Of a DNA stretch of 64,000 bases, positions 1 through 64,000 are shown piece after piece. Made by a program: the position numbers and the translations under genes. This DNA is from Micropterix aruncella (Eukaryota; Arthropoda; Insecta; Lepidoptera; Micropterigidae). The notes beneath the pieces were generated by a model. That model ran no database searches. It saw only the letters and a list, made by a program, of their open reading frames with translations, and was not told the origin of the DNA. The stretch spans positions 28,108,935 through 28,172,934 of the forward strand of contig OX155957.1 in assembly GCA_944548615.1 (NCBI GenBank), given 5' to 3'. The number at the start of each line of letters is the position of its first letter. Position 1 is the stretch's first letter.

Positions 1-368
<368 letters not shown>

Positions 369-593
369 TATATATATATAAGAAATGTCACATATCTTGA
401 CGACGGCTGAGCCGAAATATTGATATACATTTTATAAAAATCATTAATATTTAAGAAACACTAATCGCCTATTATTTTTCAGCATTCATTCTCGTCTTTC
501 GCATTGTTGTGTTGCCGCTGTAGGAGACAGTAGGAAGCCAGTTTGATCAGGTTCCAATACCACAGCAGGAAACACTTAGCAAACACTGAAAGA

Positions 594-896
594 AGCAGGA
601 TGTCAGGCAATGTTGAAGCATGTCGGCGTAGCTAATAACAGCCCCACATATCCTCTGTCAAAACACTTGGCTGGTGTCCTCCAACCGCTTACGGGCAAAA
701 CGACGTCTTACGTGAAAGACTCGCGACATTTCGTAAGCATTATTAGAAGCTTAAAACTGGCCGAAGACGAAATAATGGTGAGCTTTGACGTCGAATCTTT
801 ATTTACGAATTTGCCCATTTCGGAGTGTCTTACGGTGGTGAGAGGACCTCCCTATTAGCTACGCCGACATGCTTCAACATTGCCTGACATCCTGCT
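594..896. repeat. 44-bp perfect inverted repeat inside the PLE
   Basis: Arms 594-637 and 853-896 are exact reverse complements, separated by 215 bp. The right arm lies in the RT reading frame, so the left arm is the extra, inverted copy. It replaces the RT sequence expected upstream of 638. Confidence 0.95.
638..852 (+). pseudogene. PLE reverse transcriptase, fingers region fragment
   Basis: The frame reads [13 protein letters not shown], then [12 protein letters not shown] near 781-820. The latter is the RT motif with the first catalytic aspartate (F-D-V-x-S-L-F-T-N) as found in Penelope RTs. The upstream part of the RT is missing, replaced by the inverted arm at 594-637. The frame then hits a stop at 856 at the junction with the second arm. 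This is a remnant and cannot be functional alone. Confidence 0.8.
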
Positions 897-1522
897 ACTT
901 TCTATGGAACGGCGATTATTACAAACAAATCGACGGAGTAGCAATGGGATGCCCCGTATCGCCGATAGTTAGTGACCTATATATGGAATATTTTGAGGAA
1001 TTAGCCATAAAAACCTCCAAAATTAAACCCATTCTCTGGCTTCGCTACGTGGATGATACCTTCTGCATCCTGAAAGGCAACATTCAAACGGTGAAAGAAT
1101 TCCTGGGTCATCTAAACTCCATACACCCAAAAATCAGTTTCACCTATGAAGTAGAGAAGGACGGCTCCTTACCATTTTTGGATGTCAAAGTGACGAGGAG
1201 AAGTGACAATACTCTCGGACATACGGTATATCGGAAGCCCACACATACGGACAGATATTTGCATGCAAGCTCACACCATCATCCCTACCATCTACGTTCA
1301 GTGCAAACGTCGCTCGTGAATCGAGCACGCGATCTATGCGACACTGAGCATTTTCCGAAGGAGATGGAACATGTCAATGATGTCCTTAGGAAAAATGGAT
1401 ACGGAAAATATCACGAGACACGCACACGATCTAATACGGACGAAACTCAAAAACCGAGCAGATCAAGAGCATTCTTACCATACGTCAAGGGCGTGACTGA
1501 TCGAATAAGTAAGATGCTATAA
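853..1522 (+). pseudogene. PLE reverse transcriptase, palm and thumb
   Basis: The longest piece of the PLE protein, about 217 codons from the ATG at 869. It contains QIDGVAMGCPVSP (RT motif before the active site), the catalytic YVDD box at 1046-1057, and the Penelope thumb signature FLDVKVTRR followed by YRKPTHTDRYLH. The frame closes at 1520-1522, where a 22-bp hairpin begins. The catalytic residues are intact, but the piece lacks its N-terminal fingers and its endonuclease. Alternative RT classes are unlikely because the YRKPTHTD motif is typical of Penelope. Confidence 0.85.
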
Positions 1523-1573
1523 GAAGATCGTTTTTATATCGAATAAGTAAGATTCGATATAAAAACGATCTTC
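1523..1573. repeat. 22-bp perfect hairpin breaking the PLE frame
   Basis: Arms 1523-1544 and 1552-1573 are exact reverse complements with a 7-nt loop. The motif CGAATAAGTAAGAT occurs twice (about 1502 and 1540), so a short stretch seems to have been copied backwards. Confidence 0.95.
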
Positions 1574-1984
1574 AAACCGACCCAAAATATAGCTCGATTT
1601 TTGAGGCCTGTAAAGGATGTAATACCACTGCAAACCCCGGGTGTGTATAAAGTCGAATGCAGCTGCGGTCTAGCCTACGTTGGACAAACGAAACGGCCCA
1701 TAGCCACGCGACTGACAGAACACATCAAAGCTGTTAAAAACGTTCAGCGAGAAAAATCGGCGATCTGCGAACATATATTGGATAGCGGAAGTAACCACTG
1801 GATGCAGTTTCAAAATCCCATTGTTCTATCCAAGGAACAATTCTACTTTCCTCGCATGATCCGGGAAGCCATTGAAATGAGAAGAACTCCGAACTTCAAT
1901 AGAGATGACGGCTACAAACTCTCTTCTACGTGGAACCCTCTTCTTAAATGTTCCCGCCGCCGAACGCCGAACGCAGGGACGTAA
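1553..1984 (+). pseudogene. PLE GIY-YIG endonuclease domain
   Basis: The open frame runs from about 1553 to the stop at 1982-1984. Visible motifs are PGVYKVECSCG with a CxC pair, AYVGQTKR (the YIG half), the conserved arginine-plus-EH stretch TRLTEHIKA, and a C-terminal TPNFNRDDGYKLS segment. In Penelope elements this nuclease nicks the target for reverse transcription. The domain looks complete but is severed from the RT by the hairpin at 1523-1573. Confidence 0.85.
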
Positions 1985-2120
1985 AACAGGATACAGTGAG
2001 TGTTGTGTGCAAGACGGATTTTAAAAATTCCAGCGCTCCGAGCCCGGCCCCCCACCACCGTTATAACCTACGCAGTGGCTGCAGCGGTTTGCGGCCTACC
2101 CGCAAAACAACGGACTGACA

Positions 2121-2213
2121 GCTCTTCAGTCTACCCTAGACAACGGCGGCTGCAACGTCACCGAAACGTCGGGTCCTACAAATTTCACGCGGTAAATTCG
2201 TTTTCTATCCTAT
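2121..2213 (+). repeat. PLE terminal core segment
   Basis: Segment with CTAGACAACGGCGGCTGCAA, then CACCGAAACGTCGGG and a tail GGTAAATTCGTTTTCTATCC. The same segment makes up the arms of the foldback copies at 7518-7673, 8047-8258 and 51035-51233, so it marks the mobile 3' end of this PLE family. A related, more decayed core is seen near 393-425. Confidence 0.8.
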
Positions 2214-2409
<196 letters not shown>

Positions 2410-2933
2410 AAACCACGAAACAAGTGAAAAATAATGTAACTTTCAAAAGTGAAAACCTGGCTCCTAGACACTGGGCGCTCAAAAACTGAAGATCTACATA
2501 ATTACTACTACCTATAGAGTGAATATTAAACACATATATTTCTAAAATTTTGCAATATTACACATTATTTTCTCATACATATTATATATTATAATATAGT
2601 GTTAATAGTCTGCTTATATAATTGTATATATTATTACCTATTTTTCCATTTCAGTGCGATTTTGCCTCATTTCGGATATGCTAGCACATTTATATGCATA
2701 GAGCTATGTTTTTTCTCTATACTAATGTCTATTTTTAACGATTCTGCATATATAATAGTACATATGTATGGCCATGTCTTTTTTTTGTACATTACTTTAT
2801 AAAATAAAATAAATATCATGTAGATGAAATCGTACAGCGATCCACAATCTAACAGAAAAAATGTTCAGAAAGTTATTGCACAAAATGAGGATAAATACGA
2901 GATAAATAATAACAGGTTGCAAAATAACTATCC
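2410..2933. other. AT-rich spacer, nothing recognised
   Basis: No coding pattern, repeat partner or RNA fold was recognised here. Confidence 0.5.
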
Positions 2934-3006
2934 TGTTTCCGCCCGGGATCGAACCGGGGGCCTTGTGCGTGTGAAGCACACGTGATAACCGCTACACTAC
3001 GGAAAC
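2934..3006 (-). tRNA. tRNA-Val (anticodon CAC)
   Basis: On the minus strand this folds as a standard cloverleaf. The acceptor arms GTTTCCG and CGGAAAC pair fully, and the D-arm region reads TAGTGTAGCGGTTATCAC. The anticodon stem TGTGC/GCACA closes the loop TTCACAC with anticodon CAC, the variable loop has 5 nt, and the T arm is CCCGG-TTCGATC-CCGGG. There is no intron; the length is 73 with discriminator A. The internal A and B boxes are intact, so it is probably a working RNA polymerase III gene rather than a SINE head. Confidence 0.95.
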
Positions 3007-3489
3007 CCATGCACGGACACTCGTCAATTTCTCATAAAGCATTTCGTAATTCCGATAAAGTTGCTATATAACTCGTGTGTAATAACAACAGAATAAAAAT
3101 AAATGTAAAATAAATAAAACAACATAACAGTGATAAGCGCCTCTTTATCGCGCTTTGCGATAACGCTATGTATGTATAATAATATGTAGCCAGGATGTTT
3201 TCGGTATCGTAGAAAGGCGACCCACTTTTTTATCACTACGTAGTTATAAAGTAGTGTTATCGCTAAACGAATACAACAGGCGTTAACTAACTAACCCATT
3301 GATAACCCGTGCTCGGAATTCAGTTGCGTGTAAATAAAACCAGTCATTGAAATATTTTATCGTCGTTTTCGATGACTCGATTAATAACCGTATGTATGTG
3401 CTTGCACTTTTGGTTATTGACCTTCTGCATCATCTTCCAGTGCTGTCTCCTATTGAATGCTGATAAAAATTTTGTAAGTCTAATCTTTG
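3007..3489. other. AT-rich spacer, nothing recognised
   Basis: Short open frames exist but none has a family motif or codon pattern that supports a gene. Confidence 0.4.
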
Positions 3490-4115
3490 GATTCGGTTAT
3501 CGATACTGCATCCTGCCCCGGGATTCTGAAGTCACGATACGATACTTCTACGCGACACGACATTGAATTCGATATCGTCCACACTCAAACAGACGAAGAG
3601 TGGCCGACCACACCGCCCCAACAACCCCAGCCTGAAGAGCCGGAATTCCTGGACGAAATGCGCTTTCTCGAGGAAGACGAGCAGGTTCCGATATCACGGT
3701 GTCTCAGTTACTGGACCTGATACACTAGTGTCAAATCAGCACTAAAGAGGAAAATATTATGCTCCTAAATATTTTCCTCAGAACGGACCTACCACGACGT
3801 GCCTCGAGTAAAGGAGTGTAAGATTGTTCTTACACCTTCTAAGAATCCTGCTTCAGGGTGAACAGCCCTGAGACGTCATATGCTCGAAATCCCGGCCAAT
3901 GGACCCGGCTTACACGAAGCCCCACCTAACAGTACGAGAAGTGGAAGAAGTCACAGGCCTATATACAGGGCCTGTTGACAGATATCGTCCATGATCCGAC
4001 ACTTGACGTCGGCTAATCTCTGAACTAGATACTTCCCACGTGATTCCTACCCCGATATCGTGCTCTGATTGGGGATACGGGGTCGGACGTTTAGCAGTGA
4101 GCGGGCAATTCGGAT
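3490..4115 (-). repeat. Dispersed repeat related to the Harbinger remnant at 40.3 kb
   Basis: Two blocks match 40306-40510 in reverse orientation: 3497-3575 (containing CCCCGGGATTCTGAAGT and GACATTGAATTCGATATCG) and about 3967-4110 (containing CACGTGATTCCTACCCCGATATCG). About 390 bp between the blocks has no counterpart there. Since the partner carries Harbinger transposase remnants, this is probably a non-autonomous relative. The frame rich in proline and acidic residues at 3590-3715 has no known family and is not called a gene. Confidence 0.5.
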
Positions 4116-4410
4116 CGCGTCTTTTATTTATTAAATCGAATATCCTTATTTCTAGGCGCTGTATTCAAATTTAAATCGTCTTGGGTGGGAATCGTCGGTA
4201 ACTATTGCTAAATGGTGATATTTACTGCTATTTTCCAGCTATCTCATAGAGCAACGACATGCAGACGATACCTCATGTGCTGCCGTCTGTACTAACCTGA
4301 CCTTTGACGATTGAAGGACGGTAAAATCACTCCCAGAATGCAAATATCGCCAGAATATTCAGAATATTGGAGTGTTTATGAAATGAATATCACCCTGCGT
4401 TTTAGTTTTT

Positions 4411-4925
4411 TCTCTCAAACCAGTGAAGTTTTAAACTGTTTCCACATACCTAGCCTACTACTCTCTACGTTCTGCTTCAACAGACGTTATCGTCGTTGTT
4501 GTGTTAGATGTTGTTGACGTCTTTTTTACACGTTCAGGGTTCATCTATGTATATTTTCCGTTTCTTTATTCCACTATAACTTCTAATCGATCGAACCGAT
4601 TTAGAAGTATGTGGTATTGTCAGAACCGTTATATTATCCCAAGTGTCATACGGTACCTGTACCTAACCTAACTGACAAAATATAAAGTAAATAGTTGTCT
4701 AAATGTCCAAATTTACACATGTCAATAAATTAACATAAATATAACGTGTTTACTGACAAATAAAAGGTCTGATTGCGTACATTTCGAAAATATATATATG
4801 GATACATACATAAACCACTAATATTTCATAAAAAAACTTTAAAAAATGATTATATCTATATACAGTAGCTCACTTTTTTAACGGCAGTCGTGCTTTATAT
4901 TCCTTTTATTATATTAACTTGTTTT
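4411..4925 (+). repeat. Dispersed repeat block (family A with a leading module)
   Basis: The module at 4411-4520 (CTCTCTACGTTCTGCTTCAAC and GTTGTTGACGTC) recurs at 5344-5460. The following family A part (GGTTCATCTATGTATA, ATAGTTGTCTAAATGTCC, ACGGCAGTCGTG) recurs at about 8930-9370, 10546-10745, 14440-14800, 15320-15400 and 42250-42370. It has no coding capacity. Its class is unclear; it may be a MITE or a LINE-mobilised repeat. Confidence 0.6.
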
Positions 4926-5339
4926 ATTACAAACCATTATAGTAATTCAATGCAGATTCTTAACGTTTGTCGTCTTTTTCATTGCCGCCAATAGCAAACT
5001 TAAGAAAGGTTTCACATGCGAACGAGAGTGTGTCAACCAAACAACCACAAGTAGAATCAAATAAGCAACAAAAGTAAAGCAGTGCATACAAAATTATATA
5101 CATTGAAGAATTGATAAGGTCAATACTTTATAAGTACCTACGTCTATCGTCATAACTTAAGAACGACCCAAGATGACCAAGGATGTGAACGACCAAAACT
5201 GATATGGCTTGATTCTGTGGTTAAAAGACCTAAATTCACTAAAAGAGTGAACAACTGGAACAACAACTGAACAACAAACAAAGCCCATAGATAGGGTGGT
5301 ATGGAAGAAGATTCACAGGACTCTTAATGAGTTTTAGAG

Positions 5340-5545
5340 ATTCTCACAAACCAGTGAAGTTTTTGAACACATCCACATCCAACCTAGTCAGCTTCTCTCT
5401 ACGTTCTGCTTCAACACACTTTATCTTCGCTGTTGTTGTAGATGTTGTTGACGTCGACGTCTACTTTCTATTACAAACCATTGTAATCATCGATTGCTGA
5501 ATCTTGACGTAATTCATCGTCTTCATTGCCACCAATATCCCGTCA
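5340..5545 (+). repeat. Second copy of the 4.4-kb repeat module
   Basis: Repeats the 4411-4520 module and then the ATTACAAACCATT...CATTGCCGCCAATA-type stretch of 4926-4995, with the family A body missing between them. Confidence 0.6.
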
Positions 5546-6787
5546 TTTCTCTTAGTCTTCTATTGCAACTAGTTACCGCGCCTCAGCGCATTGCCCTGGT
5601 TCTGACAAATGGAATTAGCCGCCGACCGTGCAAAGCTTTCAAAACGAGTTACGCGAACGCAGAATGCAGAACAAGTTTTGATCAGCCATGTCTCGCGTCC
5701 GACGGATGTGCGGGTATACGTATGTGTATGTGCATACCTGCAATTGCATTTGCATACGTGAGTGCAATTTATGCACGCCACAACCGGTTGTAACTGGATC
5801 GCCTGCTGTCTTACACGGCGGAATGTTTTTTTTTTGTCGATTTGATTGGCTGTAGATCCGTGAGATCATGTGATCGGTGGTCACTTTTAATTTTGTGGGG
5901 TAAATTGTAGACAAATGTTAGTAGATAGTAGATATGCATGTCTTATGTTGTTGGATTCACTGACTGGCGACATCCGCTTAGGAAAGAGGAGATCATCCAT
6001 ACGTTAGGTTTTAATGCGAAAAAGTGACAACCGTTCATTTCACATTCACAATAAAATATTTCACATTCCGCTCTAGCGTATTGCCCTGTCTCGTTCACAC
6101 AAACTAATTTCCGATTTTAGTTCACGAAGAAACGCAATCCAGCCCAATATGTGTTGTACGTATGTGTGTTTAATTAAATGTAGATAAACTCTCTTAAGGG
6201 TAAGGGTTGGGTATCTAGAATGTCCGTCATATTGTGTAAAAGTTGTGTATCAATACTGTGTTCGGTTTATAAACTGATATTAGAAATATTAATCATTGTC
6301 ATAACAGTATCATAATTTAATTAGTAAAATAGGTAAAACGAATATTTGTATTTGTATTGTATTGGTCAGTATTTGTATTGTATTGTAAACGAATAGTCAG
6401 TATTTGTATTGTATTGGTTATTATTTGATTTGCAGAGTATGTTTAAGTGATTATGGAAATATTCAAAATACTAAACCTTTAAATGGGTATTTTAAAGCTG
6501 TGAGTACTCAACGTTATAATCATAAAAGAAAAGCATAATATGTAAAATTGACCGGTGTACATAGGTACTGGACCTAAAATATTTTGTAAGTATAATAAAA
6601 TTGTCTGATTTATAATGAATGATATTGAAATTGTATATGTAATATACAATTTCAAATTGTATTGTATTTCAATATGTATTGTATTTCAATATACAATTGA
6701 AACTGTATATGTAATAAGGTTCGAGATATAATAATCGACTTGTACTTCAGACACGCAAAAGGCGCAGGAGTACAACACAATTTGAAA
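5546..6787. other. Repeat-rich spacer
   Basis: At 6025-6180 there is a block (TTTCACATTCCGCTCTAGCG and a following GAAGAAACGCAATC) also found in the inverted structure at 19.2-19.5 kb. At 6335-6425 a TATTTGTATTGTATTGG motif repeats, and at 6625-6720 there are overlapping ATTGTAT palindromes. No gene was recognised. Confidence 0.45.
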
Positions 6788-7195
6788 CTATCGTGTCAAG
6801 GAAATTTTATTTTTGACATTGGATATCTTATCGACGTTAGTTTTTAAAACCGTTGAATCATCTGCATTTGCGTCGAAATGCCAGCGGTTCATCCGGATGT
6901 CAACCCGGCAAAAATCCGATATTCGACTATAGTCGATCAGATATCCGATAACCTGACAGTCGCATTTTGTTCCGATATAACCGGTTAGATCACCACGTAT
7001 CGGCTTTCTCCGATGCGTTTGACACGCGAACCGACTTGACACTGCGGTTCCGAGCGCGTTTATCCGCACGGCATGTCGTTGAAACCGTGTTACGGACACG
7101 GGTTTCAGCAACAGATCTGTCTGTGAGGACTTGCGATTATTGAGGTGGGGTATAATGTACTTTTTTGGCCCGTATAAGGCTCTAGTAACGGGCAT
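6788..7195 (-). other. Open frame of 135 codons, unknown
   Basis: An ATG-less-certain open frame in a patch that is richer in CpG than its surroundings. No motif, membrane segment or family resemblance was seen, and no splice context was evident. It may be chance or part of an unrecognised repeat. Confidence 0.15.
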
Positions 7196-7310
7196 TTTTG
7201 GACTCTAATATGTAGATGTACATTAATTGTCAAACGAAGAATGTAATAAAAATCGCTTTTCCCAGCATTTCCTTAATGTCTGACGACAAATATCTTACAG
7301 TTACCTCATA

Positions 7311-7424
7311 ACATCACGTGGCTCTAATCACACGGTAAGCCATCCAAGTACTGACCAAGCCCGACGCTCCTTAACTTCGCTGATCTGACTGGATCCAGTG
7401 TTTTAACGCGGCTACGTTACAATA
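7311..7424 (-). pseudogene. 5S rRNA-like relic
   Basis: The minus strand resembles the 3' two thirds of 5S rRNA: GCGAAGTTAAGGAGCGTCGG, then GGTCAGTACTTGGATGGC, then ACCGTGTGATTAGAGCCACG and TGATGTT. The internal promoter region is recognisable but changed, and the 5' third is poor. It is a lone degraded copy, either a 5S pseudogene or the head of a 5S-derived SINE. Confidence 0.65.
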
Positions 7425-7517
7425 TAATTTTAACCTTTTATTGTCTAAATAGAGTTAATAACATCATAACTTTTGCTGGCTGATTGCTGACATGTCGTTA
7501 GATAAAATACAATGTCA

Positions 7518-7673
7518 TATAAAATCGAAGACTATCGCGGTTGTTTGACATTATAAATAGGATAGAAAACGAATTTACCGCGTGAAATTTGTAGGACCCG
7601 ACGTTTCGGTGACGTTGCAGCCGCCGTTGTCTAGGGTAGGGTAGACGGTAAATTCGTTTTCTATCCTATTTAT
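7518..7673 (-). mobile_element. Foldback retroposon made of PLE end sequence
   Basis: The left part is the PLE terminal core reversed. The right part is the outermost tail (GGTAAATTCGTTTTCTATCC) in forward orientation, so the ends are palindromic. It is flanked by the 13-bp direct repeat AAATACAATGTCA at 7505-7517 and 7674-7686, which marks it as a discrete insertion. Confidence 0.75.
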
Positions 7674-8046
7674 AAATACAATGTCAGTTCTCGGCACGGT
7701 AAAGATGTCGTGCAGATGGTTATTGAGTTTTTGGTAAGTGATGAGACAGGGCTAAATGAGAAAGTGGAGTTGTAACGACGTAATATATTTAAAAACAATA
7801 ATGATTAAGTGTTGTGCATCGCTTTCCAGGTTTGTGCGGGTGACTACCATTTTAATTTTGTTAGTTAATTTCTTCCTCAGGGAATTATTACTGAGGAACA
7901 ATTAACAATAAGGTTTAAAAATGATACCTTTTAATTGATGTTGTTTCTCGGTTACTAAAAAATCGAGTGGCGCTCAAAATCCGTTGTTATATTTGTTTGT
8001 TAGTGATAGATCAACGTCATTTTTTAAAATAATAAACAATATTATG

Positions 8047-8258
8047 GAATATGAAATCGGAGACTATCGCGGTTGTTTTACATTATAAATAAGATAAATA
8101 ACGAATTTATCGCGTGCACTTTGTAACACCCGACGTTTCGGCGACGTTACAGCCGCCGTTGTCTAGGGTAACTACCATAGACATCGGCGACTGCAACGTC
8201 GCCGAAACGTCGTGTGTTACAAACTTCACGCGGTAAATTCATTTTTTATCTTATTTAT
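8047..8258. mobile_element. Foldback retroposon made of PLE end sequence, longer arms
   Basis: Two nearly complete PLE terminal cores face each other around TAGGGTAACTACCATAGACA. Each arm contains GGCGRC, a 6-nt loop, GTCGCC and GAAACGTC. Flanks AATATTATG at 8038-8046 and 8259-8267 look like a target duplication that extends imperfectly further. Same outer motif (GAGACTATCGCGGTTGTTT) as the 7.5-kb and 51-kb copies. Confidence 0.75.
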
Positions 8259-8689
8259 AATATTATGAAAATATTGTTATAATAATGAGAATTCTCAATT
8301 CTAAATTAAATGTGGATTGTAAATTAATCAAGTTTTAAATTACTACCTTATCTAACAAGGCCATCAGCATAATTTACTGGAATTTCGTGGCATTAAAAAT
8401 ACTGAATGTTTATCATAAATCTTTCTCAATAATCAGAATCATCTACCGTAACTAATCTATATTAAGATTTGTTATTGCGGATAATGATATATTACAATAT
8501 GGATAATGTTATTGTAATGCAAATCGAATTGTTCGGTTAGTCTATTATGTAACGCAGACAGGTTAATCGATAATGTCACGAAGCGGTAATGTGTAAAAGG
8601 AATCTTTCAAAAGAAGTCGTTAAGGTAACGAATTGTAAGTCGTCATCTCCATGTCTAAAATCTACAAAAACAGTGGCGGTTGTATTATA

Positions 8690-9380
8690 AGCAACAATTG
8701 AATAACCTAGTTCATTTATTTATTATGGCAATATACAGAGTTTGCAACAAGCGAAATACGAAACGTAAATAATATCCACACTTTAACAAGGAATAAAATT
8801 TACCGCTTATATGTGATGATTGGTCTTATGCCGCCCAACTAATGGATAACTTGTTCCAGGCCCTGGAACAGGGCCCTTGAATCCAGGGCAAACATTTTAA
8901 ACATTTAAATGTAAAAAAAAACACACTTTTTATTACTGTTTTTTTAAGCAAATATTTATGGTTTATTTATCCATATAGATACATGTATATTTCCATAATT
9001 TACTCAATCAGACCTTTCATTTGACAATAAGCACGATATATTTATGTTAATTTATTGACATTTGGACATTTAGATAACTACTTACTTGATGTTTGGGCAG
9101 TTAAGGTAGCCTATGACAATCGGGATGACACGACGATTCTATCAATACCACTAACTAGGTACTACGTATATCATTAATATTTTAAAATGTTATAGAGAAA
9201 CAAGTAAATATATTAAAAGGAATAAAAAACACGACTGCCGATACAAAAAGTAAACTACTGTATTCAAAATATATGTGGTGTGTGTGTTTATCAGTATAGA
9301 TACATATATGTTTTCGTAATGTTTTCAATCAGATCTTTCATTTGACACTAAACACGATATATTAAATTATACATGTCCAC
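8690..9380 (-). repeat. Degenerate repeats, including two reversed family A pieces
   Basis: 8690-8915 holds a stretch (GCCGCCCAACTAATGG, CCAGGGC) similar to 43900-43960, probably an old LINE 3' end. 8930-9250 and 9196-9370 are reversed, overlapping family A pieces (ACGATATATTTATGTTAATT, GTTTGGGCAGTTAAGGT). Confidence 0.5.
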
Positions 9381-9512
9381 TGGAACTGCCGTGGCCTGCG
9401 ATCTTTTCCAGTGCGATATTGACGCCGTTTGGTCTTGTAGCCATAATAAACATCTCTCATTCAAGTCTCTAAATGTTCAGTAGTGACATACACTAGATAG
9501 ACCGCACCTCTG

Positions 9513-10290
9513 ATGTATGATTACTTCATCGCTGGCGATGTGCTTACTAGAGTTGCGAAGGTAAAGGATCTAGGAGTTCTCTTTGATTATCAGCTTACGT
9601 TCAAGGAGCACATCACTGACTTATCTAAGTCCTTTTTTAAATTACTAGGTTTCGTTATTTGGAACCTAAAGAATTTTGACAATGTCCGGTTTATGCACAC
9701 ATTGTATAATTTAATTGTAAGAAATAGATTGGAAACGAATGCAGTTATATGGAATATCACCATGATGAAAAAAAAACAAAAATGTTTTTTACGCTTTGTA
9801 TATTTCAAAAAATACGGTTATTACCCCTATTTATACCCTACTATTTTTTTACCAGGCATGGTGGGCTATGAAATGCTCACCATGGCTTAAGTTTTTAAGC
9901 TGGTCTGGGCAAAGTTGATAATCCTAGCATGCTAGCGAAGATTTGTCTCTTTGTTCCGGGTAACTACATTCGAGCTCGGTCACATACTTTATTCGCGGAG
10001 CCGTCCTCGCGTACCAACTTAAGTCGATGGAGTCTCCTTACGCATGCCTTGCAACACTTGTGTGCGCTTTTGCATTTATATGTGCTATGTTCGACAGCGT
10101 CAGACCTGCCCACATCTCTTCAAGGTATGGGCATTGCACTACCTGTTTTTTCTAGAATAAGATCGATTGTTTCGTATTTTTTTCATGTATTCTGTTACTT
10201 ACTATTTTTAATGCTTCAGCTTGCATATTTAATGCCTTATATATTTATGTATAATAATAAAATATCAACGAATTGGTGTGTACTGTTTAA
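9513..10290 (+). pseudogene. CR1/Jockey-type LINE, RT C-terminal remnant
   Basis: The first frame (9513-9890) shows the post-catalytic RT region: VKDLGVLFDYQLTFKEHI, then a stretch ending in RNRLETNAVIWN. After a stop at 9888-9890 a second frame (about 9929-10140) shows FAEPSSRTNLSRWSLLT, the C-terminal end. The related copy at 50575-51034 keeps this region in one frame; here about 21 bp is missing near 9860 and a stop follows. There is no start and no RT active site, so this is a 5'-truncated, dead copy. The 3' UTR is interrupted by a family B repeat and ends in an AAATA tail near 10513-10530. Confidence 0.75.
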
Positions 10291-10510
10291 TCCTACTAAT
10301 ATTATAAACGCGAAAGTTTGTATGTATGTATGGATGTTTGTTACTCTTTCACGCAAAAACTACTGAATGGATTTTGATGAAACTTTACAATAATATAGCT
10401 TACAGATCAGAATAACACATAGGCTATAATTTATAAAGATATATGGTTTTCTATCATCATTATCACAATTTTCCATCACCACGCGGGTGAAACCGCTGGG
10501 CGCAGCTAGT
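10291..10510 (-). repeat. Family B repeat (reversed)
   Basis: Runs from TCCTACTAATATTATAAACG to GCGCAGCTAGT. Conserved interior: CAAAAACTACTGAATGGATT and GGGTGAAACCGC. Other copies are at 17581-17787, 24564-24789, 32186-32360 and 32431-32650. Non-coding; probably a SINE or a LINE 3' end, class not decided. Confidence 0.8.
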
Positions 10511-10545
10511 GTTAAATAAATAAATAAATATGTTAATTTACTGAC

Positions 10546-10745
10546 ATCTAAAGATTTGGATATTTAGACAACTATTTACTTAATATTTGGGGACTTAAGG
10601 TACGCTATGACATGCAGGATGACATAACAATACCACACAATTCTAAATCGGTTCAAGGGTTTGAAAGTCATGGTGGAATAAAGAAATGGAAAACATACAT
10701 AGATGAAACCTGAACACATTACACTCCTTTGCATTTGCGCAGTCG
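10546..10745 (-). repeat. Family A repeat (reversed)
   Basis: Contains the reverse of the family A motifs, ending in CATAGATGAAACCTGAACAC. Confidence 0.6.
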
Positions 10746-12340
10746 TAAAAAAAGAAGTCTAAATGTCATATATGTTTAAACAAAGAAAAACTAGGTTACA
10801 AAAAGAGAATATAAAGAACAAAGTAAAATAACTTAAGAGCCCTATCACATATTTTTTCCAGAAAGGCAAGAAAAGTGGATTTTTGGCGTTCTAATTCCAA
10901 GAAATGAAGAGATTTCTACAAACTTTAATTACTGAATTACCTGGACCATTTCTTGATGTTGACCATAGCGGCCTTTAATTTTAGATATAACGAATATTAT
11001 TTACTTATTCAGCCCATTTTCCGAAAGTCGTTATTCGTAAAACGCTCGGAAGGCAAACTTTGAGCTCCTTAATACAGTAATATCACTACAACGAAAACCG
11101 TATACTATTTTTTTTTATGTCCGTCATGTATTCTTGTTGACCATAGCGGCCTTATTTTTTCGTTTTTTGACCACATATCCAAGGTATACATTACTTACAA
11201 TTACACAAAATTTAAAAAAAAACTTCCTGTATCATTCTAATTTTCTCAGAAATAAAATAAGATTCTTATATAATACTTATACTATATTAAAGTTCACTCT
11301 TTTAGCAATACGACATAATATAAATTATTGTCATTAGAAAGGAGAAAACACTGCAAAAAACAATTAGAAATTGTGTATATATTTGCTTGCGCAAGAGAAG
11401 AGCGCTCAGTGCCGCGGTTTTCTCCCAGGGTTGAATAGTTATTTATTTATTTTTTTATTTATTTATCCTATCTTTTATAGTTACATCCAAAAAAAATGCG
11501 TTCATTTTTTAAACTCATTTTAAAAGAATACCTACGCTATTTTGTAATAGGCCTCTTAAGAAGACTTTTAAAAAAATGGCCTCCTTATTTCCCTGAATTT
11601 CTCTTGTTGTTGTATTCGTTTTTCCAGTATACATTGTGTGCCATTTCGTGGAAAATTCCAAGAATATCCTATACTTTACTCTTCATTTCGCCTGTTGTTG
11701 ATTACATCGTTTCGCCATCGTTTATGTAATCAATTACAACCTAACTGAATACACCAATTCGATAAACGAGTGTATTGTATTATTCGTTTTGCGTAGCTTT
11801 CGCAATACTATACAACATTCAAAGCAACTTTGGTACGGGTAATGATCGGCATGACATTGCAAATTCTCATGTAGAATATACACACAAGCGGACACGAAAA
11901 AGCATGGCTCGGGATATATAATTACGTCGTTACCGTAAGCAAACTGAGACAATCTCACAAAAAAACACCAATAAAAAATACATACCAAAAAACACAAGCG
12001 TTTGTCGAAAGTTAATTGTTTGCAACCAGATTTAGCGTAATTAAAAACGAAGTGGTACTTAATTTGAAATGTAGATTATCAAGATGGATTTTTTTGCTGT
12101 AGTTTTATACCATAAACAATCGTGAAATTGTCAAAGAAATCCAGGCTTACCTAATTTACGAACAGCAGTGTTATAACTTGAATGGTGCAGTAACCACGAT
12201 TTCAAAAGAGTCTAAATTCAAAATAGTCTAAATTCAAGATTTGTCTTCATTTTAACACATAAAATCACACTCTAATTAAATTTAAAAAACCTTTCTTATT
12301 CCTGGAGTGTTGTCTCCAAGCCTAAGTTGATACTACCAAT
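10746..12340. other. AT-rich spacer, no gene recognised
   Basis: The phrase GTTGACCATAGCGGCCTT occurs twice (about 10957 and 11137), hinting at a small duplicated repeat. Several open frames of 60-90 codons have no family motif and no convincing codon pattern. Confidence 0.4.
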
Positions 12341-12344
12341 GTTT

Positions 12345-12770
12345 AGATGTGCCAACGGTATCAAATAGCATAAGGTAAAGACGTCGTTTAAAAACCTTAA
12401 TACATATCCTATTATTAGTTAAGACTGGCTAATGTATAAGACTTATTGTATGACATTAATAATATAAGAAGGGCTTCGGAGGAATAACAAACAATGTCAA
12501 CATTTTGAAATGTTGGACAAAAGGGTAAAGACGTTATTTAAACACCATAATATCCTAGCGCGCAGTGATGAATGATTACACTGAACTAGAAACTCTAACA
12601 GTACCAAACAGCACAAGGTAAAGACGTCGTTTAAAAACCATAATACATATCCGATTATCAGTAAAGAAAAGGCTGATGTATAAGAAATATAATGTATCAT
12701 ATCAAAAATATATGAAGAGTTACGAGAAATAATAAACAATACAAACTTTTGAAATTTTGGGCAATTCCAT
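12345..12770. repeat. Two diverged tandem units of about 240 bp
   Basis: GGTAAAGACGTCGTTTAAAA occurs at about 12374 and 12618, followed in both cases by ATACATATCC and then GGCTRATGTATAAGA. A third partial start (GGTAAAGACGTTATTTAAAC) lies at about 12525. Non-coding. Confidence 0.7.
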
Positions 12771-12779
12771 TCTTAAAAA

Positions 12780-13556
12780 TTAGTAACGTAAAAAATACGT
12801 TTTTGCAAGGGTTTGAGTAAGGAAAAAATAGATTTTGTCACCAAATATATGAGATTTCGAATAAAAATACATTTTATCTAAATTAAACATCAGAAAAAAG
12901 GGAAAACTATAATATAAGAATAATATATTAATAAGAATATTAGTGTTACTAAAAAAATACATTTTACTTAAGTTATACCTCGTAAAAAAAGCGAAAACAT
13001 AGAAAAGTCATTGGCCTTGATCAGTATTTTGCAACACAGTACCAGTCAACCGGAGGGTCATTGAGGTACCCGACCTCTGGAGCTGATGGTAAAGAATAAT
13101 CAATATCCATCGCGTCACAGTATACAGACAGTAGCTTCTCTTAAAACAAAATTGAAATCGAAGCGAGCAACGTCACGAGTCCTGAGGGCTACAATAAAAC
13201 GTGCTGCCGTTGAACGAAATCGGCCTCCACTCGGCCGACGCAGATATTCAAACGTTCAAGAAATTCGACAACCCCTCCGCGCGTAAAGCTAACTAAAGGT
13301 GTTTACCGTAACGTATCCCTCTGCGCACTTCTCTCGCACCCTATCACCGCAACGCCTTGTTACTCGAAAGTGCGTCTACTGTTCTAACTCGGTATATTGT
13401 GATTGCGTGGACATTGATCGCTCTATCTTCTCCTTTCATTTAAGGTTAGACTATGACTTTCTTTTGAAAATCGATTCAAGCTTCGATTCGTTTGGGAACA
13501 AGCCTTGGGATGGCATTGGTGTCTCATTTTTACAAAAAAAATGATAGTGATCGTTC
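12780..13556. other. Spacer, nothing firm
   Basis: AT-rich to 13000, then a more balanced stretch at 13020-13500 with short frames rich in arginine. No family was recognised. Confidence 0.35.
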
Positions 13557-13559
13557 TTA

Positions 13560-13773
13560 GGGCCCCTTCGCATTAGGCGGTCGAACCGAGGCGGTTCAAC
13601 CGAGGCGGTCGGTCACAATGATACAGTTACTATGAAAATCACTCCCGCGGAGGTCGATACGGGCAGCCGCCTCTAGTGCGAACAACACGAGTGATTTTCA
13701 TAGTAACTGTATCATTGTGACCGACCGCCTAAGTTGAACCGCCTCGGTCTGACCGTCTAGTGCGAAGGGGCTC
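13560..13773. mobile_element. PIF/Harbinger-type MITE, 214 bp
   Basis: Almost a complete inverted repeat. Ends are GGGCCCCTTCGCA and, reversed, GAGCCCCTTCGCA; the inner arms share GATACAGTTACTATGAAAAT. It is flanked by TTA at 13557-13559 and 13774-13776, the 3-bp TWA duplication typical of this superfamily. No coding capacity. Confidence 0.85.
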
Positions 13774-13776
13774 TTA

Positions 13777-14175
13777 CCCGTAGTACTTCGTATAAAAACG
13801 CTATCGTTTCCGAGATAATCCAAGACAAGTTCAAGTTCTTGTGCGCGTAACTCCACGTCTATAATGAAAATAGAGCCGCTCAAAATGATAAAACACCGCG
13901 AACACGTAAAGGGTGTAGCGTTCCCGAGAATTCGAGAGACACAGAGAGAGAGAGAGAGAAAGAGAGAGCAATGCGCTGGAAAAGAGATTCTGCGCCGCCT
14001 CTACGAAGAGGCGTATTTGGGCTGCTCGAGCGGGGCGGCGTTTGTCACGTAACGGCCGCGGACAACGCTAGGTTCACAACGTAAAAGGCTTTGAGATTGC
14101 ATCGCAGCATGCGTCGCAGAGTGGATAGAGGGAGAGGAGGGGAGAGGGGCGGGGGAGGGGGCTCCACAAAGGAGC
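13777..14175. other. GC-richer stretch with (GA)n
   Basis: A GA run lies at about 13930-13970 and a G/A-rich tract at 14125-14160, in a patch richer in CpG than its surroundings. It could be a promoter or 5' UTR of an unseen gene, but no transcript signal or exon is visible. Confidence 0.3.
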
Positions 14176-14249
14176 ATTAGAACGAATGCAGGTATTCCCT
14201 ACAGTTACGTGAATAGCGTTGTTTCGTAACGAGAAGATTCCGTATTGAC

Positions 14250-17080
14250 TTTGAGACTCTGCAATCCGAAATGGTAGATTGCATATTAAATCCTAGAAGT
14301 GATGTGATAGGATATTGAGAATGAGAACGAAAACCCACCGTGAACCAATAACAGAAATTACTGGTCGTTAATGCAGCCAATATCAGAATCAGTAAAAATA
14401 TGAAATACTGATGATACTGATGAAATTCTGATGATACACATCTTTTTTACACGACTGTCCAACAAAAAAAGAGTGTAATGTGTTCAGGGTTCATCTATGT
14501 ATGTATGTTTTCGTTTATTTATTCCAACATAAATTTTAAACGCTTAAACCGATTTAGAAGTGTGTGGTATTCTTAGAATCATAATGTAATCCCGATTGTC
14601 ATATGTGCGACGACATCTTGCTCTCCAATATTAAGTAAATAGTTGTCTAAATATCCAAATCTCCGGATATCAATAAATTAACATAAATATATCGTGTTTG
14701 GTGTCAAATTAAATGTCTGATTGGGTACATTCCGAAAACATATGTATCCACACGAATACATATATAAACCACACATATTTCATAAAAAAAACCATAATAA
14801 AAATTATTACAAGTAATGTAGGTACATCAAATGATTCCAGAAGCTAACGGAAAATCGGGTACCTCAATGAAATATATATTTTTGAATAGCTTAGACCTTC
14901 AGTATAATGGTTGATTACGGGCAAAAATCGCTCAATACATGGGAAGGGGGTCAAATCGCTCAATACATGGGAAGGGGTCAAATCGCTCTCATCAATTTTG
15001 TTTACACTAATAAACACTAAATTACATCAAGCGACCAGAAATGGTACTAATGTAAAAAAATAGTTCGAAAGAATACATACAAATAAGTATAGAGGGCGTT
15101 AAATTTTATATAATTATTATTAAATACAATAGTTCACTTCCCGTAACGGCAGTCATATTTTTTAATCTTTTTAATATATTTACTTATTATAAAGGACCGA
15201 ATGATTATAAAAACCCAAGAACTTAACCACCGATAACAATAATAACATTCAATTCTTCTTGTAATAAATATTATTTTGCGCCACATGCGTGATTGTACGT
15301 ACATTACGCACAATCTTGTTATAAATACAGTATTTCACTTTTTGTAACGGCAGTCGTGTTTTTTATTCCTTTTAATATTTACTTGTTTTTCTATATTATT
15401 TTTAAATATGAATCAATACGTAGTATTTACTTACCCGTCTACATAGTTCGAATTAAATCCAATCATAACTCTTTATGGATTAAATATGCGCTTGGAAGTC
15501 AAATTTAAGGTCAGAATTCGTTTAACCCACCAATTCGACTCAATAATCCGACATGGAAGATTGCATTTAAAATATTAGAAGTGAAGAGAAAGGAGATTGA
15601 AAATGAGAGTAAAAAGCCAGTCGTGAACCGAAAAGATAAATAAGTAGTCCTTAATGCAGCCGAGATCAGAATCAGTAAAATATAAAATACTGATGATATT
15701 CTGCATCTTTTTTTTTCCTTACGATGTTTTTCATTGAAAGTATAATTATATACCTAGTACCTGGAGACATAGTTCCACCTGTGTACATTGTTCTAAATAA
15801 ATCTAATCAAGAAGCTTAGAAGTCAAATTTAAGGTAGAAATTCGTTTCACCTACCAATTCGATTCAATAAACCGACATGGAAGAAAGCATATAAAATCCT
15901 AGAAGTAAAGAGAAAAGAGATTGAGAATACAATACAATACAACACAATACAAATTATTCTACTACAGTAGGTAGGCTTTCCTACACTTGGATGCGTCATT
16001 GCGTTTAACATTCTTAGTGATTAAGGAAAATTAACTATCGTGATGGTTGTGACTATAAAAAATAATTTAGGTATTTTATAACCAGTTTGATATATTCCTG
16101 TTAAATAGAAAATAATGTATTAATTAAAATTCCTGGTTAAATAAAGGGCACAAAGCATTTAACCAAAATAATGAGAATGAAAAGCCAGTCGCGAACAGAT
16201 AAGAGAAATTAGTGGTCGTTAATGGAGCCAATATCCGAATAAGTGAATTAAAAAATACTGATGATATGCAGTTTTTTTTCTTATGATGTTTTTAATTAAA
16301 AGTTTAATGATATACCTAGTACCTGGGTACACAGTTCCACCTGTGTACACGAAATGAATCCAATCAAGAAGCTTAGAAGTCAAATTCAAGGTAAGAATTC
16401 GTTTTACTTACAAATTCCACTTAACAAACCGACATAGAAGATTGCATTTAATATCCTAGAAGTGAAAAGAAAGGGGATTGAGAATGAGAATGCAAAGCCA
16501 GTCGTGAACCGAGAACATAAATTATAGGTCATAAATGCATGCAACATCAGAATCAGTAAGATATAAAATACTAATGATACTCTGCATCTTTTATTCTTTA
16601 TATCATACGTTTATGATTTTTTTAATGTGATTATTTGATTTTGATTTTATTAACGTTTGATTTATTTGATTTTGATTATTTTGATGTTGGATTTATTTGA
16701 TTTTGATTATTTTAATTTAATTTCAATAAAGAGTGGTGTCCTGTATTAATAATAGGTGTATTCTGAAAACAAGGATAAGAGATATCCTAAGGATACCAAT
16801 TTGCAGCGTTTGTAGATTTATTACATAGTCTTTGTCTATTTTCCGTTTCAAATTTAAATTTTGTGTTTTTTGTCCATATTTTTTTTGTATTGACAGCTCC
16901 TAATATTTTTTATCATATACCTAGAACCTGTGTACATGGTTCTATTGAATCCAATCATAAAATATATGATTTGAATATATTGTAAAAACACTAATGAGCC
17001 GACACTACTATTTAAAATGTATTTCCTATCAAATCGGCGTAACGTGGAAGATGCTCTATTGGCATATTTGACTGCTCTAA
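14250..17080. repeat. Long-period array of diverged repeat units
   Basis: Units recur at about 14250, 15420, 15750, 16150, 16316 and (partly) 16915. Shared phrases are GAAGATTGCATTTAA, CCAGTCGTGAACCGA, AATCAGTAAAATATAAAATA and, before these, CCAATCAAGAAGCTTAGAAG. Units are 300-600 bp apart with family A pieces between some of them. Non-coding. Confidence 0.6.
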
Positions 17081-17382
17081 CCTGGGAGGCGTGATCAAAA
17101 TTAACGCCTTAATGAGAACCACGCGCCGATTTCATCTTTTACGATTGCCACCTTTTAAAATTATTCTTCCAGAAATAGAGTAGTCACGCGCTGCCGTGAG
17201 CTTTATAACACCAATTTAAATGGTATTGATATTTTTTAATAATTCCGTAATCCCTTATAAATACTACGTAAATGAAACCCTAGCCAATACAATAAACTGA
17301 GTATTATTTAGCTATTTTATTCTGATTATATCTATTATTATACTATATATACGCTATTATTACTATTATATGCACTCCACAC

Positions 17383-17455
17383 ACTCAACACACACACACA
17401 CACACCCTCACACACACACACACACACACCACAAATACACACACACACACATACC
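17383..17455. repeat. (CA)n microsatellite
   Basis: Interrupted CA repeat of about 70 bp. Confidence 0.9.
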
Positions 17456-17580
17456 TTAAACACAAGCCTCTAAGTAGTAGTACAATTTTAGTTATTTTAG
17501 TTTTATTAAGTAGTTCAATGTAATTTTATTGAAATCCGTAATCGGTATTATTTTTAATTAAGCTGTATTTTTATAGTGTA

Positions 17581-17787
17581 ACTAGCTGCGCCCCGCGGTT
17601 TCACCCGCGTGGTATTTTGGATAATTCACACTATATCTTTATAAATTATAGCCTATGTGTTATACTGATGTGTAAGCTATATTATTGTAAAGTTTCATCA
17701 AAATCCATTCAGTAGTTTTGCGTCAAATAGTAACAAACATCCATACATACATTCTTACAAACTTTCGCATTTATAATAGTAGTAGGA
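17581..17787 (+). repeat. Family B repeat
   Basis: Forward copy from ACTAGCTGCGCCCCGCGGTT to TTTATAATAGTAGTAGGAT. Same family as 10291-10510. Confidence 0.85.
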
Positions 17788-18322
17788 TTTACTGTGTGAT
17801 TTTTAAATAAAGAATTGAATTGAACTAAATTGAATATCCGCTTAGAAAACTTATCCAAGTTGAGAATTCGATTCATCTATCAATTATATAAAAACTATTA
17901 AAATAGCAATCTTTCAATATATTACGACGAGATTACCTTGATGTAATCTTGGCAGTAGGCAGTATTTTATCCACGCACTTGAGTCCGATAGATGTAATAA
18001 AATGGCAATAAAAAGACGGGATAATAAAACTGAAAATGATTGCATCGCAGTGGCCAACGAGAGATCTGAAAAGATCTTTTCGAGAATGAATTGGTACCGT
18101 ATCCTTGATTAACTTCAATTGTTGTCTTTTCGTTAAATTCATAGAAAACCTTCAGCCGAAATTATTAATACTATTAATATGCGATGATACAAAGAATGAC
18201 ATACGCCAAAATAATGCTTCTATAATACAATACGAATAATATACGTAATGTTCATAGTGCCCTCGATGATTTATTGACTAACACAATCTAGTCGAAATAT
18301 CGAAAACAGCTCGCCGTTTTAA
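17788..18322. other. Spacer, nothing recognised
   Basis: Low-complexity AT-rich sequence; one phrase near 17825-17885 resembles the array at 14-17 kb. Confidence 0.35.
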
Positions 18323-18674
18323 TTTTAGAAGCATTTCATATTACTTTTGGGAAAAAGGTATATTACTTTTGACCCAGCTAAATCTAATAATGCCGGTTGC
18401 CCAAGCGAATTCCTGGCCGGAAATGATATATCCAAGATGGCGGCCAATATGACGCCGAAACCCAAATCAGCACTGTAAACCCTTGTTTTTAGCAAGGTAA
18501 TGTTTTTTCAAGATTGCGGCCAAGATGGCGCCACCATGTTGGCCGCTATCTTGAATATCTTACTTCAGGTTAGGATTTTGTTTGGGCTACCGGCATTTTC
18601 AGTTTAAGCAGGGTCGATATAGGGGGAAAAGGTTTTTTGCCCAAAAGGAATATGAAACCCTTCTAAAATGTTAA
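18323..18674. mobile_element. Foldback MITE
   Basis: The two halves are imperfect reverse complements. The ends share TTTTAGAAG followed by GTTTCATATT-CTTTTGGG, and the inner halves share ATGCCGGTTGCCCAA and CAAGATGGCGGCC. No ORF; the superfamily is not clear because no clean target duplication was found. Confidence 0.65.
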
Positions 18675-19024
18675 CTTTCTGAAAACTTGACTAGACTGAC
18701 TAAAATTGACTGTGATAACTAAAACAAATGGGATGATATTATGGAAATACGAAAGCTATATAGATGAAGTAAATATTGGAAAGGTCTCAGAATTTACCAA
18801 GTAAACCGATGAAAGAAAAGAAGGGGAAAACAATAACAAAAAATAATAAAAAAATATATCGTTTATATATACAATATACCATGTTAAAATATGAAAGTCC
18901 CTACACCTATTATCAGAAGCAAAATGATACTCGGCAGGAAAGCGAAAGCTGGTGAGACCGATATATACTTGGAATAACTTATTGATAAACGATATGGATT
19001 AATATGACGTAACAATGAAAGAAT

Positions 19025-19716
19025 GGGAAGAACTGACACTTGATCAGGAAAAGTGATATAATAAAGCTGCAGTTATATATGACTTGAAAGAAAGTGGATC
19101 AGAAGACAACGATACTCAATGAAATAGCAAAAGAGACTAGGAGAAGAAGAACATTACTGCTCTTCCTTGACCTAGCTTCTAACTCACCTATCCATACATA
19201 ATGAGCTCAATTGCGATTCTTCGCGAAGTAACATCGGAAATTGGTTCGTGCAAACGAGATAGGGCTATTGCCCTTTCTGGAGAGCAGAATGTGAAATAAA
19301 CGGTTGTTGCTTTTCCTTTCAAAACTACCCACCCTAAAGAAAACGGCTGAATCTAAGACAGCGCAATATGTGTTCAAACTTATTTGGATAGCTATAATAT
19401 CGACAAGTAGATTTGATGCGGGAAAATCGACGATCGTGCATTTCACATTCCGCTCTAACTCATTGCTGTGTCCCGTTTGCTTGAACTAATTTTCAATTTT
19501 AGTTTACGAAGAATGGCAATCGATCCTATTACGTATGGATAGGTGAGTTAGAAATTAGGGTGAGGAAGAGCAAAGTAATGTTCTTCATTTCTTAGTGTCT
19601 TTCGCTAGTTCATTGTGGAACGTCTTCTGATCCACTTTCTTTTAGATCATATATCACTGTAGCTTTCTTGTGTAGTTTTTCCTGCTCATTTGTCAGTTCT
19701 TCCAATTCTTTCATTC
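19025..19716. repeat. Large imperfect inverted repeat
   Basis: 19025-19300 and 19430-19716 are diverged reverse complements. The outer parts share GAAAGTGGATCAGAAGAC and TCTAACTCACCTATCCATAC; the inner parts share TTTCACATTCYGCTCT. The inner block also occurs at 6025-6180. Non-coding. Confidence 0.6.
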
Positions 19717-19719
19717 TTA

Positions 19720-20130
19720 AAGCCCGTTCACACAGCGGTCCGTTTTATCGGATACGTTTTTTTCGCATTATTAGCGATTGATTTTTTCATTTAGGAACGA
19801 GTTCAAACACATGACAATGTTTCGAATCCACTAAAAAGTACCGATCCGACAAAATATCCCATTTCGTTTAATCATCAAAATCTGAAAGTAGGAACAGTAA
19901 AAAAAATCAGATCCGTACCTAAAGATGTATGGCGAAGTATGGTTGCCTTTACCCATGACACAATACGTTATTTATGCTGTATACTGTATTCTGTATGGCG
20001 GTTTTACTTGTAGAATGTCGGTGGTATACTGACGAAACCGACAGAATAAGCTGAGCGAATATCACCTCCAGTAGCGACGGATCCGTTAAAAACGGTCCTG
20101 TAAATCCGGAGTCTCTGTGTGAACAGGGTC
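19720..20130. mobile_element. Harbinger-like MITE, 411 bp
   Basis: Ends AAGCCCGTTCACACAG and, reversed, GACCCTGTTCACACAG, flanked by TTA at 19717-19719 and 20131-20133. Internal sequence is non-coding. A diverged duplicate of its right two thirds follows directly at 20134-20417. Confidence 0.7.
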
Positions 20131-20133
20131 TTA

Positions 20134-20417
20134 TCATCAAAAACTAGATGCAGGATCAGTAAAAAAACGGATCGGTAACTAAAGATTTATGGGGAAGTAT
20201 GTATGCACACACACGACACGATCCGTTATTTTTGCTGTATACTGTATCATGTATGGCGGTTGGTTGGTTGTTTTTGCTTGTGGAACGTCGGCACTAAATT
20301 GATCGGCAGAGAAAGACAGCGACAGAATGTTATGCTGTGTGAAGATCACCGCCAGTCGCGACGGATACGTTAAAAACGGTTCTGAAAAAAACGGAGGCTC
20401 TGTGTGAACGGGGTCTT
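20134..20417. repeat. Partial duplicate of the preceding MITE
   Basis: Shares ACTAAAGATTTATGG-type, TTGCTGTATACTGTATC and CTCTGTGTGAACGGGGTC phrases with 19860-20130 and ends in the same TIR followed by TTA. Confidence 0.65.
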
Positions 20418-21081
20418 AAGTCGTAATATTCCGTCGTGTATACTGATAGATCGGGTTAGGGCTGCCTCCTGGCTGGGGTGGTATGATCTAATACAATCTA
20501 CCACACTTCCCGTTGAATATATGTACGTTCACTTATTTAAAGTCGAGTCATCCTCATAACCATAAGGTATATATACGAAGTCACGACACCGGCGCCAAAC
20601 CAGTTCCGCCGCCTCCGCGAGTGTAACCATAAACACGTCATATCTATGCATTTGATCTTAAGCGTGTTGTAATCCTACGATTTCTTCTTATGTATGACTA
20701 ATTTATGCGCAGTCCGAATAAGCTTTACAGAGACGAGGCAAGATTAGATGGCAGTGATCTCTCGCAAGGTTATAGATGATACAATAACCGATACCGATAC
20801 AGAAATGGTGCCGTGACCAGAATAATAAAAAATAAATAAATACACGCTTTGGTCGTTACGTAAATACAGCATTATTTAATTAATTAATTAACGCTTCACA
20901 AAGTATATTTGTCTCATTAATATTCATATCCATCTATATTTATTACATTTATACATATTTCCTAAAAAAGAACACGGCCGATATGAGCATTAGCATAAAA
21001 ATACCACCGCCGCCCAACAAATAACCAGGTCTTGTTTCAAGGCAGCAAGCTCTTAAGTTTTGTTTGTATTTACTTATTTAG
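20418..21081. other. Spacer, nothing recognised
   Basis: No gene or strong repeat was seen apart from short AATTAATT runs near 20877-20892. Confidence 0.35.
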
Positions 21082-21735
21082 GGAGCTAATGGACCCTGTT
21101 GTAGTTTGGCCACTAAGACCCATGTGTGTAAGGTCGGCCAAACGCACGGGTCAACACCCATCCGGCGGCCTCCACGCAGAGGTGCGAGCCCTGGTAGGAC
21201 TCCGGCCTGAGCGCCAGTTCCCCTAGAAAACGACATTCGAGAGCTCCTTGACGGTTTGCGTACCGTGCGGCGCCAGCTAATCGAGTGTGCATTCCAACTG
21301 ACAGCTGGGGAAGTCTGGAAACAGTATTGTTTCCTATAGAGCGGGATAGCTGTTAACCTTACGGCAACTGCTCTTGAAACTACCATCCGGGTACCCGTTA
21401 CCGAAAGAAGAGCCGGTCCGTGGTCCGCGATAGATTCGGTAGACACCGTATCATCGCTACGTAAGGGAGAGGACCGCGCAAGTGACCTCGAACCTGTAAC
21501 CAGTCGGGAAGAAGAAGGTATCCTGATGGTTAATTCCAGTAGGAGATATCCTTTCAAAAATGGTAGTCAGAGGGCGAGGCTGCTTGCTGTATACCTTTCC
21601 CGGTGCCTCGCCTTAAGGTGTTGGCCTCTGACGGGCATGTTGGCATAGCTAGACAGCAGATTTGTATTGTATTTAAGACTTCTACGCTCATCCCACGGCT
21701 GAAAGAACGATCACATTTCGTTATACGCGCGTGCT
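21082..21735 (+). mobile_element. Family C retroposon, nearly full copy
   Basis: Begins GGGAGCTAATGGACCC, like the sense 5' end of family C defined at 45866-46538, and runs through CGCGATAGATTCGGTAGACA to CTTCTACGCTCATCCC. The 3' terminal part is missing. The 159-codon reverse-strand frame at 21078-21557 is a by-product of the GC-rich repeat and also appears in other copies. Confidence 0.75.
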
Positions 21736-22680
21736 CGGAATTCTTATCATTATAAGCATTCTCGAGCACGCGCGTTACACGATCGAAAGCAAAACGAGAA
21801 CACCGCGAAGCGCATCACGATTAATCGTATGTGTGTACGGTAAGGGTAGGAAGCGGCAGTACGATCATTACTCGTAATTGAGATGAAAATTGCTCGCATG
21901 CTATCGTCGAATAAACTACCTTGAACCAAATATGAGTATGATGTGTTTGTTGCGCGTATTATGTATCTAATCGCGTTCACAGTACCGCCGAGAATGCCGC
22001 ATAAATATAGCTGAGCGGCAGCGAAAGAGTGGACAATGCCATCATAGGGTCTGTCAACTTGGTGAATAAAAAAAAAATATAATAAAGTAACGCGGGTCGA
22101 AAATGGCGGAATCGCTTGAGAAGACCATACAATTTCTTTCATTTAATAGGAGGCATACAAAATGGACTTCTAAAGCTATATTAACTAATACTATATATTA
22201 AAAAAACGGTTGTGTGCGGCAGAACCGCGCTATGGCCTTTGTGGCATAAAATGATCATTTTCGAGCGCGCTTAGGCGGCGGTTTGGTACATCGGAAGAAT
22301 TAAAACTGTAAATATGAATGGTAGGAAATTTCGTCTACTTTAATTTTGTATTGAATAGTCGTTATCCAAAAATGCTTTATTCGTGAATTATAAGCGAAAA
22401 ACAAAAAGTAATGCAAAAATTTTGCGGTTTTTCGCGATTACTGAAGTGAGCTCACCTCTGGCGAGGTCATAAATTTAAAAATCTGATTCAGCGTCTAAAA
22501 ACACTTATAAAACCGTAGAGAAAAATACTTCCGGATTTTTTTCCTAGAAACGACACGCTTAGATCTAATATGCTTGGACTATTACACGAAAACAAAAATT
22601 CGTCAAATAATACAACTCGAATATGAAGTTATAAACTATAATGATACAATATCTCCTAATCGAAGCCAAACAAAAAATTA
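21736..22680. other. Spacer, no gene recognised
   Basis: A 130-codon reverse frame (21750-22142) shows no family motif. The stretch CCGCGCTATGGCCTTTGTGG at 22226 and following may belong to a repeat. Confidence 0.3.
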
Positions 22681-22689
22681 AACCGGTTC

Positions 22690-22930
22690 TATTAACCCTT
22701 GAGTAGCGTCATAATTTCATGGGAGACCGCGGCAATTTATTGGAATTTCTTGCAATATCGCCGCGCTCGACAAAAAGTACTACGACAAACTATGCAACTA
22801 CTATAGCAATCATAAAAAGAGTAACTGTGCAATGATCGCATTGAAATTTCGTATATAGAATATTGAAATCTCATTTTGTAAAACAATTAGATAATTATGA
22901 ATAAATATGAGAAAGTCGAAAAAGTCGAAA
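22690..22930 (+). repeat. Family E repeat
   Basis: Shares AATGATCRCATTGAAATTT and GTAAAACAATTA phrases with 41150-41345. Non-coding. Confidence 0.5.
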
Positions 22931-22986
22931 AAGTGATAAAAACTCCGCATTTCTAACTTGTATTTGTCCGGAACCTTATATCGTGA

Positions 22987-23550
22987 TCTTTAATAGATTC
23001 TCTATCAAAGGTAATATTGGCTCGTGCCAACAAGGGTTTGACAGTATCCTCCAAACCCCAAATTCAGTTTGTGCGGGATGGCTCTAAAGGCAAAAAACAT
23101 TTAACTACAAAACCTTTCTCAATAATCGAGAAAGCTACAGATTGGATTCTGGAGGTTGATTCGGTCTCTAAGCAGTATAAATTCCCTGAAAGTCTCGGAT
23201 GCACAGCCCTCCGTCCAGATATAACTCTTTACTCTCTATCTCGGAAGGTGGCTCTTATTGTAGAATTAACTGTTCCATGGGAATCAAATATCCCAAAAGA
23301 CCACGAGTACAAATTAAATAAATACCATGATCTTGCAAATGCCGTAACCCGGAACGGCTTCACTGTTCACCTTCACGCGGTGGAAGTTGGCGCTCGTGGC
23401 CTGCCAGCTAAATCTCTATTTCACCTTCTTAAAGATCTTGGCCTTTCCAGAAAAATAATCAACTCTTTCTTAGAAAAATTATCTAAAACTGCGATTTGCG
23501 CATCTCAAATTCTATGGCTTCGAAGGGGGAGTGAATGGGTGGCAAGGTGA
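22987..23550 (+). CDS. Restriction-endonuclease-like domain ORF of a retroelement (partial)
   Basis: An open frame of about 187 codons with no ATG at the head; it runs from the stop at 22984-22986 to the stop at 23548-23550. The core reads TALRPDITLYS, then ALIVELTVPWE, then KLNKYHDL and VEVGARGLPAKS. The D...ELT spacing is what a PD-(D/E)XK nuclease fold shows, and ORFs like this are known at the C-terminus of some RT-bearing mobile elements. No RT is seen upstream, so this is a 5'-truncated copy. The frame is intact. The 3' flank to about 23690 looks like its UTR. The exact element class is uncertain. Confidence 0.5.
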   Translation, partial: SLIDSLSKVILARANKGLTVSSKPQIQFVRDGSKGKKHLTTKPFSIIEKATDWILEVDSVSKQYKFPESLGCTALRPDITLYSLSRKVALIVELTVPWESNIPKDHEYKLNKYHDLANAVTRNGFTVHLHAVEVGARGLPAKSLFHLLKDLGLSRKIINSFLEKLSKTAICASQILWLRRGSEWVAR

Positions 23551-23690
23551 ACGCTCACATGTGGCAAGACAGCTGTCCTAAACCTACCACAGCCGGTTCG
23601 TAAGTCCGTAATCCACTGCTCACCCCCCAGAAGTGTAAAAAATAGTATTATGATGGGCCCGACTCCGGTCGGTGAATTCCATGGCAGCTC

Positions 23691-24563
23691 CGTTTGTATT
23701 TATTATCGTTTTGCTTATTTACGTACAAAAATATTTAGATATTAGCTCATAAAAACCAATAAAAATTTTGATGACTTCTCGAAAACCAAAAATCATGATG
23801 TTTGACAATGGAATTTTACTACAAATATCAGCGAAATGACGCGCGAAATTATTCTAGCGGCCGTCTATGTATCTACGGTAATAATTAGATATTTGGTATG
23901 GATTTTAGGATGCGTTCGAATTAGAAAATAATATTACTGTGCGCTCCGGGAGCAAGCCGCCAATATTGGTCGTTACGTAGTCAACGGTGTTCTGATGTGC
24001 AGCCAAATTTGGTCGTTACATAGCCGAAGAATGTTCCATTGCGTCTTCTAGCATATATAGCAGGCTTTGCACGTCGAATTAATCTCAGAATTAAGCAAAC
24101 AATGTCGTATTTAACGAGTCCAGCAGGGGCAATACGAAAGTAGAAGAAGAATCCATTAAATTTATGTTGACAATGGCTATTTCGAGCAAGACCTCCATAA
24201 ATCATTCGTTTTGGAGTTTCGCCAATGCTCCATTTCGTGTTTATAACATTCTTGATACTATTAGTGTCAGTCTATAAAGTAAACAATATTACGGATGCAT
24301 GTGTTACACATTTCATTATCTGGTTCGTTTTGAAATACACACAATCAACTTTTCTCTTCGCGATCATACCGAACAAAACAATCTTGGCTTCAAATCTTAT
24401 TTTAAATTAAATCGGTCAAGTGCGAGTTTAATCGCGCGCTGAGTGTTTTGACCTTTCGAAAGTGGTTCTTGCACATACATCTTCACACAAATCAAGTAGA
24501 AAAAGAAAGTTAGCAGTTCGTTGACAGAGTTCTTTTAAGTAATTCCATATGAATTTATAGAAT
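23691..24563. other. Spacer, no gene recognised
   Basis: TTGGTCGTTACGTAG and TTGGTCGTTACATAG occur near 23967 and 24010, a small local duplication. Nothing else was seen. Confidence 0.35.
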
Positions 24564-24789
24564 ACTGGCTGCGCCCCGCGGTTTCACCCGCGGGGTGATG
24601 GAAAATTGTGATAATGATGATAGAAAACTATATCTCTTTTTTAAATTATAGCCTATATGTTATTCTGATATGTAAGCTATATTATTGTAAAGTTTCATCA
24701 AAATCCATTCAGTAGTTTTTGCGTGAAAGAGTAACAAACATCCATACATACATTCTTACAAATTTTCGTGTTTATAATAGTAGTAGGAT
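24564..24789 (+). repeat. Family B repeat
   Basis: Forward copy from CTGGCTGCGCCCCGCGGTTT to TAATAGTAGTAGGAT, complete relative to the 10291-10510 copy. Confidence 0.85.
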
Positions 24790-25152
24790 AATATAGGTTC
24801 ATTATTTATTGTTAATTAATGGTGATTCAACAAGTTTGTTTTCAGTTCCATAATCTTACCCATAGTATGTACAATACTCCATATTATTATCAAACTTAGT
24901 CTAATCAATATATACAGTGAAAAATTGTAACAAAGCATCCGTCCAGTGGGTTATTCTGTACATGAATCTAATCAAGAAAAATAAATGATCCTATTTTTAA
25001 AATCATTGAAAGATGTTTTGAAACTTTCTCGATTCAGCACTTGTTTCTGTTACCGAGGAAAGGCATCTTCCATGTTAAACTTTCGGATATTCAGTATTAT
25101 TTTTCTTCGATAACGAAGGCGTGAATAAAAAAATCCGTTGTGTCACCTCAAG

Positions 25153-25710
25153 ACTTTCCCGGTAAGCAGACAACTCCCCCCCCCCCTACACGACAGTGAT
25201 TGTGTCAAGTGACTGTGATAGCAAAAGTAGTATATTTTAGTATGTTGTAGTATTTCCGTGGTATTAAAATGACAATTTTCCAATACGATGTAGTTTTTTT
25301 TTTAAATACGGCGGTATTTAATTGTTGGCATCGCTTGTAAATCAAAATTCCATGTGGTTTCAGCCCTACGACGCATCTGTGTACCGAATTTCAAGTCTCT
25401 AACAGCAATATTACGAGATTGAAGTATGACTAGTGTGCTCGATCCACCAGAGTGGAGCGATTGCAGCTACAATCTTTTTAACTCTTGCCATGATCGAATG
25501 ATGCCTGCATGCGAAATTTGAGCTCAATCGGATGAAGAGTTAAGACGCTATCGTGGAGGAATACACACAGGCACACACACAGACAGTCTTACAGACAGAA
25601 AATCTGAATCTGAAATTCAATCTGAAAATGGGCTTAATCGTCTCGATGGGAGGAGGCGTGGAAGAGGGGGGGGGGGGGGGGAAATCACAATACTTTCCTG
25701 CCGGGAAAGT
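25153..25710. mobile_element. Family D DNA element (MITE-like)
   Basis: Ends in the 10-bp inverted repeat ACTTTCCCGG (25153-25162) and CCGGGAAAGT (25701-25710). Interior runs of C (about 25183) and G (about 25667) sit near the two ends, so the termini are partly self-complementary. The central phrase GAAATTTGAGCTCAATCGGA recurs reversed at 27975. No ORF. Confidence 0.6.
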
Positions 25711-25765
25711 AAAAACTTATATGAGTTACTAATCAGTTTTCTATGTAGAATAATAACATATAAAC

Positions 25766-26399
25766 CAGAGGTACCCATACTTTCTTGACCCCTACCTGTA
25801 TTTTCCCATTAAAAGTTTTTTAACACCTGGAACAGTACATAGGGTTTTTGGTAATGTGGACAGTTATAAAAAATGAAAAATATGTACAATTTTTATTTGT
25901 TCATTTCTAAGCGTCCACGACCTTGAAGTACAAAGCATATGGGAAAGCCGCACATAAGTGCACATGTAGCACTATCTCGCTTGCTCATTCATGTGGCGCG
26001 TTTATCCTAGTCGTTCGCACGGATACCCATTGGAGCGCAATTTTTTCACATATCTCATTCGCACCTTCCCTCGTTAGTCATGTGCGCTGGCCTCTTCAAT
26101 TGACTAGTGATGCAATTTGAGTTGAGTGTTGATTTCATTCCGTGATACTTGTGACGCGCGCGTTTATTTATTGCTATTATTATAATTTTAAAATACTATG
26201 CTGCATACAAAATCTGTTTAAGAAGTGATACGACATTAACGGATCGCCTGAATGCTTATGGTGACCTGCCTAGATGGAGTCCACTAATGTGGACCCCCAT
26301 TTACATCTCGTGTATCCCGATTTTTTTTCGCTGACCCCTGCGAAATCGAAATAGAAATCGACCGCTGAGGGTCCATATATACCATTTTGGGAATCACTG
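25766..26399. mobile_element. hAT-type MITE, 634 bp
   Basis: Starts CAGAGGTACCCATACTTTC and ends in the reverse of CAGTGATTCCCAAAATGG, the CAG-TTCCCAA style of hAT ends. A perfect 8-bp duplication ATATAAAC flanks it at 25758-25765 and 26400-26407, the size expected of hAT elements. It has no transposase, so it is non-autonomous. Confidence 0.85.
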
Positions 26400-26407
26400 A
26401 TATAAAC

Positions 26408-27679
26408 AAACACTACCTAATATCAAAAAAAAATCACAAACAAATTCTTAAACTATACCCAATTTCATGTCGATATCTTTGAAACTGGCTTAGATAATCG
26501 ACTATGACATACATCCCGACAGACAGACAGAAAGACGACGGAGGCTCATCAATAGTGTGTATCTGTCAACAACATTAGTTTTTATTTTGTATTTTGCCGT
26601 CAGTCTATTATTGTAAATTGTAACCAGTTTCACAAGTTTATCACCACCTGCCCAAATTCGTAAGTTGTTCAAAGATTTAATCATTAATTTTGAATACCAG
26701 TTCTATCGCGTAGTTTTTCCATCTTTATTATCAATCAGATACGAGTATTTCTTGTTTACAATGGACAAAAAACATCTTATTACGATAACTCGTTTTGTAT
26801 AATAGCGTTTGACGTGGAGTTAAAACGGGTTGCGTTAGTGACGGTCCGTCTTTGAGGAGTTTGATCATTTGGCGGACCTTGATGTTATTTTATGGTAATT
26901 TGCCGAGGCGGGTCGCGTTGGACGCCTTTGAACAATGCACCATAACCTGTTTTCGGTTTCTTTCACTGCGCCATTCCGCGGACCGGTCCTCGCGGCATAC
27001 AAGAATGCCGTCTCCTTCCTTTGTGGGCTCAGCAAGTCTGCGCTATTCTCGTTCGATTTCTTATGTACTGTAGATATTTCACAATGGGAGGACAATTGTG
27101 GCTATAAGCCGAAGCACTTAAGAAGGCGCGATGGAAGTGTCCTTTGATTCGTTTGTTAAAACGTTCGATTGCTGATTGTCAACTAGTAGAGGAAAAGGGC
27201 AAACCTGTGATAAACTTTACATATTTTTTAAAAGAAATTCACAAATAATTACAATGTTACGATTTAAACATACAATAAAGGAGGTCAAAAGAAAATAATT
27301 TTACATTATATTTTATACATTTTTCCGGTGAATTCTACATAAAAGATTCTACTGAAAAGAACCGCCAAAGAAAACCAGTCTCCACTTTTTTGGTACTATT
27401 ATTGTTAAATACAATTTTGATGCTACATAATTCAAAAATATTTTATATATCAATATAAATGACGAGTACTTATCTAAAGACAGGCAAGTTAGTAAAAGAA
27501 AGCATGACGAATGCTTTTCAACAAACGTAATGAAAGTGAAATGATACAGTTCCATAATAACACGACAACTATAAAAAATCATTGTCAACATACTCAGTGC
27601 CTTTGCCACTGAGACAATTTGAAAACCTGATCAGGTTTAAAAAATCTAACAAGAGGCATTGACATAATGTATAATTTAC
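26408..27679. other. Spacer, no gene recognised
   Basis: 26790-27150 is richer in CpG and has overlapping 70-76 codon frames on both strands, without a recognisable family. The rest is AT-rich. Confidence 0.3.
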
Positions 27680-28035
27680 CCCTCCTCCCCCCCCCCCCCC
27701 CCCGTTCTTTCACCTATCTCCTAGCTTGTCCATATATCCCATTCCTCCCTTCGATATTGAGTTGACTAGTTATTAATTTCTGTAATAGCTTGAGTTATCA
27801 ATTTATCTCTTTCCCGGCCAACCAACCGACGAGAAGGGAAAGTTTTTCCGAGATAAAGACGGAAATATCCATTTTGAGCCCCCCGAGACGATTAAGACTA
27901 TTTCCAGATTGAAGTCTGTGTGTCTGTGTCTGTGTGTCTTCCTCCACGATAGGGCCCAAACGCTTAATCCAATTGAGCTGAAATTTGGTATGCTGGCATC
28001 ATTTGACTTGACTTTGAGACTTGAAATTTGGAACA
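27680..28035 (-). repeat. Family D element, partial and reversed
   Basis: Poly-C tract at about 27686-27703, TTTCCCGGCC at 27810, then CGAGACGATTAAGAC and CAATTGAGCTGAAATTTGG, the reverse of the 25.4-25.7 kb element. Confidence 0.6.
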
Positions 28036-28194
28036 CAGATGACTTGTTAGGCTGTAATCACAGTGTGAAAATCTCATATACAAGGTACACCAATAATATT
28101 TGAATTACGCCATACATTTAAATCAAATATTAACGCCATCTGTTGGCGCTTGGCCTAAGCACGCCCTTCGCCGAGAAACGAAATACGCCACCAC

Positions 28195-28757
28195 GATGAG
28201 CGTAGAAGACTTGAGAGCAATCTACTAACTAGTTCACCAGAAACCCGTTAGAGACCGACGACTTACGGCGGAGATACCGGGAGTCTGGAGTCTATGGAAA
28301 TATATTGTTTCCTAAGCAGCGGGGGCGGATGTTGACTTTTTGTCATGCCACGCTTGAAATGACCTTGGGCCATTCGATCCCGTGTGGCACTACGGACAAA
28401 CGACACCCAGGTCCGCGATAAATTGTAATTGAATTACCGCTGCATTACAACAGGTAGAGGTCGCGTAAGTGACTTCGGACCCGTAACCATTCGGGAGGAC
28501 GGAAATGTCCTGAAGGTTAATTCCAGACGGAGATATCCTGCCAAAACTGGTAGTTAAGGGGTGAGGCTGCCCGCTGGGTACCATTCCCGATGCCTCGCCG
28601 TAAGGCGTTGGCCTCTGACGGGCGAGTGGCGTAATTAGACAGTGGACTGTTTTCGTCTCAAGTCTTCTACGCTCACCTCACGGGAGACAGAACGATCTAA
28701 TATCGTTAAAACCTTCTGGGGTGACAGGTGCGCCCGTTGTAGTTGACAGCTCTAGTT
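28195..28757 (+). mobile_element. Family C retroposon with an inverted head
   Basis: 28282-28757 is family C in sense orientation (GGAGTCTATGGAAATATATT to GCGCCCGTTGTAGTTGACAG). The first about 80 bp (28195-28275) are the family 3' region in reverse, giving a foldback start like that at 33623. Confidence 0.65.
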
Positions 28758-28759
28758 AC

Positions 28760-30850
28760 TACTTTACAAAAATCACACTTGTTATATATAAATTAAACAT
28801 TTCATCACAATAACCCTGACGGTATGATCGTAAGATATTGCCGCTTGGCAACAGGCCCACCATGTTGTACTCTATTGGTTGTCCAATAAAGTTTTACATA
28901 CAAAACAAACAAACATTGCTTCAAATTAACGGAGTGTTTACATAATATATGTATATACATAAATACATAACAATCACTGTGTTCAATGATAAGAGCGGAA
29001 CGTTCTCGAATTCGCTCCCAGCAGAGGTTATCAACCGTTACGCCAAGACAATCGTTCAATTAGGATAATTTAAAAATAGCTTTAATCTCGGCGTTGCGAA
29101 GACAAACTGTCAGACATCTAGCTGTCAGAGTCGCAAGATGTCAAGCGGTAAATCACCTATTATGCCTTGCACCAATCATCGCATCCGCGGCACTAAGGTC
29201 AAAGTCATCAGAGGTGAGACGGAAAGGTCAATTATGCTCAATGCTTAGAGATTTTAATGTGCTCGTATGTATGCATTCATAGTGAATGACGGTAATAATC
29301 ATAATCAGGAGTGCAACAGGTCATTTATTCAATTGTGCGTATAAACAAGCGTCATCTATTCATAATATTATGGTATAATGCTTATCGATGCCGTATTAAA
29401 AAAAACAGATAATAATTGAATCGGTCATTTCAATAACCCCATCAAGTCACATTTGCACAACATCACTTTTCTTTGGATTTGGATACTAAAGACCACACCC
29501 CGCATACATTTCCAATCGAAAACAGCATAAAAATCTTCTCATTGATAGTAAAATTGACACCTCAATTACAGAGTCATTTCTATAACACCACAACTCCTAT
29601 TGAATACGAGTTTTGGAAATGCAGTTTCATTTAATTATTTTCTCAAAACTAACCCAACCTAATCTACGCTGTAATCGAAATACAAAAGTTATTAATAATG
29701 AAAAAAATTGACTATTTTATTTACTACATGGGAGTACGTATTTCTGATAGGCAATTGTATGAATTCATTTCGGAAACCATATAAAATAAGGACCTGTTTA
29801 GGCAGTTCTTTCGTGCGCACTTTATTGTTCAGCTAAACTAATATATGGCATTCTATATCTCCGCATTATTTCTGTGACGTAGCATATATAAAATATTGCA
29901 TTAGATGGCACTGCATTGAATGTTATTAGTGTTATCATTGGATAAATTATTGGATTTTTATAATCAATCAGTCCTATTGATAATGCTTTATTATGATTAA
30001 TAATATCATTATCAATGTTATTATAGATGGCCAAATAAATTGCTACAACTTATACATTATTAATAAATTAATTGCCGTCAATGCTATCAGCACCACCTGC
30101 AATTCGCAGGTACATAAGGGTTGCCAAATCGTATACTATGGAGTTGTGTAAACTAATACCATATACTCGTATAATCAATGGTTCGAGTAAAGCGATCACG
30201 TGACAAGGCTCCATTACGGCAAACGAAAAATCAGAAAAAAAACAGCTCAGAAAATTCCTGCGTAACAGGTAATCGACAGCGAAAACTCTCTGAAGATTTT
30301 GATTAAAATCGATTGGCATTCTGTAAAATATATTTACTGGAACCGGGTTAAGAAATAAATATATTCGTTCATTAGTTTTATTTAATAAAGATAAAATTAT
30401 ACATAAGTTTTTGCATTATAAAAGAAAAAAAATAGGCGGAATGAAGTAGTACTTTCCGCAAAGGCAGAAAAATCATAAAAATATTGTTTAATTGAAGTTC
30501 ACCGTTTAAATATTTATTTATTTAATTACTTAGCCCTATTAGAATGTGCTATTTTAATTAATTCCATTTTCATTTCAAGCCTTTGCTTGTGACATTCTGA
30601 AGGAATTTATGTTGTTGATGACATCAAACATAGTAACAATTTTTCAATTCGTTTATTTCGATTTTCGACCATTTCACAAAATATCTGACATCTTTCCTAC
30701 ATTAAAGGCAGTCTTAAACTTTTAGTAACGCAATGGAATGAGAACTTACTTATACAATTTGCTATTTATAATACTGCGTGAAGTAACTTTAATTTTAATG
30801 ATTTTACACTCAAAGATGAATGTTACTTAGCGTTATACATTAAATACAGG
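28760..30850. other. Long AT-rich stretch, no gene recognised
   Basis: Many short frames without family motifs. It lies 3' of the MADF-BESS gene and may include its 3' UTR, but no clear polyadenylation context can be fixed. Confidence 0.4.
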
Positions 30851-33087
30851 TCATAAAATATGCTGAATTGCTGATTCAGTGGACGAGTGTACTCTTAGTT
30901 CCATTTCAGTGACGATTTGACAGACCCTCAGTCTGGTAGCAGCAGCCAAGTGAGGAGGAAACGCTGCCACGATGTCGCCCATTGAATCAAAAAACTTTTT
31001 TATTGGATGTGTACTGCGTTGCGCCTCCAAAATCCTCTCTAACAGCTGTCCTGCGTTTTGGCCCCTACTTCTTAGCGTTCCGATGGTTTTTCTTTTAATG
31101 TAATGAGATCTAGATGTACCGACTGAGGTTATTTTCGGTGCAAGAGCAGCTGGTTTACAATCACCGGCGAATTCATCCTCTGAGTACTCGATGTCTACAG
31201 CCTTCTCCAGAATAGGAATATTTGTGTTGGTGTCACTGAAATTGAAAACAACTATCATACATTTCTTATTCTTAACGCAATTTAGGTATATTTACATAAT
31301 ATAATTGCTTTACCATGCTTCTGTTTTTATCGAGGGTTCTGATAAAAATGATAGCGGTATCATGTACTCCCAGTTGATTGATTGACCGGTTCCATTTTGA
31401 TCGGCTTTTTTCTTCTTCTGGTAATGATCCCTTAAACTCTTCCATCGTTTCTTGCATTCTGCAACTTTACAAATGTGTATAAGTCATTGTATAAGACTTT
31501 CAATTATTGTAATCGACGACAATATTATCATTGGTAAATCTCCAGGTTTTGGTTGTTAAAATGGAAATGAAAATATTGGAAGTGAGTTTGAAACGACTCA
31601 CATAAATAAAGAATCATTCTGAACAGTAAAAGTTAAACATGGCGGTCAATGTTCGGAAATCCAAATGGCTTCTCGATTGCCATACTGCAAAAATAGTTTA
31701 ATAATTAATGAAAGGAAACAGTAACGGCGCATACAAAACTATCATTCAATAACGAATAAAGAGAAACATTTCGTTCGACATAAATAACCTAAAATCATCA
31801 TCACCATCATTAGCGCTACAACTCATTGTGCGTATCGCCTTCGTTAAGAATCTTCTTCCATCCACTTTATCCTGGTCTTTGGATTTCCAGCTGTTCAATC
31901 CAAGTGCAATAAACCACAGAATTATCTTTAACCACAGAATTAAGCCATTGCAGATTTGGTCCTTGTAGAGGGTTGCCTTAGTCCTCCGGGATAGCAGACG
32001 TGGTTTCATTTGAGACTGGAGTCTGATGATGATTCACCTGTTCAATGGTGTTGTTGTCGCTGGTATGAGCTAAGGTATGAGCATTTCTTAACAGGTTCAA
32101 AGGTATAGCGACCATCATCAATTGCCGGGGCTAGGTTCACTATTTAAATGTGGGCCAGCCATGTTTTGGTCTTCTAATATTATAATCCTACTAATATTAT
32201 AAACGCGAAAGTTTGTATGTATGTATGGATGTTTGTTACTCTTTCACGCAAAAACTACTGAATGGATTTTGATGAAACTTTACAATAATATAGCTTACAC
32301 ATCAGAATAACACATAGGCTATAATTTATAAAGATATAGCATGAATTATCTAAAATATAACGATAACTGTCAAGTAAGTAGGAAAAAAATCTGGGAAATT
32401 GACATTCGAAATTTTAATTCTATCCTACTATCCTACTAATATTATACACGCGAAAGTTTGTATATATGTATGGATGTTTGTTACTCCTTCACGCAAAAAC
32501 TACTGAATGGATTTTGATGAAACTTTACAATAATATAGCTTACACATCAGAATAACACATAGGCTATAATTTATAAAGATATATGGTTTTCTATCATCAT
32601 TATCACAATTTTCCATCACCACGCGGGTGAAACCGCTGGTCGCAGCTAGTCATCTATATAAATAAAAATGTAAATGTTCGTTTGTTCAAAATCTTAAATC
32701 TCCGAAAGTTCTTTACCGATTGCTTTAAAATTTTGACACAACGTTGCATTGGAATACGCACGTGTTTGTTCTATACTTATTATATACATAGATGTCACAC
32801 CTGTGACAGGTGAAAACATGCCCTTTCCTCTTCCCAGAGATAGCGCTGTTTTTCAACAGCGCCATCTATGAGCCACTGCAACGCGTGGCCGGGTATAACT
32901 AGTTATCAATATAATATTATAAGTAGTATAACTCACTTGAGTGTCCAATTGAGTTGCTAACATTTTCCCAAACTCTATGTTTCAAAATGTTATTTCTGTA
33001 TTCAGCATCGTTTGGATCGTACATAATCCTGTACGATTTTATTATTTTGATGAGTATTTCGTCGTCTTCCCTCGTGAATTTAGCCAT
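30851..33087 (-). CDS. MADF-BESS domain protein, 3 exons
   Basis: Exons on the minus strand: 32937-33087, 31314-31458 and 30851-31235 (226 codons plus stop). Junctions are GT-AG (donors GTGAGT and GTAAAG; acceptors TTGCAG and TTTCAG) and all phases fit. Exon 1 starts MAKFTREDDEILIKIIKSY and holds the first MADF tryptophan (RVWENV). Exon 2 gives CKKRWKSLRDHY and INWEYMIPLSFL, completing the MADF domain (residues 1 to about 95). A BESS motif lies at about 176-213 (FFDSMGDIVAAF). MADF-BESS proteins such as Adf1 are DNA-binding regulators. The 1.48-kb first intron holds two family B repeats. No disabling change was seen, so it is probably a working host gene; transposon origin cannot be excluded. 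Confidence 0.85.
32186..32360 (-). repeat. Family B repeat in intron 1 of the MADF gene, truncated
   Basis: Reversed copy starting TCCTACTAATATTATAAACG; it lacks the GAAACCGC end. Confidence 0.8.
32431..32650 (-). repeat. Family B repeat in intron 1 of the MADF gene, complete
   Basis: Reversed copy from TCCTACTAATATTATACACG to GTCGCAGCTAGT. Very similar to 10291-10510. Confidence 0.85.
32651..32910. repeat. ATCTATATAAATAAAAATG-type dispersed repeat
   Basis: Begins CATCTATATAAATAAAAATG and includes TCTCCGAAAGTTCTTTACCG, a common arthropod repeat style. Non-coding, intronic. Confidence 0.45.
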
Positions 33088-33380
33088 TGTGCTCTACGAT
33101 CCAAGTCGTGTTTATAAAAATGCGCAGCGTGACGCCGATGGCAGCGTTCACGCGAGACTGAGGAAGTCGCCCGCGACGCGAGGCGTGCATGGCCGACGCA
33201 ACGCTGGCCGTTGACGCCAAACATGGCGGTTGGCGCCGTCCGTTGCGACTACAAGCAGTGCACAATGGTACCCTCAATGCTTGGAGGAACACAGACCCAC
33301 ACACACAAATCGGCGTGCGTCGGTGTGCAACGACCTGGCGGTAGTGAGGCAACCGCTTTCACGAACGCGGGCGCACCCGT
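33088..33380 (-). promoter_or_regulatory. CpG-rich region upstream of the MADF-BESS start
   Basis: About 290 bp upstream of the ATG are much richer in C, G and CpG than the surroundings. This would suit a promoter and 5' UTR. No specific element is claimed. Confidence 0.35.
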
Positions 33381-33622
33381 TTGAAAAAACATCGATATCG
33401 AATATGACATTCAATTTTAAAATAAATCACTGATTGTAGAATGACAGATTTTTCTAATTTATTAAAGTCAAAGAATATGAATGATCTAAAAACCATATTT
33501 CTGAATTAGGCCAGGCAAGTTGTAAACTAAAAAGCCATGCGAAGGTAATGTAGGATGTTCTATTTTTTTAATCTGTTTTTAGGACCTACATATGCCAATA
33601 GTAAGAGACTAGGTCAGTATGG

Positions 33623-34440
33623 CAACTAGAGCTGTCGACTACAACGGGCGAACCCGTCACCTCAGGAAGTTTTAACGAAATTTGATCGTTCTGTCTCCCG
33701 TGAGGTGAGCGCAGAAGACTTAGGAAAAAACAGTCCACCGTCAAGTTCCGCCACATGCCCGTAAGAAGTCAACGCCTTACCGTGAGATAGCCTTGTTAGG
33801 TCAGTTTGGCAGCTAATGGTTCCTGTGTAGTTAGGCCATTATGGCCGGCTCGTTATCTTTGATTGGCTTAACTCACGGATCGACTCCAATCCAGTAGCCA
33901 CCTCGAAAAAGGTCGAATCTGGAAAGGACTCTTGTTTCCACTGCCACGGCAGCTGGATCAGATCCTCTGAGAGATGACCTTCGGGCGCTGCTGCCGATCG
34001 ACTGAGCACTCCGGCTAATAACCGAGGAGTCTGGAAATGGCTTATACGTTTCTTACGGGGGTGGTTATTGACCTGAGGTAAGCTACTCTTAAAATGACCC
34101 GTTGCAACGGCGCCACGGTCCGCGATAAATTCTAACTGAATTACCGCTAGCATTAGGTAGAGGCCGCGCAAGCGACTTTGAACCTGCGCTCAGACTAGAG
34201 TACGGAGAAATTCGCCCAAATCTGTAGTGAGAGCGCGAGGCTGTCCGCTGGTTTCACTTCCTAGTGCCACGCGGTAAGGCGTTGGACTATCGCGGGCATG
34301 TTGTCATAGTTAGACGGTGCAGAAAATTGTCGCTAAGTTTCTGCGTTTGTGCCACGGTTGAAAAAATGATTATATATCGTTATACCTTCCTGGGGTGACG
34401 GATTCGCCCGTAGTAGTTGATAACTCCAAAGTAAGAGACC
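33623..34440 (+). mobile_element. Two family C copies in inverted arrangement
   Basis: 33623-33795 is a 5'-truncated antisense copy (CTGTCGACTACAACGGGCGA to AACGCCTTACCGTGAGATAG). It is flanked by the near-identical AGGTCAGTATGGCA (about 33611) and AGGTCAGTTTGGCA (about 33798). 33809-34440 is a sense copy of a diverged subfamily from GGCAGCTAATGGTTCC to TTCGCCCGTAGTAGTTGATA. Confidence 0.7.
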
Positions 34441-34689
34441 AAGTGCGCAGCTTCGAAATACACAATGCTTCAAAATATTCGAAGGGCTGTATCTCGGAAT
34501 TTTTCTTCAATGTAGTAAATTTAACCCCTAAATCCTACCCTGGGGTGTATCACACCTCAGGCGTTGGTTTTTTGCTTGGTAATTCTTTCTCTTAAGGGCT
34601 CCCTAGACGATCAAGCATGATTGACAAGCATCGCGTCGCGAGCTGGGAGAGGATCGTAAACCGCAGGAAAAATGCAAATATTTTTTAAA

Positions 34690-34816
34690 AATATTTACCA
34701 AAAACGCCTAATTTTGTAGTTTATACCAGGGACTAACATTAATTAGACGTAATTGATTGATGAATGACGTGCCTCCCTGGCATAAACTACAAAATTAGGC
34801 GTTTTTGGTAAATATT
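34690..34816. repeat. 43-bp inverted repeat with a 41-bp loop
   Basis: Arms 34690-34732 and 34774-34816 are reverse complements with one mismatch (core ACCAAAAACGCCTAATTTTG). No target duplication seen. Confidence 0.85.
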
Positions 34817-35740
34817 GACTACATTTAATAAATTAATGCTTACTAGTAGTACACTTAAACACATAGGGCAAACTGGATAGTATGTAAGTAGGTACACCAA
34901 TAGTAAGTAAGTTCTTGGACTTCTGTACGTCCACACACAGTTGAACAATGGACGTTCTGTTCTATACCATATTCGGATGCCAAACGTTCAAAATAGTCGA
35001 AAAAAGAGCAACCGCCTTTTAGTTTATTTAAAGTATTCGACTTCATTGTCTTCATTGTAATTAATGCCCTTTGACTTAATGCTCATCACTTTTACTTAAG
35101 TATTTTAATGATAATAGTTTTTTTTCAACATAACGACTTCGATTGATCATGAAACCATTCTTCATTAGTTTTGTCATCTGTTACAGAATGTAACAATGAA
35201 TATAATGGGTATTTTCTGTGTAAAAAAAGTTTTTAGTAAAAAATATGAGAGAATTGAAAATGGCAGATCTTCGTCATTGAGAAAGGAGGTATGTAATTGA
35301 TTTATTTCGTCAGCTCATCATCAACGATACATACTTATAATCTTGTTGAATATCAGGGGTGGGCCGATAAACCGATAAGCGTCCTCTAACTGCGTGAGGG
35401 GTATATAATTTAATCGACGTCGATCAGCAGCGGTCGCCAATGATACAACGATGACGTCCCTAACGAATAGTGCCTTGCGTCGTGCGCGCCGCGAGTGCTA
35501 TGGTAGTGAAAACGCGAAACCAAGCCTTCGGTTGTCTCGCTCGCCGGAGCGTTGTCAAAATATGTCGGTCTCTTTCTGTACTAAGTTCCCGGGCAGGCTG
35601 CGATGTGTCGATCGTGATGGTACCTTCGTTCCCAGCAGGATAACACTTGCAATTCCGATCTATCACTCGTCCGTTACACCCTAACTTTTTTGCTGTGTAT
35701 CATTCATGTAACCCGATTATGGACAAGGTCCAAGGTCCAC
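34817..35740. other. Spacer; CpG-rich part at 35400-35690
   Basis: GGGGTATATAATTTAATCGA at about 35398 is TATA-like and is followed by 280 bp rich in CpG, with overlapping frames of 68-77 codons. This might be a promoter and first exon, but there is no family match to support a gene. Confidence 0.3.
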
Positions 35741-36616
35741 TCTACACCCTCTAGAAGTAGCGCAAAAATGTATTTTAAAAATAATCGCACGTAAACTGTA
35801 TCGATTTCCGTCAGACACTCTTTACATCCAGTCCGAGGTTTTGGATGTAAGACAGCTTTATGTTCGCATGGCCCTAATATATACTAAAAATAAAATGACA
35901 CCTTATAATCAACGAGTTGGAAAGACGAGAGCAACAAGAACTGGTGATATGATGGTGCCAAGATCTTACACAACATTTGGCCAGCGCCATTTCACGTTCA
36001 TTGGCCCTAGAATGTATAACAATCTTCCCGACGCAATTAAAAGTAGTGAGAACACATCCACTTTTAAAAAATCTCTGACTGATTGGTTGTTGGAGGTGGG
36101 TAGGGACGGTTTAGGGAATATGTTGACTGTTGTATTTTGAATGATAGTATTTAGTACTTAATATTTAGTTTTTCCATGATAATTTTAAATGACTATTATA
36201 GGTATGTGAGCGTCATATCAATATGTAATTGATTTATATAATATGTATATTATTTTAGTTTTTATTTTATTTATTTTGGTTTTATTATTATTTTCGTATA
36301 AATATATGTATGTGTATGTGTGCATATATGGATATATATTTTATCTATAGATGTATATAAGTATCTATCCATATTTGTATATGCGTAAATATTTGTAGTT
36401 TTAAAAATAAGTATTAACTATAGATTAAGTTGACAGTGCACACTTTATATCATCATTAAAAGTCTGCCTTAGAACAGGCCTAGGCCTAGTTAGGCGACTG
36501 TGTCAATCATAAAAATAATGTCGCATCAGTTTCTTGCTAACATCTTAATCAAATATGACATTAACTTTTTACTAGATGTGTTACTACTAAATAAATAAAT
36601 AAATAAATAAATAAAT
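35741..36616 (+). pseudogene. CR1/Jockey-type LINE 3' end
   Basis: An open frame from about 35753 reads LEVAQKCILKIIARK and, further on, FGQRHFTFIGPRMYNNLP, the usual end of the RT polypeptide in this LINE group; it stops at 36138-36140. The 3' UTR is AT-rich and ends in an AAAT tail at about 36587-36616. The RT active site and everything upstream are missing, so this is a 5'-truncated copy. Its reading frame is undamaged, suggesting moderate age. Confidence 0.75.
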
Positions 36617-36779
36617 GACATCCTAACTCGGCCAGAAGCGGTAAATAAATTAACTATTTTCAAGCAGCACCAAAAAATTAGTTTTTAAGCTAAAAATAAT
36701 AAATGTTCCCCTCCCCCTCCCGTCTCTTGTGTCGGACATTTTATTATTACGTACTATATTGATAAATATTATATCATAC

Positions 36780-37180
36780 TACGGCGTTCAAAAAAGTGAC
36801 AATAAGTAAGATAAAGTTAACTTTTATTGAATGTTTTTTTAATTTTTCGACATAGTCACCTTTTAAGTTTATATACTTGATGTATCTGTTTTATAAACAT
36901 AAAATATTCAGCTAAAAAACCATTCATCCTGATTATTTACTGCACTACTACTACCTACTGCGTCATCATCTTCAAATTTTCGACCTCTCAGGTGTTTCTT
37001 TAATATCTGAAATAGATAGAAATCACTAGGGGCAAGGTCCGGTGAGAGTTCTAGTACTTCATAGCCGGCTTCTTCAATGGCAGCCATCGCAACTTTGGTC
37101 TTGCGTGCTGGGGCGTTATCTTGGTAAAACAAGACGTTTTTAGCGAGTTTGTCCCTTCGTTTTTCACGCTCCAATTTAAA
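36780..37180 (-). pseudogene. mariner transposase C-terminal fragment
   Basis: The reverse frame contains VLFYQDNAPARKTK (second catalytic aspartate in QDNAP), then ELSPDLAPSDFYLFQILK, the SPDLAPSDYHLF signature with the third catalytic aspartate of DD34D mariner transposases. The frame stops early, just after QDEWFF, and everything upstream of about 37180 is missing. Left flank 36780-36850 may be the mariner end. The frame is short and truncated, hence inactive. Confidence 0.85.
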
Positions 37181-38784
<1,604 letters not shown>

Positions 38785-38787
38785 CTC

Positions 38788-39055
38788 CCGGCTCCATCTT
38801 CCGGACAATCTCCCGGCTCCATCTTCAAACCCTTACTATCATGTGTAATGGAAAATACTCATGACAACAAAAAAAACGAGCCCAAACTCGACTATCTTAG
38901 CAATGTTCATCAGTGGCAATCTTCCGGCTCCATCGTCAGACCCTCGTCATCAAGTGTAATAAAAAGTACTCATAATAACAAAATATACTATCCCCAAATT
39001 CGACTGTCGTACCATTTGCCATAAGGGAGTTCCAGTCCCTACATTCCGGCTCTAT
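38788..39055. repeat. Two tandem units of about 125 bp
   Basis: CCGGCTCCATCTTC...AAGTGTAAT-type text occurs at about 38815 and 38936, each followed by a TACTCATRAYAACAAAA phrase. Diverged, non-coding. Confidence 0.65.
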
Positions 39056-40300
39056 CATCAAATCAGCTCGATGGTGCCATAATATTGCATTGTCGCCGAA
39101 CTTACATAAGTATGCGAAATTTCAGCTCAATCGGATACCAGCAAGTAGTTGAAAAATAGTTTGCAAATTTTGAAACGGACAACTTACATACGAACATTGA
39201 TAAAGTTTGTAAAAATATTTCTTTGTTGACGCTGAGCATCGCCAAAACGTTGAGCCTGTTAAAGGCAACGTTCCTGGGCTCAATCACCTCGTTCCAGGTC
39301 TGCCAGGTGCCACAAAACTTGATCATCACACCTGGTCTTCTACTAGCTCAAGGTGTTTATTGGTTTATTGGCTGGGAGCGAGAATCGTCTGCCGCCCTAG
39401 AATAAGTAACGAGGCAATTAAGGCAACCGCCGCAGCGCGCTCTTTTTCTCCCATTTTTTTCGTCGCGGTCGCAGCCGCTTTATTACCATCGCTTAACCTT
39501 GATTTAGCGTGTCGCGTGTTTTTGATCGATTCAGGTTTTTTATCGCCCGTGCGCGCGCGATTTCTTCGAAAATTTCGTCTTCGCTCTGGGAGGGCGTCCG
39601 CGCCGCAACAAAACAATTGGACGGCCTTGACATTCGCCAGGTTGGCGACCACGTGGGAGAAGATTTTAATCATGTCGTCATAGCCCTGAGAAGCCTGTGA
39701 CAGCATTAACAGACGCTCGGATTTGGTTCGACGGACCATATCTGTGGACCAAATCCGCCCACAAATTCTGAAGCGACGATACGATACACGATTGTCGTCA
39801 CTCGACGATATTTGCGATTCTATAAGCGATTTGACAGTTTTTCAATCGTCAGAAGTACGTAACTTTACTCTCGAGCTACAGTGAATTGTGGGAAGAGGGC
39901 GCGAGGAATGTAGGCAGAGGGGTGCGTCTCGACGAACGCCTTTGGATAGCGTTGCGCGCAGGTAACTTTCTCGAACGTTTAGGGCCGAGTAGCCGACATC
40001 TGGCGGCCATATCCGAGCTCTTACAACTCGTTACGTATTCCATTTAATTTCAATTTTGTTCTAAGATAAGCTACTGTCTGGTATACTGTGTCAGAAGTAA
40101 GGTTAGGACAGACGACCGCACTTTGAGGTGTCGTCTGCATGTCGTTGCTCTGGATTACTCTAGAAGATAGCTGGGAAATAGCAAAAATGGAAGCAGTAAA
40201 AATCCCCATTCGGCAATAATTCCCGGCAATAATTCCCAATAAAGGACCCGATCAGAATTGCCCTTAGCTCAAAGCACTAAGCACGCTCAGAGCCCGGCCC
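39056..40300. other. Spacer with an unexplained open frame
   Basis: The reverse frame 39365-39739 (124 codons) is rich in alanine and basic residues; a further reverse frame at 39210-39330 contains WQTWNEVIEPRN. Together they might be pieces of a retroelement or of a host gene, but no family was recognised. GCGACGATACGATACACGAT-type sequence at 39770 may be a MITE. Confidence 0.25.
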
Positions 40301-40305
40301 GAATT

Positions 40306-41010
40306 CTGCATACGCCGCTCACTGCTAAACGGCCGACCCCGGCCAATCAGAACGCGATATCGGGGTGGTAATCACGTAGGAAGTATCGAGTTCCGAGATT
40401 AGCTGACGATTCTGAAACAGTATCAGTCAAGTAGCCGGATCGAGGACGATATCGAATTCAATGTCGTGTCGCGTCGAAGTGTCGAATCGCCACTTCAGAA
40501 TCCCGGGGCCGTTCTCGCAACAGATGACCGGATCGGACAGTTGCTCAAGTGCACACCGTCGTCATCAAGCCGCCGTTGTCCAAGCACGGAAGAGTTATGA
40601 TGGTAGTGGCAATATTACAGCCCCCACGAAAAAACCGGAAAACAAGAAAAGAATGGGCAAAATTATATTTAAGAGAACGCGAAGAATTAAGTCACATGAT
40701 TTTAAGTCACGACGATGATTTTCGTATATACGGTATATACGAAAATAATCGGGTATAGAATATACCTGCAATCAATTGAAGGTATATTATAAACCTGCGA
40801 TTGAACCGCGAAATCTTCGAGGAATGATTTAATTTGGGTAAACCTTTCATCACAAAAAAACGATACCGTTATGCGAAAAGCTGTTTCTCCGCTAGAACGA
40901 TTTATTGCCACGTTGAATTATCTTGCACCAGGAGAAGAATTTGGAGAACTTGGAGAAGCTTGGTACAAGTATTTGGTCTCGATTACTCTAAACTCAAATA
41001 ATACCTAAAA
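40306..41010 (+). pseudogene. Degenerate Harbinger transposase, N-terminal part
   Basis: Three frames carry recognisable pieces: RKNRKTRKEWAKLYLRERE (40620-40680, the basic N-terminal helix region), then NREIFEE with a stop and NLGKPFITKK (about 40800-40860), then after a shift TVMRKAVSPLERFIATLNYL and GEEFGELG (about 40866-40960). These match the N-terminal part of PIF/Harbinger transposases. The DDE catalytic part is absent. The first 200 bp are shared with 3490-4115 in reverse. Confidence 0.6.
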
Positions 41011-42249
41011 CGTGTGATCCCGTCTACGAAGCGCTAAGAGATTAACATACATTCATGTATGTGTATTTCTTTTATTTATATCTCAAAAGGAAACCATGTA
41101 GGATCATTTTGTCCATGGGCTGGCACCCATACTGAAGGGTCCATTCTCCTTTTTAACCCCTCCTATGGCGGGGTAAAATTTCTGCCCGGGATAGTTTTGC
41201 GCATAACTTTTAAACTACTATACGGATCGTAAAAAGAATAACTGCAAAATGATCACATTGAAATTTGAAATATTATAACGTTACAACATTATCTCGTAAA
41301 ACAATTAAGATAATAATGAAACAATATTACAGTTAGCACAGCGCGGAAAGCGCCTAACCAAAAATGGTTTGCTCACATAGGAAGGGTCCACTCAAAAATA
41401 TATTATTTGGACTAGGAAATATAATAAAACAAGGGTGAAAGTTTAAATTACAAGTATGTACTGTCCGTCCGTCTGTCCGTAGTTTGTTCTGGTTGGAGAG
41501 CAAGAGTTTTGAAAAGCTGATACTTTCAGATCAGACAGTATTTTGACCATAGAATACCTGAGTAAAGTCAGCAGGCCAGATTCCGGTACACCTGGCGCTG
41601 GCGTACTAGTAAAGGTGCAATTTTAATTAGTAACCCCAAACTGTTTTGGAAAAGCTGAAAATTCATCAGTAGACAGTTGATGCAATACAGAACTCGAAAC
41701 AATTTGTTTGCAATTTGAACAATCTCGAAACATTAGTCTGACCATTTGGTCAGATTACTAATTAATAGTTTTTTTTAATATGAAATTTTATTCTTTGATT
41801 ATAAAAACGTAATCGTAATAAAGAACTATATTTTTACATATGATTGGTTTACTCATTAGCGTTTTCCCTAATTATATATATATATATATATTAATTGAGA
41901 TATTGCAGTAGGATTTAGATACTGGTTTTAGCAGCGGTTTAATTGCCTAAATCTAAAGATATTCTTACTCTCATTTTCAAGTAATGAACTCTGTAACTGA
42001 TTACTATTATATTTATTGTGTACCTAGTTTAGATATAATAAACTATTATAAAAATGTATTGTAAACGTAATTAAACTACAACAGAAAAGCTTAATTTTTC
42101 ATAAAGTTCTCACCTATACTTAAATAGTTCACAAGTGCCAAAATAGAGGAAAATGTGGTTTTCAGGCATGTCATTTTGAAAAAGTTCCCGGAGGGGGACC
42201 CTGTACACCCCCCCCCCCTCTACCCCCTTCTTGAGTCCAGGCCTGCAAT
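41011..42249. other. Spacer with a family E repeat at 41150-41345
   Basis: The family E piece shares AATGATCACATTGAAATTTG with 22.8 kb. A short TA run lies at 41875-41890 and a poly-C tract at 42209-42219. No gene recognised. Confidence 0.4.
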
Positions 42250-42370
42250 CGTTTCCAAATAGAACTACACACTTCTAAATCGGTTCAAGCGTTTAAAATT
42301 TACGGTGGAATAGAGAAACGGAAAACATACATAGATGAACCCTGAACACATTACACTCCTTTTTGTGAAG
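42250..42370 (-). repeat. Family A repeat (reversed, partial)
   Basis: Contains ACACTTCTAAATCGGTTCAA and ACATAGATGAACCCTGAACA. Confidence 0.65.
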
Positions 42371-42827
42371 CAGGCGTGTAAAAAGACCGCGTCTTCGGTT
42401 CTGAAACAGAATTCTGGACGAGGTGACGAAAATTCTCTCAGCAAATGCTGAGAGATGCCATGATCACTTTAGAGACGCCTGACTGGCTTCTTTTTATAAC
42501 GATATTATATATATTTTTTAAATACCTGATTGAAGAGCAATGGAGAAATGTTGCGCAGATTTTAAACTTACCTGAAACAAATAAGAAAATTAAGGAATTA
42601 ATAGGGTTCCAAAACAGTAGATGCGATTCTAGATTAAAAAGTTATCTCCGCTGTTAAGTTTTCCACATTTTCGGCAAAAATGTACAATATACTTAGAAGC
42701 GCCTATTCGTATTGTAGGGTTAAAGATACAAGAAGAATGTAAACAATGGAAAATTTAGCCTATAACAATCTACATAATGGTCAAAACAATCTTTCATTCG
42801 TTGTTTTCACCCATCACCATCTGGGTA
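42371..42827. other. Spacer with an unknown 70-codon frame
   Basis: The frame 42445-42657 ends in WRNVAQILNLPETNKK and further basic residues. It looks protein-like but no family was recognised. Confidence 0.2.
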
Positions 42828-43320
42828 AGAGGCCAACGCCTTAACCGCGTGATAACTAGGTGTGTTACTCAGCGGGCTTACACTCACGTCCTTACTTCCA
42901 ATTGCGACCAGATTACTCCGGTCTCTCGATTAGTTACGAGTTCGAGGTCGCTTGCGCGGTCCTTTCCCTTACGAAGCGGTGAAACGGTGTATACCGAATC
43001 TATCGCGGACCACGGCATCCTTTGCCCGGCTGTTCACCCAGGATCGGGTAGCCGATGGTCGTTTCAAGAGCAGTCGCCGTAAGGTCCGCAACCACCTCCG
43101 CTCTATAGGGAACAGTACTGCTTCCATGACTCCGCCGACTGTCAGAGTGCACAGTCGATTGGCTTACGCCACACGGTGCGCAGACCGTCCTGGAGCGCCA
43201 GAAGGTTGATTCCTAAGGGAAACTAGCCCTAAGGCCAGAGTCCTGCCCGGGCTCGCACTTTATGCGTGGAGACTGCCGAATGGGTGTTGACCCGTGAGTG
43301 TGACCAACCCTGAACAGAGG
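42828..43320 (-). mobile_element. Family C retroposon, truncated at both ends
   Basis: Antisense copy from AGGCCAACGCCTTAACCGCG to GTGAGTGTGACCAACCCTGA, close to the full copy at 45866-46538. Confidence 0.75.
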
Positions 43321-43737
43321 AAACAAAGGACCAAATGGTTGGTGTGACTACGTACTATCTATGGTTAGATTATTTCCTCTTTTTCTAGTGGAATATATGT
43401 CGAATGCTGTTTATAGACCCCGCCCTCCCAACTGAATATTCTGTGGTGTGCGTGCGAAGTGGGAGTTTCGCTCGACAGTGTTTACATGGCTGAATAGATT
43501 TATTTTCTTTTATGGAAGGCGCGCACGTCGCGGTCGCTTTGAATCGCGTAATAAATTGCCGATGGGCGGCGCGAGCGCGGACACGGATTTGAAAACGAAT
43601 ACGCCAGATGTGACATTAATGCAGCAGCCGTGGATATACTGCCTGATCGCAGCGTTGTAATCCTAAACTAAATTGTTATCGACACTAAAATTGGACGACT
43701 TTAATCGCGTTCAACGATTGCATTTGTTGTGTGTACA
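43321..43737. other. Spacer with a GC-richer patch
   Basis: 43430-43665 is rich in CpG and open for 70 codons (ends CLIAAL), without a recognised family. Confidence 0.25.
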
Positions 43738-44978
43738 CTACAATGGGCGAATCCGTCACCCCAGGAAGTTTTAACGATGATGATCGTTAATTACTTTTTA
43801 TTTTATTATTTATTCATTGGAATTATCAAATTAACCATTTACAATAATTATATTATTAAAACAAATGGCAAAAACTTTCCTCTTTCATTCACTGGCTAGT
43901 GCTGCCCAACTGGGATATACCCGTTCCAGGGCAAGCAATTCATATTTTTACATTTAAAAACGAGGGTCGATGAACCAACCAAACACAATAATAATAATAA
44001 TAATTTAAAAATATATAAAATAATAATAAAAATATATATAATATTAAAAAATTATTAAAAAATACAATAATATATAGGAAATAGCATTACATTACATTTT
44101 CGTCGTATCCAATTGACGGCTAAAGACCGCTCTTGGACGTGTCAAAATAATTGGGTTAGGTAGTAAGTTTCGTTACTACTCTTTACTGAACATACATAGG
44201 TAGTCAAGAATTAACTACTAGATTGTCAAACTATAAATATAAATAATCAAAATAGAAGCTTAATATTTGAAGTAGTTAGTAATTCGAAAAGATACGTAGT
44301 AAAATTATTCATCGTAATATTCAAATTGTCAGTAAAATGTCAAATAATCAAATTAAATCCACGTTATGCATTTTAAATTATAATGAACGATAATCTGCCG
44401 TGAGGTAAGCGTAGAAGACTTTGTGGACGATACAAATGTACCGTCCAGCAAAAACCACGAATTCGCCAGAGACCAACGCCTTACGGAGAGACTCTAGAAA
44501 GGTAATCCAGTGTGGCCACGTCGCCCCGTGGCTACCAGTTTCAGCCAGATTACTCCGGTGTCCCGACTGGTTACAGGTTCGATGCGCAGTCCTCTCCCTT
44601 ACGAAGCGGTGATACGGTGTCTACCGAATCTATCACGGACCACGGCGTTCCTTGACCGGCTCTTCGCCCGGTATCGGGTTGCCGATTGGTCGTTTCAAGA
44701 GCAGTTGCCGTAGGGTGAACAACTATCCCCGGTCTATAGGAGACAGTACTGTTTCCAGACTCCCCCAGCTGTCGGTCAGAATGCACAATTGGCTGACGCC
44801 GCACGGTACGCAAACCGTCCAGGAGCGCCCGAAAGTTTACTCCTAGGGGAAACTGGCCCGCAGGCCAGAGTCCTATCCGGGCTCGCTTTTCTGCGCGGAG
44901 GCCGCCGGATGGGTGAGTTTGACCGACCCTGAATATATGGGTCGTAGTGACCGAACTGCAACAGGGTCCATTAGCTCC
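43738..44978 (-). mobile_element. Family C retroposon split by a 0.6-kb insertion
   Basis: The antisense copy starts CACTACAATGGGCGAATCCG, is interrupted at about 43793, resumes at 44395 with TCTGCCGTGAGGTAAGC and ends at GGGTCCATTAGCTCC. The 145-codon frame on the minus strand (44571-45008) runs through the repeat and is not considered a gene. Confidence 0.7.
43793..44394 (-). mobile_element. AT-rich retroposon-like insertion within family C
   Basis: Its left end, read on the minus strand, is an AATAAATAATAAAATAAAAA tail, and it contains GCCCAACTGGGATATACC as at 8.8 kb, so it looks like a reversed LINE 3' end. Target duplication not certain. Confidence 0.5.
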
Positions 44979-45850
44979 GTTTGCGGAAACACTATTTTTC
45001 TCGCCCAAAGTCGATTAGAAATGTCTGGATGGGCAGCCGAGCGAGGCGACCTATCTAGTTGATGCGATGGGAGTCGGCCAGTCTGTGGACGCGAATAGAC
45101 TCTAACATATTCTCTACGTATAGGAAAAGATGAAATGAGACGTCTACAACAGAAATTTTAGAAACCATTCATTCATTCTACCTTTTCAAAATTAAGTAAC
45201 TACCTACATATAATGCCGATAAACCTAGAGGCTATCTAGCTGGCATCAGTTTTCTACTTCAAAAGAATGAACTCCCGTCTATGTCGATCGAACAGATTAA
45301 AAGAACATAACTGAGACTTGTCCCATTGAAAGCAGCGATCCCAGAATCACGTCGATTGGCAAAATTAATTTTTATGTCGAATCTGTTGTGAATACATTTA
45401 ACTCTGTGATTAATCTGTGGGGTGGGTCGACAGGCGATGGGCGACCCGCCCTGCGGAAACTTGTTTATCCAAACCTGCTATTATGCGCATTGGCAATTCC
45501 CTTTCCTGCCCATGGCGATGGAACAGATTGGACTTATTTGTCACCTGACCGTGGACTCGTGACCGTGAGCAGCCGAAGATGCACTAACGAGCTACGTTTA
45601 GGCACTAACGAGCTACTGCATTTACTCTATATTGTAGATATTTAAATCGCCGAATATGAACATTACATATGAATATGAATATGTATATGACACATAGAGG
45701 GCTTCACTTGGCGAGGATGTTAAGGAACAAATAGCACCGAGGTCCTATCTCCCCTACACCATCTGGCGCAGTCTGAACAGACTGAAGGTGAGTGGCAAGA
45801 TAACGAGGTAATTTCGTTCGCTGGGGCTACACAGAAAACCCGATATGCAT
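44979..45850. other. Spacer with an unknown 85-codon frame
   Basis: The frame 45388-45645 includes RKLVYPNLLLCALAIPFPAH. It is protein-like, but I do not recognise it with confidence and see no start context or splice partners. Confidence 0.25.
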
Positions 45851-45865
45851 ATGTGGAATGATGCA

Positions 45866-46538
45866 ACTAGGGTTGTCGACTACAGCGGGCGAGCCCGTCA
45901 CCTCAGGAAGTTTTAACGATTAGTCGTTCTATCTCCCTGGAGTGAGCGCAGACGACTTGGACAAAACAGTCCACCGCTAGTCTAGCTCCGCCACAAACCC
46001 GTAAGAGGCCAACGCCTTAACCGCGAGATAGCCAGGAGTGTTACCCGGCGGGCTTACACTCACGCCCTTACTCTCAATTGTGACCAGATTACTCCGGTCT
46101 CTCGATTGGTTACGAGTTCGAGGTCGCTTGCGCGGTCCTCTTCCTTACGAAGTGGTGAAACGGTGTATACCGAATCTATCGCGGACCACAGCGTCCTTTG
46201 CCCGGCTGTTCACCCAGGATCGGATAGCCGATGGTCGTTTTAAAAGCAGTCGTCGTAAGGTCCGCAACCACCCCCGCTCTATAGGAAACAGTACTGCTTC
46301 CAGACTCCCCCGACTGTTAGTCAGAGTGCACAGTCGATTGGCTTACGCCGCACGGTGCGCAGACCGTCCAGGAGCGCCAGAAGGTTGATTCCCAGGGGAA
46401 ACTAATCATAAGGCCAGAGTTCTACCCAGGCTCGCACTTCATGCGTGGAGGCCGTCGGATAGGTGTTGACCCGTGAGTGTGACCAACCCTGAACAGAATG
46501 GGTCTTCGTGGCCAACTCAGCGAGGGCCCATTAACTCC
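45866..46538 (-). mobile_element. Family C retroposon, full-length reference copy
   Basis: 673 bp bounded by the perfect 15-bp duplication ATGTGGAATGATGCA at 45851-45865 and 46539-46553, which defines both ends. In the sense (minus) direction it starts GGAGTTAATGGGCCCTCGCT and ends GCTGTAGTCGACAACCCTAG. Near the sense 5' end TGAGTTGGCC and CACGGGTCAACACC resemble degraded A and B boxes; a diverged subfamily (54700) shows them better as TGGTGCAGTTGGGC and CAGTTCAACTCCC. This suggests a long tRNA-derived SINE. 5'-truncated copies elsewhere fit reverse transcription from the 3' end. Confidence 0.75.
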
Positions 46539-46553
46539 ATGTGGAATGATGCA

Positions 46554-46872
46554 GGATGAACCACCTCCGATCCTGCCCACTGCCAACCTCTATCACACAC
46601 CAGGACCTACAAGAGGCAAACGATAAGACCATCCAGGCCGCGCAAATTCGTCATTTTGAAGGCGTTTTCAGCGACTCTTCAAAAGAGATTTTTTTCCTTT
46701 ACAGTAACAATACATTTACAGTAACTGTATAGCCAAATTGCAAGAAGCTGTAATAGAAAACACCGGCACAGGATCACATATGTGAAAATAATGCAAATTT
46801 TACCATGGTTGCACAAACGAAAATATTTGAGCAAAAGTAAACGACGGAGAGACAAATAAACAGCTGATTCTT
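46554..46872. other. Spacer, nothing recognised
   Basis: No gene or repeat partner identified. Confidence 0.3.
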
Positions 46873-47295
46873 AAATAATAATAATAATAATAATAAACTC
46901 TTTATTTTAAATAAAAAAGGCGAGCTTATTGCCTTGCAGCAATGTCTATCAGCTAACCTATAGCTTGAGTTTATAACATATTTAGTACGTTGGCTACGCC
47001 AAAGAACAATAAAAAATACAAGTGATATATAGAAACAAAGAGAAACTAGAAAGAAACAGATATTAAAAACAAAGTAAAACAAATGACTAAAATTAAATAA
47101 GGACGCAGAGAAAAGGAAGAAGATGAAAGAAGGAAAGGGAAGCGAAAAGGAGGGGAAAGAGGTGGATTGGTTAATTTATGGATTTTAGGGTTATATGCTC
47201 CTTGAGCCTGGCCTTGAACGAGGAGATGCTGGGTGCTGTTCTAACATCATTTGGCAAAGCATTCCAGAGTCGTGCAGCAATAACATGGCTTTAAT
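46873..47295 (-). pseudogene. CR1/Jockey-type LINE 3' end
   Basis: On the minus strand 47295-47170 reads VIAARLWNALPNDVRTAP then SSFKARLKEH, the terminal RT stretch of this LINE group, followed by a stop and a UTR with an ATT-repeat tail at 46876-46905. It is 5'-truncated. It differs in sequence from the LINE ends at 35.7 and 53.8 kb, so it is another family member. Confidence 0.75.
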
Positions 47296-48716
47296 ATAAA
47301 ATTCATAACTTGAAATTCCAACTCAAAACCAAGTTATTCAAATTCAAAACCAAGTTATTCAAACTGAAAAAACAGCAATTACATAGGTAAGGACCCAATA
47401 TAAATTATAATTGTTAATCGGAAGCGGTGAACTTATTTAACCATCATTTATAGTTAATTAAACAGAGATCATTTCACTCAAAAGAGCCAAGGCTGGCCTT
47501 AAGTCATTAATTAGAGGGAGCACGTGACGGCAACCACGCGCTGAATTAGATAGTGGCTTTTGGGGCAGAAACTTGTCCATATCGCCCCCGTTTGCCCTCC
47601 TCGCAGCGCCCCACACGGTGGGGGCGACCAACTTTGCCAGCCGTTAACTTTAACTCGGTAACAACTATGCCCCAACAAACTGGCTGTTACAGTTAAGTTA
47701 CAGTCAAGCGCGCACGCCTTTATTTACTTAACGGGCGTCCCGGAACGACTCGCCGCCATCATTCAACTTATTTAACTTAACTTTCAGCGCGGACCGGCCC
47801 AACTTTTTTATTTCTACCCGCGACTCGTCTGCGCGATTATGAAACTTACTTTCGTGGGTTTTTTTTCTGCTGCGAAGTTGAGCGCACTCCGCCAGAACGG
47901 CGAAATTAAAACGTGTAATGTAATAACGAGCAAAAGTTGAGAGTGAGCACAAGTTTGTAAGTAGGTTAGGGCTTTTTTTTTTGCTGATCTCCTCGGATTA
48001 GTAAACGGTCTTTATAGAGCATTTCGCGTGTGGTTTGCTTGTAGCGAAATATGCGATAAACTTTAATAATAATAGTGATGTTTATTTTAGAGCAGTACCT
48101 ATATACAATAGATTTAACCCTGCTCTTCATGTTCCTCATGCTGGTACCAACTATAGGCAAATGCATTTCTGTGGCGAACAAGTGACAATTTCAATGATTT
48201 GATTGAACGCGTTGACTTTGATCTATTCTGTACGAGTATTAACTCAGCTAGGCAGCAGCTGAACAGTGAATTCTTTAGCATTAATTGTTGAATAATTTTT
48301 GATGTATTTTTAATCGATAGCTTTAATTGAAAGGTCACATATGTTTTTACAACGTTACTTAAACGTGAAAACCTTTAATTGGCTCTCTGTTATCCTACTC
48401 CTCTTTTTGTTAAATTATAATTAGCTGTTGGTTTTCCTAAAAATAAATAAATTAATTAATTAAATTATATACAAAAGAGGATGGGCATTTTGGGCCCACT
48501 TTTCCAATAGCTGTAAATCATACACAAATACCAAGATCTCTTTACGTAAAACATGTATTACTATAACGACTGATCTCAATTAGGAGCAAATTTGGTAATT
48601 TCACAATTTATCATACAGACAGTAATAAAAATAATAATTAAAAAAATAATGTTGACAAATTAGTAATGAGAATAATAGCCAATTGCCAATAGTCCGAATA
48701 AAAAATCACAATAATA
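47296..48716. other. Spacer, no gene recognised
   Basis: 47520-47950 is GC-richer with frames of 70-75 codons on the minus strand; no motif was recognised. The rest is AT-rich. Confidence 0.3.
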
Positions 48717-48838
48717 TTTTTTTTTCAAATTCAACATTATTTATTGAGTTCAAATTATGAGTACATTCAATTTACAAAAGTCTTAACCTAACTAGGCTGC
48801 CGCTTGTTTTAAGGTACAATTTATTTTAATTATCCTAA
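48717..48838 (-). mobile_element. LINE 3' UTR, part left of the Harbinger insertion
   Basis: On the minus strand this stretch carries AATAAATAATG and ends in an A-rich tail. It continues the LINE fragment at 53411-54200, split by the Harbinger element. Confidence 0.55.
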
Positions 48839-49085
48839 GGGCCGATTTTTCAATCGTCAGATAAACAGTCGGATAGGACTTATTCATTAGATAGTACAAA
48901 ATTGAATTTTTCAATAGTCAGTTAGCAGTTATCAAAGGGATAAACATACTATTCGCTGAATAAAGTTATCCGCTGCTCCGAGGGTCAGATAACGAGTTAT
49001 TCATCCAATAAATTGATCCGTCAAACTGATTTTGACAGTTTGAGGTTAGGTTGTGATAATTTCTAGTGATCTTTTGCGTTGAGAA

Positions 49086-50536
49086 ATGGATTTATTCGAT
49101 GTGTTAGATGACGTCGCTATTGAAGAAGAAGCAGAAATGTATAATTACTTAAATCCGGTTATGAGAAAACAAGGAGTAGCGAGAAACAGACCTGACAATT
49201 TTGTACAATGGGATGATGCGGAATTTAAGCGAAGATTCAGACTACAAAAAGAAACTGTCCAGTATCTGCTGACATTGATTGAAGACCAAATCAAACACAA
49301 TACAGAAAGGTTAGTTCATGCTTATACATATACCCTTACTAAGTACATACTTCAAGTATAGGTATAGTACCTTTATATTCTGCAATGCTACATTATGTCC
49401 CACAAAAAGGGCCAACCTCAAAAAAATACTTTTTGTTTGTTATAGGAATCAATGTGTACCGCCTATGATTCAATTACTCGTCGCTTTGAGATTTTATGCA
49501 ACTGGAAGTTTCTATATCACGGTTGGTGATTTCTCTGGCCTACATAACTCCACAACATGCGTTATTGTTAAGAGAGTGACTGCGGCTATAGCCTCGTTGA
49601 GAGTAAGATTTGTAAATATACCCAGAAGGCAAGCGGACATCGTTAGAAATCAGCAAGACTTCCATAAAATAGCTCGGTTCCCTCGTGCATTAGCTGCCAT
49701 CGATTGTTCTCATGTCCGGATAATGTCACCAGGTTTGTATTGCTCAACTGTGATATATTTTTATTATTATGCCATAGCACGCACCTCCATTGTCATGAAT
49801 CTCACATTTGTTGTACTTATATTTACCTGACAGGGCACGCTGATCCGTATTATTCGAAATTATGTGATAAAAAAGAATTGTAAAATCGAGCACCCCACCC
49901 ATATTACCACTAGGCCACCCGCCACTACTCTTCTCTTAAATATTCAACTTAATTTCAGGTGGAGACACAGCGGAAAACTTTAGAAATCGAAAAGGCTACT
50001 TTTCGCTGAATGTTCAAGCGATGTGCGACGCTCAATTAAAATTTTTGGATGTTGTTGCAAGATGGCCAGGTTCATCACACGATAGCCTCATATTTTCAAA
50101 TTCTTCGGCCAAGTTCAACTTTGATAACCGTGCTTATGGAAATGGCATTATTATAGGTGACAGTGGATATTTTAATAACCACTACCTAGTCACTCCTTAC
50201 AACAATCCACATACGCCAGCAGAAAGACTGTACAACGAATCACACATAAGGACAAGGAATGTCATTGAAAGATGCTTTGGTGTTTGGAAAAGACGTTTTC
50301 CTGTATTAAGCATTGGTATGCGATGTAAGCTACCACTTGTCCAAGACACTATTGTAGCAACTGTAGTACTGCATAATCTGGCAGTAGACAGGAATGACGA
50401 AGAGCCACTTGTGGACCCTGATGTGCATGTCGAACCGGACCCAGTATTTGAAAATATACCGCCAGCGGCTCCAGGTAGAAATGTGACGAGGGACTTATTG
50501 TTGGAATATTTTCAGTCTTTGATTGACCAACAGTAG
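49086..50536 (+). CDS. Harbinger DDE transposase (HARBI1-like), 3 exons
   Basis: Exons 49086-49309, 49446-49732 and 49959-50536 give 362 residues, the usual length for this family. Donors are GTTAGT and GTTTGT, acceptors TTATAG and TTTCAG, and all phases fit. Catalytic triad visible: D161 in AAIDCSHVRI, D238 in IIIGDSGYF, E274 in NVIERCFGVWKRRF; also NRKGYFSLNVQAMCD and DVVARWPGSSHD. The protein would cut and join transposon ends in the nucleus and in this family needs a Myb-like partner, here encoded downstream on the other strand. No stop or shift was found. The ATG lies 247 bp inside the left end, so the promoter must be within the element. Confidence 0.93.
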
Positions 50537-50574
50537 TGAGTGTTATCACGAAGTTAATTTGAACACATAATGAA

Positions 50575-51330
50575 CAGTTTTCTACTAGGCATGGTGGGCT
50601 ATAACTCTCTTAAGTTGCTTAGAGAAATGCTCGCCATGGCCTACGTTTTCAAACTGATCCGGGGAAGAGTTGATAATCCTAGCATGCTAGCGAAGGTTTG
50701 TCTCTTTGTTCCGGACAATTATAATCGTGCTCGCACTCATAATCTATTTGCGGAGCCGTCCTCGCACACCAACCTAAGTCGATGGAGTCTGCTTACCCGT
50801 GCTTTGCGTCACATAAATGCGCTATGTTTAACAGCGTCAGACTTTGATATTTTTACAGCGAGCCCGCATCTCTTCAAGGGGTGGGCATTGCGCTACTTGT
50901 TTGTGTCAGAATAAAATAAATTGTTTTCACTCTTTATGTACCGTAAGTTTTTTTTAAATTATTATTGCCTGTATTTGTATTTAATGCTTATTTAAACATG
51001 TTGTGTATGTACTTGTAAGAATTCTATTATTTTTTATAAATAGGATAGAAAACGAATTTACCGCGTGAAATTTGTAGCACCCGACGTTTCGGTGACGTCG
51101 CAGCCGCCGTTGTCTAGGGTAGACAACAACGGGTGCAACGTCACCGAAACGTCGGGTGCTACAAACTTCACGCGGTAAATTCGTTTTCTATCCTATTTAT
51201 AATGTCAAACAACCGCGATAGTCTTCGATTTTCTATTATTTTTATATTTATGTGTGTATTGCATATCAACGGATTGGTATAAACTGTTAAGTTGATTTGC
51301 TAATGAAATAAATAAATAAATAAAATACAT
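50575..51330 (+). pseudogene. LINE 3' fragment inserted between the Harbinger genes
   Basis: The frame reads RTHNLFAEPSSHTNLSRWSL and ends FKGWALRYLFVSE at 50912-50914, the C-terminus of the LINE family also seen at 9.5-10.2 kb. An AAATA tail at about 51308-51325 closes it, and a PLE foldback sits in its 3' UTR. 5'-truncated; no RT active site. Confidence 0.75.
51035..51233. mobile_element. Foldback retroposon made of PLE end sequence
   Basis: Two PLE terminal cores face each other as long arms (TAGGATAGAAAACGAATTTA and its reverse). It is flanked by the perfect 13-bp duplication TTCTATTATTTTT at 51022-51034 and 51234-51246. The single-copy outer motif (CAACCGCGATAGTCTTCGAT) is on the right here, on the left in the 7.5- and 8.1-kb copies. 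Confidence 0.85.
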
Positions 51331-51429
51331 GTCTGTAACCAGGTTTATGATGTGATGGGACAGAAAAAACCAATAAAATGAGACAACTTTATTAATATGA
51401 AAATACAGAAGAAGAATATGAAAATACAA

Positions 51430-51563
51430 AGAAGTTTACAGCACCTAACATTTTGGCAATGTTGTAAGCGCCGTCGTCCAGGGTAAACTAAAGGTTGAAA
51501 CATTGCCGAAATATCAGTTGCTATAAAGTTGACACGGTAAATGTGTTTTACTTTATTTATAAA
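51430..51563. mobile_element. Older PLE-derived foldback at the 3' end of the Myb gene
   Basis: Diverged version of the same foldback: CAGCACCTAACATTTTGGC on the left, TTGCCGAAATATCAGTTGC on the right, ending TTTACTTTATTTATAAAG. Its right edge supplies the stop codon of the minus-strand Myb-like gene. Confidence 0.6.
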
Positions 51564-53077
51564 GCATAAGGTTTTTTTTCATTTCATGCGCTTCTTTTTT
51601 CCTTTCTTCCTCATTTAACATATGAGTAATTCGCAATTTATGCTCAATCTCCTTATACGCTAATTCCTTCTTAGCCAAAATGTCCTTATTTTTTAGTTCA
51701 TTCTGGGCTATTTCGATCTGGATTTTCACCAACTCCAAGCGCGCCGTCGTCAGGTCATCGATCCTCGCCGTTACATTGCCCTTAGTGACCTTCGGTCTCA
51801 GAAGCGGTGAGACTTTTAATTTCAGTGACCGTGGAGTCCAAGTCTGCCATTTTGTATCAGGTTTACCTGAAAAAGTTAAAATAAGAATGATCACGGACAT
51901 GTCAGGATTTTTCTCTTTTATCCTGCTACATTGAATTATAGCACTAGCCTGATAATAACAATCGTTCATGCAGTGCGGTAGTACCAAAAATAACATAACC
52001 TAAAGTAATTCCCACTCGAGCATATATATTTGCTCCTCTCTTCTGGTTAGTCCGGTGAAGGAAAACATTGTGAGAAAATCTATACACTAATCAATTCAAG
52101 TATGTATATATAAAGGGGTTGGCTGGAAGAAATCGTTTCCGGCAATTAGCTCGCCCTTGCTATGATAAAACATTAGAGCTTGCTATGATCCAAACATAGA
52201 ATACAATCCAAATTGAGAACGAGTTACGCGTTTACTACATATATACATTAAAATAAAATCTTACCTTCTGCGACACCTGCATCTTCCCCCGATCCAATCT
52301 CCAAACTTTGCATCCTCGCATCCGATTCAAGCTTTGCATCCTCTTCCGCTATGATTTGTATATTATCATATGGTGCCTTCGTCGTCACAATTTCAATTTC
52401 GTCCAAAATCACTGGTAGTTCTGGACCTGCAAACATAATGCACTGAATTGTATTATATATAGTTTGACTGACAGCATGGTATACTGTGACGCAGGAATGT
52501 GCACGGCAGGAAGCGGGATTGAAATATAAACCTATCTCTATATATTGCTTGGCTCGAACTCAGCGGATATATAAGATATGAATATACAAGTGTTACAATA
52601 TATAAAAGACTTTAATTTTTGGTTTTTGTAAATCAAAATTAATGAAGATATATGAATGTAAAATTTTGATTACATACCTTGAATTAAATCGTTGTCAAAT
52701 CGTGCATCTAACCCTGTTATGTTGGAGCATATGCCTAGCACCTTCTCCTCGACATCAGTGAAGGTAACTGCTGCAGGCCCCCCACCACCTGTTCGATAAA
52801 GTTCCTGACGGTTTTGCGATGCCTTCTTCTTAATTTCTTTTTTCACCCCGTCATATTTAAGCTTGAGGGTTTTCGCCGATCTCGCTGTGACCCCGCTGAC
52901 AGCATTAAATGATTCAGTTATATTCTGCCATGCTTCTTCTTTCTCTTTGTTTGTTGTAGAGTCCGTCTTTTTGTTTTCCACAATATGCCGAAATCTGCAG
53001 ACTGTATCCGTAAGTATTTCCACCTCTGCCCTCGTGAAATTAACAGACCTATCTCGTTTTATCATTATACTTTCCAT
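51553..53077 (-). CDS. Harbinger Myb/SANT-like accessory protein, 3 exons
   Basis: Exons 52678-53077, 52265-52426 and 51553-51866 on the minus strand give 291 residues; donors GTATGT and GTAAGA, acceptors TTGCAG and TTTCAG, phases consistent. An N-terminal Myb/SANT-like domain (about residues 8-95) includes VNFTRAEVEILTDTV, EAWQNITESFNAV and TLKLKYDGVKKEIKKKA. The C-terminal exon is a charged, probable coiled coil (LELVKIQIEIAQNELKNKD onward). In Harbinger systems this partner binds transposon ends and helps bring the transposase into the nucleus. A GTG-led extension upstream is open to 53104 but the ATG at 53077 is the natural start. The stop lies in an inserted foldback, so the last few residues may not be original. 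Confidence 0.88.
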
Positions 53078-53410
53078 TTTTAAACTACAAACTCGCAAAT
53101 TCACAAAAGACGCACACGACGAACAGACGAAGCGCGCAATTCTAGGTTATGTTGAAAGCAAGTGTCAAATAAATATTTTTAAGAGCTTCTCGCTCTAGCA
53201 TATAGAGTAGTTCAATCATGCTGTCTCGCTTTTCGTGTATTGTCTGAAGTTAGTGCTGCCAACATAGCGAAAAATCTTCCAATAACTATTTGACAGTTAT
53301 TTGATGATTGAAAAACTCGCCAATGTTATTCGACGAATAAATCAACAGATAAAATAATTCCTTGGATACTTATTAGACAGTTTATCTGACGATTGAAAAA
53401 TCGGCCCTAA

Positions 53411-54200
53411 GAAATCTATAATATTATATTTATATAAATAAACAAAATCATACATAATGTAACAGAAATATCTTAATTACCTTATAAAAATTCGTAGGAA
53501 AATGTCATGAAAATTGTCAATATTATTTTATTTTAAAACATGATAAAAATTAATATATATTCATATATGTATTAATAAGTATTAATATGTATTATTAATA
53601 AACAAAATAAATTCAGAGAAATTAAAATAAAATTACATTTAGAAATAATCAATTTATATTACTACATATACTATTATGTTTTTATTATAAAGATTCAATT
53701 ATTTAATAAGGTGTTCAATGTCTGCATTTGTACAATTTAAGAGGTAGGCACTTAAACTATTTTTAAATTTATATTATATTTTAATGTCTTTAATGTTTGG
53801 TGGTAGGCAATTACAAAGTTTGGGGGCAAGATAAGAGAAACTGGATTGGCCAAAAGCGGATCTTCTGAGTGGTATTGCAAAATTTGTTTGTGTCGATCTT
53901 CTTGTTACACGAGATTGCTGGCTTTTTTCCTGTTCTCCTAACTCACTCTGGAATTTAGTGAGAGTTACCAGCACAAACATTTTTCTCACACTCAACACTC
54001 TAATACTCTTGGAAAAGGTCATCGGAAGAATATGTGTGGGGTTTTTTATTGATCACCCTCAGTATAGCCTTTTGCGTTTTGTAAAGGGTGGCCAGAAGCA
54101 TTTTTGCCGCACAGCCCCAAGTTACGATGCCATATCGAATAACCGACTCACAGACAGCAAAGTAGATACTTAGCGTATTGAAATCTAAGATGTTCCGCAA
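53411..54200 (-). pseudogene. CR1/Jockey-type LINE, RT C-terminal remnant
   Basis: Two reverse frames overlap: 54000-54200 (CESVIRYGIVTWGCAAKM, TLYKTQKAILRVINKK) and 53774-54022 (LRRSAFGQSSFSYLAPKL then CNCLPP). Together they cover the thumb and C-terminus of a LINE RT, with a frame change near 54010. The 3' UTR runs to 53411 and continues beyond the Harbinger element at 48838. It is old, truncated and dead. Confidence 0.75.
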
Positions 54201-54699
54201 ACTCCTAAATAATAAACATCAATAGAGAGTTAAGAATAAAGTTAATCAAGACGTTAAGTTAACTAACCTAATAAAGTTAACTGAGAAAAGTCGATATTGC
54301 CAATGGGTTTTTAATTAAAATATATTGTTTTTTTCTTGAAGTAAACCTCCCCAGGGTCTCTATATGCATAATAAAAATTTGTTGTGAAATAAGTTAGATT
54401 GAAAAAATAAGCTATTTCGAACCTTAGTATAGTCGCACTTTGAAATTACGCAAGTTCTCTTACTTTCGCGTATCAACCCAATGCTTGGGAATGCTATTGG
54501 CCTGGACTACGGTATCCGGTAGCTTTGCTGAGGGGTCGAGGTGTTATCTTTATCAAGAAGTGGTGCGTTTAGACTATATAGGTCTGACTAGACTTCTAGA
54601 CTACGAATAGGTCCCAGGTAGGACTTCTAGACTGCGAATAGGTCCGCAAATGCAATAATATAAACCGAGCTGTACACTAACTAACGATTCCGGCAGTTT
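54201..54699. other. Spacer with a short direct repeat
   Basis: GACTTCTAGACT followed by GCGAATAGGTC-type text occurs twice at about 54590-54645. No gene recognised. Confidence 0.4.
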
Positions 54700-55292
54700 C
54701 CGGCAGTTAAAGGTTCTGGTGCAGTTGGGCAATTATGACCATCTCGTTATCTTTGGTCGGCCCAACTCACAGTTCAACTCCCACCCGGTAGCCACCTTGA
54801 AGAGAGTTGAACCTGGAAAGGGCTCCGTTTCTTCTGTCGCGGCAGTGTCGTGGTCATGGGACCGGATCCTCTGGGGGATGACCTTCAAGCGCTGATGGGC
54901 GGCTGGTGTATTGTGGGGCCTTAGCCAATCCTCCTGAGACTGTGCACTCCGGAGAATAGCCGGGGGGTGAGGAGGATATTTATAAAGGGTCTGATACGTT
55001 TCCTAAGCAGCGGGGTTGTTGGTGGCCTTATGTCAGCTACTATTGAAACTACTTGTTGGAAACCCGATCCCGTGCGACCGGCAATGGGCGCCATGGTCCA
55101 CGATAAATTTGAACTGATATACCGCTAACGTCAGGTAGAGGCCGCGCGAGCGTAAGGCGTTGGACTCTGTAAGGCGTTGGACTCTCACGGGTATGTTGGC
55201 GTAGTTACACGGTTAACTGTTTTGTCCCTAAGTCTCTGCGTTCACCCCATAGTTGAATGAATCATATAATATCGTTATAACTTCCTGGGGTG
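54700..55292 (+). mobile_element. Family C retroposon, diverged subfamily
   Basis: Sense copy from GGTTCTGGTGCAGTTGGGCA to TAACTTCCTGGGGT. Its start shows the best tRNA-like promoter boxes in the window. Closest relative is 33809-34440. Confidence 0.7.
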
Positions 55293-55311
55293 GGTAACTC
55301 ACTTGGGAGTT

Positions 55312-55530
55312 AATGGGCCTTTGCTGAGTTGGCCACGAAGACCCATTCTGTTCAGGGTTGGTCACACTCACGGGTCAACACCTATCCGACGGCCTCCACG
55401 CATGAAGTGCCAGCCTGAGTAGGACTCTGGCCTTATGGTTAGTTTCCCCTGGGAATCAACCTTCTGGCGCTCCTGGACGGTCTGCGCACCATGCGGGTAA
55501 GCCAATCGACTGTGCACTCTGACTAACAGT
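55312..55530 (+). mobile_element. Family C retroposon, 5' part (outer layer of the nest)
   Basis: Sense orientation from GGGAGTTAATGGGCCTTTGC to GCACTCTGACTAACAGT, where the LINE begins. The remainder is at 63061-63483. TGGGGTGGGTA at about 55287 and 63487 may be its target duplication. Confidence 0.85.
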
Positions 55531-55937
55531 TAAGAGTTTCAAGGAGATAGGCGAGGGCAGCAAACCCCGCCCACCGCCCGGGCAGTTATAACGACGAGGG
55601 TCGTCTTGTCTGCCCGGGATGTCGTGCTACGACAACCCTACGCGTACCAGAAGGGTAAAACGCGCAGGGGGTGAAATAGGGTAAACCACCCCCCCGTACC
55701 GCCCCGAGAACCCATTTATTCAAAAAATAAAAGGTATTTACAAAAAAAAAAAAAATTACAAAATATTACAAAATTTAACGAGAAAAGAAACAACAATATC
55801 GTAAATTTAGGAGCCGGTAAGCGGGGTAGAGGACGCTCCAGAACAATGAACGTGAAGGCGCACTGTCCGTGGGCAGGTCTCGGAGCAGCCACGGGGGGGA
55901 GGAATCCCTGGATCCTGCAAGAACTCTGACTAACAGT
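55516..55937 (-). mobile_element. R1-like LINE, very short 3' copy flanked by the 15-bp site
   Basis: 55531-55922 (392 bp) is a 3' UTR bounded by ACTCTGACTAACAGT at 55516-55530 and 55923-55937. On the minus strand it includes a T-rich/A-rich stretch and AATAAATGGG. It matches 55938-56330 almost base for base, with scattered differences, so it is a second copy of the same LINE end. Confidence 0.8.
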
Positions 55938-56392
55938 TAAGAGTTTCAAGGCGATAGGTGAGGGCAGCAAACCCCGCCCACCGCCCGGGCAGTTATAACG
56001 ACGAGGGTCGTCTTGTCTGCCCGGGATGTCGTGCTACGACAACCCTGCGCGTACCAGAAGGGTAAAACGCGCAGGGGGTGAAATAGGGTAAACCACCCCC
56101 CCGTACCGCCCCGAGAACCCATTTATTCAAAAAATAAAAGGTATTTACAAAAAAAAAAAATTTACAAAATATTACAAAATTTAACGAGAAAAGAAACAAC
56201 AATATCGTAAATTTAGGAGCCGGTAAGCGGGGTAGAGGACGCTCCAGAACAATGAACGTGAAGGCGCACTGTCCGTGGGCAGGTCTCGGAGCAGCCACGG
56301 GGGGGAGGAATCCCTGGATCCCGCAAAGAACGAAACGCCCCTCGGGGCGGTAAAGAGACGGACACAAAGACGGGCACTTCGGGCTGGAAGTA
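55938..56392 (-). mobile_element. R1-like LINE, 3' UTR of the longer copy
   Basis: Continues from the coding end at 62655-63060 across the CACTA-like insertion. The last about 390 bp duplicate 55531-55922. The 261-codon frame that spans 55993-56778 crosses from this UTR into a satellite array and is not a gene. Confidence 0.8.
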
Positions 56393-56404
56393 CACTGAGA
56401 AAAC

Positions 56405-57680
56405 GAACGCTTAACCGAGTGCGATTTTAGCTCGGTTAAAAAAAAAAAGGTTAAAAATAACCAATCAAAGGTTAAAATTAACCAATCTACCGTTGTTAAA
56501 AAGTACCAAGTTGGAACTGTTACAGGGAGTGGGTTAATAATAGCACACCGATTGGTTGTTGTAGCCGAGTTAACTTGGTTACAATTAACAAACGACTCTG
56601 TAGATATTAAAGTCGCGTCTTGGCTGTTTGTAACTGCGCTGCTCGGTTGAAAATAATTGCGCGGCTCTGTTGAAAACAACAGAACGGCTCGGGTAATTTT
56701 AACCGATTTCTCGTTTATTTTCAACGGAATGGCCGAAACGGTTGAAAGTAATCGAGCAGGTTGGTAGTTACCAACCAAATGGCTCTGGTGTTTTTAACCG
56801 AGTCACTCTTTTGAAAACAACCTTACCTGATCGGTTAAATTCAACAGAGTGAGTCTGTTAAAAACAACCGAGTCGCATGGTTATCAATAACCGAGCGGAT
56901 CTGTTGAAAACAACCACCTAGGTGGTTCGGTTATTTTTAACCGATCACTCGTTTGTTTTTAACAGAGTAGCTCAGCTGTTAAAAATAACCGAGATGGTGG
57001 AGTATTTTTAACCGACCACTCGTTTGTTTTTAACAGAGTGTCTTGGCTCTGTTGAAATAACCACCGAGCGGGTTGCTTATTTTTAACCGACCGCTTATTT
57101 GTTTTTAACAGAGTGGCTCTGCTCTGTTGAAAATAACCGAGCGGGTTGGTTATTTTTAACCAACCACTCGTTTGTTTTTAACAGAATGGCTCGGCTCTGT
57201 GGAAATTAACCGAGCGGGTTGCTTATTTTTAACCGACCACTTGTTTGTTTTTAACAGAGTGGCTCGGCTCTGTTAAAAATAAACGAGCGGGTTGGTTATT
57301 TTTAACCGACCACTTGTTTGTTTTTAACAGAGTGGCTCGGCTCTGTTAAAAATAACCGAGCGGGTTGCTTATTTTTAACCGACCACTCGTTTGTTTTTAA
57401 CAGAATGGCTCGGCTCTGTTGAAATTAACCGAGCGGGTTGGTTATTTTTAACCGACCACTCGTTTGTTTTTAACAGAATTGCTCGGCTCTGTTGAAATTA
57501 GCCGAGCGGGTTGCTTATTTTTAACCGATCACTCGTTTGCTTTTAACAGAATGGCTCAGCTCTGTTGAAATTAACCGAGCGGGTTGGTTATTTTTAACCG
57601 ACCACTCTGGCTCTATTGAAAACAACCAAGTCACTCGTTTGAAAACAACGGAGTGCTTGGTTGATTTTAACAGAGTAGTA
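56405..57680. repeat. Left subterminal AACCGAG array
   Basis: About 60-bp units repeating GGTTATTTTTAACCGACCAC, TCGTTTGTTTTTAACAGA and GTGGCTCGGCTCTGTT. Each unit is itself partly palindromic (TTATTTTTAACC against GGTTAAAAATAA), and the most regular part is 57060-57600. Confidence 0.92.
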
Positions 57681-58073
57681 CGAGCTTATTAATACGGTTC
57701 TTTGCAGAAGCCGCCATTGCAGTTTTGTCAGTGCATCGTATAGGTGGTAGTTTCAGTTGTTTCGTTGTTTTATGCCGTCTTCTAAATTCTTATCAAACTA
57801 ACTCCAAAAACGACCTGGCAGAAATGCATCGTCAATCAGTGATTACCATAAAATAACCAAAAGAAGACTTGCAAGCCTGGGTAATTGACAGTTCCGTTCC
57901 GCTTTTTATGTTTCACCGCGGCCAGTCGCGGCGTCGTCATGGAAGTACTTTACGAACTGTGTATTCATAGTTATTATATTGCGTACGAAAAGTGATAAAA
58001 ACAAAGTGCATTCTGATCTGAAACATTTCGGAATTGTGAGTTTCGTGCCGAATCAAGTCAGATTGAGATCAAA

Positions 58074-60368
58074 ATGGCGGATGATGACGTCGCCATTCTT
58101 CTACGCGAATGGGGACTTGAACAATACATCGACAAATTTAATGGTGAGTGATTGCCTAAACTAAATTTAATCTAAATATTTATTATGTCACCCCTAAGCT
58201 GGAAATGCGGATTGCGGCCAGCATCTTGGGACAATCGATAGGCTCTAGCTATATATAGTGTATTAAAGCTATTTCGGAATAATGGCGCATTGCTCAAAGT
58301 GGCTTTGACACGGACAATAATTTTGGATGATACGAGTGATTTTTATCAATGTGGGCGTTGATTTTTAATCCTAAATACCGCACATAAAAAACATATGTTT
58401 TTATTATGGATATTTGCTCAATCCTGTTATAATTTCTATTCATAATAATCAGGACTTAGGTATACTTAATATATTTTTTATTGTTACAGAAAATCAAATA
58501 ACGTCATTTTCATTGGCATTATTGGGGCCACTAGAAATAAAAGAATTAATTCCCTTAGTTGGACATCGAGCAATATTGATCAAAAACTTGGAAGGATGGC
58601 GAAGATCTATGTATCCAGAGGCGGAAAGCATTAACGTGAGTGGTTTTGCATAATAAATAAATATATAAAATTAGACACAGTGGCAGCGAAACGGCTAAAT
58701 ACTAACAACATTAACGTTTTTTTTACAGATATTTGAAGTTCAATCACCGGCCCCCCAAAATGTTAGTTTTTCGTTAACTGACTTATTGGACTTGAACAAA
58801 TCCCAACCATCGACACCAGAAATCTGAACTTCGGGTACGTCTCTACTACATAAAACCACACTATCAGCGTCGACATCAAAGCAGTCAATCGAACTTCCAT
58901 CTACATCTGGCGAATCACAGCACCAAAATACCAAGGTTCGTGTTGTCCATTTTTTATACGACATAGGTACCTAACTCAATTTTAATTTTGTGTATATCTA
59001 TACTTTTTTATAGACCCTAAATCAACTTCTTCAAAGCACTTTAGAAGGCAGGGGTTTGCTCACGTTGTGTGGTCAAAATACTCCATTGGACAACAAGGCA
59101 AGACTTCATTTGGTACGAATTATTTCGACGTCAATTTTATTACAAGATCCAGAAGTTCATGTAACTGCTAAAGTCTACGGCAAGTGGGCATATGAAATTG
59201 TGCAGTTATTCCCAGCTGAAAAAAAATCAGTCTATTTTCACTTCAAAATAGTTGAATCTGGGTACGGCATAACCAACAGATTGGGAGGAAAATTGCCTGA
59301 TCAAGTGCACAATTTAAAGAGGAAATACAGACAAACTGGTATAATAGCAAGACGAGAGCGGTCAATATCGTCATCCGTATCGTCGAGGACTTCAACTCAA
59401 TCCCAGCCGGAAAGTATAGAACGTCACTCACGCCTACCAGAACATTTAGAAAAAAAAAACAGAGGACGAAGATTCAGTCGAAGACAATATTCTTTGGCTG
59501 AAAAATTCTAGCGACCCCTGGGTGACGGTGGAAGACAAGTGGAAGAAAACGACATGGACCAGGTTACAACAATTGGCTTTAAACAATTCAATACAGAAAT
59601 ATTTTGACGATTTTCCTGCACTACAGAAACCTCTCGGTTATGTTCTTGTAAGTATGAAATTGTATTGTAATATCTCAGATATTATTTTCTCGTCTACAAT
59701 AATTACTTTTTGCAGCTGGAAAACGACTTTGAGTCTATCTACGCTGGCAACACAAGAAGTTTGGTAGAAGGTTTCCCTGTTCATAAAAAAAAACTCTTCG
59801 ATTTGGCGGCCAAACGATCCTCCGGTAGAGACAAATACCTGCAGCATCTTCTATCCATGGCAGATGGTAGGTTTGTTTTATTCCTTGTACTGCAAATAGG
59901 ATTCCATTTAATATATGCATATCATTCGCACGGCGTCTTGCGAAAGTTGAGGTCTTCACATAGAGTCTTCAGTGATGCTCTCTAAACTACAATCGATTCT
60001 ACATTTTAATTTTTCAGCTGTTGAAGAAACGTCAAACATTGCAGGGCTTCTTCTCATTCCTTCGCTTTTGTCAGTCTCCACCTTGCGTCTCAAGGGATGC
60101 ATCAAGAAAGTGTGGCGGCCATCGAAATCAGAAGTGCGAGAAGGTTTCGTGATACACTTCAACAGCGATGCAGAGATAAAGCAGGTGCTCGAAGACAGAC
60201 GTAAGAAATTGTCAAATTTTGGTCTCACTCTCCAACCACTCGTGGTCATAGTAGGTCCAACGCCCGGCGAAATTTCTTCATATATAATCGTCATCAATAA
60301 TGCTATGTATTTATTGCCCAACATTTTGTCCGCTATTGATGTCTGTTTTAAATGTATATGGGCCATAG
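58074..60368 (+). pseudogene. SAM-domain gene inside the CACTA-like element, disrupted
   Basis: Six exons with GT-AG borders: 58074-58143, 58490-58635, 58729-58935, 59014-59647, 59716-59866 and 60018 to about 60368. Start MADDDVAILLREWGLEQYI; exons 1-2 form a SAM-like fold ending in GPLEIKELIPLVGHRAILIK. Exon 4 has LLTLCGQNTPLDNKARLHLV, a lysine-rich linker and, after the run, WVTVEDKWKKTTWTRL. Three lesions: TGA in frame at 58825-58827; ten A at 59450-59459, where the downstream frame fits nine; and a SINE cutting the last exon. Similar multi-copy SAM proteins occur in many animals; function unknown. The first two lesions could be base-calling errors. Without them about 515 residues would be open. 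Confidence 0.7.
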
Positions 60369-60370
60369 GG

Positions 60371-60622
60371 ATACGGCCCGGTGGCATAGTGGTTAGGTCG
60401 CCTGATCTTACATTGTAAGGTTCCGGATTCGATTCCCGCCTGGGTCACCACTTTCCGTTGTGTTAAATTAAAAGAATTGCATTTAAATTCTGTTGATACA
60501 AGTAATAACAAGACACACATGTTACACGCACATATACATATAAACACTTCATAGTGGGGTTGGTTGTAAGAGATTTTCTATGATAATAAACCCGCCCATT
60601 GTGAAATTTCACAATAAAGAGT
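60371..60622 (+). mobile_element. tRNA-derived SINE
   Basis: Head with A box TGGCATAGTGG at 60382-60392 and B box GGATTCGATTCCC at 60425-60437, then a CACCA-like end and an unrelated body. The whole does not fold as a normal tRNA (no proper anticodon arm), so it is a SINE. It interrupts the last exon of the SAM gene. Clear target duplications were not found. Confidence 0.75.
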
Positions 60623-61829
60623 AGAAGCATCCGAAACCACTGATGATAGAGAAAAAATATAGAAAGGAGTATCGGAGTCTCGGGTTTTGTAGTTATGAAA
60701 ATTTCATTTAATGGTTTTCAATCTAAATTTCAATTAAAATTTAAATCAACATTTCAATAATGGTATTTACTTTCCTGTAAAACACAATGCGTAGATAGGT
60801 ATGTCTCTTAAAAATCTTAAAGCGAAGGTGAATGTCATTTTCTTGACGTTCATGTTGAATTAATTAAACAACCAAAGCAGCAAATGACTATGATATTTTG
60901 TAAATAAAACATACTTATCGCTTGCACTTGCGATTTTACAAAAAAGACTTTCATGAAAACCATAAATGCAATTTTTCATAACTCCAAAATCGGTTGCAAG
61001 ACTTTTTCCCACAATTTTTCTTGCGGCTTCTTATCTCCCCATAAGTTTGCTAAATTTAAAACTCAACCTGCATAAGACAACTACAGTCTGATAGTAGTTT
61101 TCATTTGATCGTCGATATAAATACACTTCCTAACTGACAAAACAGATGCTTTGTAACCCACAGTTCTGTGGCTTGCAAAGCATCTCTTTGTAAGTACATA
61201 GAAGCGTATATATGAAACGGTAAAAGAAACCGCAATCAGGACCTCAACTAGCTTTTTCTGGAATTCTCACATTTTTTGTTTGTAATAAATAATGTAAATA
61301 ATTGTTATAATTGTAATAAATAATTGTAAATAATGACAATGAATCTCTTATGTTTACGCACGTCTACATTCAAAGGGCAATAAAATATACATAATTGTAT
61401 TGTGATTACACTAAATTTTATTATGATTTATTTTATATACTTGTATTGGGCTCACACTAAACTTTATTGTGATTTATTTAAATATATTTACAATTTGTGT
61501 TAATAAACGTGGTTAATATGTGAAAACAATATTTGTAAATTTAAATTACATTTCAATAAACGCTCATCTTACAGAATTATGTAAGTTGTGTTTTCTTTCA
61601 TAGCATATATAGGTATATACTATACACTTTATTGCAACAGGTCACCTGCATCACTGCTGTCACTGATTAACCTGGTTCCAGTAGCTGCTTATCACTCGGT
61701 TGCTAACTGGGTGCCCTGTCGATTCCTGTATCTTTGTGGAGGTGTTTCTACAGTAATGTAGATAAACCTCTTAAATGATGTAGAAATTGAAAGGCCATCC
61801 CGTAAGCAGATGTGAGATACTTACTTTCA
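60623..61829. other. AT-rich interior of the CACTA-like element
   Basis: No transposase motif or long frame on either strand. It may contain the 3' UTR of the SAM gene. Confidence 0.5.
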
Positions 61830-62645
61830 ACCGATTAGGTTAGTTACGTTTAACCGAGTAGGTTGGTAAAATTTAGCCGAGCAGGCCGGTTACTTTTAAC
61901 CTAGTTGGCTAGGTTACTTTTAACCGAGAAGGTCGGTTATTTTTAACCAAGTTGGCTAGGTTACTTTTAACCGAGAAGGTCGGTTATTTTTAACCAAGTT
62001 GGCTAGGTTACTTTTAACCGAGAAGGTCGGTTATTTTTAACCAAGTTGGCTAGGTTACTTTTAACAGAGTATGTCGGAAACTTTTAACCGTGTAGGTCGG
62101 TTACTTTCAACCGAGTAGGTTTGTTAAATTTAACCGAGTAGGTTGGCAACATTAAGCCGATCAGGTCGGTTATTATTAACAAAGTACGTTTGTAAGATAT
62201 AGTCAAGCAGTTCGTCTAATTTCAACCGAGTAGGTTAGTTACGTATAACCAAGTACGTTTGTAAGATTTAGCCAAGCAGTTCGGCTAATTTCAACCGAGT
62301 AGGTTAGTTACGTTTAACCAAGTAGATTGGCAATATTTAACCGAGCAGGTTGGCCATATTTAACTGGGCAGGCCGGTTAATTTTAACCGAGTAGGTTATT
62401 ATTTATAACCAAGCAAGTTTGCAATATTTAACCAAGTAGATGAGTTACTTTAAACCAAGTAGGTTGGCTACCATAACCGACCATTGAAGGTCATCAAGTA
62501 ACAGATTAGGTGGGTTAATTTTAACCGAGTGTATTTAACCAAATTGAGTTGGTTATTATTAGCAACGGAGGTTGCAGGTGCTATATTAACAGTATGACTT
62601 GGTTGTTTTTAGCAGTAAATTGGTTGTTTTTAGCGTAGACGTTTT
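61830..62645. repeat. Right subterminal AACCGAG array
   Basis: Units of about 30 bp with AACCGAGNAGGTYGGTTA. A regular 54-bp period at 61895-62060 is made of AACCGAGAAGGTCGGTTATT plus AACCAAGTTGGCTAGGTTAC. Confidence 0.92.
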
Positions 62646-62654
62646 CTCAGTGTA

Positions 62655-63060
62655 GCCGCCGAATCACGCCACCAAGGAAGAGGGTACCCCCTGGGGGGTA
62701 TCCCGAAGCCTCATGCTTTCCCAAGAAGCCACATAGTGCCCCACAAACTCGCCAAACGACTGGAAGCAGCTCCTACAACTGACCAAATCCGGGTACCAAA
62801 TCGGAGAACGCCCAACGCACGCGCCCACCGCATCCATCAATTTCTCCCGTGCAGCCGCTAGAATTGGGCAAGACCAAATTACGTGTTCCGCAGTTTGGCG
62901 ACCATACCCACAGGCGCACCGGGGGTCATCGGCAAGTCCAAAGTCAAATAGTTTGGCTCTGAACTCTCCGTGGCCCCCAACCAGCTGCGTGGTATGGTGG
63001 TCGAACCGCAGAAACGAATTTGCCATCCGCACTGCAACGGACGGGAAAAAGCAATGGGTG
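62655..63060 (-). pseudogene. R1-like LINE, ORF C-terminus
   Basis: The minus-strand frame from 63060 reads FLRFDHHTTQLVGGHGEFRA, then CACGYGRQTAEHVIWSCP with the C-x-C...H...C pattern, then ends VPSSLVA with a stop at about 62668. This is the region after the RT in the R1 group of LINEs (GHG, then a Cys-His cluster). Everything upstream is missing: the copy starts at the 15-bp site at 63061-63075. The frame is undamaged. Confidence 0.8.
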
Positions 63061-63483
63061 ACTCTGACTAACAGTCGGGGGAGTCTGGAAGCAGTACTGT
63101 TTCCTATAGAGCGGGGGTGGTTGCGGACCTTACGGCGATTGGTCTTGAAATGACTATCGGCTACCCGATCCTGGGTGAACAGCCGGGCAAAGGACGCTGT
63201 GGTCCGCGATAGATTCGGTAAACACCGTTTCACCGCTTCGTAAGGGAGAGGACCGCGAAGCGACCTCGAACTCGTAACCAATCGAGAGACCGAAGTAATC
63301 TGGTCACAATTGGAAGTAAGGGCGTGAGTGTAGGCCCGCCGGTTAACACTCCTAGCTATCTCGCGGTTAAGGCGTTGGCCTCTTACGGGCTTGTGGCGCT
63401 CACTCCAGGGCGATCGAAGATTTAACGACTAATCTTTAAAACTTCCTGAGGTGACGGGCTCGCCCGCTGTAGTCGACAACCCT
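63061..63483 (+). mobile_element. Family C retroposon, 3' part (outer layer of the nest)
   Basis: Resumes with ACTCTGACTAACAGTCGGGG and runs to GCTGTAGTCGACAACCCTAG. Joined with 55312-55515 it matches the 45866-46538 copy in reverse, with about 40 bp missing near 63405. Confidence 0.85.
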
Positions 63484-64000
63484 AGTTGGGGTGGGTAGCG
63501 AACGGTTTCGTGCAGCTTCGGTCAAAAGATCCACTGTGTTCCCAGGTTGATCTAACTCAAGATTCAGCTCATATTCAATAGCCTCCTCGTGTGGAGGACT
63601 ACCCCGGGAAGGACTCTCGCGTCTCAGACCTCTGGTAGGCTGGTAGATCGGTTTCCCTTGGAGGAACGCCTCCCGGCGCTACTGGACGGTTTGCGCATCA
63701 TGCGGCGTCAGCGAATCGGTTGTGCACCCTGACTAAATACTGAAGGAGTGTGGAGACTTTGGAAATATACTGTCTCCTAAGCAGCGGGGATGGATGTTGA
63801 CCTGTCGTCAACCACTCTTGAAATGACCAATTGGCTACCTGATCCTGAATTCAGAGCCAGGCAAAAATGCCAATGTTCCGCGATAGATTCAAACTGAATC
63901 ACCGGTGAATATACGGCACGGAGCAGCTAACCAGATATACGGTATGTAGAGGTCGCGTAAGCGATTTCGGACCCGTAACCAGTCTGAGGGATGGAGGTAT
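63484..64000 (+). mobile_element. Family C retroposon, another diverged copy, cut by the window edge
   Basis: Contains GGTTTGCGCATCATGCGGCG, TACTGTCTCCTAAGCAGCGG and GGTCGCGTAAGCGATTTCGG in family C order, sense orientation. The 3' end lies beyond the window. Confidence 0.7.

Follow-up and report, generated by a model that had tools for sequence, protein, structure and literature searches.

A deletion copy of a putative two-gene CMCT transposon in an insect genome carries a SAM/DUF4769 gene between repeat arrays

CACTA transposons of the plant En/Spm type have CACT termini, 13-bp terminal inverted repeats (TIRs) and asymmetric, family-specific subterminal repeats; they encode two proteins, the transposase TnpD and the subterminal-repeat binder TnpA, and give rise to deletion derivatives (PMC2613891, PMC1636069). 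The TnpA-type proteins that bind these family-specific repeats share little similarity, whereas the transposases are conserved (PMC2613891). The animal elements SmTRC1/TRC, from Schistosoma, Tribolium and Aedes, make 2-bp target-site duplications, show similarity to Transposase_21 and have termini that begin with CCC (PMC1636069). The wider CMCT clade (CACTA/EnSpm-Mirage-Chapaev-Transib) includes ESTA, Transib and RAG1, and is marked by C(2)C and H(3-4)H between the second aspartate and the last glutamate of the transposase, by ends that are mostly 5'-CA..TG-3' and by target duplications of 2-5 bp; the ESTA families described there are fungal and carry a TET/JBP gene (PMC12730594). Finally, RAG1-RAG2 transposons such as TransibSU hold a RAG1-like transposase and a second protein within one element, the partner being RAG2-like (RAG2 is a beta-propeller with a PHD finger) and the sea urchin genes lying head to head (PMC4411706).

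Here, we describe a 6.26-kb unit in the window, the whole 64-kb stretch of Micropterix aruncella DNA that was analysed, which shares features with each of these systems. With En/Spm it has in common the CACT termini, the TIR length, asymmetric family-specific subterminal repeats, deletion derivatives and two proteins. It differs in its 2-bp target duplication, against 3 bp in plants, and in its second protein, a SAM/DUF4769 protein that is encoded upstream and is likened to TnpA by role, not by sequence. By this analogy the insect element may work like a plant-type CACTA. With TRC it shares the animal host, the 2-bp duplication and Transposase_21 similarity; the two are set apart by description, in their first bases and in the SAM protein, of which the available part of the TRC account makes no mention. 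It has the transposase signature and ends of ESTA and other CMCT elements and a predicted RAG1/Transib-like core, but differs from ESTA in its insect hosts and SAM partner. Its two genes stand in tandem on one strand, unlike those of TransibSU. In the literature searched, no paper was found that links SAM proteins with CACTA elements.

An earlier note, made from the sequence of the window, had proposed a CACTA-like mobile unit with 13-bp TIRs, TA on both sides and an outer repeat fitting cleanly around it. The TIR CACTGAGAAAACG matches exactly at 56393-56405 (+) and 62640-62652 (-) and has no other exact copy in the window; TA is read on the left at 56391-56392 and on the right at 62653-62654. 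When the flanks are joined with a single TA, the full 240 bases match at 99% in all 40 scored places (the best 40 of 1209 candidates), and the two empty sites that were read, L046 and L047, coincide with the borders of the unit and have one TA at the join. By eye, the end of the outer repeat occurs in tandem twice, at about 55801-55920 and 56213-56330, adjoining the insertion.

We read 20 genomic copies of this family, here called A, in addition to the window copy. Flanking 2-mers are equal in 21/21 and 3- to 7-mers in 0/21; the duplications are TA in nine, CA in seven, TT and TG in two each and CT in one, so that pyrimidine-purine steps make up 18. TA is thus a frequent target and not the rule, since other 2-mers flank many copies: the 2-bp duplication and the TA at the window copy stand, and TA-specificity does not. 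Both family B copies read likewise have 2-bp duplications. Family A termini are CACTG..CAGTG, and CACT marks all of the ends that were read, which comprise both of A, both of B and the right one of families C and D.

Neither end of the unit is unique in the 1.08-Gb genome. The left 100 bp occur in at least 40 places, 11 of them identical, and the right 100 bp in at least 35, with 26 identical (window copy counted in both). They pair into 33 elements and leave seven left and two right ends unpaired. These paired copies, the 2-bp duplications and the empty sites support the mobile unit that had been proposed. Sixteen of the elements measure 5.9-6.3 kb, one 7.1 kb, 13 9.0-9.9 kb and three 14.6-22.6 kb; judged from their size, the last (C3:1863539-1878136, C32:11274400-11290919 and C5:8169685-8192251, of 14.6, 16.5 and 22.6 kb) may contain nested insertions. 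Full copies of about 9.1 kb are ordered TIR, left array, SAM/DUF4769 gene, transposase gene, right array, TIR. About 2.9 kb that the 9-kb copies possess is missing from the window copy at a deletion junction (60367-60377), and with it the end of the SAM gene and the transposase gene; the alignment of the 9-kb copies to the window picks up again some 260 bp past the transposase frame. The same junction is present in every other six-kb copy fetched (six aligned, plus L022), and a TGA at SAM codon 105 is common to all eight six-kb copies read of the 16 found. The shared junction and shared stop point to one defective founder that went on multiplying, which suggests help in trans. The window copy is a recently mobile, non-autonomous internal-deletion derivative. 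Two copies with inexact ends, L009 and L022, were included for target duplications and left out of the junction alignment, SAM translation and variation counts, L022 nonetheless being read for the junction and the TGA. A tRNA-like, SINE-like sequence, recognised by eye at 60375-60450, starts almost exactly on the junction.

The SAM gene of full copies has six predicted exons with consensus splice borders, in agreement with the spliced gene read earlier from the window. In the window copy these lie on the + strand: exons 1 (58074-58143) and 2 (58490-58635) encode the first part and the remainder of the SAM domain, exon 3 (58729-58935) contains the premature TGA (58825-58827), and exon 4 (59014-59647), with a frameshift in an A-run, is followed by exon 5 (59716-59866) and a last exon (60018-60367) cut by the deletion. 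The window gene is therefore broken by the stop, the frameshift and the loss of its C-terminal end at the junction. Both Pfam score and fold identify the SAM domain, and its best solved-structure matches are tankyrase SAM domains. A DUF4769 (PF15992) match spans exons 3-4 at 35.3 bits, against a gathering score of 23.9; the relative P0001 reaches 14.2 bits, under the cut-off, and a Pfam scan of nine other proteins gave no DUF4769 match. Outside the SAM domain, no DNA-binding fold was matched by a model built from a 9-sequence alignment (mean pLDDT 68.6). P0001, from the hoverfly Eupeodes corollae, is the closest SAM protein among the matches (50%), and P0005 of the same species is the closest named full-length transposase (62%; Cydia moth, 59%). 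This closeness is a possible lead to horizontal transfer.

The absence of transposase motifs that had been remarked upon holds for the deleted window copy and not for the longer copies, which encode a DDE transposase, an outcome that the check proposed in the note had anticipated. D335, D429, C449/C452, H653/H657 and E677 are present in 70/70 alignment rows, the three acidic residues having been picked by position and structure model, and the C(2)C and H(3-4)H pairs fall between the second D and the E. By these signature residues, its 5'-CA..TG-3' ends and a duplication length within 2-5 bp, the element belongs to the CMCT clade, and the predicted structure of its catalytic core is RAG1/Transib-like. 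Zinc-finger-like Cys/His residues lie at the transposase N-terminus, one set invariant and the other nearly so, and this region could itself bind the arrays. Narrower assignments were rejected. The element has the subterminal repeats at both ends of plant-type CACTA (En/Spm) in the strict sense; a 3-bp duplication was found in 0/21 copies, and Transposase_21 scores 15.8 bits, under its cut-off of 28.6. The CCC termini of the TRC group are absent. Transib proper has a 5-bp target duplication, and flanking 5-mers are equal in none of the 21 copies. A transposase 96% identical to that of family A, P0004, was found in a different public assembly, on a contig of 3.5 kb, which could reflect the same species, a relative or horizontal transfer.

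Genome searches with SAM exon 4 and with the transposase revealed the further families B, C and D, whose transposases are 46-47%, 45-46% and 42% identical to that of A; over all pairs of the four families the alignment gives 39-47%. A SAM exon lies upstream on the same strand within 8 kb in 51/53 scored transposase matches (the best 53 of 380 candidates). One of the two exceptions, C11:33002687 (family B, L050), does have the SAM exon on reading, though it is not among the exon-4 matches listed. The other, C21:24619747, is a shortened family-C relative in which the 3.2 kb read upstream contained no SAM frame reaching 110 aa. In families A, B and C the SAM domain is divided between two frames, with the break at a similar position in each (weakly matched for the first part in C, E 0.03); SAM exons encoding the domain were looked for in family D and none was recognised. 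The likely transposase ATG follows the SAM stop by 13 or 64 bp in A, by 55 bp in B and by 5 bp in C, and in D the distance is -23 bp (one copy each); spacing this tight points to a compact two-gene unit in each of the four families. Family D has at least 78 exon-4 matches listed, 70 of equal bit score, and two of its copies are identical over 5678 bp; by sequence identity it is a very recent burst in this genome (e.g. L031 and L032; C11:9918182 and C9:21381702). Its right end is CACTCAGAAAAAAA.

The same arrangement occurs in other insects. Six public gene models, from Aphis craccivora (P0068, P0077), Semiaphis heraclei (P0096, P0101), Spodoptera exigua (P0083) and Brenthis ino (P0085), hold on reading parts of both proteins in the same order. 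Pfam finds a SAM domain in P0096, P0101 and, under the cut-off, P0085; the SAM-domain part is missing from P0068 and P0077, and all but P0077 were put into an alignment with the hoverfly SAM protein P0001. Over eight linked pairs, in which B, C and D are represented by their exon-4 and last-exon SAM frames alone, SAM and transposase identities are correlated (r 0.79; as high in 6/5000 permutations), and in 28/28 comparisons identity is lower for the SAM protein than for the transposase (mean 32% versus 43%). The earlier note had left a choice between an accessory gene of this transposon group and a captured gene, and the position of the SAM gene upstream of the transposase in four families and six foreign gene models favours the former.

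The AACCGAG arrays that had been described at both ends are real. Motifs of the form AACC(G/A)A occur at 27.3 per kb in the left array (56413-57663, which includes a 73-bp higher-order repeat), at 35.7 in the right array (61829-62625) and at 1.7 between the arms. The two arrays are not mirror images of each other: the same motif orientation predominates on both sides (25+/11- left, 22+/8- right). The motifs differ between families: TAACCGA is found 22 and 14 times in the arms of A and never in those read of B, C and D, and TAGCTAAA 12 and 12 times in the arms of B and never in those of the other families, C and D being represented by the right arm. Left-right likeness exceeds all 200 dinucleotide-preserving shuffles in both A and B, and the likeness of A to B arms is at or under the shuffled level in four pairings tested. 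Motifs on the same strand are most often 23 bp apart in the two arms of A and in B's right arm, and 20 bp apart in B's left arm. It is plausible that the arrays are protein-binding platforms, a reading strengthened by motifs that are family-specific and common to both ends in the two families with both arms read.

Within one size class, divergence between copies along the SAM gene is about 0.4-1%. Segregating sites per kb number 46.0 in introns, 19.1 in the SAM part and 24.4 in the remaining coding sequence of 12 nine-kb copies, and 20.4, 9.6 and 14.6 in seven six-kb copies; because the broken six-kb copies also show it, the intron excess is weak evidence of recent constraint. Codons give no sign of constraint, the SAM part having four non-synonymous and two synonymous variable codons in nine-kb copies (two and none in six-kb copies). 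Across all copies of both size classes, the SAM part is the more divergent, with 10.5 differences per kb against 8.0 in the remaining coding sequence. The case for the SAM gene being kept thus comes from open frames across four diverged families and not from variation counts.

We consider it highly probable that the unit is a deletion copy of a recently active insect CMCT transposon whose full copies hold a SAM/DUF4769 gene and a RAG1-like transposase. In the mechanism that we propose, the SAM/DUF4769 protein would bind its own family's motif repeated in the arms, oligomerise via its SAM domain, pair the two ends and recruit the transposase, which would cut at CACTG; it would thus stand to the transposase as TnpA does to TnpD. 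For this chain, drawn by analogy, we put the chances at about even. A message spanning both genes may give rise to the transposase, by reinitiation or alternative splicing, and the 6-kb lineage, with its single deletion and shared stop, would spread on proteins from other copies. An extended form of the model is rather unlikely: a distinct insect lineage of RAG1-fold transposons would be a two-protein machine in which the SAM protein polymerises on family-specific arrays (a step of about 23 bp in A and B), bridges both ends as a synaptic filament and so places the transposase, whose last part would be a BAH-like module that reads chromatin.

The most serious competitor, to which we give somewhat less than even chances, assigns array reading to the N-terminal zinc fingers of the transposase, and has the SAM protein take on another task, such as relieving silencing, regulating the element's own promoter in the left arm or choosing targets. 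The conserved Cys/His residues fit this division of labour, as does the position of the left array, whose inner edge is some 400 bp ahead of the SAM start codon; plant TnpA acts on the element's promoter as well (PMC1636069). Indirectly, the faster evolution of the SAM protein in every pair speaks against it, being what is expected of the reader of a family-specific array. It is improbable that the arrays are a side effect of slippage during replication near the ends, with no role in binding. Tandem repeats can expand passively, and TRF reports long units in the right arms of C (89 bp) and D (76 bp), but a passive process would not match the two ends, as in A and B, with motifs unrelated between these families.

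Two further readings concern the SAM gene itself. SAM domains are common animal modules, and the splicing of the gene and its tankyrase-like best structural matches would suit a host gene captured by one transposon family. Such capture is strongly disfavoured and in our view extremely improbable, given the gene's constant place and strand in four such divergent families, its presence in aphid, moth and butterfly gene models, the tracking of transposase distances by SAM distances and the similar position of the break in the domain in A, B and, weakly, C. The 6-kb lineage might instead express a dominant-negative regulator, a peptide of 104 aa with the SAM domain alone, in parallel to the KP repressor of the P element, which is likewise truncated. 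The frame is intact in 7/7 six-kb copies translated, but these copies are too young to show selection in their two variable codons, and we regard this proposal as quite unlikely.

A CMCT transposon with a SAM/DUF4769 gene would provide a transposon home for an insect SAM protein family of unexplained role and for members of DUF4769, a Pfam family of unknown function, and genome papers may be counting such genes as host genes. One such paper, on a ladybird, lists DUF4769 among families whose copy number has changed (+3) and for which a selection test was significant (PMC8805230); we infer that this change is transposon-derived. The element also adds a two-gene transposon with a predicted RAG1-like core. 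Since one animal genome offers four families in which the array motif can be set against its candidate reader, end recognition in CACTA-type elements becomes directly testable. If the two-protein machine is real, animals would have arrived independently at a counterpart of plant TnpA and of RAG2, in which array and reader evolve together.
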